NCBI GenBank assembly: GCA_002928515.1
Contig: PERI01000010.1
Location: 1 to 42,335 of the forward strand
Source of the DNA: Hyphomicrobium sp.
Lineage (GTDB): Bacteria > Pseudomonadota > Alphaproteobacteria > Rhizobiales > Hyphomicrobiaceae
Length of the DNA: 42,335 bases
Reading direction: 5' to 3'
The notes beneath the pieces are model-generated. The model had not been told where the DNA came from, did not search any database, and saw only the letters and a list, made by a program, of their open reading frames with translations. Shown piece after piece: positions 1-42,335 of this stretch. Every line of letters starts with the position of its first letter. The first letter of the stretch is position 1. The translations under genes and the position numbers were made by a program.

Positions 1-150
1 AACAGTCACATAGACCTGGGTACTGCATCGTATGTTTCGGGGGCCGCAACCAACAAACGAAAATTGAAATATGGGCTTTTGATCCTTAGCCAGGAATCTA
101 CTTTAGGCAAAAGCCGCCCATAGGCAAAATGTGGGTCGTTATAATTACAA

Positions 151-1587
151 CTAGTGATGCGCAGAACCCGTCCGTGGACGGTTTTGAAAGATCGGGTCAA
201 GAGTCAATTTCGAACTTTGCTGTTGAGGCATTATCGAATGAGACCCGTTTATAGAATTGGTAGAGCCCGTCATCAAAACGGCAGCAGTATTGCCCTCACG
301 GTCTTGATCATCGCGGCAGCTTTGTCGATGATCGTTGTTGTGCCTTGAAACTCCAAGCCTCTCTAAAATGACAGATGCGACATGCGTGGCAGCTGATGCC
401 AAAGCATGATCTACGTGATGGGCGTAGCGTGCCGTGACGCTTCCGGCACTGTGGCCGAGCAGGCCGGCTATTGTCAGTTCGCTATAGTTGAGTTCATGCG
501 CGACGGTCGCAAAGCTATGCCGTAACGTGTGTGGCGTCACATCTTTGAGAGATGCGATGCCACAAAGGCGATCCAATGGTTTGCGAATATTGACCAACTG
601 GCCTTCACCTCGCCCAGCTTCAAACACCCATGCATCCTCGTCGACCCTGTGTACAACAAGCTGGGTTAAAAATTCCATGACCGGTTGTCCGCACGGTCGC
701 ATTTGAGGACCTGTTTTGGTGTGCTTGAGCCGCAAGCATTGACCGCGCACATCAATCATAGATTTTTGCAGCGACAGAACTTCTGTCTTTCGACATCCCG
801 TCAACGCCAAGACAATGATGGCGTCGACAGCCGATTGCATTAGTCCAAAACTAGGCGCTTGCATCAGCGCGTGTCCAAGACGCTGGTATTCTTCAGGCGA
901 TAAAAATCGCGTGCGACGACCATCAGCAGGCTTTTCGATATCGCGACAAGGATTGTCGTCGACCAAGCCTGTTTTGATGGCGAAGGTATAGATCGTGGAC
1001 AACAGCTTGACGGATTTGACTGCTGTGCCTTGTCCACCTCGCACGCGGGCACGGCCGTGCGGGCCTGTTTTTTCATCGACCGCAGTTTTGCCAATGCGCA
1101 CGGCATGCATCATCATGTTGACGTCCTTGCGCGTGACCTCGGCGATCGCAAGCTGGCCAATGAGCGGCTTAATGTGACGCCTAAATCGACCTTCATCGAT
1201 CAGGACTGTCCCAAGAGCCTTAGGTTTTCCACGATAGAGGACGCGGCCAGCACGTGCCTCATCAATGTAGTGCTGGCACAGATCGGTGATGGTCATCAGG
1301 CATCGATGTTCTTTGCGTTCGGCTGAGGGATCAGCACCCTGCTCAACGTTGCCGAGTGAAATCTTGGCCAAGCGCCTAGCCTGATCAACGGTCAATCGTT
1401 TGGACGAGCCCAGTGCATAGCGCCGCGTGCTTCCCCGAGCATTGCGATATTGAACGATGAAGGTTTTCGTTCCTGATGGCTTGCATCTGACGCCAAAACC
1501 GCGCAATTCCGCGCACCAGATGAAAGCGTCGGAATTGGCTTTAGGGCACAAATCGTCGACAATTTTCTTTGTCAGTTTGCACGCCAT
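151..1587 (-). CDS. Tyrosine recombinase (integrase) of an integrated element
   Basis: Site-specific recombinase of the phage/island integrase type, which inserts and excises DNA at a tRNA attachment site. Residues 1-90 resemble the arm-binding domain of the DUF4102 type (AELRGFGVRCKPSGTKTF), residues about 100-215 form the SAM-like core-binding domain, and the catalytic domain follows. The catalytic set is complete: R266 (TGCRKTE), probably K291, H353 and R356 (HTLRHSF), H379 (LLGHS) and the nucleophile Y388 (ARYAHH). The last ~75 residues are a low-complexity tail not needed for the fold. The ATG at 1587 is preceded by GGAGAC. It is transcribed leftwards, away from the tRNA-Arg fragment at 1762-1806, so the element it belongs to probably lies mostly left of the window. 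478 aa is somewhat long for the family because of the tail. The protein appears intact. Confidence 0.93.
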   Translation of the reverse strand: MACKLTKKIVDDLCPKANSDAFIWCAELRGFGVRCKPSGTKTFIVQYRNARGSTRRYALGSSKRLTVDQARRLAKISLGNVEQGADPSAERKEHRCLMTITDLCQHYIDEARAGRVLYRGKPKALGTVLIDEGRFRRHIKPLIGQLAIAEVTRKDVNMMMHAVRIGKTAVDEKTGPHGRARVRGGQGTAVKSVKLLSTIYTFAIKTGLVDDNPCRDIEKPADGRRTRFLSPEEYQRLGHALMQAPSFGLMQSAVDAIIVLALTGCRKTEVLSLQKSMIDVRGQCLRLKHTKTGPQMRPCGQPVMEFLTQLVVHRVDEDAWVFEAGRGEGQLVNIRKPLDRLCGIASLKDVTPHTLRHSFATVAHELNYSELTIAGLLGHSAGSVTARYAHHVDHALASAATHVASVILERLGVSRHNNDHRQSCRDDQDREGNTAAVLMTGSTNSINGSHSIMPQQQSSKLTLDPIFQNRPRTGSAHH

Positions 1588-2063
1588 CGAAGTCTCCAGG
1601 GCAGAGGTCGGCGGGGAAGCAGGGGGGAAGCAAAGTGCAGTGAAAATGCGCGTAACAGGGGTAGTATGATGTCGGCAACAACCGAGATCAAGACCTTAAA
1701 ATATATGAAGAAAAGCGATATTGAGTGACCGCGCGCAGGCCTGTCGGAATGAGCAAAATTTCTCCGAAGGCAGAGGTCGTAGGTTCGAATCCTACCGGGT
1801 GCGCCATTTCACTGTCGATGATGAGATCACCGATGGTCTAACAGCATTGTGCTGGCTGTGTCCCCATAGTTTTGGACGAGTTGCCAAGCAATGGAAGGTC
1901 CTTCAAATCAAGCAATCTCGAGGCAAAGTAGAAAACGCATGAATGCTGGCTTCACGAGAACCTCGAAGCGAGAACCATCACATTGATCCCGAAAATCAGA
2001 TCGGAAGGGTCTTTCCCAACGAACATAGATACAGCCAAAACTGCGATTTAGTTGTTCCTTCAC
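1588..2063. other. Gene-poor junction around the att site
   Basis: Non-coding stretch between the integrase start and the stop of the cupin gene. Apart from the tRNA-Arg half-copy I see no gene here. The AT-richer part at about 1695-1760 would be the place for integrase arm sites, but I could not define repeats there. The part from 1807 to 2063 has no convincing reading frame, terminator or insertion-sequence end. Confidence 0.5.
1762..1806 (+). repeat. 3' half of tRNA-Arg(CCG): attachment-site scar
   Basis: The sequence reproduces a tRNA from its anticodon loop to the CCA end: CTCCGAA (anticodon CCG), the 3' anticodon strand GGCAG, variable loop AGGTC, the T arm GTAGGTTCGAATCCTAC, the 3' acceptor strand CGGGTGC, discriminator G and encoded CCA. 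No matching 5' acceptor strand (GCACCCG) or D arm occurs in the preceding 90 bases, so this is not a complete tRNA gene. With an integrase gene 175 bp away it is best read as one att end of an integrated element. Given its orientation, the intact tRNA-Arg gene should lie to the left, outside the window. The tRNA identity is from memory of the usual alphaproteobacterial sequence. Confidence 0.85.
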
Positions 2064-2549
2064 CTATTTGCGCGGATCATCTTCCGGATTTATGTACGTT
2101 ATGTTCCACGGGCCCGTTGCTGTGAGGAGTACAATCGTTTCCTCCTCATTCCATAAATAGTGGGCATGGCCGGAAGGCAATGTGAAGCTCGATCCAGCAC
2201 CGAGTTTGTCACCTTTAGTTCGGTCGAGTTTCTCACCCATTCCATTCCATACCGCCCCCTTAAGAACTGTGACGACTTCAGCGAAGGGATGCGTATGAGC
2301 AGGGATTTCGTAGTTTGGCGGAAATTTCAGGTAAACCATGAACACACCCGGCTTAGTGGGATCGCCTATGACAAGCGCGCTTTTAGCGTCTCCTGGAAGG
2401 ACGGGCTCATCTTTCCATTCCAGTTTGTCCAACTCGAAATTTTCCATCTTCGACGTCGTCATGCGCTCGATTTGATCTTGTTGTGCAAGCGCATGAAATG
2501 ATGCCGCTGTCAGAACCATACCTGCTAGCAGTGCAACCAAAACTCTCAT
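2064..2549 (-). CDS. Secreted cupin-domain protein
   Basis: Single-domain cupin of 161 residues with an N-terminal signal peptide (residues 1-22, cut after FHALA). Cupin motif 1 is visible as PAHTHPFAEVVTVLKG, which supplies two histidines and a glutamate for a metal, and motif 2 as LPSGHAHYLW. The frame is open further upstream, but the ATG at 2549 is preferred because the signal peptide begins there and an AGGAAA ribosome-binding site precedes it. Function is unknown; the family includes small metal-binding oxygenase-like and sensor proteins. It lies 195 bp downstream of the response regulator gene on the same strand and could be read through from that operon. Substrate cannot be inferred. 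Confidence 0.8.
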   Translation of the reverse strand: MRVLVALLAGMVLTAASFHALAQQDQIERMTTSKMENFELDKLEWKDEPVLPGDAKSALVIGDPTKPGVFMVYLKFPPNYEIPAHTHPFAEVVTVLKGAVWNGMGEKLDRTKGDKLGAGSSFTLPSGHAHYLWNEEETIVLLTATGPWNITYINPEDDPRK

Positions 2550-2744
2550 GTTGATTTCCTGGTGTTTGGGTGAAACGCCTGCACGATATGCAGAGCGAGC
2601 CACAAACGAATTGAAGATGCTGCAATCAACAACAGTCAGATTGGCTGTGCCACGGCGATTTGCCCTTTGAAGATTGGGAAAATCCCACATTGGTCGGCAT
2701 GTGCAGCGATACAGGAAATATGTAAGCAACCCGCCAACTATACC

Positions 2745-3401
2745 TTATGCGGTATCTGGTTCAGACAGGGATGCAACCAAACCTTGGCGCATACAAAGAT
2801 ACACGAGTTCGATATCGGATTTGACCTCGAGTTTGGATTTGATCTCGCTGTGATAGTTGGCAACCGTTTTGGGGCTAAGATTAAATGCGCTTGCAATTTG
2901 ATCCGTGGATTTCGCATTTAAAATCATACGTAAGATTTCGAATTCACGTGGTGACAGCTGGTCCAGAGCTGAAACTTGTTCGCATAAGCTGCTTGCCGCA
3001 ATGGCCTGATTGATCTCGGCGCATAAGGCAGGTCGTCCAAGATAGACATCCCTTATTGCGCTGACGAGAATCTCAGGTGGGCTGCTTTTCGTAACATAAC
3101 CACGCGCACCTGCCCGAAAAGCCTGTTGTGCGTAGGTTGCACTTGCGTGCATGGAGAAAATCAGAATTTTTGCAGTTGAATCGAGTTGGCGAAGCTGTCT
3201 CACCAGATCGATTCCGCCGCGTCCCGGCATGGACACATCAATGACGATAACGTCGGGCTTAGCGGACTTAAAAGCTTGATACCCAGATGCCGCACTATCC
3301 GCCTCGGCAACGACTTCGATGCCAGCATGTTTCTCGATGAGCCTGCGATAGCCTTCCCGAACAACGGCATGGTCGTCAATAAGGAGGACTCTTATCGCCA
3401 C
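2745..3401 (-). CDS. NarL/FixJ-family response regulator (MoxX-like)
   Basis: Two-component response regulator of 218 residues. The receiver domain (1-120) has the acidic pair D9-D10, the phospho-acceptor D55 in VIVIDVSMPG and a late lysine (TKSSP). The C-terminal LuxR-type helix-turn-helix spans about 150-210 (LSPREFEILRMI, then NLSPKTVANYHSEIKSKL). It is expected to bind DNA as a dimer after phosphorylation by the kinase encoded immediately upstream; only 3 bp separate the kinase stop from this ATG, so they form one operon. The partner's domain type suggests the MoxYX group known from methylotrophs, but no methanol dehydrogenase genes lie in the window, so the target genes are unknown. Confidence 0.9.
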   Translation of the reverse strand: MAIRVLLIDDHAVVREGYRRLIEKHAGIEVVAEADSAASGYQAFKSAKPDVIVIDVSMPGRGGIDLVRQLRQLDSTAKILIFSMHASATYAQQAFRAGARGYVTKSSPPEILVSAIRDVYLGRPALCAEINQAIAASSLCEQVSALDQLSPREFEILRMILNAKSTDQIASAFNLSPKTVANYHSEIKSKLEVKSDIELVYLCMRQGLVASLSEPDTA

Positions 3402-3404
3402 TTG

Positions 3405-4775
3405 TCAGGCTCCCTGTGGTGATGATGGAAACTCGACATGAAGGCCGAAACCACCCACGGGAAGCGGGCCAGCAGTAAGTGTTCCGCATAATGCCGTGAC
3501 ACGCTCGCGCATCCCGATCAGGCCTGAGCCAGACATTCGATCCAAGTTTACGTCCTCATGCTGTCCAACACCGTCGTCAATGACGCTGAGCCGAACGTGC
3601 TTACGAACGCTATCGGAATGTTCGGACATTCGAACCTTGACGGTTCGAGCACGGGCATGTTTTGCCGCATTCGTCAGTGCCTCCTGCACAATACGATACA
3701 CATGTGCGCTTGTTTCAGAACGCAGACTTTCAAACTCATCGGCCGCCTCAATCGAAAAAATTGTCCGTCCACGCGCATTCTCATTATGGTGCTCAACGAG
3801 TGCTCTGAGGCTGGCAACAAGACCCAGATCATCAATCTCCTGAGGACGGAGATAGCGAAGCGTCCTCCGCAAGGCGAACATTAGATTTGATGCCATTTTC
3901 TCAAGCTCGCGCGCTTCGCCGACGAGTTGGGGTGCATCAGCCTGCGCACTATTTCGGATACAGGCGGCCATTGCGCCAATTGCGGCTAACCTTTGTGCAA
4001 TTTCGTCATGGAGTTCGCGCGCCAGATGCCGACGCTCCTGCTCTTGCATATCGACTAGACGGTGCGCGAAATCGGCCCGTTCTTTTGTCGCTTTCTCAAG
4101 GTCTTCCGTCATAGCATTGAAGACTTGGCTGATGCGGTTCAATTCGGCGAGTTGAAACGGTGGCAATCGCACTTTGAGATCACCTTCGGCCAATCTGTTA
4201 AGCCCAGTTAGAATGTTGGACGCTGGTCGTAAACTTCGATCAACAATGATGTAAGTGACAAGACACAGTGCACCAACGAGGAGTGCTGAAAGTCCAAGCA
4301 ACGGTGAAATATTTGTCCAAGCCTTACTCGAAGTTGCGTACGGATCGAATGACGTTGATATGGCGCCTTGGACTTCACCACGATAGGTGAGTAATCTGGA
4401 GCCAGACAGATGTCTGTTCAAAAAGCGACCATAGAATTCCGAAAACCAAGCTGGAGGTGTGATGAAATTGGCCTCCAACCCAGAACAACTCGAACGATTC
4501 CTAGCAGGGTCTAATCCATCGAATTGGACACATTGGCCCGGCTTCAGCGCATAGTTTGAAATCAAATCCCAATCAGGAAAACGCTTCAGGGTGTCGGTGC
4601 CCCTCTCGATACGTGAAAGCTGGAGCTCGAGTTGACGGCCGGCAAGCTCGGCCAACACCTGATTTTGCAGGTGCGCTTCACGTGCGGACATATAAAGTGC
4701 GAGACCAGAGCCCGCGAAAAAGCAAGCGAAAGCCACGAGTGTTATCCGGCGAACGAGCAGCCATTTTAAATCCAT
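3405..4775 (-). CDS. Membrane histidine kinase, MoxY/NarX type
   Basis: Sensor kinase for the adjacent regulator. From the ATG at 4775 (456 aa) it has a first membrane helix near residues 9-28 and a periplasmic region of about 130 residues resembling the LapD/MoxY N-terminal domain. A second helix lies near 157-178, followed by HAMP (~175-227), a HisKA_3 dimerisation helix with H256 in LARELHDE, and an ATPase domain with N box (EALTNAAKHA), DDGVG and GSGLIGMRERV motifs. An in-frame ATG at 4880 would add 35 residues; neither start has a strong ribosome-binding site, and the later one is preferred because the membrane helix follows it directly. The signal sensed is unknown. The MoxY link is from domain recall, not a search. 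Confidence 0.85.
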   Translation of the reverse strand: MDLKWLLVRRITLVAFACFFAGSGLALYMSAREAHLQNQVLAELAGRQLELQLSRIERGTDTLKRFPDWDLISNYALKPGQCVQFDGLDPARNRSSCSGLEANFITPPAWFSEFYGRFLNRHLSGSRLLTYRGEVQGAISTSFDPYATSSKAWTNISPLLGLSALLVGALCLVTYIIVDRSLRPASNILTGLNRLAEGDLKVRLPPFQLAELNRISQVFNAMTEDLEKATKERADFAHRLVDMQEQERRHLARELHDEIAQRLAAIGAMAACIRNSAQADAPQLVGEARELEKMASNLMFALRRTLRYLRPQEIDDLGLVASLRALVEHHNENARGRTIFSIEAADEFESLRSETSAHVYRIVQEALTNAAKHARARTVKVRMSEHSDSVRKHVRLSVIDDGVGQHEDVNLDRMSGSGLIGMRERVTALCGTLTAGPLPVGGFGLHVEFPSSPQGA

Positions 4776-4887
4776 ATCGACACCCAAGTCGGAAAATTTC
4801 CCTGAAACTAGAGGCGCTGCCCTGCTCTGTGAAGATATGAAACTGCTTAACGGGAAATCTTCATAAGCATCCACGGGCAATCCACAC

Positions 4888-4911
4888 TTTCGCTAAGGCC
4901 ACCTAGTGAAA
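4888..4911. promoter_or_regulatory. Imperfect palindrome in a divergent intergenic region
   Basis: TTTCGCTA and TAGTGAAA form an inverted repeat (7 of 8 positions) around an 8-bp spacer. It sits between the kinase gene (leftward) and the NTF2-like gene (rightward, start 4937), where a regulator could control both. This may be chance. Confidence 0.3.
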
Positions 4912-4936
4912 TAGCGATGGTTCAGCAAGGATCAAC

Positions 4937-5260
4937 ATGCAACTTCCAGCACCAATAAAGACCTATTTCGAAGCCGACCAAGAACTCGTCGGCGCAAGCC
5001 CAATCCAGTTGTTTACGCAAAACGCTATCGTCAGAGACGAAGGCAAAACGCACATTGGGCATGATGCAATCACAGCTTGGTGGATCGCAGCGAAGGCGAA
5101 ATACCAACACAAAGCAGAACCTTGCGAACTCAGTTATGAGCCACATGCAATTCACGTTCGCGCCAAGGTGACGGGACAATTTCCAGGCAGCCCCGCTCTG
5201 CTCACTTTTGCATTCCAACTCGAAGACGAACGTATTGCGATACTTGAGATCACCGCATGA
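4937..5260 (+). CDS. NTF2-like (SnoaL-type) protein
   Basis: Protein of 107 residues with the pattern of the cone-shaped NTF2/SnoaL fold: an early helix (IKTYFEADQ), then FTQNAIVRDEGKTHIGHDAITAWW, then alternating strands ending in a short tail. Family members are isomerases, dehydratases or simple binding proteins, so the exact activity is not predictable. The ATG at 4937 follows AAGGATCAAC. Its stop overlaps the start of the next frame (ATGA), which begins like a short-chain dehydrogenase. NTF2-like plus dehydrogenase pairs are common in proteobacteria, so this is probably half of a former two-gene unit whose partner has decayed. Confidence 0.75.
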   Translation: MQLPAPIKTYFEADQELVGASPIQLFTQNAIVRDEGKTHIGHDAITAWWIAAKAKYQHKAEPCELSYEPHAIHVRAKVTGQFPGSPALLTFAFQLEDERIAILEITA

Positions 5261-5586
5261 GTGACTGGCAACAATTGCAAAACAAAAGTGCGCTTATAAC
5301 TTTCGGAGAGCGCGGTGCTAGCGCCGCATCATTGTTGTTATTTCGCGAGTTTGGAGAGTATCTCATTACTACGGCGCGCAAAAAGCTTAGGAAGATTCCT
5401 GAGACCATGTTTGCTACCGCGTCCCGCGGTCGCCGATTTTCATCTTTCTGGAAGGACTCCGTATTGGTTGCAGCTCTGTCGCTGTTGGGAGCATCAGCGA
5501 CGGCCATCACGATAACTCATATGAACACTGCGGCAGAGAGTTCTGGCTTGATGGGATCCATCTGCAGAAGCAAATCCACGCCATAG
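5257..5586 (+). pseudogene. Remnant of a short-chain dehydrogenase, or unknown small protein
   Basis: The frame starts by ATGA overlap with the NTF2-like gene. Its first ~42 residues read like the start of a short-chain dehydrogenase: LQNKSALIT, a degraded glycine-rich turn (FGERGAS instead of GGxSGIG), then LLLFREFGEYLITTARK. The similarity then stops and the remaining ~65 residues match nothing I recognise; there is no catalytic YxxxK. At 109 aa it is far shorter than the ~250 aa of the family. The simplest reading is a truncated or rearranged gene, with the stretch up to 5765 also lacking a recognisable gene. It could instead be an unrelated small protein with one hydrophobic segment (VLVAALSLLGASATAI). 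Confidence 0.4.
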
Positions 5587-5765
5587 CGCAGCCGCAGCCA
5601 GCCACATCCCGCTTACCGAAGCCAATGATCAATCGTTTTTATGAGGTTTGGGCTCGGAAGAGCAGACGGCGTTGAAGCAAACCTTGGAGATAATTAAGAA
5701 GCGCCTTAGCCTGAGTAAAGCAACGTGCGATGTGTTGGAATGGCAGCGAAAACTAGGACGAGATT

Positions 5766-6182
5766 ATGAATGAACATCAAATCTCCACTGCCAAAGTGGC
5801 TCTAGCATCGGCATACGACGCGACGATGGACTTTCCAATGATCGTCGGAACTCTTATCGCAGCAGGCTTTGAGGGATATACCGTCGACTATCGTCGCAAA
5901 ACATGTGTTTATTATCTTCCTAACGGCCAGAACATCGAGCTTCCATTGCCCCTTGATGATGTGAATGTGGAATCGCAATTTGTCGGCGAGGCTGTGAAAG
6001 CGGAGATCCGCGAGGCACAAAATGGTACTCCGGGCTACACTTACAAAGAATTTTGTCGGAAGGTGAAAGCAGCAGGTTGCGCAGGCTACTTAGTCTCATT
6101 TTCCGGACGCAGGGTGTTATACTTTGGGCGCACGGCCGAGACGCATGTCGAGCACTTTCCAAAATCTATAAAGCACCCTTAG
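5766..6182 (+). CDS. DUF1398 (YbcV-like) protein
   Basis: Cytoplasmic protein of 138 residues of the DUF1398 type: an N-terminal helical part (DFPMIVGTLIAAGFEGYTVDYRRKT), then YYLPNGQNIELPLP and the C-terminal pattern GYTYKEFCRKVKAAGCAGYLVSFSGRRVLYFGR. No biochemical function is established that I know of. The start is the ATG at 5766, after GGACGAG. It is convergent with the ferric-reductase-like gene and the two stop codons overlap, so there is no terminator between them. Confidence 0.8.
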   Translation: MNEHQISTAKVALASAYDATMDFPMIVGTLIAAGFEGYTVDYRRKTCVYYLPNGQNIELPLPLDDVNVESQFVGEAVKAEIREAQNGTPGYTYKEFCRKVKAAGCAGYLVSFSGRRVLYFGRTAETHVEHFPKSIKHP

Positions 6183-6805
6183 CGCTTCATCGATCGCATG
6201 GCCCACACCCGCAAGTCTGCAATGACTTTAATGGTGGCCGCTATGACCAGAACGCACAGAGCGACTTTCGATATCGTCTCCATGGTTCCCTCGATCAGAA
6301 AAGCATGGACTGTACTTCCCAAAACAATGACCACTGCCAGACACGTATGAACGATGCGCCAAGTCCGCAGGCGCAACCGGTGACGCAGTGAAGCCAAAAG
6401 CGCGACAGCGAAAACGGCCCACATCGCGATCACGCCCCAATTTGAGAACGGCGTCGGCGATGCAAAGAGTAGCGCGTCAATGACATCCGGGGGGCTAGTT
6501 ATCCATAAGCCCCCGACATGTATCAACACAGCCAAGACGAGCAGAGCGCCGGTCCAGCGATGGATGCGTCGCCCGCGATAAACTGATAGTCCTGGTAAGT
6601 AACCGCCAATCAGCAAAGGTTGAACGAGCATAAGCCCAAGCGCAACAATCCCGGCAAATCCAGCGATGATGTAAATCGGATATCGCCACGCAAGAAGTGG
6701 GCTTGCGGCTGCCGCAGCAATCGGCACGACAATGGCAGCCGCAATAACAATCCAGATCAGAATTGCTCGGGCCTCAATATTACCCTTAGAACTCAAATGA
6801 CTCAC
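6179..6805 (-). CDS. Ferric-reductase-like transmembrane protein
   Basis: Integral membrane protein of 208 residues with about six hydrophobic helices and histidines placed as in the ferric-reductase/cytochrome b domain (RIHRWTGALLVLAVLIHVGGLW, then RIVHTCLAVVIVLGSTVHAFL), likely binding two haems. It has no FAD or NAD domain, so it would pass electrons across the membrane only with a partner. Its start overlaps the stop of the upstream Tat-exported protein by 4 bp (ATGA), which indicates translational coupling. A role in haem-dependent electron delivery to an exported partner is inference. Confidence 0.82.
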   Translation of the reverse strand: MSHLSSKGNIEARAILIWIVIAAAIVVPIAAAAASPLLAWRYPIYIIAGFAGIVALGLMLVQPLLIGGYLPGLSVYRGRRIHRWTGALLVLAVLIHVGGLWITSPPDVIDALLFASPTPFSNWGVIAMWAVFAVALLASLRHRLRLRTWRIVHTCLAVVIVLGSTVHAFLIEGTMETISKVALCVLVIAATIKVIADLRVWAMRSMKR

Positions 6806-7290
6806 ACCGGCTCAAGGACGAAGTGCGCCTCAAGGCTGGTGGCTTTAGCGCTCGGCATGATGGGGCGCAGAAAAACAGTCTTGAACTCACCACTATCATA
6901 GGCGAGATGACCGTGAGGCTGGCCGAATGCGGGGACAATCTGCGGCATCTCCAGTCGGAACATGCCGTTCGCATCTGTGAGCGTAGCTCCGTGACTTCGT
7001 TCGTCGCTTTCATACCCTTCAGTTGTGTGTGCCCAAATTTGAATACGCTGCCCCGCTAACGGAGCACCATCGCCAGCGCGGCGCACTGTTCCCGACATCC
7101 AGAAACCGCCACCGCCAATTCGTTCCACAATTGGGGCGTCTTTGATGTAATTGTTGGAGCCTCCTCGCATCGAACTGGTGGGTGCGAGGACTTGCGCTTG
7201 TGCAGGCGCTTGAAGGCCAGCTACCCCGGCAATAACCACGGAACCACTCGTGGCTATCAGACGACGGCGGGTGAGAAGTTCGAAAGTCAT
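6802..7290 (-). CDS. Tat-exported intradiol-dioxygenase-like protein
   Basis: Protein of 162 residues starting with a twin-arginine-like signal (LTRRRLIATSG followed by a hydrophobic stretch and AQA). The mature part resembles the beta-sandwich of intradiol ring-cleavage dioxygenases and related carboxypeptidase-regulatory-like domains (GFWMSGTVRRAGDGAPLAGQ, ATLTDANGMFRLEMP). The Tyr-Tyr-His-His iron ligands of true intradiol enzymes are not evident; only QPHGHLAYDSGEFKTVFLRP could offer metal ligands. Dioxygenase activity is therefore doubtful. It is first in a two-gene operon with the ferric-reductase-like protein, suggesting an exported redox partner or binding protein. Confidence 0.72.
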   Translation of the reverse strand: MTFELLTRRRLIATSGSVVIAGVAGLQAPAQAQVLAPTSSMRGGSNNYIKDAPIVERIGGGGFWMSGTVRRAGDGAPLAGQRIQIWAHTTEGYESDERSHGATLTDANGMFRLEMPQIVPAFGQPHGHLAYDSGEFKTVFLRPIMPSAKATSLEAHFVLEPV

Positions 7291-7622
7291 GTAGAAATCT
7301 CCGGGCTAAAACGCATGCGATGACCAATGAACAAATATCTGACAGAGGCCCAATAGCCTCCTTACGAATGACCTGATTTAGGATGCAAAAGCCGAGGATC
7401 AACGCCTCCCACCGTTTTGTGAAGATAATTCGTTCAGCCCAGGTTCACAATAATCAGCTTATGCGACCGACACTGATCCAAATCAGATTGCCTCAATCCA
7501 CACCAAGCAGCGCCGCATATAAGCCTGCAACATGGCGTCACGTCATAACCAAATCGCAATCGAACAGATAAAACGAAGCTATCATTCGAGTTCGCGCGTC
7601 TAAAACGTACTCAGAGGACAAA
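7291..7622. other. Intergenic region between divergent genes
   Basis: About 330 bp separating the Tat-exported protein (leftward) and the OmpA-family gene (rightward). It must hold promoters for both, but I could not find a pair of boxes with good spacing. An AGAGGA ribosome-binding site lies at 7613-7618 for the OmpA gene. No small gene, repeat or RNA structure was recognised. Confidence 0.5.
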
Positions 7623-9347
7623 ATGACAAAAATAAAAGCGGCCATGTTCATGACGGCATCTGCCATCGCAATATCAGCGAGCCTGCCGGTGACTGCAAAC
7701 GCTGACATTGCTAATCCAAAAATCACCCTCGCACAGAACACCCAATCCGACGACGGAAACAAAGACCAACAAGAAAAAGACGGCAAAAAGCGACGCGATA
7801 GGGACGGGAACGGAAGGGAACGTGGCGAAGGACGCGAACGAAATAACCCAGGCGAAGGCCGCAACAGAGATGGCGAACGTAGCGAGCGTAAAGATGCGGA
7901 TCGCGGCGGACAGCGCGGCGATGGCGATAGCAATCGTAACGAGAAAAAGGATGCACAACGAAACGACGACGAACGCAAAAAAGTCGTTGAGCCACCCGTA
8001 CTAGAGAACAAGCTCCCGCGCGTTCTCAATGCGCCCGTCATCGACGACCGCAAAAATGACCGCGAGCGTGATGCGCGCAAAGACGAAAACCGAGAACGAT
8101 TTGGCGACAAGAACCGTCGAGATCGAGATGACGATGATCGCAAACGTGACGCACGCCGTAGCGAAGATCGCAATGAGGACCGCAACGCTGATCGCGATCG
8201 CAAGCGTGGGCCATTCAATGCCGGTCCTGTCGTCAAAACCGGACCATCATTCAGCATAACCGACATCAAAAGCAAACGTCGCGAACGCCAAGAATCTGGC
8301 GGACGTACCGTCATTGAGGAACCCGGCAACCGCGTCATTTACAAGCAGAATAATAAGTTTGTCATTCAAAAGGACGAAACCGAACGCGTGCGACGCTTAG
8401 CTCCCAATGCCAAGTTTGAACGTCGCGACGGCGGCCGCAACGTTTCAATCGTAGATCGACCGAACGGTGTGCAGATCTTCACCGAGACCGATGAACGCGG
8501 ACAGCTTGTGCGCCGCTATCGCAAAGATCGACGAGGCAAAGAACACGTCATCATCGACAATCGGCGTCGCGACCGTTCAGGCCGTGATCTAGCTATCGGT
8601 GTCGGCATAGGCGCGGGCGTCGTCGCAGGCGCTGCAATCTTTGACCAGCTCGTCCGCGTTCCCGCACCCCGCGTGCGCATACCACGCGACAGATACATTC
8701 TGCGTTATGAAGGAGCGAGCGACGAAGATGTCTATGAAGCTCTCAGCGCACCACCCGTAGACTACGTGGAACGTCGCTACACTCTGGATCAAGTCCGCTC
8801 GACGCCCTATCTGCGTGACCGCATGCGGCGCATCGATCTCGACGACATCAACTTCGAATTTGGATCGTCAGAAGTCGATCCAAGTCAGTATCGCAAACTC
8901 GACCGCGTTGCACGCGCCATGAACCGCATCATTCGCCGCAATCCCGATGAAGTATTTTTGATTGAAGGGCACACGGACGCTGTTGGCTCGACCATCGACA
9001 ATCTGTCCTTGTCGGACCGCCGCGCCGAAAGCGTCGCCGTGATCTTATCGCAGGAATACGGCGTTCCGTTCGAAAACCTCGTGACGCAAGGATATGGCGA
9101 AGAATTCTTGAAAATCCTCACCCAAGCACCTGAGGTCGTCAATCGTCGCGTTGCCGCTCGACGCATTACGCCACTAATTGGTGAGCGAGAAGTGAGTGGC
9201 GGCCCACCGATCTACAATGAACGCGGCGACGGCGACGATGATCGTTCGGATTACAGTGATAGCCGCGACGACGACGAAGATCCTCGCGACGGAGATGATC
9301 GAGACGACGAACCATATGACGATCGTGGCGATCGCCCGCGTTATTGA
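7623..9347 (+). CDS. OmpA-family protein with Arg/Asp-rich region
   Basis: Exported protein of 574 residues. Signal peptide 1-27 (cut after TANA). Residues ~42-200 are an extremely charged, probably disordered region rich in Arg, Asp, Glu, Asn and Lys. Residues 200-320 hold short repeats with strand character (RVIYKQNNKFVIQ, GVQIFTETDERGQLV). A glycine-rich hydrophobic segment follows (IGVGIGAGVVAGAAIF, ~325-340). The C-terminal OmpA/MotB-type peptidoglycan-binding domain is ~403-520 (INFEFGSSEVDP, EGHTDAVGS, NLSLSDRRAESV). The end is an acidic Asp/Arg tail. The OmpA domain anchors to peptidoglycan; the charged region may reach envelope polymers (inference). A bidirectional hairpin follows at 9372-9403. 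Confidence 0.88.
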   Translation: MTKIKAAMFMTASAIAISASLPVTANADIANPKITLAQNTQSDDGNKDQQEKDGKKRRDRDGNGRERGEGRERNNPGEGRNRDGERSERKDADRGGQRGDGDSNRNEKKDAQRNDDERKKVVEPPVLENKLPRVLNAPVIDDRKNDRERDARKDENRERFGDKNRRDRDDDDRKRDARRSEDRNEDRNADRDRKRGPFNAGPVVKTGPSFSITDIKSKRRERQESGGRTVIEEPGNRVIYKQNNKFVIQKDETERVRRLAPNAKFERRDGGRNVSIVDRPNGVQIFTETDERGQLVRRYRKDRRGKEHVIIDNRRRDRSGRDLAIGVGIGAGVVAGAAIFDQLVRVPAPRVRIPRDRYILRYEGASDEDVYEALSAPPVDYVERRYTLDQVRSTPYLRDRMRRIDLDDINFEFGSSEVDPSQYRKLDRVARAMNRIIRRNPDEVFLIEGHTDAVGSTIDNLSLSDRRAESVAVILSQEYGVPFENLVTQGYGEEFLKILTQAPEVVNRRVAARRITPLIGEREVSGGPPIYNERGDGDDDRSDYSDSRDDDEDPRDGDDRDDEPYDDRGDRPRY

Positions 9348-9371
9348 GAACGCGAAAGCACTGGCTAAAAG

Positions 9372-9403
9372 AAACGGCGTGCAACTCGGTTTGCGCGCCG
9401 TTT
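9372..9403. terminator. Bidirectional hairpin between convergent genes
   Basis: AAACGGCGTGCAA pairs with TTGCGCGCCGTTT (13 bp with one G-U), loop of about six bases. It lies between the convergent OmpA-family and SoxYZ-like genes. On the minus strand the stem is followed by TTTCTTTTAG, a reasonable terminator tail for the SoxYZ-like gene's neighbour; on the plus strand the T-run is only the TTT at the stem end. Confidence 0.7.
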
Positions 9404-9425
9404 CAATATTCAGATACTAAAATAA

Positions 9426-10235
9426 TCAGCTCTGCGGACCCATCTGGAACGTGCGCGTCCATGCTCCGCCATCGGTATCTTTAAACGTCACCGTCATCTC
9501 GTGATGTCCACCACGAGGATAATCGAATTCGATCATCGGATCTTGCGAGAGGGCGATAGAACCTTCGACAGCTAGAATTAAATCATCACCTGATTGCACG
9601 CGAATGTCCGAGACCATGTTCATCAATGTATAAAGCAGCGTCTGCTGATCCATCACCATCCCGGTGTGGTTTGGATGCCGGAGATTAAGCTTCGCGCGTG
9701 CTAGTACAGGCGTGGCGCCCCCAGTTGCAGCAACTGGCGCGAGCGTCATCTGCCCCATACTTGCAGCAATCTCGATCGGATCTCCCGTTGGCGGCGCCGC
9801 ACAAGACGACTGGCCACCAGCAAACTTTATCAGTTGTGAAACCATGTAGAGTTGTCCGTCACTCGCCTCCACGACGACGCGAACGTCCGACTGGCGATCG
9901 ACGCGAAAATGCGATGTGATCTTGGCTGTATCGCGCGCTTTGCCCATGTGAAAGACGGCAACAACTGGTGTTGGATTTTCGTCGATCAGTACGGTGATTG
10001 TCTTGATAGTCCGACGGTCACCCAGCGCAACATCGACACCGATAGGAACCACCCGCATATCCTCGGGTCGGCCTGGCGCTGATAGCTTAATCAGCTCGCG
10101 ACCATCAACAATCGCCTTGTTACCAAACACGCTCGCGCGAATGTCGTCCCATGCGGTTCCTGCGAAGGCTGGACTGGAAACCAGAATACATCCGAGTGCA
10201 ATGCCAACTGACAATGCCGTTCTAGAAAGACGCAT
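9426..10235 (-). CDS. SoxYZ-like carrier protein (quinoprotein-dehydrogenase-associated type)
   Basis: Exported protein of 269 residues: signal peptide 1-25, a SoxY-like domain (~28-148) ending in KFAGGQSSCAAPP with C145 in the place of the carrier cysteine of SoxY, then a SoxZ-like domain (~165-269) ending FQMGPQS. Such fused SoxYZ proteins occur next to PQQ-dependent alcohol dehydrogenases in methylotrophs and relatives; true SoxYZ carries sulfur intermediates on the SoxY cysteine in the periplasm. Here no dehydrogenase or other sox gene lies nearby, so it is an orphan. The ATG at 10235 is chosen over 10271 because the signal peptide begins there and AGGGG lies 9 bases upstream. Confidence 0.82.
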   Translation of the reverse strand: MRLSRTALSVGIALGCILVSSPAFAGTAWDDIRASVFGNKAIVDGRELIKLSAPGRPEDMRVVPIGVDVALGDRRTIKTITVLIDENPTPVVAVFHMGKARDTAKITSHFRVDRQSDVRVVVEASDGQLYMVSQLIKFAGGQSSCAAPPTGDPIEIAASMGQMTLAPVAATGGATPVLARAKLNLRHPNHTGMVMDQQTLLYTLMNMVSDIRVQSGDDLILAVEGSIALSQDPMIEFDYPRGGHHEMTVTFKDTDGGAWTRTFQMGPQS

Positions 10236-10344
10236 GGTCTGTGGCCCCTGAAAACTGAACGCAGAATGCATTGAGATGCGCGGGTAAAATTCCCTGATTG
10301 CTTATCCATTCGCCCAGCCAGTGCGTCAAGCACCAGCATGCGTA

Positions 10345-11061
10345 TTACTGCGAAGCAACCGGACGCCAACCAGCTTCCATTGCGTCAGCTTCACTGCAGA
10401 ACCACCTCTCCCCCTGACCGGGGTCAATACGAACTTTGTCGTACCAAGGTCCCCAAGGCACGTGGTAAATATGGCCACTTCCCGAAATATTTCCTTTGAT
10501 GGCGCAGCCGGAAGGCGCCGCAGTTTCCGCAACTTGCCATTCGTTGCTGCGGTATTCCCAAGGCGCAATCGCGCGCCCCTGCCAGACACCATTTTTTTTC
10601 GCGCGGGCGTCCGATTCCGCTTGAGCAAATTCGCTCGAATATTTGACGAAGGCCCAGGCAAAACCATCACGAACCATGGCTTCATTGATGTTGCGACCAT
10701 CTGTAAAACAGACAGCCAACACGCGTCGATATTTATCCTGTCCGCGCTGCTTGCAAGAAATCTGCTTTTGTCCAATCAGACGTTTTAATGCCGATACTGA
10801 CGAGCGTCCGCACGGCCAGCTTTGTCCGCTTGCAGTTTCACAAGTCTGCGCAATCTCTGGTGCATCGATGCCTTCAAGGCGGACACGCTGCCCACTGATG
10901 TCGAGAGTATCACCGTCAATGACGCGAGCCACACCAACCAGTGGTGGACCGCGATGGATTGCATCGGGCGTAGCGGCAACCGCCACGGCACTACTGAAAA
11001 AGATAAGCGCACCAGCAAGTGAACTGGTGCGCCTGAAGGTAAGCGAAGGACGTGTCGTCAT
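10345..11061 (-). CDS. Exported thermonuclease-like (SNase) protein
   Basis: Staphylococcal-nuclease-family protein of 238 residues with a signal peptide (1-~30). The SNase core (~43-160) shows RVIDGDTLDISGQRVRLEGIDAPE, with the metal-binding aspartates and first arginine, then DKYRRVLAVC and GFAWAFVKYS. A C-terminal extension (~170-238) is rich in aromatic residues and resembles the small excalibur-like or nuclease-associated tails (GNISGSGHIYHVPWGPWYDK). It probably degrades or binds nucleic acid outside the cytoplasm. The in-frame GTG at 11070 is an alternative start. The ATG lies exactly in the loop of a 9-bp perfect inverted repeat (11049-11073), and no good ribosome-binding site precedes it. 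Confidence 0.85.
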   Translation of the reverse strand: MTTRPSLTFRRTSSLAGALIFFSSAVAVAATPDAIHRGPPLVGVARVIDGDTLDISGQRVRLEGIDAPEIAQTCETASGQSWPCGRSSVSALKRLIGQKQISCKQRGQDKYRRVLAVCFTDGRNINEAMVRDGFAWAFVKYSSEFAQAESDARAKKNGVWQGRAIAPWEYRSNEWQVAETAAPSGCAIKGNISGSGHIYHVPWGPWYDKVRIDPGQGERWFCSEADAMEAGWRPVASQ

Positions 11062-11073
11062 AACCGACACGTC
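11049..11073 (-). promoter_or_regulatory. Start-codon hairpin of the nuclease gene
   Basis: A perfect 9-bp inverted repeat, GACGTGTCG and CGACACGTC, flanks the 7-base loop GTTATGA (minus-strand sense). The ATG of the nuclease gene is inside this loop. In the mRNA this would be a GC-rich stem that exposes or hides the start codon; in DNA it could also be an operator. Confidence 0.55.
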
Positions 11074-11164
11074 GCTGAGTCGTGTGGCACAACCTAGGCG
11101 GTCTTACGGCGTGATCATGCAATCAAATCGTGTGTGTGCAACTGCAATTTTTGGATCATGGAGC

Positions 11165-11953
11165 TTAGCGCGCACTTGCCAAGCCGATGGCCGAATCGCG
11201 TCCGCGCACATTTGAAAATCGCGCACCATCTACAATTGCATCGGTGAAATCTGCGCCAGCTATATCAGCTCCGCTAAAATCAGCTCCAGATAGATTGGCT
11301 TGCTTAAAGTTTGCGCCAGAAACGTCCGCTCCTATAAACTTTGTCGTCTGCAGTGCGTTGCGACTGAGATCGGCACCTTGCAACTGCGCCTCTGAGAAGT
11401 CACAACCGCGCATCTCCATCATCGGCGAAATCAATTCTTCCGTGCGCGGATCGCGAGGACCGAAAAAAGCATTCTTCAAATTTGCACGGCGAAAATCGAC
11501 GCCATCGAAGCGGCCATTCAAATGCGCACGCACCATCACAGCTCCGGTAAAGCGGGGCAAATTTTCAGGCGCATGGCTCATATCGGCAAATAGATTGGGA
11601 CGAAGGAGAGACGCATCCGACATATCGGCATTGGTAAAATTCGTGCCGATGATTGTCGCACGATCAAGCTTCGAAAACGCGAGTAGCGCTCCCGATAGAT
11701 CTGCGCGAGACAAATCGGAACCTTGAAAATTCACGCGAGAGAGTCGTGCCGCTTTAAAGTCGATGTCGCTGAGTTCAAGATTGCTGAGATCCTTACCAGA
11801 CCAGTTAACAGGCGCACCTTCCGCGGCCTGAAACAGCGCGGACACCACTTCTCGTGCCGACATTTCGGCAGCAGCCAGTCGCGAGACGTCCCATGAACTG
11901 AGCATGACTAAAGAAACGGGCAAAATTTTCCGAACCAGATACAGCACGGTCAA
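11165..11953 (-). CDS. Exported pentapeptide-repeat protein
   Basis: Protein of 262 residues with an N-terminal signal-like segment (LVRKILPVSLVMLSSWDVSRLAAA) and two blocks of pentapeptide repeats with the A(D/N)LSX pattern: ~55-115 (LSNLELSDIDFKAARLSRVNFQGSDLSRADLS) and ~150-255 (ANFKQANLSGADFSGADIAGADFTDA). These fold as a right-handed quadrilateral helix. Most known members have unclear function; a few mimic DNA and protect gyrase, which is unlikely here because of the export signal. No neighbour suggests a role. The TTG, GTG and ATG options near 11953 were not resolved. Confidence 0.82.
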   Translation of the reverse strand: MTVLYLVRKILPVSLVMLSSWDVSRLAAAEMSAREVVSALFQAAEGAPVNWSGKDLSNLELSDIDFKAARLSRVNFQGSDLSRADLSGALLAFSKLDRATIIGTNFTNADMSDASLLRPNLFADMSHAPENLPRFTGAVMVRAHLNGRFDGVDFRRANLKNAFFGPRDPRTEELISPMMEMRGCDFSEAQLQGADLSRNALQTTKFIGADVSGANFKQANLSGADFSGADIAGADFTDAIVDGARFSNVRGRDSAIGLASAR

Positions 11954-12116
11954 ATGTCCAAACTCGGTTTTCTATGCCTGAATATAGGGCTGAATGAAAA
12001 AAGCAGTCGATTTGTCATGTGTATAGATGGCCCTGAAGTGACATAATCTTTCATGATATTAAAGCGTTTGATACGTGCAGACAGCACGCAACCGCTGCTT
12101 CTTCAGAGGCCCATGA

Positions 12117-14438
12117 ATGTCCGCCACACGTCCGCCTTCTCCTCCACCCCTCTCGACCTATCGGCCGAGTAACGAACGCGCAGCCTTCCCGCCGCGCCCA
12201 AGACCACCAGGTCAGAATGGAGGCGGACGCGCCAGGCCGCCACAAAGCCCGCGTCGGCGCAACGGCATACTCAGCGGTCTGCTGTATCTCTTCGTCTTTG
12301 TCTTGCTCACCGCCGGGGCGGGCGTCGCCTATCTCGTCATCAATCCACCAAGCGACATGATAAGACAGACGATTGCTGAACAGGTGAAAGCGCGGACAGG
12401 TCGCGATTTGCGCGTGGCAGGCGCAGCAGGCTTTACGTTTTATCCCGGCGTTGGTGTTTCGTTGAAAGACGTGACGCTGTCTGGTCCCTCAGGATCAGAT
12501 GCCAACATGGTGAGCATGTCGGCCCTCGATGTCAGCGTGAAAGCTTTGCCATTGTTCAGCCGGCACATCGAAGTCGAATCTCTGGTACTCAAGAGACCCA
12601 TTTTCGATCTACGCATTGATAAATCCGGCAGACGAAATTGGGACATGGCTGCCTCGCAACCTCGCGTGCAATATGCACAAGCGGAAAATAATGCGACGCA
12701 AAGCGATGCATCTCCAGCGCAGATTGAAGTCGGACAACGCTCAAAGCTTGCCAATGTCAAAAATTTACAGCTCAGCGACGTGCGCATAGAAGATGGCACG
12801 TTCAGCTTTACAGATGAACGTTCAGGCGCGACGCAAAAAGTAGAAGCTGTAAATTTGGCGCTTGCCGTTCCATCGCTCAATGAACCGATGACAGCCAGCG
12901 GCACCGTTGGCTGGAAAGGTGAGACAACCGATTTTCAAGGCACGTTGTCTAACTTGCAAACCGTGCTGGATCAGCAGCCCGCCAAACTCGCGTTCACGGC
13001 CAAAAACAAACATCTCAAGGCACGGTACGACGGCACTGCATTACTCAAAGAAGGCGCCGACATTGAAGGCGAAGTACAAGCAGAGTCCATTTCAACACGC
13101 GATTTAGCATCCTGGCTTGGTACAAAACTACCACCAGTAGCTGGATTTGGACCGCTCTCAATATCCGGCCGCATCAAAACAGTTGCCAACACGACAACAT
13201 TCTCGAATGCAAATTTCGGCCTCGATGGCGCAACGGCAACCGGCACGATCAGCGTGACCACCGGAGCCGTTCGCCCCAACGTGCAAGCCGACCTCATCGT
13301 CTCAGAACTCGATCTCAACAAATATCTAACGCGCGCAGCACTCGCAGATACCGATGGAGATGCTCCATCACAGTCGCCTCGATCAAACGAACAGCCAGAA
13401 GAAAATCAGCCCGACGCGATCGAGAATTTATTGAATGATCCTCAGACTAAACCGCCTGGCACAAAAGTATATGGCAGCGTTCATCGCAGCGGATGGTCTA
13501 GCGAGCCATTAAACTTGACACTCCTCGGCGTAGCCGACGGCAACGCAAAACTTTCTATCGGACGACTACTATTCCAAAACCTCGTTGTCGGAAAAACCGA
13601 CATGACAGTCGAATTGAAAGATCGCTTCCTGAAAACCCAACTTCACGATGTGCTACTCTATCAGGGAAGCGGCAAAGGTGCTGTGAACGTCGATGGCACG
13701 GCTCAAACGGCAGCCATTGGCGCAGCCTTCGCATTAGCGAACATTTCTGCTCAGCCATTCTTGAAGGACGCGGCCAAAATTGAAGTGTTGCAAGGCAAAG
13801 CCAACGTTGACTTGCAGATAACTTCGACAGGGGCCAACCAGCTTCAACTCGTAGAAACTCTCAATGGAACAGCATCTTTCGCACTCGCCGATGGCGCTGT
13901 CGTCGGCTTCAACCTGCCCGGTGCAATTCGCGGACTATCAAAAGGCAAGTTTTCAGCCTTTAAAAGTGCACCGACTGAGAAAACTGATTTCAGTGAAATG
14001 ACGGCGAGTTTCCAAATCACCAATGGCATAGCGCAAAACCAAGATTTGAAACTTGTCAGCCCACTGTTGCGGGTCACGGGCGCTGGCGCAGTGCAAATTC
14101 CACAACGAACGATCGACTACACGGTAAAGCCGAAACTGGTCGCAAGCCTGGAAGGCCAGGACGGAAATTCGGCGCTGTCGGGGATCGAAATTCCGGTTCG
14201 CATTACCGGCCCGCTCGATAAGCCTAAAATCCAACCCGAACTGAAAGCGGTCATTGAAAACCCGGAGCAGGCCGTCGAAACCGTCAAAGATATCGGCAAA
14301 CGCTTGAAGGGCAAAAATTCAGACGAGATCGTTGACGAACTGTTTGGCAAAGATGACCCCAATGAGGCATCTGACAAGTCGTCGACAAAAGCCAAAGCGA
14401 AAGAATTTTTGAACAAATACTTCAAGAAGAGCGAGTGA
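12117..14438 (+). CDS. AsmA-family envelope protein
   Basis: Protein of 773 residues: a proline- and arginine-rich cytoplasmic start (1-48), one membrane helix (~52-75, LYLFVFVLLTAGAGVAYLVI), then a long periplasmic beta-rich AsmA domain. The C-terminal AsmA region contains LNGTASFALADGAVVGFNLPGAIRGL and ends with the charged tail of this family (VDELFGKDDPNEA, KAKEFLNKYFKK). AsmA-like proteins are thought to form bridge-like lipid-transfer structures between the inner and outer membranes. The ATG at 12117 follows AGAGG. The gene stands alone, and a clear terminator follows at 14478. Confidence 0.9.
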   Translation: MSATRPPSPPPLSTYRPSNERAAFPPRPRPPGQNGGGRARPPQSPRRRNGILSGLLYLFVFVLLTAGAGVAYLVINPPSDMIRQTIAEQVKARTGRDLRVAGAAGFTFYPGVGVSLKDVTLSGPSGSDANMVSMSALDVSVKALPLFSRHIEVESLVLKRPIFDLRIDKSGRRNWDMAASQPRVQYAQAENNATQSDASPAQIEVGQRSKLANVKNLQLSDVRIEDGTFSFTDERSGATQKVEAVNLALAVPSLNEPMTASGTVGWKGETTDFQGTLSNLQTVLDQQPAKLAFTAKNKHLKARYDGTALLKEGADIEGEVQAESISTRDLASWLGTKLPPVAGFGPLSISGRIKTVANTTTFSNANFGLDGATATGTISVTTGAVRPNVQADLIVSELDLNKYLTRAALADTDGDAPSQSPRSNEQPEENQPDAIENLLNDPQTKPPGTKVYGSVHRSGWSSEPLNLTLLGVADGNAKLSIGRLLFQNLVVGKTDMTVELKDRFLKTQLHDVLLYQGSGKGAVNVDGTAQTAAIGAAFALANISAQPFLKDAAKIEVLQGKANVDLQITSTGANQLQLVETLNGTASFALADGAVVGFNLPGAIRGLSKGKFSAFKSAPTEKTDFSEMTASFQITNGIAQNQDLKLVSPLLRVTGAGAVQIPQRTIDYTVKPKLVASLEGQDGNSALSGIEIPVRITGPLDKPKIQPELKAVIENPEQAVETVKDIGKRLKGKNSDEIVDELFGKDDPNEASDKSSTKAKAKEFLNKYFKKSE

Positions 14439-14477
14439 CGACTTAGCCTTTAAAATCCGAGCTAAAACGTTAGTTAA

Positions 14478-14502
14478 GCGTCGTCATAACGACGCATTTT
14501 TC
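14478..14502 (+). terminator. Intrinsic terminator of the AsmA-family gene
   Basis: Perfect 7-bp stem GCGTCGT / ACGACGC with a CATA loop, followed by ATTTTTC. Confidence 0.8.
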
Positions 14503-14562
14503 TTCGCAAAAACGTCGCAGTTAAAGTGACGTAAACAACGGAACTAAAAAAAATTTCCCCAA

Positions 14563-14604
14563 GGGGCAAAAAACTCTTGCGTGGGGGGTCCGTTTGCCCC
14601 ATAT
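14563..14604 (+). promoter_or_regulatory. Promoter enclosed by an inverted repeat, upstream of the AdoMetDC-like gene
   Basis: CTTGCG (14576-14581), a 17-bp spacer and CCATAT (14599-14604) fit the alphaproteobacterial CTTGAC-N17-CTATAT pattern at 4 of 6 and 5 of 6 positions. The perfect inverted repeat GGGGCAAA (14563-14570) / TTTGCCCC (14593-14600) brackets the -35 box and overlaps the -10 box, which is a natural repressor position. The predicted 5' leader is ~100 bases and has possible pairing (AACCA at 14652 region with TGGTT before the ribosome-binding site), not tested. Confidence 0.45.
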
Positions 14605-14710
14605 GCGCTGCTCTCGTCTGTCCACCTGCCAGCATGGTCGAGGTTTTCCAGAACCAATGAGGTAAGGAGCGGGCGAGTCAAACCTGTCTACTGGTTGGGG
14701 AGTGGGTCAT

Positions 14711-15265
14711 ATGGCCTTTAATGACACCCTCTTCCAATTGGGGATGGACTTGACTCGTTCAAGCACCGCCCAAAAGGAAGATTATTCGTGCGTTGAGTCT
14801 GACGCGGACACCGTGGATCGCACCAGCATCCCGGCTACGACACAGAGCAACATAGTCGCTGGCACTACGCTTTTTATCGACCTGCACGGCGCTAAGCGCC
14901 TCGACGACGCAAAGTCGGTCGAGCGCGCCATCAAACGCGCTGTTGAGGGCTTCGGCATGAAGCTCAAAAGCGTCCACTTGGACCGCGTTGCGGGCGGTGG
15001 CGTCACAGGCGTTGCGAAGCTGGCGACGGGGCACCTTTCGCTCCAAGCATGCTCTCGTTCGGGCCTGATGGCTGTCGATGCGCGCGGTTGCGCAGGTCTG
15101 AAGCCGGAAGCGGCTTTGATCGCGCTTGCCAATGCGTTCGAAGCGCGCGAGGCGGTGATTCAAAAGGTCCGGAAGGCGCAAGCGATCGCTCTGCCGACGC
15201 TGCGCATCGTGCCCCAGAACGACCGCAAGATGGCAAAGACGAGAAGCCAGGCCAAAGCGGCCTGA
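14711..15265 (+). CDS. S-adenosylmethionine decarboxylase homologue lacking the pyruvoyl serine
   Basis: Protein of 184 residues of the SpeH type. It keeps the N-terminal LFQLGMDLTRSSTAQ stretch of Rhizobiales AdoMetDCs and the core FIDLHGAKRLDD, then GGGVTGVAKLATGHLSLQ and the last helix. In active enzymes the self-processing site reads AESHLSIHTWPE, and its serine becomes the pyruvoyl group. Here the aligned stretch is ATGHLSLQACSR: glutamate is T106, serine is G107 and the following histidine is Q112, so self-cleavage and decarboxylation should be impossible. It may be a regulatory or binding paralogue. The ATG at 14711 is preferred over GTG 14702 for its GGGGAG site. No other polyamine gene is nearby. 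Confidence 0.75.
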   Translation: MAFNDTLFQLGMDLTRSSTAQKEDYSCVESDADTVDRTSIPATTQSNIVAGTTLFIDLHGAKRLDDAKSVERAIKRAVEGFGMKLKSVHLDRVAGGGVTGVAKLATGHLSLQACSRSGLMAVDARGCAGLKPEAALIALANAFEAREAVIQKVRKAQAIALPTLRIVPQNDRKMAKTRSQAKAA

Positions 15266-15313
15266 CGCAACCTCTGTCTAACCCCGAACGTCCGTAGCTT
15301 GGTTTGAGACTGG

Positions 15314-15358
15314 GCGCGCCAGACCACGTGCAAGGTTGCATCCGTGGTTCTGGCGCGC
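15314..15358. terminator. Long hairpin between convergent genes
   Basis: GCGCGCCAGACCACG pairs with CGTGGTTCTGGCGCGC with a single bulged base; an inner TGCAA-GG-TTGCA extends it. It lies between the AdoMetDC-like gene and the MFS gene, which converge. There is no T-run on either strand, so a factor-independent terminator is not certain; it may protect mRNA 3' ends. Confidence 0.5.
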
Positions 15359-15381
15359 TGTCTTCAAGCGCCCACGCATGC

Positions 15382-16830
15382 CTAAGCATGGCTACTGTCG
15401 CAGGCTTGTCCTTTTTCAGCGACAACCTTGCGCTCGTCCGCACGAGTGGTCAGCAAGTCCGAACCAGCCCCGGCAGGTAACTGTCTAAATGACAGGATCG
15501 AAAGTGCTGATATCAACGCAATTGCGATAAATACCGGCGCGAACATGTGTTCGCTCATCGTTGTCTGCCCATAGACACCCATCATAATTTCAAGACCGAG
15601 CGCCGCGATAGCAACGCCAACGGCGCCAGACAGCTCTTGCCCGACAGCAGCAAAGCTCGTCGCGCGAGACAATCGTTCCGGAACGATGTCGGCATAAGAA
15701 ATGGTGTTGATGCTGGTGAATTGCAGCGAGCGAGATAATCCGCCAACAAGAAATACAGCGGTCATGAGCAGCGCCGGTGTTGCAGACGTGAACAGAGCTG
15801 GCAGCGCAGCAAAGAATGCAGCAATCACAGCATTACCAATCAAAACCCGGCGATATCCATAGCGACGCAAAATCGTCGCCGCCTGCGTTTTCATCGCCAT
15901 CGCGCCTATGCCGGTGGCAAACGTCAGCATACCGGACTGAAATGCCGTTAGCCCAAAGCCAAGTTGTAATAACAGCGGTAGCAAAAACGGCGTCGCGCCA
16001 ATCCCGATACGAAAAAGAAATCCGCCCACAAGACCGACACGAAACGTAGCAATCTGCAACAGCCTGAGATCGATCAGAGGCGCTTCGTCAGTGATCGCAT
16101 GTTGAGTATAGAGCCCGAGTAGGACCGCTCCACCGATCAGCAGCGATGCGACCACCTCAACAGATACAAACTCGAAGCCAAACAACGTTGCACCGGTGAG
16201 AAACATCGACAAACCCGGACCGAGCAACATAAAGCCCTTGAGATCGAATGCCTCTGGACGTTCCTCGCGCGTATCTGGAATGAAGCGGGTGGCCAGAGCG
16301 ATGCCGAGGATCGCAACAGGTATGTTGATCCAAAAAATCCAGCGCCAGTTGAAGTATGTCGAAATAAAACCGCCAAGCAGCGGACCTACGACCGGTCCTA
16401 TGAGTGCAGGTATCGTCAGCCAAGCTGCTGCATTGATGATTTCTGATTTCGGAACCGTGCGCCAGACGAGCAAGCGCCCAACCGGCATCATCATCGCCCC
16501 ACCGATGCCCTGCAGCACACGCGAAGCGACAAGTGTAGAAAGGCTGTCCGACAACCCGCAAGCAATCGACCCAATCGCAAACACTGCCATCGCCGCTCTA
16601 AACACATTCTTTGCACCGAACCGATCCGCTACCCAGCCAGAGGCAGGAATGAACACCGCAAGCGCGAGCAAGTAGCTCGTCAGTGCCAGCTTCAAATGAA
16701 TGGGATTGACACCAAGGTCGGAAGCAATCGCCGGCAATGACGTAGACAGCACTGTCGCATCGAGGTTGGCCATGAACAAAGCCGTCGCGACGATGAGCGG
16801 GATGAGATTGCGCTGAAGTACTGATTGCAT
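15382..16830 (-). CDS. MFS drug exporter, DHA2 (EmrB/QacA) type
   Basis: Inner-membrane antiporter of 482 residues with ~13-14 hydrophobic helices. The first helix carries the DHA2 pattern FMANLDATVLSTSLPAIA, the loop between helices 2 and 3 has GWVADRFGAKNVF, and motif C-like glycines and prolines are in PALIGPVVGPLLGGFI. RWIFWINIPV is typical of EmrB-like proteins. The last 30 residues are hydrophilic. It probably expels lipophilic compounds with proton exchange; substrate unknown. No membrane-fusion partner (EmrA) is adjacent, so it may work alone. The ATG at 16830 has only a weak ribosome-binding site. Confidence 0.9.
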   Translation of the reverse strand: MQSVLQRNLIPLIVATALFMANLDATVLSTSLPAIASDLGVNPIHLKLALTSYLLALAVFIPASGWVADRFGAKNVFRAAMAVFAIGSIACGLSDSLSTLVASRVLQGIGGAMMMPVGRLLVWRTVPKSEIINAAAWLTIPALIGPVVGPLLGGFISTYFNWRWIFWINIPVAILGIALATRFIPDTREERPEAFDLKGFMLLGPGLSMFLTGATLFGFEFVSVEVVASLLIGGAVLLGLYTQHAITDEAPLIDLRLLQIATFRVGLVGGFLFRIGIGATPFLLPLLLQLGFGLTAFQSGMLTFATGIGAMAMKTQAATILRRYGYRRVLIGNAVIAAFFAALPALFTSATPALLMTAVFLVGGLSRSLQFTSINTISYADIVPERLSRATSFAAVGQELSGAVGVAIAALGLEIMMGVYGQTTMSEHMFAPVFIAIALISALSILSFRQLPAGAGSDLLTTRADERKVVAEKGQACDSSHA

Positions 16831-16896
16831 AAGGTATCTTTAGCACGGGGCTTGATTGAGCACGCGTCTCAACCGTCGCAGGCGCATTCTAACCGA

Positions 16897-19278
16897 TTAT
16901 TTTACGCCGGTCGCGACGGTGACAGACGGAAGATAACCGGTGTCCAGCGACATCACATAGAACGCCATCCCAATACAAAGTAACGGGACAACCACGATAT
17001 GCGCCAGCTTCAGCACCCTTGCCAAGCCCGGATAGGTTTGAACGCGTTCATTCACGCGCACGATCGATATCGCGATCATTAAGCTCACGGCCATGTAGTC
17101 GAATAAAAATATGCGGTCAGAAATCGTCGCGGCTTCAGCACTCACTTTGGGGATCGACAAATACAGTGCGACCGCTGAAAGCAGTGCCGTCACCTGAATG
17201 GTCACAATCGCCTCAAAGTGCTCGCGCGGGATAAATATCGACAAGTACGCAACAATCAAAATGAAAATCAGAGGAATGACGACACGCAGATAATAATCTG
17301 TCGCCTCGCGTTTCATCACCCAAGAGAAATTCATTTTATAAAATGGAACGACACTTTTTTCAGCGTTTCTTGCATCCGTCAAAGGAATGTAGTCTTCGTC
17401 GAACCCGACATACTGATCGATCATGACCCAACCATCGCTTTGGCTATCGCGATCTCGCAATACTTCTCGCGGCGGCTGAATGATGAAAGCGTTTTCCCCA
17501 TTTTTGGGTTGCAACTGAACCGAGAACAATTGCGTGTCGAAAGGATAATTCGACAAATTCGGGCTCATCATGAATTTGCCGACAACCTTCGAAATCTGCA
17601 CGCCCTCTGGATACACGCTGCTTGGCCCGCCATTGTGCAGTGAATTGACCAAAAGTTTCGCGCCGCCATCCTCGGCATCCAGAAACGCATTGCCAAACTC
17701 GATATTGTCCATCCCCACAGCACCGCCGGTACGCATTGACATATAGAATTCTGCGAAGAAACTTTTCTCGTTATCATCGACGCGGAAAATGCGATTGAGA
17801 TCGATATCCATGTAGATGGTTTGGATGGCATGCAGCGAGTCGTTGCGCAGCCGAACGTATTGCGTCGGCGCAAGCTGTGCAAACTCGGTCCCGCGCGGGT
17901 GAATGAGGATGGCCGGAGTACGTGCAGCACTTCGGCTGTCAGCTTTAAATGACCAATTATCGAACTCGCCGCGATACGTACCGCGCCCCGCGATATAAGC
18001 AGTCTGAAGTTTTTCAGTTATATGAGCGCGAAAAGTCGACAAATTTTCAATATCGGGTGCCGAACGCGCGATCTCGCCAATCAGGCCGATCATATCGGCA
18101 AACTGTGTACCCCGGCCAATAGCCCGAAGATTGGCACTCGAAAATACCGCCTGCGGTGCAGTTTCCGTTTTTAGCTTACAAACACCGGAAGACCAACCAG
18201 AAGCACCAGCAACGGGTGTATCCTCGAATATCCAAATATCTTCGCTCGCCTTGGCAATACGCTCACGCAGCCGGTTATTATAGACGTCTGGCAACGTATC
18301 CCATGCCAACTGATAAATATCGTTTCCGTAGACTTTGGCTTCGGGAGTTTTGAGAATTGCATCCGAACCAAAGACAAATAGCACCGGCACAGTCACGCCA
18401 GCAGCCGTTGCAAGCTTTAAGAACTCCGTCGATGGCGCAGCACCCAGCGCAACAATGGCGATGTCAGCCTCGCGCGCTTTGATGTCATCAACGAGTGCCT
18501 TCATCAAGGTCGCATCAAACTCATTGTCTTTCACAGCGAGGCGATGCGTTGCAACCAGGGTCGGCATACCGAATTGTTTTCCTAATCCAGCGACCAAAGC
18601 ATCGATACCCGGATTGTCCGCGATCCCAACAAACGCTGGCTTCTGATATTTTCCATCAACGATAAATCGCCCCATGACGGGCAAGCGCTCTTCTTCTTGC
18701 GATGGCCGCATCGTGAAGACGTTGGGGTACGCAGCAAAGGTATCGCTGGTACCAATATCGCTGATGAACGGAATTTTGCTGTTAGCGATCTCTGATCCTA
18801 AAGCCTCGAAGACAGCTGGCGCACGCTTGCTACCCGAAAGCCCAACCATCGCGATGGTTGTTGGATCGGCGAGAGCCTTGCGAACATTTTCGATGGCCAG
18901 CTTCGGATCGTCGCGGTCGTTATAAAACTCAACGCGAAGTTTGCGGATCACGAGTTCAGGATAGCGATTGACCTCGGCTACGCGCAGTTTGACGAAATGC
19001 TCGATCGCCTTCTTGACACCTGGATCGTAACAACCATCAGCAGGCGATGTCATGTGCACAGCAATCGTGTGGCGCGGACCAGCAGCCTCGGCTTCGTCAG
19101 CACGCACAGCCGAAGTTAAGTGGGACAAAAATGCCAGCGCAAATACAAGCAAAGAAACAGGATTGCGCGACAACCTCAAAGCCAAATTTCGCAATCGCGA
19201 AAAATCGCATTCTACGATGTTTGAAGTCACGTAATCCCCCGAACTTAAGCTATTCTTGATGCGCAAAGCAGCGGTCAT
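16897..19278 (-). CDS. Periplasmic-binding-protein / pentameric ligand-gated ion channel fusion receptor
   Basis: Chimeric receptor of 793 residues, counted from the ATG at 19278. After a signal sequence (~33-59), residues ~68-442 form a type 1 periplasmic-binding fold like LIVBP (YNDRDDPKLAIENVRKALAD, MVGLSGSKRAPAVFEAL). Residues ~467-662 are the beta-sandwich ligand domain of a pentameric channel, with the Pro-loop NYPFDTQ (577-583) and no Cys-loop cysteines. Four membrane helices follow: M1 ~664-684, M2 ~689-710, M3 ~723-741, M4 ~756-777. M2 aligns without gaps to GLIC numbering: E689 at -2', T693 at 2', T697 at 6', L700 at 9', A704 at 13', predicting a cation-conducting pore with a leucine gate. 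TTG 19302 and GTG 19230 are alternative starts. Ligand unknown. Confidence 0.88.
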   Translation of the reverse strand: MTAALRIKNSLSSGDYVTSNIVECDFSRLRNLALRLSRNPVSLLVFALAFLSHLTSAVRADEAEAAGPRHTIAVHMTSPADGCYDPGVKKAIEHFVKLRVAEVNRYPELVIRKLRVEFYNDRDDPKLAIENVRKALADPTTIAMVGLSGSKRAPAVFEALGSEIANSKIPFISDIGTSDTFAAYPNVFTMRPSQEEERLPVMGRFIVDGKYQKPAFVGIADNPGIDALVAGLGKQFGMPTLVATHRLAVKDNEFDATLMKALVDDIKAREADIAIVALGAAPSTEFLKLATAAGVTVPVLFVFGSDAILKTPEAKVYGNDIYQLAWDTLPDVYNNRLRERIAKASEDIWIFEDTPVAGASGWSSGVCKLKTETAPQAVFSSANLRAIGRGTQFADMIGLIGEIARSAPDIENLSTFRAHITEKLQTAYIAGRGTYRGEFDNWSFKADSRSAARTPAILIHPRGTEFAQLAPTQYVRLRNDSLHAIQTIYMDIDLNRIFRVDDNEKSFFAEFYMSMRTGGAVGMDNIEFGNAFLDAEDGGAKLLVNSLHNGGPSSVYPEGVQISKVVGKFMMSPNLSNYPFDTQLFSVQLQPKNGENAFIIQPPREVLRDRDSQSDGWVMIDQYVGFDEDYIPLTDARNAEKSVVPFYKMNFSWVMKREATDYYLRVVIPLIFILIVAYLSIFIPREHFEAIVTIQVTALLSAVALYLSIPKVSAEAATISDRIFLFDYMAVSLMIAISIVRVNERVQTYPGLARVLKLAHIVVVPLLCIGMAFYVMSLDTGYLPSVTVATGVK

Positions 19279-19383
19279 CAGCGTCCTACGAAACCTGAGC
19301 AACCTTATCAGATAGCTTTACGGCAATGGAGCGTCACGGAAAGCACAGAGAGAATGAATGTCGCTGTTCTTGTAAATCACTAC

Positions 19384-20967
19384 CTACTCCCGCGTCAGAC
19401 CCTTTGCGCCCAATTCTTCCAGGTATGCCCCCCAGCGCTGGTCTTTTTCTCGACCAAGAAGGTGCAGGTAGCCCCACGTAAACAACCCCGTGTTGTGACC
19501 ATCATCGAAGCCGATGCGCGTGGCATAATTCCCGACGGGTTTGAGGTCTTTGATTTTGACATGCTTCTTGCGCCCAACCGTGACACGCTGCTCCGGCGAA
19601 TGACCTTGTACCTCAGCCGACGGGCTCATGACACGCAGCATCTCTGCTGAAAATTCAAATGTGCGCCCGTCTGGAAATGCGGCCTTGAGCGTACTCCCAC
19701 CATCAATCACATCTAGTATCGGCGGGGGTGTTAGCGTACCTTTGGCGCGCTCAACCTCGGTCCAGACTTCTGCTGCCAGCTCACGGAATATGCCGGCATG
19801 AACACTGTCGGGTGCCGTGACCGTGACGGGCTTGCCGCTGTCTGACGTTTCACGAATATCCATATGCAGAGGTATTTCACCCAGGAATGGCACGCCGAGA
19901 TTTCGCGCTTCGTCAGCCGCACCGCCATGCCCGAAAATATCTGAGCGCGTTCCACAACTCGGGCACAAGAAATAACTCATGTTCTCGACGATACCTAAGA
20001 TGGGAACCTCAACGCGCTTGAACATCGCAATGCCTTTGCGCGCGTCAATCAATGCGAGATCTTGCGGAGTCGAGACGATCACAGCGCCCGACAACGGCAC
20101 ATTCTGCGAAATCGTCAGTTGAATGTCGCCGGTGCCAGGCGGCATATCGACGACCAGCACATCGAGATCGCCGGTACTGCCCGCCCAATCGGTCTCACGC
20201 AACATCTGGCCGAGCGCAGACACGACCATCGGCCCGCGCCAGACGACAGGCGTTGCCTCATCGACAAGAAACCCCATCGACATGACTTTGAGGCCCCAGC
20301 CTTCCATCGGCTTGATGACTTTGCCATGCGCGACTTGCGGCTTGCCGGTGATGCCCAGCAGTCGTGGCTGCGACGGGCCATAGATGTCGGCATCAATAAT
20401 CCCGACCTTCAAACCGATCGCTTGCAGGCCGAGCGCGAGATTGACCGCTGTCGTCGATTTCCCAACGCCACCCTTGCCCGAAGCGACAGCGATGACGTGT
20501 TTGACACCTGGGATGCCAGCCATCTGACGCTCACCCGATGCCGCAGCACTTGCGGCCTGTCGCGGACCGGCCCCATCGCCTGTGGCGCCTTTTGCGCGTG
20601 CGGCTTGCACGCGGGCGTGTTCAACGACGGGCGACGGTGCAGCGGCAGGCTGGGCTGGTGCAGCAACGCTGGCCGTGGGCCGTATCGGCGGTGGCGCGGG
20701 CGCACGCTGCATCCCACCACTCATGTCTGCCGTGAGGACCACACTGGCACCGGCAACGCCTGGCAAATCCGAAACGACTTTTTCAGCCGCTTTACGTAGC
20801 TGCTCTAACTCCTCTGCCCGGCTTGCAGGAATAGTAATCGAAAAATAGACACGGTCGTTCTTAATCAGAATTTCCGACAACAAGCCAAGATCGACAATAT
20901 TACTCTCAAGATCGGGGCCCTTTACCCGGCGCAATGCAGCCAGCACCTGGGTCTTTTCAACGCTCAT
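19384..20967 (-). CDS. Mrp/NBP35-type Fe-S carrier ATPase with C-terminal DUF971
   Basis: Cytoplasmic protein of 527 residues that should bind and transfer Fe-S clusters to apoproteins. The N-terminal MIP18/DUF59 domain (1-~75) is followed by an Ala/Pro-rich linker (~85-145) and the ParA-like ATPase (~150-405), with the deviant P-loop SGKGGVGKST (~162-171), VDMPPGTGD and the cluster-binding pair CPSC (335-338). A DUF971 domain fills ~426-514 (AAFPDGRTFEFSAEMLR, NYATRIGFDDGHNTGLFTWGYL). Usual bacterial Mrp proteins stop after the ATPase at ~360-390 aa; this domain order matches plastid HCF101. The ATG at 20967 has AGGGAGAA upstream. A Moco cluster, whose MoaA is an Fe-S enzyme, starts 160 bp away in the opposite direction. 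Confidence 0.92.
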   Translation of the reverse strand: MSVEKTQVLAALRRVKGPDLESNIVDLGLLSEILIKNDRVYFSITIPASRAEELEQLRKAAEKVVSDLPGVAGASVVLTADMSGGMQRAPAPPPIRPTASVAAPAQPAAAPSPVVEHARVQAARAKGATGDGAGPRQAASAAASGERQMAGIPGVKHVIAVASGKGGVGKSTTAVNLALGLQAIGLKVGIIDADIYGPSQPRLLGITGKPQVAHGKVIKPMEGWGLKVMSMGFLVDEATPVVWRGPMVVSALGQMLRETDWAGSTGDLDVLVVDMPPGTGDIQLTISQNVPLSGAVIVSTPQDLALIDARKGIAMFKRVEVPILGIVENMSYFLCPSCGTRSDIFGHGGAADEARNLGVPFLGEIPLHMDIRETSDSGKPVTVTAPDSVHAGIFRELAAEVWTEVERAKGTLTPPPILDVIDGGSTLKAAFPDGRTFEFSAEMLRVMSPSAEVQGHSPEQRVTVGRKKHVKIKDLKPVGNYATRIGFDDGHNTGLFTWGYLHLLGREKDQRWGAYLEELGAKGLTRE

Positions 20968-21129
20968 GTCCAAATTCTCCCTGAAAAACATCCAGCAGGC
21001 AGCAGCAGAAATCGCGCGCACCGCTTAAAATCGAGAGCCAAGTCGCTCAGCACTTGGGATATACTTGGACTTAGGCAAAGTTGAAAGCCAGCTCCGCAGC
21101 GTCAATGTCGTTGAGAAAAAATCAGAAGC

Positions 21130-21780
21130 ATGCATCAGCGTTCGGACATTCTCGGCGTTATACTGGCTGGAGGCGCCGGGCGCCGCATGTTCGCAGCCCA
21201 AGGCGGTGATAACCTTAGGGAGTACGGCGATAAAGGCTTGATTGATCTCAACGGCCGACCGATGCTCGCGCATATCATCGAAAGGCTGACCCCTCAGGTT
21301 GGCGAAATCATACTCAATGCCAATGGCGATCCTTGCAGATTTGACGAATTTGGACTGCCAACGATTGCCGATAAAGACGACAGCCGCGCAGGACCGTTAG
21401 CCGGATTTGCCGCCGCCATGGCTTGGGCCAAACAAAATCGGCCCGACATTCGAGCCATTCTGACTGTCTCCATCGATGCACCGTTTCTCCCATCAGACCT
21501 TGCCGCGCGACTTTCACATGGCTCACAAAACGGACCAGCCATTGCAACGAGCAATGGCCAACGTCATCCAACCATTGGTCTTTGGCCGATATCGCTCGAG
21601 AGCGCTGTTCTCGATGCGCTAGCAAACGGACACCATCGCGTCGAAAATTTTGCACAGCACCATCAGGCGGTTGCAGTCTCGTTCCCATTCAGCGAGATTG
21701 GCAAGCACCGCGTTGACCCCTTTTTCAATGCCAACACGCCGGAAGATGTGGCTGCAGCCCGCGCCATCCTCGCTGGCTAA
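21130..21780 (+). CDS. mobA: Molybdenum cofactor guanylyltransferase MobA
   Basis: Nucleotidyltransferase of 216 residues that joins GMP to molybdopterin to make the guanine dinucleotide cofactor. The GTP-binding start ILAGGAGRRM is followed, after an insertion of about a dozen residues (AQGGDNLREYG), by DKGLIDLNGRPMLAHII, where the lysine is the conserved one. ADKDDSRAGPLAGFAAAM and TVSIDAPFLPSDLAARL (nucleotide and metal binding) are also present, and the C-terminal FFNANTPED is typical. It is the first gene of a Moco cluster with mobB, a pseudo-subtilase gene and moaA. Its stop lies 13 bp before mobB. The insertion near the P-loop is unusual but the key residues remain. Confidence 0.93.
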   Translation: MHQRSDILGVILAGGAGRRMFAAQGGDNLREYGDKGLIDLNGRPMLAHIIERLTPQVGEIILNANGDPCRFDEFGLPTIADKDDSRAGPLAGFAAAMAWAKQNRPDIRAILTVSIDAPFLPSDLAARLSHGSQNGPAIATSNGQRHPTIGLWPISLESAVLDALANGHHRVENFAQHHQAVAVSFPFSEIGKHRVDPFFNANTPEDVAAARAILAG

Positions 21781-21793
21781 CCGGAAAGACCTG

Positions 21794-22351
21794 ATGATGG
21801 CCCCAAGCCGGACACCCGACAGCCCTGCAACGCCGATGATTGGTATTGCCGGTTGGTCAAACGCAGGAAAAACCACATTGATCGAAAAGTTGACCCGTCA
21901 TTTCACAGATCAAGGCTTGCGTGTCGCCACCATCAAACACACGCATCATAAATTCGAAATCGATAAGCCAGACAGTGACACAACCCGCCATCGCCAAGCT
22001 GGAGCGATAGAAACGGCCATTGTGTCTGGTTCGCGCGTGGCAGTGATTGAGGAAATTGAAACCCGTGGTGAACCCAGCCTTGAAGACATCGCCAAACGCT
22101 TAAAGCCAGCCGACATCATTTTCGTTGAAGGCTACAAGTCGGCGGCCATACCAAAGATTGAAGTGCGACGCGCCGCAGTCGCAACCGAACGGCTGTTGGC
22201 ATCGAATGATCCGCTCGTCATAGCGATTGCTGCTGACTATGAGCTCGACGGCCACGGCAAAACTGTGTTTGCACTCGACGACATTGCTGGTCTTGCAGCC
22301 CTGATTGATGAGACCTGTGGCCCATTCGAAAAACTTCGGCATAGGGCGTGA
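21794..22351 (+). CDS. mobB: MobB, molybdopterin-guanine dinucleotide accessory GTPase
   Basis: GTP-binding protein of 185 residues that assists MobA. The P-loop GWSNAGKTTLIEKL lies at ~17-30, the switch-like KHTHHKFEIDKPDSDTTRHRQAGA follows, and ADIIFVEGYKSAAIPKIEV is the family signature. The frame is open upstream to 21650 inside mobA, but the ATG pair at 21794/21797 is preferred: it follows GGAAAG and gives the usual length. The stop overlaps the GTG start of the next gene (GTGA), which suggests translational coupling. Confidence 0.93.
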   Translation: MMAPSRTPDSPATPMIGIAGWSNAGKTTLIEKLTRHFTDQGLRVATIKHTHHKFEIDKPDSDTTRHRQAGAIETAIVSGSRVAVIEEIETRGEPSLEDIAKRLKPADIIFVEGYKSAAIPKIEVRRAAVATERLLASNDPLVIAIAADYELDGHGKTVFALDDIAGLAALIDETCGPFEKLRHRA

Positions 22352-23196
22352 CGACGAGGTTCTTTCTCATAATTGCGGCCATTGCAATAGCGCAAGCAGC
22401 CAGCGGTGATCCCGCCGTGCCGCCCGAACGTGATCCTGGCGGCATACCGGTCGCAATCATCGGCCGTGGTTTGGATTATACCGATCCTGCCATCGCACAA
22501 CGCCTGACACGCGACGGCGAAGGTGAAATCACAGGCTACGATTTCTTGGACAACGATCGCCGCCCATTCGCGCGCGATAGCAATGACACTGCCGCCTCGG
22601 ACACGAAATCCGCGCGCATTATTTCAGCCGAAGGCCAAGCGACATCGTTGATTGCCGTGCGCGCCGATGTGAACGATGCAAGTTCACTTGCCAAGGCTAT
22701 TGGCTTCGCGGCCAAAAGCCCAACGCGGATCATTGTAATTTTGATACCCTATCAAGACCCACAGATGCGAGCGGTATTGTATTCAGCGGCACAACATTTT
22801 GCTGACAAATTATTTATCGTCCCTGCAGGCAAAACTGAAATCGAGAAACCACAAGATCATCAAAATCGAATTGTCGTCTCAGCCACGACCATCGAAGGCT
22901 CACCATTAGCACCAGAAAATCCAGAACCACTCGCCGCGGATGTCGCCGTCCCACTAGATGGCATCGAACTTGAACTCGCAAAATCCCAAAGCCATACCCA
23001 CGATGCAGCAGCATGGGCAGCCTCACGCGTAGCCGCACTCACAGCGCGCCTTATATCCGTAGAGCCAAATCATTCTGCAAGCGACCTAAAGGCTCGTATT
23101 CTTTCGCTCGCACAACCTTGGCCAGACGACCAAAAAACCAAAACCTCCAAAAGCGGCTGGATCAAACAGCCGCGCCGCCATTTCTGGCTCGAATAA
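22348..23196 (+). CDS. Exported subtilase-fold protein without catalytic residues
   Basis: Protein of 282 residues with a signal peptide (1-~19) and the sequence pattern of an S8 peptidase throughout. PVAIIGRGLDYTDPAI corresponds to the Asp motif (usually VAVIDTGVDYTHP), GEITGYDFLDNDRRPF to the following GYDFVDND, KLFIVPAGK to the strand before the oxyanion Asn, and AAAWAASRVAALTARLISVEPN to the Ser helix (GTSMAAPHVAG). Every active-site position is changed: Asp is G39, no HGT motif exists, the oxyanion Asn is K162 and Ser is A222. The ~280-aa length and clean frame argue against a decaying gene. It overlaps mobB by GTGA, so it belongs to the Moco operon, where its role is unknown. Confidence 0.7.
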   Translation: MTTRFFLIIAAIAIAQAASGDPAVPPERDPGGIPVAIIGRGLDYTDPAIAQRLTRDGEGEITGYDFLDNDRRPFARDSNDTAASDTKSARIISAEGQATSLIAVRADVNDASSLAKAIGFAAKSPTRIIVILIPYQDPQMRAVLYSAAQHFADKLFIVPAGKTEIEKPQDHQNRIVVSATTIEGSPLAPENPEPLAADVAVPLDGIELELAKSQSHTHDAAAWAASRVAALTARLISVEPNHSASDLKARILSLAQPWPDDQKTKTSKSGWIKQPRRHFWLE

Positions 23197-23219
23197 CACG
23201 GCACTGACGCGCTGCGGCC

Positions 23220-23248
23220 CTTGCCCTTGACGCGGCCAGGCCCGATAT
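23220..23248 (+). promoter_or_regulatory. Predicted moaA promoter
   Basis: CTTGCC (23220-23225), 17-bp spacer, CGATAT (23243-23248): 5 of 6 at each box against CTTGAC-N17-CTATAT. Transcription would start near 23255, giving a leader of about 32 bases with the ribosome-binding site AGGAG at 23272-23276. This suggests moaA can be expressed separately from mobAB. Confidence 0.5.
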
Positions 23249-23286
23249 GAAAGGACAAGCATAATGCCTTCAGGAGCCAACGCTAG

Positions 23287-24315
23287 ATGACTGGCGCGTT
23301 CGACACGCTTCCTACTTCAGACACGCTCATCGACCCCTTCGGCAGGGGCATCGATTATCTGCGCGTGTCTGTGACGGACCGCTGCGATTTCCGCTGCGTC
23401 TATTGTATGTCCGAACATATGACCTTTCTTCCCAAGAAGGACTTGTTGTCACTCGAAGAGCTTGATCGTGTCTGCTCGGCCTTTGTGACCCGAGGTGTGA
23501 AAAAACTGCGCATCACTGGCGGAGAACCTTTGGTTCGCAAAAACATCATCTGGTTATTCAATCAGCTCGGCCGTCATCTCGAAACCGGCGCACTCGAAGA
23601 GCTGACGCTGACAACCAACGGCAGCCAGCTTGAAAAATATGCCCGCGATCTAAAATCTGCTGGCGTGCGCCGTATCAATGTTTCCATCGACACGCTCGAT
23701 ACAGCAAAGTTCAAAACCATTACGCGATGGGGTGATTTGACAACCGTGCTGCGTGGCCTAGATGCCGCGCAAGCTGCCGGTTTGAAAATTAAAATCAATG
23801 CCGTGGCTTTGAAAGGCATCAACGAAGACGAGATCGAAAATCTCATTCAATTCGCGCATGGTCGCGGCGCCGATTTGACGTTCATCGAAACGATGCCACT
23901 CGGCGACATCGAAGGCGACCGGACAGACCAATACCTGCCGCTCTCAATTGTGCGAGCACGACTACTCGATAGCTTTACACTCGACGAAAGTCCGCATCGC
24001 ACCGGTGGACCCGCACGCTACGTCACAGTACGAGAAACCGGCGGTCGCCTTGGCTTCATTACGCCGCTCACGCACAATTTTTGCGAAAGCTGCAACCGCG
24101 TGCGCCTCACATGCACTGGCACGCTCTATATGTGCCTAGGCCAAGATGATGCGGCCGATCTCCGCGCGCCACTCCGCGCGCACCCATCCGACGACCTTCT
24201 CCACGCTGCAATCACCGAAGCCATTGCGCGCAAACCTAAGGGTCATGATTTCATTATCGATCGCCGCTCGAAAAAACCTGCCGTCGCGCGCCACATGAGC
24301 ATGACAGGCGGATAA
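23287..24315 (+). CDS. moaA: GTP 3',8-cyclase MoaA
   Basis: Radical SAM enzyme of 342 residues that converts GTP to 3',8-cyclo-GTP, the first step of molybdenum cofactor synthesis. The SAM cluster motif CDFRCVYC gives C33, C37 and C40. [12 protein letters not shown] and TLTTNGSQL are typical. The second cluster that holds GTP is formed by [18 protein letters not shown] near residues 263-280. The protein ends MSMTGG, preserving the functional GG tail. The ATG at 23287 is set by AGGAG ten bases upstream. The partner moaC is not in the window. Confidence 0.97.
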
Positions 24316-24356
24316 TGCGGCTATCTGCAAAAGTTTTGAAAGTCTGACCCTTCCAC

Positions 24357-25256
24357 ATGTCCCCGCTCGACGAACCCGAAACGCATCGAGCCTCAGAAAA
24401 TCTCATCGGAATTACTGCCATTGTCGGTTCAATGGCAGCATTTGTCGCCAACGACTCATGTGTGAAGCTGATCGGTGAAAGCGTACCGCTCGGCGAACTG
24501 ATAACTCTTCGCAACGCCATTGCCACACTCTATCTACTCATGTTTGCTGTGATTTTTGGCGGCATGACATTGCCTGCCAACCCACCGCGCAAACTCATGG
24601 CATGGCGCGTTCTTGCAGACCTTGTTGCAACGCTGCTGTTTCTATCCGGTTTGATTGCTCTACCGATAGCTGACGCAACGGCACTCAGTCAGTTCATGCC
24701 GCTCGCCATGACAGCCGCAGCAGCCATATTTCTGAAAGAGCATGTTGGCTGGCGGCGCTGGCTTGCAGCCTTAGTAGGCTTGATGGGTGTGCTGCTCATC
24801 GTCAGACCGGGAACAACTGCATTTTCACCCGCTGCATTGCTGATCCTCGCAGCGGTCGCATTTATGGTCGTGCGCGATCTTGCAACACGGCGCATTGGTC
24901 AAGCTGTACCGACACTGACACTCGCTGCGATGTCCACCGCCGCAGGCATATCTGCGGGAATTTTTTTCTTGCCCTATGAAACCTGGGTTTGGCCGGATAC
25001 GCGCGCGATACTTTTATTGATGCTCAGCGGAGCACTACTCGTCATAGCTTACGCATTGATCATCATCGCCATGCGTCACGGCGATATCGCAATCGTCTCG
25101 CCATTTCGTTATGCCGTCATTCCACTGGCTTTACTGTCCGGCTGGATGATCTGGGGTGAATTCCCCGATAACGTACAGCTTCTAGGAATTGCTGTTCTGA
25201 CCTCTGCTGGAATTTACACGTTCCACCGTGAACGCATGCGCACCCTCCAACGATAG
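24357..25256 (+). CDS. DMT-family (EamA) transporter
   Basis: Inner-membrane protein of 299 residues with ten predicted helices arranged as two EamA repeats. The first covers ~15-145 (SMAAFVANDSCVKLIGESVPLGELITLRNAIA at its start, RRWLAALVGLMGVLLIVRPG at its end). The second covers ~155-290, ending LLGIAVLTSAGIYTFHRER. Members export metabolites or amino acids, but specificity cannot be read from sequence. It follows moaA by 41 bp on the same strand and may be read from the same transcript; a metabolic link is not evident. The ribosome-binding site is weak. Confidence 0.88.
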   Translation: MSPLDEPETHRASENLIGITAIVGSMAAFVANDSCVKLIGESVPLGELITLRNAIATLYLLMFAVIFGGMTLPANPPRKLMAWRVLADLVATLLFLSGLIALPIADATALSQFMPLAMTAAAAIFLKEHVGWRRWLAALVGLMGVLLIVRPGTTAFSPAALLILAAVAFMVVRDLATRRIGQAVPTLTLAAMSTAAGISAGIFFLPYETWVWPDTRAILLLMLSGALLVIAYALIIIAMRHGDIAIVSPFRYAVIPLALLSGWMIWGEFPDNVQLLGIAVLTSAGIYTFHRERMRTLQR

Positions 25257-25289
25257 TTCGGCGAATTTTTCTCCAATTCATCTTTGCTC

Positions 25290-25335
25290 AAGGGTAATGC
25301 GATAGCTTCAACGTTGATTGAATGTCTTTACCCTT
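25290..25335. promoter_or_regulatory. Three-part dyad before the ABC exporter operon
   Basis: AAGGGTAA (25290-25297), then ten bases, then the self-complementary TCAACGTTGA (25308-25317), ten bases, and TTACCCTT (25328-25335). The inner palindrome and the outer arms share exactly the same centre (between 25312 and 25313). It is 24 bp before the ATG at 25360 and suits a multimeric regulator or a structured leader. Confidence 0.5.
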
Positions 25336-25359
25336 TGTTCATCAGCGTTGCGTGATCCG

Positions 25360-26130
25360 ATGACCCATGCCCCCTTCCCAGCCCTTCATCTCGATGGCTT
25401 GCATAAGCGCTTCGATAAACCCGCCGTCGATGGCCTTTCGTTGTCGATTAGACAAGGCGAGTTCTATGCGCTTCTCGGACCAAACGGCGCTGGTAAAACC
25501 ACAACATTGCGCATGGTCGCTGGTCTGTTGAAGCCTGACAGCGGCAGAATTTCTATTTGCGGCATCGATGCGCTGGCCGACCCAATCGAAGCCAAACGTG
25601 TCATGGCTTGGGTACCGGACGAGCCTATGATCTACGACAAACTCGACCCGATGGAATATCTCGAATTCGTCGCTGGCCTTTGGGCAATGGACACTACCAT
25701 TGCAGAACGCCAAGCACGTGAACTGATCACGATGCTGGGTCTCGATCAACAGGCCACGACACGCTGCCAGGGCTTATCGAAAGGCATGCGCCAGAAGGTA
25801 GCGCTCGCAGGCGCATTGATCCACGATCCAAAGCTCATCATTCTTGACGAACCCTTAACTGGCCTCGATGCCGCCGCCGCTCGACAGGTCAAAGCTGTAC
25901 TCAAAGACCGTGTCGCAAACGGCGTCACCGTCATCATGACAACGCACATCCTCGAAGTGGCAGAACGCATGGCAGAACGCATCGGCGTTATTGCCAATGG
26001 CCGGTTGATAGCCGAAGGCACTCTGGACGAATTGCGCGCGCAGTCTGGCAAAACCGACACCAATCTTGAAGATGTCTTCTTGAACCTCGTCGCCGATACT
26101 GAACGACTGACGTCGAGTATCGCCGCATGA
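25360..26130 (+). CDS. ABC transporter ATP-binding protein (ABC-2 exporter)
   Basis: ATPase of 256 residues: Walker A GPNGAGKTTTLRM, Q-loop region WVPDEPMIYDKLDP, signature LSKGMRQKVALAGALIHDP (S-x-G-M variant of LSGGQ, frequent in ABC-2 exporters), Walker B LIILDEPLTGLD and the H-loop TTHIL. The end (DLEDVFLNLVADTE-like, here NLEDVFLNLVADTERL) is typical of export ATPases. The frame could start at TTG 25318, but that lies inside the three-part dyad; ATG 25360 is preferred. Its stop overlaps the ATG of the permease gene (ATGA), so the two form one transporter. Substrate unknown. Confidence 0.92.
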   Translation: MTHAPFPALHLDGLHKRFDKPAVDGLSLSIRQGEFYALLGPNGAGKTTTLRMVAGLLKPDSGRISICGIDALADPIEAKRVMAWVPDEPMIYDKLDPMEYLEFVAGLWAMDTTIAERQARELITMLGLDQQATTRCQGLSKGMRQKVALAGALIHDPKLIILDEPLTGLDAAAARQVKAVLKDRVANGVTVIMTTHILEVAERMAERIGVIANGRLIAEGTLDELRAQSGKTDTNLEDVFLNLVADTERLTSSIAA

Positions 26131-27656
26131 CATCGACAGCGACATTAGCATGGTTCGCGCGCCATGAGCTGACGCTCGCATGGCGCGATTGGGTCGCGAT
26201 GATGAGCGGCGGTCGCACCGTGCGCGAACACGCGATCACAATCGGTACACTGGTTTTTGTCGGGCTTTTACATTGGCTGGCGTACGCAATTTTGTCGCCC
26301 ATCTTGGCGAACGGCGTCATTGAAGACAAGGCAACGCTTGTCCTATTGACCGCGATGTTGCTGGCAGCCTTTTCGATGATTTTGTCGCAATCAATCGAGC
26401 AGGTCACGCGCGCATTCTATGCACGCGCCGATCTCGATCTCATTCTATCTTCGCCTGCCGCATCCCAACATCTTTTTGCCGTGCGCATTGGTGCGGTCGC
26501 TTTTGCGGGCACAGCTATGACGAGCTTGCTTGCGGCACCCTTTATCAACATGGCAGCTTACATCAGCGGTGGTAAGTGGCTTGGTGCCTATCTCGTTATT
26601 GCTGCGTTGAGCATGATCGCGACTGCCATCTCTGTTGTCGGAGCGATCGCACTCTTCAAAGCTTTTGGACCCAAGCGTACGCGCACGATTGCACAAATCA
26701 TTGCAGCGGTTGTCGGAGCCGCTTTGCTCATCGGTCTCCAAGTCGCAGCAATTCTCGCATACGGAAATCTCTCACGCTTTACGGTGCTACGCTCTGAAGC
26801 CATGATCGGTGCAGCACCCGACCCAGCCAGCGTTGCATGGCTTCCGGCGAAAGCGCTACTCGGAGAACCGTTATCACTCATCGCATTGGTAATTTTTGCA
26901 ACAGCCATTCTGGCGGCAGCGATTGCCTACCATGCAGGTGAATTCGCAAACCACGCCGTTGCAGCGGCAAGCTCTGCGGAAAACACGAATAAGAGATCAT
27001 CGCGCAAAACTAACTACAAGCATCGCACGATGGCGCAGGCGCTACGTGCAAAAGAATGGATTTTGCTGAGGCGTGATCCATGGCTCGCTTCGCAAACACT
27101 CATGCAAGTCTTGTATTTGCTGCCACCTGCTTTGCTGTTGTGGCGCGATATGGGTCCGAACACACAAGTCGATGTCATTCTCGCGCCTGTCCTCGTCATG
27201 GCCTTCGGACAACTCGCAGGAGGTCTGGCGTGGCTCGCCATCTCAGGTGAAGACGCTCCCGAACTCGTCGCAACCGCACCGCTCAATGCGAATGCAGTGC
27301 TGCGCGCCAAAATTGAAGCCGTATTGGCCGTGATCGCCGTTTGCGCGTGTCCATTCATACTTGGCCTGACGATTATATCCGTAGTCAGCGCCGGTATGAC
27401 GTCACTAGGCATCGTTGCAGCTAGCTGCTCGGCTATCGCCATTCAATTATGGTTCAAGACGGCTGCCAAGCGCAGTCAATTCCGAAGACGTCAAACAGCC
27501 TCGCGCGCGGCAACCTTTGCCGAGGCCTTCAGTTCAATTTTCTGGGCTGCGGCTTGTGGTTTTGCCGTTGCGGGCTACGTTCTCGCCGCCGCGATCTTCA
27601 TCATATTTGCACTTGGAACCATGGCCATCGCGCGCGCCATCAGCCCACGTGGTTGA
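26127..27656 (+). CDS. ABC-2 type exporter permease
   Basis: Membrane protein of 509 residues with about twelve hydrophobic segments in two halves separated by a hydrophilic loop near 280-310 (SSAENTNKRSSRKTNYKHRTMAQALRAKEW split at the membrane edge). The N-terminal WFARHELTLAWRDW is amphipathic. It should form the membrane part with the ATPase encoded just upstream, as the ATGA overlap indicates. Two permease-like halves in one chain would mean one copy per transporter. No substrate can be assigned; nearby genes do not help. It converges with the CpdR-like gene with only 4 bp between stops. Confidence 0.82.
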   Translation: MTSTATLAWFARHELTLAWRDWVAMMSGGRTVREHAITIGTLVFVGLLHWLAYAILSPILANGVIEDKATLVLLTAMLLAAFSMILSQSIEQVTRAFYARADLDLILSSPAASQHLFAVRIGAVAFAGTAMTSLLAAPFINMAAYISGGKWLGAYLVIAALSMIATAISVVGAIALFKAFGPKRTRTIAQIIAAVVGAALLIGLQVAAILAYGNLSRFTVLRSEAMIGAAPDPASVAWLPAKALLGEPLSLIALVIFATAILAAAIAYHAGEFANHAVAAASSAENTNKRSSRKTNYKHRTMAQALRAKEWILLRRDPWLASQTLMQVLYLLPPALLLWRDMGPNTQVDVILAPVLVMAFGQLAGGLAWLAISGEDAPELVATAPLNANAVLRAKIEAVLAVIAVCACPFILGLTIISVVSAGMTSLGIVAASCSAIAIQLWFKTAAKRSQFRRRQTASRAATFAEAFSSIFWAAACGFAVAGYVLAAAIFIIFALGTMAIARAISPRG

Positions 27657-27660
27657 TTGT

Positions 27661-28023
27661 TTAAGCGAGCGCTTTTTTCACCAATTGCTTGATCTGTTCG
27701 AGTGTAAAGGGCTTCGATATCGAGACCAAGTGTTTCGCGCGCAGCACGTCGGCACGGTCCAACTGATCGGAAAATCCGGACATTAAAACGATCGGCAGCT
27801 CCGGCTTTAATGCCAAAACTTTTTCAGCAAGTGCGAGACCATCCAATTGCGGCATGTCAACATCGGTCACTAGCAAATCGACATCGGCAGCTCGACCGCC
27901 GAAATATTCGAACGCTTCTACGCCGTCTTGCGTGACATGCACAACATGCCCATCAGCCGTGAGCGCGCGCCGCACCAAATCGCGAACGGCAGCGTCATCG
28001 TCGGCAAGTAGAATGTTGGCCAT
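27661..28023 (-). CDS. Single-domain response regulator, CpdR-like
   Basis: Stand-alone receiver domain of 120 residues: acidic cluster D8-D10, phospho-acceptor D54 in LLVTDVDMPQLDG, VLMSGFSD and the conserved lysine in SISKPFTLEQI. Length and sequence style are those of CpdR, which in Caulobacter and rhizobia controls ClpXP proteolysis of cell-cycle proteins when unphosphorylated. The identity as CpdR itself is tentative because other small receivers look alike. The frame extends to 28080, but the ATG at 28023 has AAGGA upstream and starts the domain directly. It lies 59 bp downstream of hpt on the same strand. Confidence 0.75.
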   Translation of the reverse strand: MANILLADDDAAVRDLVRRALTADGHVVHVTQDGVEAFEYFGGRAADVDLLVTDVDMPQLDGLALAEKVLALKPELPIVLMSGFSDQLDRADVLRAKHLVSISKPFTLEQIKQLVKKALA

Positions 28024-28082
28024 GTCGCGTCGTCCTTGAATGGCAAGCGCTTCAAAGAGCGCCACCGACCTCTCGTCCAAAC

Positions 28083-28625
28083 CTAATCCAGGATACGCCC
28101 AACGAAAGGCAATTCGCGATATCGATGCGCCACGTCCATGCCGTAACCCACAACGAAGACATTGGGGCAGACGAACGCATGATAATCGGCCGTAATATTC
28201 ACCGCCCGCGGCGCCTGCTTATCGAGCAAAACACACGTTTCGACGGTCTCGGCCCCGCGCGCCGATATCAAGTCTTTGGCAAAGGCCAACGTACGCCCTG
28301 AATCGAGCACATCGTCGATCAGGATCACATGCCGCCCCTCCACGTCGAGATCGAGATCACGCAAAATAGCGACCTGCCCCGACGACGCGCGGCTTTTTTT
28401 GTACGAAGACAAGGTCAGAAAATCGACTTCTGGAGAAACTCCAGCCGCATTCAAAGCACGCAACAGGTCTGCAGCAAATACAAACGAACCTTTCAGAATC
28501 GGCACGATCAGCAAATTTTTTGGCTGCTTGGCTGCAATTTCCGCAGCAAGCCCCTCCAGCCGCTGCTGAATATCTTTCGCTGGAAATATCGTCTCGATCC
28601 GAATAGCTGTTGTCGTGTCAGTCAT
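28083..28625 (-). CDS. hpt: Hypoxanthine phosphoribosyltransferase
   Basis: Purine salvage enzyme of 180 residues that makes IMP or GMP from hypoxanthine or guanine and PRPP. The PRPP-binding loop is VILIDDVLDSGRTLAFAKDL, and LIVPILKGSFVFAADLLRAL is the N-terminal strand-helix of the type I fold. VNITADYHAFVCPNVFVVGYGMDVAHRYRELPFVGRI is the purine-binding end. The ATG at 28623-28625 is chosen over the longer frame because GGGACGG precedes it and the usual length results. Its upstream region diverges from ftsE. Confidence 0.93.
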   Translation of the reverse strand: MTDTTTAIRIETIFPAKDIQQRLEGLAAEIAAKQPKNLLIVPILKGSFVFAADLLRALNAAGVSPEVDFLTLSSYKKSRASSGQVAILRDLDLDVEGRHVILIDDVLDSGRTLAFAKDLISARGAETVETCVLLDKQAPRAVNITADYHAFVCPNVFVVGYGMDVAHRYRELPFVGRILD

Positions 28626-28803
28626 AAATTCCGTCCCTTTCGAACGCCAAAACACTTGACGCCGCTGCCCATTCTGGAATGAGGAGGATATGCACACGCG
28701 CCTGCCACAATCGTGACCGATTGATCGGGCTGTGCATCCCGTGTCTATACATGCACCGAACGCAAACTGAGTCTCGACCTTTTTACGCTGAGGCCTAACC
28801 CCA

Positions 28804-29460
28804 GTGATTCGATTATCTAATGTTGGCTTAAAATACGACCGCGGCCCGGACGTGCTAGCGGACGTTAACTTTCATCTGCGGCCAGGATCATTCCACTTTT
28901 TGCATGGGGAATCCGGCGCCGGTAAGACATCGCTTCTGCGCTTGATGTTTATGTCTCTGCACCCCTCACGTGGTCAGTTACAGATGTTCAACGAGGACGT
29001 CAGCCGCGTCAGTGCGCAAAAACGAGCGCAACTTCGGCGCCGTATCGGCATCGTGTTTCAAGATTTCAGACTTCTCGATCATTTGACCATTTGGGAAAAC
29101 GTTGCGTTGCCACTTCAAGTGATTGGTAAGAAGCCCAGTGACTACCGCGAAGATGTGACGGACTTACTGCAATGGGTTGGTCTTGGTGACCGGATGTATG
29201 CTAATCCATCGGTGCTGTCGGGCGGCGAGAAACAGCGTGCAGCCATCGCGCGCGCTGTCATCGGTAAGCCCGAAGTTCTGCTCGCGGATGAGCCAACCGG
29301 TAACGTTGACCCGCAAATGGCGCGTCGCCTGCTGCGGCTGTTTGTAGAACTCAACCGGCTTGGAACATCGGTCGTCATTGCGACACACGATCATCAACTC
29401 ATGCGGCAGTTCAAAGCGCCGCGCATAGAGGTTCACAAGGGCCATGTCCGGATCATATGA
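28804..29460 (+). CDS. ftsE: Cell division ATP-binding protein FtsE
   Basis: ATPase of 218 residues that with FtsX forms an ABC-type complex at the division site controlling cell-wall hydrolases. It shows Walker A GESGAGKTSLLRL, Q-loop IGIVFQDFRLLDHLTIWENV, signature LSGGEKQRAAIARA, Walker B VLLADEPTGNVDPQ and H-loop IATHDHQLM. The RIGIVFQDFRLL stretch is characteristic of FtsE. Start is GTG 28804 with GAGG ten bases upstream. The reading frame overlaps ftsX by 17 bp, indicating coupled translation. The downstream order ftsX, ydcF-like, plsC-like is the usual one in Hyphomicrobiales. Confidence 0.96.
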   Translation: MIRLSNVGLKYDRGPDVLADVNFHLRPGSFHFLHGESGAGKTSLLRLMFMSLHPSRGQLQMFNEDVSRVSAQKRAQLRRRIGIVFQDFRLLDHLTIWENVALPLQVIGKKPSDYREDVTDLLQWVGLGDRMYANPSVLSGGEKQRAAIARAVIGKPEVLLADEPTGNVDPQMARRLLRLFVELNRLGTSVVIATHDHQLMRQFKAPRIEVHKGHVRII

Positions 29461-30595
29461 CAGATTTTCCGGGCGACCGCCGCAAGCCTTGCCCGCACCG
29501 AGCTACGACCCCTATGACGACCCGGTGACGGGCGTGCCGCCTACCGCGAGCGCTTACACGGCTGACTACAATTCACCCAACTATGCCGCAGCTCCAGTAA
29601 CATCGGGACGCGGTGCTGGTTTGTCGATATCCGATGAAACAACGCGTGAAGTTTATGCACCATCGCGCAACGATCAAGATCACAGCCGCAAAATGAAAAC
29701 CACCGCACCGGTGGTGCCGCCTGGATCAGTCACAGGACGGTCATTGACACTCGTGATCGCGATCATGTGTTTCTTGGCGTGCCTGACAGCCGGTGCGGTG
29801 TGGATGATTAAGCAGTCTGCCGACGCTTGGCTGAAAGACATCGCCAGCGAAGTCACGGTTCAGGTCGAGCCAAAAGAAAAAGTCGATATCGAAACGTCCG
29901 TTTCAGAAGTGGTGACGTTCCTGCAAAAGCAGCCCGGCATTGTTTCTGCCAAGCCACTGAGCCTGGATGCCTCAAGCGAACTGCTGCAACCGTGGCTAGG
30001 CTCGTCCGAAGCATTGAAGTCGTTGCCCGTACCGCGCCTGATTGCCATCGAAGTCGATCGTTCGTCGCCCCCGGACTTAACAGAAGTTGGAACCGTGCTG
30101 TCGCGTGATTTCAAGGGCGTGACGTTGGACGATCATCGCCGCTGGCAACAACAGATCCGCGCCGTGACCGGTTCTTTCGCTCTCGGCGGCTTGGCAATCC
30201 TCGCCTTAGTAGCCGCAGCGACCACTGCCATCATCGTCTCCGCCACGAAAAGCTCGATGGCATCCAACCGCGAAATCGTCGAAGTTTTGCATTTCGTCGG
30301 CGCGACCGACAAATTCATCGCCCGCGAATTTGAGAAACATTTCCTGAGGCTGGGTATCAAGGCCGGGATTGTCGGTGCTGGTTGCGCCATGGCTGTATTC
30401 TTAGTCAGCCCCGCGATGATGGAATTGCTCGGCGGTGGCAGTGTCAGCGCCGTCGAAATGCAACGCTTGATCGGCACCGGCGCCCTAGATCCAGGCGGTT
30501 ACATTCTGCTCGGCTTAGTCGTCGCCATCATCGCAGCGCTATGCATGATTACCTCTCGCGTCGGCGTCTATCGCATATTGAACGGTAAGCACTAA
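29444..30595 (+). CDS. ftsX: Cell division protein FtsX
   Basis: Membrane partner of FtsE, 383 residues. A long Pro/Tyr/Ser-rich cytoplasmic N-terminus (1-~100, PSYDPYDDPVTGVPPTASAY) precedes the first helix (~104-124, LTLVIAIMCFLACLTAGAVWM). A periplasmic domain follows (~125-235), which would contact a cell-wall hydrolase or its adaptor, then three C-terminal helices in the FtsX permease region. EIVEVLHFVGATDKFIAREFEKHFLRLGIKAG is the typical cytoplasmic loop. The N-terminal extension is longer than in enterobacterial FtsX but usual in this order. The start ATG lies inside the ftsE end. Confidence 0.94.
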   Translation: MSGSYDRFSGRPPQALPAPSYDPYDDPVTGVPPTASAYTADYNSPNYAAAPVTSGRGAGLSISDETTREVYAPSRNDQDHSRKMKTTAPVVPPGSVTGRSLTLVIAIMCFLACLTAGAVWMIKQSADAWLKDIASEVTVQVEPKEKVDIETSVSEVVTFLQKQPGIVSAKPLSLDASSELLQPWLGSSEALKSLPVPRLIAIEVDRSSPPDLTEVGTVLSRDFKGVTLDDHRRWQQQIRAVTGSFALGGLAILALVAAATTAIIVSATKSSMASNREIVEVLHFVGATDKFIAREFEKHFLRLGIKAGIVGAGCAMAVFLVSPAMMELLGGGSVSAVEMQRLIGTGALDPGGYILLGLVVAIIAALCMITSRVGVYRILNGKH

Positions 30596-30754
30596 AGTCC
30601 TGGCGGACGTTCCCCTTGTCCGATGCCGATCATTTCATGTGTATGCTGTAAACCATGTCCACAGCTTTACTGAAAACCGCTTCAAATCGGCTAGGTTGAG
30701 CTACTATGAACCTGGATGGGACGGTAACGTCACCAGCGCGGAGCGAATTCAAAG

Positions 30755-31399
30755 ATGCGGACACTGTGGCGTGCCTTCGTGGTCTTGCTAGCCCTTGCAG
30801 CTGGCACGCTCGCGTTTGGCTTCGTCCTGTTTGCCACCAACGTCACGCGCGAAACGAGTGAAGACTGGGAGCAAGCAGATGGGATCGTCGTCCTGACGGG
30901 AGGCGACAACCGCATCGAAGCAGGCGCCAAACTTCTGACCGAAGGCCGTGCAAAACGATTATTGATCACAGGCGTCAATCGCCGCACGCGCCGCGAAGAT
31001 GTACAACGCATTTCCGGTCTCAGTCGCGAAACTTTCAATTGCTGCGTCGATCTTGGATATGAAGCGCTCGACACAGTTGGCAACGCCGATGAAGCGCGCA
31101 CTTGGGCAAATACCAAGAACTATGATCGCTTAATCATCGTCACGTCGAGTTATCACATGCCGCGAAGTCTCGCCGAGCTTTCACTCGCAATGCCGGGACG
31201 GCAGTTGCTACCCTACGCCGTTTTGCCGAAAAGCTTCCCGGACAGTGCATGGTGGCTGCACATTGCAACGACACGTATTCTATTGTCGGAATACCTAAAG
31301 TATTTACCTGCCGCCGCACGCCTTGCCGCACAGCGCGCGATAGGTTGGAGCGACGATCATTCTGTCGCTGTCTATGTGCCGAAAACAACCGATGGCTGA
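30755..31399 (+). CDS. YdcF family (DUF218) membrane-anchored protein
   Basis: Protein of 214 residues with one N-terminal membrane helix (7-28, AFVVLLALAAGTLAFGFVLF) and a periplasmic DUF218 domain: ADGIVVLTGGDNRIEAGAKLLTEGRAKRLLITG, then VGNADEARTW and LIIVTSSYHMPRSLAEL. Relatives (YdcF, ElyC/SanA) are tied to cell-envelope homeostasis, and some bind SAM. The gene lies between ftsX and plsC, an order common in Hyphomicrobiales, pointing to an envelope role. The stop overlaps the plsC start by 8 bp. 158 bp separate it from ftsX, so it may have its own promoter. Confidence 0.9.
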   Translation: MRTLWRAFVVLLALAAGTLAFGFVLFATNVTRETSEDWEQADGIVVLTGGDNRIEAGAKLLTEGRAKRLLITGVNRRTRREDVQRISGLSRETFNCCVDLGYEALDTVGNADEARTWANTKNYDRLIIVTSSYHMPRSLAELSLAMPGRQLLPYAVLPKSFPDSAWWLHIATTRILLSEYLKYLPAAARLAAQRAIGWSDDHSVAVYVPKTTDG

Positions 31400-32195
31400 C
31401 GTGACCAACCATGCAACCACGCCGCTCGTCGTCGTGCGGTCGGTAATTTTCAGCCTGGCATTCTATCTAACCACAGCAGTTTTTCTCCTGGCAGGGTCTT
31501 GGCTTCTGCTCGCGCCACGCCGTTGGGCAATGGCGGGCTTAGCCCTGCACGGCAAAACGTGCGTCGCGCTATTGGCGCTCATCTGCGGCACACGCATGGA
31601 AGTTCGCGGCGCGCAAAACATTCCAAAATCGGCGTGTCTGATCGTGTCCAAGCATCAATCGGCTTGGGAGACATTTGCTCTCATACCGTTATTTCGCGAC
31701 CCAGCCGTGGTCTTGAAGGACGAACTGAAATGGATACCGTTCTATGGCTGGTTCTGCGTCAAGTTCGAGCACATTTTGGTCAAGCGCGAAAAAGCATCCG
31801 TCGCACTGAAACATATGATCGCCGACGCGAAAGCGCGCGTTGTTGAGCAGCGTGAGATCGTTATTTTCCCAGAAGGCACCCGCACGGTGCCAGGTGCGCC
31901 ACCGGACTATAAGCCCGGCTACGTCGCCTTATACGAAGCGTTAGAGATACCGGCTGTGCCTCTGGCATTGAACTCGGGCCTCTACTGGCCCCGTCGCAGT
32001 TTCATGCGATATCCAGGCACGATCATTGTCGAATGCCTCCCAGCCCTTCCAGCAAGGCTCCCACGCGCTGAATTTCGCCGTCGCCTCGAAGCGTCGCTAG
32101 AACAGTCTTGCTCAGAACTCATCGCTGAAGCTGCCAGCTCGGATTCCCCACCACCAATCCCAACCCAGGCAAATAAGGACCATAAAAACAAATAA
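31392..32195 (+). CDS. 1-acyl-sn-glycerol-3-phosphate acyltransferase (PlsC family)
   Basis: Membrane-bound lysophospholipid acyltransferase of 267 residues. A hydrophobic helix (~17-42) precedes the acyltransferase domain. Motif I reads SKHQSAWETF, so the usual H-x4-D has glutamate in place of aspartate, a form I recall from other Hyphomicrobiales. FVKRE-like KFEHILVKRE is motif II, and FPEGTRTVPG is motif III. It adds the second acyl chain to make phosphatidic acid. The ATG at 31392 overlaps the ydcF-family stop and fits better than ATG 31374. The C-terminus is hydrophilic and proline-rich. Confidence 0.9.
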   Translation: MADVTNHATTPLVVVRSVIFSLAFYLTTAVFLLAGSWLLLAPRRWAMAGLALHGKTCVALLALICGTRMEVRGAQNIPKSACLIVSKHQSAWETFALIPLFRDPAVVLKDELKWIPFYGWFCVKFEHILVKREKASVALKHMIADAKARVVEQREIVIFPEGTRTVPGAPPDYKPGYVALYEALEIPAVPLALNSGLYWPRRSFMRYPGTIIVECLPALPARLPRAEFRRRLEASLEQSCSELIAEAASSDSPPPIPTQANKDHKNK

Positions 32196-32216
32196 CGAAC
32201 AAAAAAAGAACATTTA

Positions 32217-32245
32217 GTTGACTTTCGGCCTTCAATGTGCTACAT
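32217..32245 (+). promoter_or_regulatory. Promoter of nrdJ
   Basis: GTTGAC (32217-32222), 17-bp spacer, CTACAT (32240-32245): 5 of 6 at both boxes against CTTGAC-N17-CTATAT. The expected transcript starts near 32252, after the ATG at 32251, which favours the downstream ATG 32281 with GGAG at 32266-32269. Confidence 0.65.
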
Positions 32246-32280
32246 ATTGAATGACTAAAGTCGCCGGAGTTCACGCCATC

Positions 32281-34752
32281 ATGTCCGATACGCCCTCATC
32301 GTTATCTGTTTCGGGACTGAACGGCATCGCCGATGAAATCTGGCGCCGGAAGTATCGCTACTCGGGCGCTGATGGACTGAGTGGCGATGCCTCGATAGAT
32401 GATACGTTTTGGCGTGTGGCCCGCGCTGCAGCTTCAAATGAGGCTGGCGGAAAGCAATCGAAGGAAAAGTGGGCAGCCACATTCCATGCCGCCATGGCCG
32501 ATTTCGGCTTTATACCGGCAGGCCGCATTCTGGCAGGCGCGGGTACTGACCGTAACGTCACGCTCTTCAACTGTTTTGTATTGGGCGAAATCGCCGACGA
32601 TCTCAGCGCCATCTTCGAGAGCGTGAAGGAAGCCGCACTGACGATGCAGGCTGGCGGCGGTATCGGCCACGACTTCTCAACACTCCGCCCGCGCGGCGCT
32701 TTGGTCAAAAGCATCGGCGCCGATGCTTCTGGCCCGGTGAGCTTCATGGACGTATGGGACGCCATGTGCCGGACGATCATGTCGGCTGGCCAGCGTCGCG
32801 GCGCTATGATGGCGACACTGCGCTGCGATCATCCCGATATCGAAGATTTCGTAGCTGCAAAATCTGACCCGCAAAGATTGCGAAATTTCAATCTCTCGGT
32901 TCTCGTTACAGATGCCTTCATGGACGCTGTGAACCGCGACGCACCTTGGGATCTCGTGTTCGCAGGGCAAGTTTATAAAACTATTCAAGCGCGCATGCTC
33001 TGGGATCAAATCATGCGCGCGACCTATGATTACGCCGAACCAGGCGTGATTTTCATCGACCGCATCAACGCACAAAATAATTTAGCGTATTGCGAAACGA
33101 TTGCTGCGACCAACCCGTGCGGAGAACAACCTCTGCCGCCCTATGGCGCATGTCTCCTGGGCTCGATCAATCTCGCGCATTTAGTAGAAAACGCATACAC
33201 CCCATCGGCAACAATCGATATCGCAAAGCTCGAAGCGCGTGTGGCAACTGCTTTGCGCATACTGGATAACATCATCGATATTTCACGTTATCCGCTCGAC
33301 CAACAACGCAAGGAGGCGCTGGCCAAACGGCGCATTGGGCTTGGCATCACCGGGCTCGCTGATGCGCTGATTTTTTGTGGTCTCAAATACGATACAGACG
33401 CTGCACGCAAAATGGCCGCCGAATGGATGGCCGCCATCCAGAATGCTGCCTATCGGGCAAGCGCACTCTTAGCGCAGCAAAAAGGGCCTTTTCCTCTCTA
33501 TGATCGAGCGGCATTTCTAGCCCGCCCGAACGTGCAAAGGCTGGCGCCCGATGTTCAAGCGCTCATCGCTCAGCATGGCATGCGAAACGGATGCCTCACA
33601 TCGATTGCACCAACAGGCACCATTTCACTGCTTGCTGACAATGTCTCGAGCGGCATCGAACCCGTATTTGACTTCGTATATCAACGACGCGTTCTCGACA
33701 GCGCCGGCAAACCTCAAGAACAAGCCGTTGAAGACTATGCACATCGCACATACCGCAAGCAATTTGGTGCACACGCTTCTTTGAGCGATGCCTTTGTCAC
33801 GGCCAACGACCTCACACCTTCTGCTCATTTGGCGATGCAGGCCGCCTTACAGCCATGTGTTGACAGTGCGATCTCTAAAACGATCAATTGTCCGGAAGAC
33901 ATTTCGTTTGAAAATTTCCGTGAAATTTATAGCCAGGCCTATGCCAGCGGCCTCAAAGGCTGCACAACCTATCGCCCCAATGCGATTACCGGCGCTGTTC
34001 TTTCGCAAACGACACCAACTGTATCGTTGAACCAAAACGCTGCTGCGGAAGCCACTGCATCGATTGCTGATGCCACGAGAGCTAAAGCTATCGAAGCCCC
34101 GGCAGAACAGTTCTCACGCATGCCCGGTCCAGGACTTCAGAAATCTGGCGACGTCGTTTATATGACAGAACCGCTCGCCCGCGATGAAGCTCTTGAAGGC
34201 GTGACATACAAAATCAAGTGGCCAGCCAGCGCCCATGCGATCTACGTCACGATTAACGACATTGTCCGCGACGGACGTCGTCGCCCATTTGAAATTTTCA
34301 TAAACACAAAAAACCTTGAACACTACGCGTGGACCGTTGCACTCACGCGCATGATCAGCGCCGTTTTCCGACGAGGCGGTGACGTGTCTTTTGTTGCCGA
34401 AGAATTGAAAGCGGTGTTTGACCCCGAAGGCGGGCGTTGGATGCGCGGTCGCTACGTACCGAGCCTTTTGGCGGCCATCGGCGATGTCATTGAAGAACAC
34501 ATGACCAAAATTGGTTTCATATCACGCGATCAACATGAACATGCGAATATCGATCCTGAATTAGAACGGCGCGCACGACATGCCGAGGGTGAAGGTGGTT
34601 CCGCAATTCAGCAAAATCATCTGAGCAATCCGATCGGCTCGTCAGCTGGGCGGAACCAAGCACGCAGATGCCCGAAGTGTGGCGAACGCAGCTTGCAACG
34701 CATCGAAGGCTGCTGGACGTGCATGTCATGTCACTATTCGCACTGCGGATAG
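32281..34752 (+). CDS. nrdJ: Adenosylcobalamin-dependent ribonucleotide reductase (class II)
   Basis: Enzyme of 823 residues that reduces ribonucleotides to deoxyribonucleotides using a B12-generated thiyl radical, so no small subunit or oxygen is required. Visible are the first redox cysteine region TLFNCFVLGE, MQAGGGIGHDFSTLRPRGA, the active-site loop NPCGEQPLPPYGACLLGSINLAHL, and the second-cysteine region CLTSIAPTGTISLLADNVSSGIEP. The C-terminal zinc-ribbon-like tail has four cysteines in CPKCG and CWTCMSCHYSHCG, which recycle the disulfide. ATG 32281 is preferred over 32251 because of promoter position and its GGAG site. The gene stands alone; no B12 riboswitch was seen in the short leader. 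Confidence 0.96.
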   Translation: MSDTPSSLSVSGLNGIADEIWRRKYRYSGADGLSGDASIDDTFWRVARAAASNEAGGKQSKEKWAATFHAAMADFGFIPAGRILAGAGTDRNVTLFNCFVLGEIADDLSAIFESVKEAALTMQAGGGIGHDFSTLRPRGALVKSIGADASGPVSFMDVWDAMCRTIMSAGQRRGAMMATLRCDHPDIEDFVAAKSDPQRLRNFNLSVLVTDAFMDAVNRDAPWDLVFAGQVYKTIQARMLWDQIMRATYDYAEPGVIFIDRINAQNNLAYCETIAATNPCGEQPLPPYGACLLGSINLAHLVENAYTPSATIDIAKLEARVATALRILDNIIDISRYPLDQQRKEALAKRRIGLGITGLADALIFCGLKYDTDAARKMAAEWMAAIQNAAYRASALLAQQKGPFPLYDRAAFLARPNVQRLAPDVQALIAQHGMRNGCLTSIAPTGTISLLADNVSSGIEPVFDFVYQRRVLDSAGKPQEQAVEDYAHRTYRKQFGAHASLSDAFVTANDLTPSAHLAMQAALQPCVDSAISKTINCPEDISFENFREIYSQAYASGLKGCTTYRPNAITGAVLSQTTPTVSLNQNAAAEATASIADATRAKAIEAPAEQFSRMPGPGLQKSGDVVYMTEPLARDEALEGVTYKIKWPASAHAIYVTINDIVRDGRRRPFEIFINTKNLEHYAWTVALTRMISAVFRRGGDVSFVAEELKAVFDPEGGRWMRGRYVPSLLAAIGDVIEEHMTKIGFISRDQHEHANIDPELERRARHAEGEGGSAIQQNHLSNPIGSSAGRNQARRCPKCGERSLQRIEGCWTCMSCHYSHCG

Positions 34753-35049
34753 GTTCGACGAATAATAAATCCAGCAAAAGAATTGCCAGGACCGCATCGC
34801 TAAAATTTACTAAAAATTTTCAGACATTGCGAATGTCTTAATCGCATGAGCCATGGCATGGTTCTGCTCTAAGCTAGCGTAACAGCCTCAAGCACTTCTC
34901 AACAGTTTCTTGACCATGCCTCTCAAACGCTCCGCTTACGTCTCATTTAAGCTGCAAAACTTCACGAACTTTCATCGTCTGCGGGGGTATTACAGTCGTC
35001 AATAGTTCACGGACTTACGGTCTTTTCGACCGATCAGGGGTATTGCGTG
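34753..35049. other. Intergenic region with a small hairpin
   Basis: About 300 bp between nrdJ and the next gene. A perfect 7-bp stem AGACATT / AATGTCT with a GCG... loop lies at 34822-34838 after an A/T-rich stretch; it lacks a T-run. AGGGG at 35037-35040 region serves the next gene. No small gene was recognised. Confidence 0.5.
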
Positions 35050-35472
35050 ATGACTGCTGAAATTATTGATCTGTCTTTAGTTCGCTTGCACCGAACGCAG
35101 CAAAGCGCGGCGCATTTCGAAGCTCCGCGCACGTCTGCATCAGCGCCAGATTGCGCCGCCAGATTTCACTTCTGGACTGGCGCTTCTGGCAAACGCTATG
35201 TGCACACGGTATACAGCTTATTTGATTGCCCCCCGTTGGACGCAGCCAATTACGTGCTGGTCCGGCGCGAAGGCAAAGCCGCACGCGCTATCCTCGCGAT
35301 TGGTCGGTTGACCAACGAAACGGCTACCCTCAATCTCGCCGAAATCCGCCAACGTGCTGCACTTCTCGGCGCAGACGAAGTGCATATTCACTTGTTGGCG
35401 ACTTCCGTGCACGAATCTCATGCCGTCGAAACGGATCTCAGGTCGGCGCAAGTCGCAACGCTGTCCAACTAA
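35050..35472 (+). CDS. Conserved protein of unknown function
   Basis: Protein of 140 residues. The middle is well ordered: ARFHFWTGASGKRYVHTVYSL, NYVLVRREGKAARAILAIGRL, then LNLAEIRQRAALLGADEVHIHLL, which suggests a small alpha/beta domain where the first part is a nucleic-acid or ligand-facing sheet (inference). I recall similar unannotated proteins in Hyphomicrobiales but no characterised member. No signal peptide or membrane helix. GTG 35047 directly precedes ATG 35050; both are served by AGGGG. It converges with tyrC, stops 6 bp apart. A function cannot be assigned. Confidence 0.75.
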   Translation: MTAEIIDLSLVRLHRTQQSAAHFEAPRTSASAPDCAARFHFWTGASGKRYVHTVYSLFDCPPLDAANYVLVRREGKAARAILAIGRLTNETATLNLAEIRQRAALLGADEVHIHLLATSVHESHAVETDLRSAQVATLSN

Positions 35473-35478
35473 TCTCGG

Positions 35479-36417
35479 TTACGATTTGGTCGGAGAGCCT
35501 CTTCCAAAATTCGGCGCAGCTGTATCTTGTCCGGCTTGAATAATGCCGCGACGTATGTCGCGTGACTCAGCAAACATACGTTCTAGTGTTTCGCCATCTC
35601 CAAAACGGATGGCTCTCTGCAGCGTGACGAGATCCTCAGAAAATCGACCGAGCATTTCGAGAACAGCATCGCGGTTATTTAAAAACACATCTCGCCACAT
35701 AATTGGGTCGGACGACGCGATGCGTGTGAAGTCACGAAATCCACCCGCTGAAAATTTAATCACTTCGCTGTCCGTCACGCGCTCAAGATGAGCCGCCGTA
35801 TTGACGATGTTGTAGGCAATCAAATGCGGGACGTGGCTGGTGATGGCGAGCACAAGATCGTGGTGTTCAGGCGTCATGATCTCGACTTGCGAGCCAAGCT
35901 TGCGCCAGAAACTTTCCAGCTTCGCCAACGCCAGACGATCGCTGTCGGCTTCCGGTGTTAAAATACACCAGCGACCGTCAAATAATTCTGCAAACCCAGC
36001 TTCGGGGCCAGATTGTTCGGTTCCAGCGATCGGATGGCCCGCAATAAAATGTACGCCTTGCGGAATATGAGGCGACACATCGCGAACCACGGACGCTTTA
36101 ACGGAACCAACATCGGAAACAATTGTGCCAGCTTTTAAATGAGGTCCAATCGCTTCAGCAATGGCTGCGTATGTCCCAACAGGCGAACACAACAGAACCA
36201 AATCTGCGTCGCGAACGGCATCGGACGCGTGCTCGTAGCTAGCACTCACAAGCCCAAGTTTTTCAGCTTTTTCACGAGTCTCAGATCGCGGCGAACAGCC
36301 AACGATCGTACCAGCCAATCCCGCACGACGCGCAGCATGGCTGATCGACGATCCAATCAATCCAATGCCAATAAGAGCAATGCGCTGAAACATCGGACTT
36401 GCCTGAGTTTCACTCAT
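35479..36417 (-). CDS. tyrC: Prephenate/arogenate dehydrogenase
   Basis: Tyrosine-pathway dehydrogenase of 312 residues. The N-terminal NAD(P) fold has [21 protein letters not shown] with the glycine motif, [25 protein letters not shown] and the catalytic region [19 protein letters not shown], whose histidine is conserved. The C-terminal helical dimer domain follows ([37 protein letters not shown]). It oxidatively decarboxylates prephenate or arogenate; the split name tyrC is used in this order. Its start overlaps the hisC stop by 4 bp (ATGA), so the genes are coupled. No ACT regulatory domain is present. Confidence 0.93.
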
Positions 36418-37520
36418 ACCCGCGCTCCACTCATGTAAGATTGGAGAGCATCGAGTGCGCGCAAATTATCGCTCTCAGACCCAATCGTCATACGAAGCGC
36501 ATTAGGAAAACCATAAGCCCCTACTTTTCGCACAATAACGCCTTGTGACTTCAGATATGCGTCTGCTTCAGCAGCCGATTCGGTTGAATCAGCCGGAAAG
36601 TGAAACAACACGAAATTGGCGACACTGGGCGTAACCTGCAGTCCCATGGCCTTCAAAGCCTGTGAAACTTTCGGAAGCCAAGTATCGTTATGTAATTTGG
36701 CAGCATCCATATGCGCGCCATCATCCATGGCAGCAGCGCCGCATGCAATCGCAGGCACTGAAAGATTGAACGGTCCACGAATACGATTGAGAACATCTGC
36801 AATAGCTGCCGGACAATACACCCAGCCAATACGCAAAGCAGCAAGACCGTGAATTTTTGAAAACGTGCGCGTCATGACTGTATTCGATGTCGTCGCCACC
36901 AATTCGAGCCCTGCCTCGTAGTCGTTGCGCGAAACGTATTCGGCATAGGCCGCATCGAGGACAAGAACAATATCGTCGCGAAGTCCTGCGCGCAGGCGGC
37001 GAACTTCGTCGATGGGAATGTAGGTTCCTGTTGGATTGTTTGGATTGGCGATGAAAACCAAGCGCGTACGCTCAGTGACACGAGCCAATATAGCATCGAC
37101 ATCGGTGTGCAAATCGCGCTCAGGTGCAACGATTGGTGTTGCCCCGTTGGTCAGAATGGCGATGCGATAGACCAAAAATCCGTGTTCAGTGTAGATCGCT
37201 TCATCACCCGGTCCCAGAAAGCCACGCGCGATGAGCCCCAGCAATTCATCCGAACCAGAACCGCAAACGATGCGAGACGCATCAATCCCATAGCGACGCG
37301 CGATCGCAGCGCGCAAGTCTGTCGCCTGACCGTCGGGGTAACGTTCCAATTCCAATGCAGCCGCACGATAGGCTTCCATTGCATTCGGACTTGCACCCAA
37401 GGGCGTTTCGTTCGACGACAGCTTGGCAGGCTTAATCCCGCCGGGAATTTTGCTTTCCCCGGGAATGTAAGGGTCGATATCGAGAATGCCAGGTCGTGGC
37501 AGGGGTAGTATTGAAGGCAT
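36414..37520 (-). CDS. hisC: Histidinol-phosphate / aromatic aminotransferase
   Basis: PLP-dependent class I/II aminotransferase of 368 residues. Features: [19 protein letters not shown] at the start, [34 protein letters not shown] (binding pocket), VLDAAYAEY and the PLP lysine in [18 protein letters not shown]. As HisC it makes histidinol phosphate, but its coupling to tyrC suggests that it mainly or also transaminates prephenate or 4-hydroxyphenylpyruvate in tyrosine and phenylalanine synthesis. This is the common order in Hyphomicrobiales. It diverges from metX across 152 bp. Confidence 0.93.
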
Positions 37521-37570
37521 TTGAAGAACTCGAAGTTAACCACCGAATGGGCTGAGATTTGCGGGCATTG

Positions 37571-37615
37571 ATAGGGTGTCGGACACTTGAAATCAAAGAT
37601 TAAAGTTGACTTTAT
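37571..37615. promoter_or_regulatory. Divergent hisC/metX promoter region with two palindromes
   Basis: For metX: CTTGAA (37586-37591), 18-bp spacer, CTTTAT (37610-37615), 5 of 6 at each box. The palindrome TAAAGT-TG-ACTTTA (37601-37614) overlaps the -10 box. GTGTC-G-GACAC (37576-37586) lies at the -35 edge and also in the spacer of a weaker leftward promoter (TTTGAT-N17-CTATCA) for hisC. Confidence 0.4.
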
Positions 37616-37672
37616 AGCGTGTCGGCCTAGCAAACGGTTGATCCCTCAGTTTTCACTCTCAAGGCCTAAGGC

Positions 37673-38878
37673 ATGACCGCGGCGCCAATCGAAATTGCAT
37701 CACCCACACCCCACAAATCCAGTGAGGTACATGCGCCGTCCAGCCAGGTCGTACACTTTGACGCGACCGCTCCTCTGCATCTGGCTTGCCAGCAGCAATT
37801 AGCGCCCTTTTCGATAGCGTATCAGACCTATGGTACGCTCAATGACAGCAAATCGAATGCGATTTTGATATGTCACGCGCTGACGGGGGACCAGCACGTA
37901 GCAAGCGTCAACCCCGTGACAGGTAAACCAGGCTGGTGGGAGACACTCGTAGGGCCAGGAAAGCCCGTCGATACCGCGCGCTTCTTTGTCATTTGCGCCA
38001 ATATTCTGGGTGGATGCATGGGCTCCACCGGGCCAGCTTCGATCAACCCAGCAACGGGTCAACCTTATGGCGTCACGTTCCCTGTCATCACCATCGGCGA
38101 TATGGTGGAAGCACAAGTGCGCCTGATCGATCATCTTGGCATCGATCAATTGTTCGCCGTAATCGGCGGCTCCATGGGTGGCATGCAGGTGCTTGAGTGG
38201 GCCGCGCGTTATAAAGATCGCGTTTTCGCAGCCGTACCGATAGCCACAGCGGCATGGCACTCATCGCAAAATATCGCGTTCCATGAAGTGGGTCGTCAAG
38301 CCGTCATGGCCGATCCCGATTGGGCGGGCGGCAATTATTATGCTGTCGGAAAAACCCCACGCAACGGTCTTGCTGTTGCGCGTATGGCCGCGCACATCAC
38401 ATATCTATCCGAAGACGCCCTGCAAAGAAAATTCGGACGTAGCCTACAAGACAGCTCAGAACTGACATTTTCCTTCCGCGCCGATTTTCAGGTCGAAAGC
38501 TACTTGCGCCATCAAGGATCGACATTCGTCGAGCGCTTCGACGCCAACAGCTATCTCTACATCACACGCGCGATGGATTATTTCGATTTGCGCGAAGGCC
38601 ATGGCAATGTTTTGGCAAACGCCTTTACGGGCACGAAGACGCGTTTCTGCGTCGTGTCCTTCACATCCGATTGGTTGTATCCAACGCGAGAAAGCCGCGC
38701 GATCGTTCAAGCGCTCAACGCCGTTGCAGCCAACGTATCGTTCGTTGAGATTGATAGCAACAAAGGCCACGATGCGTTTTTACTGGAGGAACCGACATTC
38801 TTTGCAACGATACGCGGGTTCTTGAATGCCGCAGCTCTCAAGCGCGGCTTCGCACCATCTGCGGATAGCACGCAATGA
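37673..38878 (+). CDS. metX: Homoserine O-acetyltransferase MetX
   Basis: Alpha/beta-hydrolase-fold acyltransferase of 401 residues in methionine synthesis, making O-acyl-homoserine from homoserine and acyl-CoA. Visible are the N-terminal [40 protein letters not shown], the nucleophile serine in [15 protein letters not shown], and the catalytic aspartate and histidine towards the end ([13 protein letters not shown] carries the histidine). The length is usual. The acyl donor (acetyl or succinyl) is not certain from sequence alone; metX-metW pairs sometimes use succinyl-CoA. It overlaps metW by 4 bp. Confidence 0.95.
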
Positions 38879-39522
38879 AATATAAGAGCGGAGATTTATC
38901 GAATAAACACATTCGGGTTGATCACGAGTTGATTGCCGAGATGGTATCAGCGGGCTCTCGCGTATTGGATGTCGGTTGCGGCGACGGCGAGTTATTGAAA
39001 CTCCTAGCTGCTCGTAAAGCCGTGGATGGGCGCGGTGTAGAGATTGACCGCGATAAGGTCAATGCATGCGTGGCACACGGTCTATCGGTCATCCAAGGCG
39101 ACGCCGACAGCGATTTGGAGAACTATCCGGATCAAGCATTTGACTTCGCCATATTATCGCTGACCATCCAAGCCACCCGACATCCGAAAGCGGTGCTCGA
39201 AAACTTATTGCGGATCGGTCGTCGCGCCATCGTGTCATTCCCGAATTTCGGTCACTGGCAAGTGCGCACGGGTTTGCTGTTAGGCGGACGCATGCCGATT
39301 ACACGCAATTTGCCAGACAACTGGTATCTGACGCCCAATGCGCACCTGTGTACCATTCGCGACTTCGCGGACCTGTGCGAGGTCGTTCACGCCGATGTCG
39401 AACAGGCCGTTGCCTTCAATGCATCCGGTCGTCGTCTGCCGATTAAATGGTCACTATCGACGCAAAACTTGTTGGGTGAAAAAGCCGTGTTTCGGTTGAA
39501 AAGCGACAAATCCAAAGCTTAG
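38875..39522 (+). CDS. metW: Methionine biosynthesis protein MetW
   Basis: Protein of 215 residues with a class I SAM-methyltransferase fold ([17 protein letters not shown], then [30 protein letters not shown]). The second half has [41 protein letters not shown], the hallmark of MetW. MetW partners MetX in many proteobacteria and is needed for its activity. Its ATG overlaps the metX stop (ATGA), consistent with a complex of the two. It converges with the next methyltransferase gene with almost no gap. Confidence 0.94.
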
Positions 39523-39523
39523 G

Positions 39524-40261
39524 CTAATGCTGCCGACGCGACGGTTCAAAACTTTCAACCGGTTTCACCACGCGAGCCTCGCGCGCTCTAAGGCCACCAA
39601 TAACTGGCGCGACCATTTCCTTGCGCGCTTCGACGATGATGACGCCCGCAACACCGATCGATAAGCGTTCGCCAAATCGCTCCAAGGCTGGCGACATGCG
39701 CAGCAGCAGACGCTTGTCGAGTGGCGGGAAGTAGAGAGCTTCACTCCAATCGACCGGCGTAAACATTGCGTCCGTCAGTTGCGTTTCAAGTTGCGTTTTA
39801 CTGAACGGAAGACCATGACCAAACGGTGTCGTATCAATGCGCGACCACACCCCACGCCGGTTGGGAACAACAATTAAAAGTCGCCCGTTTGGAGACATGA
39901 CACGCCACATTTCGCGCAACAAAGGCCCGACGCGCTCTGCTTGCTCAAGACAATGCACCGCCAGCAAACGATCGATTGAGTTATCGGGTAACGGCCAATG
40001 ATGTTCTTCAACCAAAACGGATTGGCACATCGAACCTTGTGGCCACACCAACGCACCTTGTCGCGCTGGCATCAAACATCCCAAGCGCGCAGCTTCTCCG
40101 CGAAAAGAACCTAGGAACGGCGAAGCAAAACCGGCACCAACGACCGCAAAACCAGTAAGCTTTTTCCAACGCGCGCGGATCCGGCTGACAAGCTGCCGCC
40201 GCACCACTTGACCCAGTGGCGTGCGGTAAAAATCCCTGAGCGATGTCGCATCGATCGTCAT
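39524..40261 (-). CDS. SAM-dependent methyltransferase of unknown substrate
   Basis: Protein of 245 residues. The usual glycine-rich motif I is replaced by a divergent stretch (FAVVGAGFASPFLGSFRGEA). Motif-like HHWPLPDNSIDRLLAVHCLEQAERVGPLLREMWRVMSPNGRLLIVVPNRRGVWSRIDTTPFGHG is present, typical of type 11 methyltransferases. The C-terminal part is helical and ends with a basic tail. The same gene commonly follows metW convergently in Hyphomicrobiales. The substrate is not known; the weak motif I makes SAM binding likely but not proven. Confidence 0.82.
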   Translation of the reverse strand: MTIDATSLRDFYRTPLGQVVRRQLVSRIRARWKKLTGFAVVGAGFASPFLGSFRGEAARLGCLMPARQGALVWPQGSMCQSVLVEEHHWPLPDNSIDRLLAVHCLEQAERVGPLLREMWRVMSPNGRLLIVVPNRRGVWSRIDTTPFGHGLPFSKTQLETQLTDAMFTPVDWSEALYFPPLDKRLLLRMSPALERFGERLSIGVAGVIIVEARKEMVAPVIGGLRAREARVVKPVESFEPSRRQH

Positions 40262-40405
40262 GCTGCGTTTAGCCGACCTTAGCCAATCATCCCGTCGGAA
40301 ATGCGGAACGCATATCCCTAGAATATTTTGGCAAACATATACAGCAGCCGAGCAAAAACCATAAGGCCAACAATGTAATTAGCCGAAGCAAACCGCTACA
40401 TCGCT

Positions 40406-42335
40406 TTAGGGTGCGATGGCTTGACCAAGACCCTGGATCTGTTCCGGCGTCAACATGTGCTGCGCTCGGAACTGATCGCCAAACATTTGCGGGGCCGCAG
40501 CATCTTTGACCGGAGCAATAAGCGGTGAAATTTCCCCGGTTCCTGCATCAATTCTGACGTTTTCAACAACCGAAGTCCCATCGGAATAAATCGCTTCAAT
40601 GCGCAGTTCAACATCGTCGCTGCCGACTTCATGGCGGCCCATCAATAGGTCTGGACCAATTTGATCAAGCCAATCCGGCAAGGCCGAACCGTCCACCTGA
40701 GTAATGCGATACTCAGTTATGCGAAGCACACCATCTTCAATGGTATTAGAAATCTGCACGATCAATGTTTGATCGCGAACCAACGACTCAATAACGACTT
40801 GTTCGCGTGCGCTCAATCCATCCAAGTTGCCAGGAACATTGTGGCGCAGTGAGAAGCCAGGCAGTCCTTCAAGTCGTGGATCTAGATACGATCGCTCAAA
40901 GCCTGCATTAAATGCAATCTCTCTGGCACGTTCGATGCGGATCGTATCGATCACAATTCCACTCGTTCCAAGCGATCCAATTCCGCCTAATGATGCAACC
41001 GAGTTCGCTGCGCTAATGACAGCGCCATCAGACGACAACTGTTCGGCAAGACTGTTGAGGGAGCCAATATTGAACACGGCGTCAAGCACAGCGCCATCGG
41101 CAGAAACGGTCTCATATGGTGAAGATTGCAACACATCAGTGTTCGCAACGGATTCCGGACCGTTAAAACCAAAAATCTGATCTTGCTCGACGTACAAATC
41201 ACTACCAACGGAAATCGTCACGGTCGCCTGAGCAAAACCACCATTGCCATCGGCGATGCGATACGTGACGGTATCCCGACCGTTAAAGTCACTGCGCGGC
41301 GTATAACGGATGGAGCCGTCAGCTAATACTTCCACTGTACCTGTCTGAGCTGAAGCCGAAATGACAGACAAAGTATCGCCATCAGGATCGACGTCATTCG
41401 CCAGCACCGGAACAACTACAGAAACTCCGCGCTCAATAGCAATCGCATCATTGCGCGCAATCGGCGCTGGATTGTTGACCTGCCATGTGAAGGACGATGT
41501 TGCGACCCCGCCCTGTCCATCATCAATAGTTAGTGTGACAACATATGGCCCGCCCTGAGACGCATCGTTCGACAGCGTTCCCGTAACCACACCCGTTGTA
41601 GGATGAATGCTCAGGCCAGGTGGCAATCCAGTTGCCGTGTAATCGATGCTATCACCATCGACATTCACAACGAATTTTGACACGTCGAAGTTGACAGATG
41701 TGCTGTCGGCCGAAACTGGCGTTGGTATAGTGTTTATAGTGGGGACATCGTTGAACGGCGTGACCAGAACCGTGACAGTACGCTCGACCGTCGCTTTTCC
41801 GTCATTCACAAAATACGTAAAGCTATCCACGCCGCTATAGTTGGCATCAGGCACATAGGTATACGTGCCATCAGAATTGATCACCACATTGCCATGCTGA
41901 GGCGCAGTTGCACCCAAAGCATAAGTCAAGCTATCGCCATCGACATCAGTCGCAACTGGCAACACGCCAATAAAGGCCTGATCCTCGATAGTCGTCAACG
42001 AACTGTTGGCCGCCACAGGCGCATCGTTCACTGGCAGAATCGTGAGCGAAACAGTGGCATTGGAAAATGTACCGTTGCCGTCTGTGATACGATACGTAAA
42101 GCTATCAGAACCGTGGAAATTGGCGTTCGGCGTGTATGTGAATGTACCGTTCGCGTTCAGAACAAGCGTCCCATTCGTCGGACCAACAACTGGCGTGATG
42201 CCATTCAATAAATCGCCATCGGCATCGACGACCGTGAGTGAATCGCCATCAACGTCACTGTCTTGTGATGGTGTGCCTGGCGTTACGTCGCCTATTAATG
42301 GTGTATCTTCTGAAACAGTGAAACTGTCATTCACA
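40406..42335 (-). CDS. Large tandem cadherin-like repeat surface protein (C-terminal part)
   Basis: The frame enters from the right edge, so the N-terminus is missing; 643 residues are visible. They contain ~95-residue Ig/cadherin-like repeats: DGDSLTVVDADGDLLNGI..., then PVNDAPVAANSSLTT..., each with the DGTYTYVPDANYSGVDSFTY-type core (D-x-D calcium sites). One Ig-like He_PIG domain (TGLPPGLSIHPTTGVVTGTL) and a further repeat ending TVTISVGSD follow. The last ~260 residues are non-repetitive (SDLYVEQDQIFGFNG to the end IQGLGQAIAP). Such proteins are secreted or surface-attached adhesins, stabilised by calcium, often by type I secretion or other routes; no secretion gene is visible here. Confidence 0.88.
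   Translation of the reverse strand, partial: VNDSFTVSEDTPLIGDVTPGTPSQDSDVDGDSLTVVDADGDLLNGITPVVGPTNGTLVLNANGTFTYTPNANFHGSDSFTYRITDGNGTFSNATVSLTILPVNDAPVAANSSLTTIEDQAFIGVLPVATDVDGDSLTYALGATAPQHGNVVINSDGTYTYVPDANYSGVDSFTYFVNDGKATVERTVTVLVTPFNDVPTINTIPTPVSADSTSVNFDVSKFVVNVDGDSIDYTATGLPPGLSIHPTTGVVTGTLSNDASQGGPYVVTLTIDDGQGGVATSSFTWQVNNPAPIARNDAIAIERGVSVVVPVLANDVDPDGDTLSVISASAQTGTVEVLADGSIRYTPRSDFNGRDTVTYRIADGNGGFAQATVTISVGSDLYVEQDQIFGFNGPESVANTDVLQSSPYETVSADGAVLDAVFNIGSLNSLAEQLSSDGAVISAANSVASLGGIGSLGTSGIVIDTIRIERAREIAFNAGFERSYLDPRLEGLPGFSLRHNVPGNLDGLSAREQVVIESLVRDQTLIVQISNTIEDGVLRITEYRITQVDGSALPDWLDQIGPDLLMGRHEVGSDDVELRIEAIYSDGTSVVENVRIDAGTGEISPLIAPVKDAAAPQMFGDQFRAQHMLTPEQIQGLGQAIAP

Follow-up and report, generated by a model that had tools for sequence, protein, structure and literature searches.

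Ionotropic glutamate receptors are tetramers in which a different type of pore, not that of the pentameric ligand-gated ion channels (pLGICs), is inserted in a type II periplasmic binding protein (PBP-II) clamshell. They combine clamshells and a cation channel in one chain, according to the relevant passages of Tasneem et al. (2004; PMC549065), which report fusions of a PBP-I domain to a pLGIC in M. magnetotacticum and B. japonicum, liken the fusion to NMDA receptors and propose a chemoreceptor role. The PBP-I/pLGIC pairing has thus been in print, as a prediction from sequence, since 2004, and an earlier note on the DNA described here mentioned fusions seen in sequence surveys. The same note knew of no functional study of such a fusion, and among the literature matches listed from open-licence PubMed Central we likewise found none; a word search of Jaiteh et al. 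(2016; PMC4795631) returned no PBP or periplasmic wording. The bacterial pLGIC DeCLIC (PDB 6v4a, 7q3g) carries a large N-terminal periplasmic domain (NTD) and is described, in the relevant parts of two papers, as the only pLGIC with an NTD of solved structure as of 2022 (PMC9897478) and, in 2025, as the only one whose NTD is partly characterised (PMC12664993).

We analysed a gene of this kind in Hyphomicrobium sp., lying in a 42,335-nucleotide stretch of contig PERI01000010.1 (the whole of which we call the window). In domain order (PBP-I, pLGIC extracellular domain [ECD], four-helix pore) its product is like the PBP-I ART-LGICs of Tasneem et al. (2004), as compared with the description in the passages concerned only. 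It resembles DeCLIC in its large N-terminal periplasmic domain, but the lobes of the DeCLIC NTD are calcium-binding jelly-rolls (PMC12664993, in the part concerned), whereas those of the window protein are of the PBP type. With GLIC and ELIC it has in common the Pro-loop, M1-M4 and a gap-free M2, and with GLIC also E at -2' and T at 2'; GLIC and ELIC have no clamshell domain, and the 11' His of GLIC is Ala in the window protein. The clamshell-plus-channel organisation that had been compared with glutamate receptors holds as architecture, although the pore of those receptors is not homologous to the one found here. The protein is thus a natural chimera of a clamshell and an acetylcholine-receptor-type pore, two receptor parts familiar from neuroscience.

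The gene occupies a single uninterrupted minus-strand frame (an 806-aa open frame with no internal stops) with its stop codon at 16897-16899. TTG 19302 is the first possible start; ATG 19278, the choice of the earlier note, and GTG 19230 are also plausible, with purine-rich stretches upstream of both and AGGA immediately upstream of ATG 19278. The signal-peptide-like stretch is retained whichever of the three starts is used, and hydrophobic N-terminal stretches comparable to it precede the aligned homologues (29 rows, judged by eye). The window's genome (2.92 Mb, 99.99% complete) contains one copy of the gene. We found no frameshift between the two halves, an eventuality that had been raised before: the frame is intact, and PBP and channel likewise lie in one frame in 29 of 29 fetched homologues, 27 of which are complete to the end while two (L003 and L008) are cut by contig ends. 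Conservation of the one-frame fusion across homologues excludes chance, and the same fusion occurs in other genomes, with L014 and L018 coming from single-contig assemblies. A chance or misassembled union of two separate genes, one for a PBP and one for a channel, can therefore be regarded as refuted.

Table 1. Features of the fusion gene and its product (window positions)
Feature	Position	Strand	Details
PBP-pLGIC fusion gene	16897..19302	-	801 codons counted from TTG 19302
Signal-peptide hydrophobic core and cleavage region (predicted)	19099..19161	-	residues 48-68; hydropathy
PBP-I clamshell (LivJ-like, Peripla_BP_6)	17983..19080	-	residues about 75-440; Pfam 7.5e-14
Cys91	19030..19032	-	invariant, 30/30
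Cys375	18178..18180	-	invariant, 30/30
pLGIC extracellular domain	17302..17862	-	residues about 481-667; hhalign
Pro-loop NYPFDTQ	17530..17550	-	residues 585-591
M1	17221..17304	-	residues 667-694, border with M2 approximate; phmmer alignment, hydropathy
M2 pore helix	17149..17220	-	residues about 695-718; E-2', T2', T6', L9', A13'
M3	17053..17115	-	residues 730-750; hydropathy
M4	16936..17031	-	residues 758-789; hydropathy

The LIVBP-like periplasmic domain postulated in the earlier note was borne out. Pfam Peripla_BP_6 matched the window protein over residues 87-354 (52.6 bits against a cut-off of 31.7), covering profile positions 10-271 of 343 and leaving the end of the profile unmatched, and it matched all 30 aligned family members. 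A search of the PDB with the family profile gave as best matches 4q6w (4.3e-9) and 4mpt (6.8e-9), both titled type 1 binding proteins of Bordetella pertussis, followed by other LIV-type binding proteins; the ligand in the title of 4q6w begins "3-Hydroxy Be...". These matches hint at amino acids or aromatic acids as ligands and fix none. Comparison with LivJ/LivK gave an hhalign probability of 94% over 190 columns. LivJ contact residues have been proposed from docking (PMC6983066, in the part concerned), and the alignment to LivJ has gaps and is ambiguous near Ser79 and Thr102, so that the contact residues are not placeable with confidence. Cys91 and Cys375 are the sole cysteines conserved in the family, both within the PBP half, and a disulphide between them in the clamshell is possible. 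Hydropathy also flagged residues 293-313, which lie inside the PBP half.

For the channel half, phmmer against the PDB found a GLIC/ELIC chimera (4yeu; E 3.8e-5, residues 562-780) and GLIC chains from 3.8e-4, and it aligned M2 to that of GLIC without a gap. The five M2 letters named in the earlier note were each present in 30 of 30 family members, as were Q at 4', Y at 15' and Ala at 11', and the pore letters from -2' to 16' are nearly invariant. The Pro-loop and the motif at the M1 start (YYLRVVIPL) were also found as claimed. In the Pro-loop, P587, D589 and Q591 are conserved in 30/30 rows and F588 in 29/30, Ile replacing Phe (PID) in row L019; alignment A5 (40 rows) shows no variation in the Pro, Asp and Gln columns. 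Hydropathy placed four transmembrane (TM) helices after the ECD.

Comparison of profiles was the stronger test of the family of this half. The ECD and TM region together matched a set of five standalone bacterial pLGICs that score above the Pfam cut-off (hhalign 98.0%, E 1.5e-13, 235 columns) and ten other bacterial pLGICs (98.2%, E 3.3e-14, 216 columns), as against 0.1-0.3% for six control pairs, three of which included the channel half; the window-clade ECD alone gave 94.3 and 95.1% against two sets of standalone pLGICs. Even at E up to 1, neither Neur_chan_LBD nor Neur_chan_memb of Pfam matched the window protein, nor did either match any of the 30 family members at 0.01, and NCBIfam LIC (TIGR00860) scored 3.3e-6 with 26.1 bits, far under its cut-off of 280.2 bits. 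The HMM searches that had been proposed thus put Peripla_BP_6 over its cut-off but left the two channel families without a match, and it was the profile-profile comparison, at 98%, that connected the channel half to pLGICs. The family profile also matched DeCLIC and a 609-aa chain (9ftg) of the PDB in its channel part; 9ftg may be another pLGIC with an NTD.

Cys-loop receptors of metazoa, in the strict sense, have two cysteines closing the loop. No cysteine outside the PBP half is conserved in the 30 rows, and the Cys-loop cysteines are absent. The earlier description of the channel as "Cys-loop-type" therefore stands as to pLGIC homology but not as to the disulphide, in place of which there is a Pro-loop; judged by its sequence, the window protein is a Pro-loop receptor outside the strict Cys-loop class. 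AlphaFold models were poor (pLDDT 36.6 and 42.4, from a two-sequence alignment). In fold searches with them, GLIC chains headed the matches of the channel half (E 3.2e-4, the sole match below 0.001) and PBP-I clamshells those of the PBP half (E 7.5e-8). The TM-scores in the top rows were only 0.2-0.4, and the searches lend weak support to the family assignment of both halves.

The fetched homologues were the best matches of a search among 150 relatives and share 44-62% overall identity with the window protein; the family leaves out L001, which is on the same contig as L003, and L002, which is the window itself. Some match was present in 66 of the 150 relatives, a count that includes standalone channels and fragments. 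Within the genus, the gene was found in 19 of 21 other genomes, the weakest match being 8.0e-198, and the two genomes without a match are 84% and 71% complete. By these sequence matches, the PBP-pLGIC fusion proves to be a conserved gene of Hyphomicrobium. Its near-universal presence in the sampled genomes of one methylotroph genus means that ligand and physiology could be studied by knock-out in a bacterium that is not a pathogen.

A search with the channel half through an order-wide draw of 297 genomes matched 29, and for 18 of these (the window's genome included) the matching frame measures 760-884 aa, except for one of 572 aa. The window clade is present in the window's family and in a few other families of the order, beneath Pfam detection: Neur_chan_LBD matched 5 of the 150 relatives, the window's genome not among them. 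The full-length profile matched 98 of 385 genomes in a class draw and 120 of 398 in a phylum draw, tallies that consist mostly of ordinary PBPs and are not to be taken as fusion counts. No relatives of the fusion were present in the viral contigs or the plasmids searched.

Conservation differs along the chain. Mean pairwise identity across 28 full-length rows was 47% for the PBP half, 60% for the ECD, 89% for M2 and 35% for residues 753-790. The conservation of M2 suggests strong constraint on the pore. From the end of the signal peptide to M4, only the M3-M4 stretch is less conserved than the PBP half; the low conservation of that half fits a changing ligand but also relaxed constraint. Distances in the PBP and channel halves were correlated across the 27 fused rows of the window's clade (Spearman 0.917; none of 2000 permutations was as high); the halves thus diverge together and are inherited as a unit. 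In a paralogous PBP-pLGIC branch (L090-L097), position -2' is occupied by N, D or E and position 2' by A or G, and the permeation of this branch may be different.

In other proteobacteria, relatives of the ECD were also found on a second kind of pore. We scanned 20 long-frame loci with five profiles (18 from the phylum draw, one from the class draw and one from the order draw), and six of them (L187, L175, L176, L189, L190 and L193) contained an ECD related to the channel half. L187 comprises a PBP, an ECD and a pore part in which Neur_chan_memb scored 0.002, under its cut-off, whereas L175, L176, L190 and L193 carry MS_channel_2nd, the MscS beta domain (Pfam). A profile built from five ECDs (set A6) matched 39 of 396 phylum-draw genomes, strong and weak matches together; a separate tally of 35 of 90 genomes merely repeats genomes of that draw. 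Of 30 loci from the ECD-profile draw, 20 formed an MscS set with one row per genome (A7, L195-L214), eight joined L187 in a pLGIC set (A8), and two were omitted: L216, which has runs of N and two frames, and L221, of 357 aa. Four of the five A6 seeds (L190, L175, L176 and L189) recur in A7 as rows L195, L208, L197 and L196.

Set A8 (L187, L215, L217-L220, L222-L224) consists of PBP-pLGIC proteins of 711-797 aa from other classes of the phylum, with the Pro-loop present. Peripla_BP_6 matched nine of nine and Neur_chan_memb six of nine at 0.01 or better (best 0.0001). Searched against the PDB, a single profile of the nine rows matched both PBPs (4.7e-39) and GABA-A-chimera, glycine-receptor and GLIC-type chains (from 2.6e-18). 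A distant PBP-pLGIC set from the window's own order (L088, L089 and L161, clade II) has PBP halves nested among standalone PBPs. A one-clade test gave p 0.018, or 0.168 once two long-branch rows were omitted, with a group picked after seeing the tree; a separate second fusion event for these three is suggestive only.

The MscS relatives (L195, L198, L200, L208 and others) share with the window protein a Peripla_BP_6 clamshell and a homologous ECD, and differ from it in their MscS pore, their unrelated TM parts and the lack of the Pro-loop motif. Peripla_BP_6 matched 19 and MS_channel_2nd (PF00924) 16 of the 20 A7 rows. The four rows without the latter would be L205, L211 and L213, which reach the end of their sequence stretch, and L196, which stops ahead of the MscS part. 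Complete PBP-ECD-MscS proteins measure 935-1060 aa, and some genomes have further copies. The A7 ECDs matched those of A8 (hhalign 99.8%), clade II (99.9%), the window clade (95.0%) and ten standalone pLGICs (97.4%), but reached just 29.9% against the five Pfam-recognised ones; five control pairs gave 0.0-0.3%. With the five-seed ECD set, the value against the window clade was 71.8%, and across both ECD sets the Pfam-recognised standalone pLGICs remained at 21-30%. The TM parts of A7 scored 0.3 and 0.9% against the pLGIC sets, while two pLGIC TM sets scored 97.1% against each other (L213 was omitted from the ECD comparison, and L211, L213 and L196 from that of the TM parts). By these profile comparisons, the A7 ECDs are related to pLGIC ECDs and the TM parts unrelated. 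Against the PDB, the MscS-ECD profile found no pLGIC and one unrelated match at E 0.89, and the link of these ECDs to pLGICs therefore rests on the bacterial intermediates.

Within a gap-free stretch, all 17 pLGIC-pore rows sampled (5 of 31 fused, 3 of 15 standalone and all nine of A8) have PFDxQ; none of the 20 MscS-set rows does, and these have [YF]G or YS at the site. In pLGICs the Pro-loop couples the ECD to the pore. We consider it rather likely that the PBP clamshell and the pLGIC ECD form a portable ligand-sensing cassette used on two unrelated pores, with the Pro-loop having decayed after the pore was exchanged; on the pLGIC-pore side it would comprise the window family and two other sets. 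Several points count against the cassette: the ECD profile by itself reached no pLGIC in the PDB, the MscS domain does not show in four of the 20 MscS-set rows, and the symmetry of the two pores, five-fold in pLGICs and seven-fold in MscS, is a mismatch that needs explaining. If the cassette is real, there would be MscS-type channels that are ligand-gated by a clamshell, the fit of an ECD from a five-fold ring to a seven-fold pore would become a question, and nature would have supplied an experiment on the ECD residues that serve coupling alone. The MscS-coupled relatives would then offer a direct way to tell the ECD elements that convey ligand information from those that only drive a pLGIC pore. 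Among the matches listed from open-licence PubMed Central we found no report of a PBP or a Cys-loop ECD on MscS, and this MscS-coupled form is the part that we did not find described. Two other architectures were noted at these loci. At about 1427-4423 (-) of L193, the PBP and ECD-MscS parts lie in two adjacent same-strand frames and were read as two pieces, and L191 (809-3748) encodes a 980-aa protein with Peripla_BP_6, PAS, GGDEF and EAL, a clamshell with cyclic-di-GMP output.

Read from its sequence, the window protein comprises an exported PBP-I clamshell, a pLGIC ECD and a four-helix pore in one chain conserved as a unit. The best explanation, which we hold to be moderately probable, is that it forms a homopentameric inner-membrane Pro-loop cation channel whose clamshell binds a small solute that gates or modulates it. 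Five chains would assemble as in GLIC, and their five clamshells would sit in the periplasm on top of the extracellular ring. Binding of a small solute would close them, amino acids, amides and aromatic acids being first guesses because of the LivJ-like family membership. The ECD would take up the movement and relay it to M2 by way of the Pro-loop, in which D589 is invariant, together with R665, likewise invariant, ahead of M1. The putatively cation-selective pore (E697 at -2') would then open and give a brief depolarisation or cation entry. Recurrence of the PBP-ECD pair on two unrelated pores supports the pair as sensing cassette and the pore as output. A small-molecule-gated cation flux, for which the earlier note claimed strong grounds, has fair rather than strong ones, the mapping of the LivJ pocket being unreliable.

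Alternatively, the clamshell might merely concentrate the solute or modulate the channel, with the agonist (or protons or calcium) binding to the pLGIC ECD as in GLIC, ELIC and DeCLIC. Tasneem et al. (2004; PMC549065), in the passages concerned, suggest that the PBP concentrates or senses first and that the ligand then binds the ligand-binding domain, and the DeCLIC NTD, the one studied, seems to affect gating and binds calcium (PMC12664993, in the part concerned); the better conservation of the ECD than of the PBP half points the same way. We nevertheless regard this account as unlikely: the two halves co-diverge, none of the 29 fetched homologues lacks the PBP, the standalone channels sit in another branch, and the PBP-ECD pair is found on MscS pores as well. 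Proton gating of the GLIC type in particular is improbable, since the 11' His is Ala in all 30 rows. Still less probable is a non-conducting receptor or constitutive leak in which the pore no longer gates and signalling takes another route. The literature matches listed yielded no electrophysiology and Pfam does not recognise the channel half, but the pore-lining positions are near-invariant across homologues that are 44-62% identical to the window protein.

The gene neighbourhood named no ligand: among 41 neighbourhoods there was no conserved neighbour that did so. The families of the window's own neighbours (Mrp/ApbC-like, and an MFS transporter downstream) occurred in fewer than three of the 41. 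An RND pump was present within the 11-18 kb read in 17 of the 41 (the window, read over 22.5 kb, is among the 41 and not among the 17). We rejected a link to efflux pumps: 13 of the 17 represent one inherited genus neighbourhood with pumps 76-98% identical, the remaining four fall into two further types, and every one of 40 genomes has at least 8-17 RND matches, so that the pumps are no evidence of function. Also on the minus strand, the gene that precedes the channel gene by 81 bp (19384-21021, -) encodes an Mrp/ApbC-type P-loop protein (Pfam ParA/NUBPL) with a C-terminal GBBH-like_N domain. Elsewhere in the window, SoxY and SoxZ domains are fused in a single frame (9426-10271, -), and a phage-type integrase with Arm-DNA-bind_3 lies near the contig start (151-1587, -), where a mobile element may border the window.
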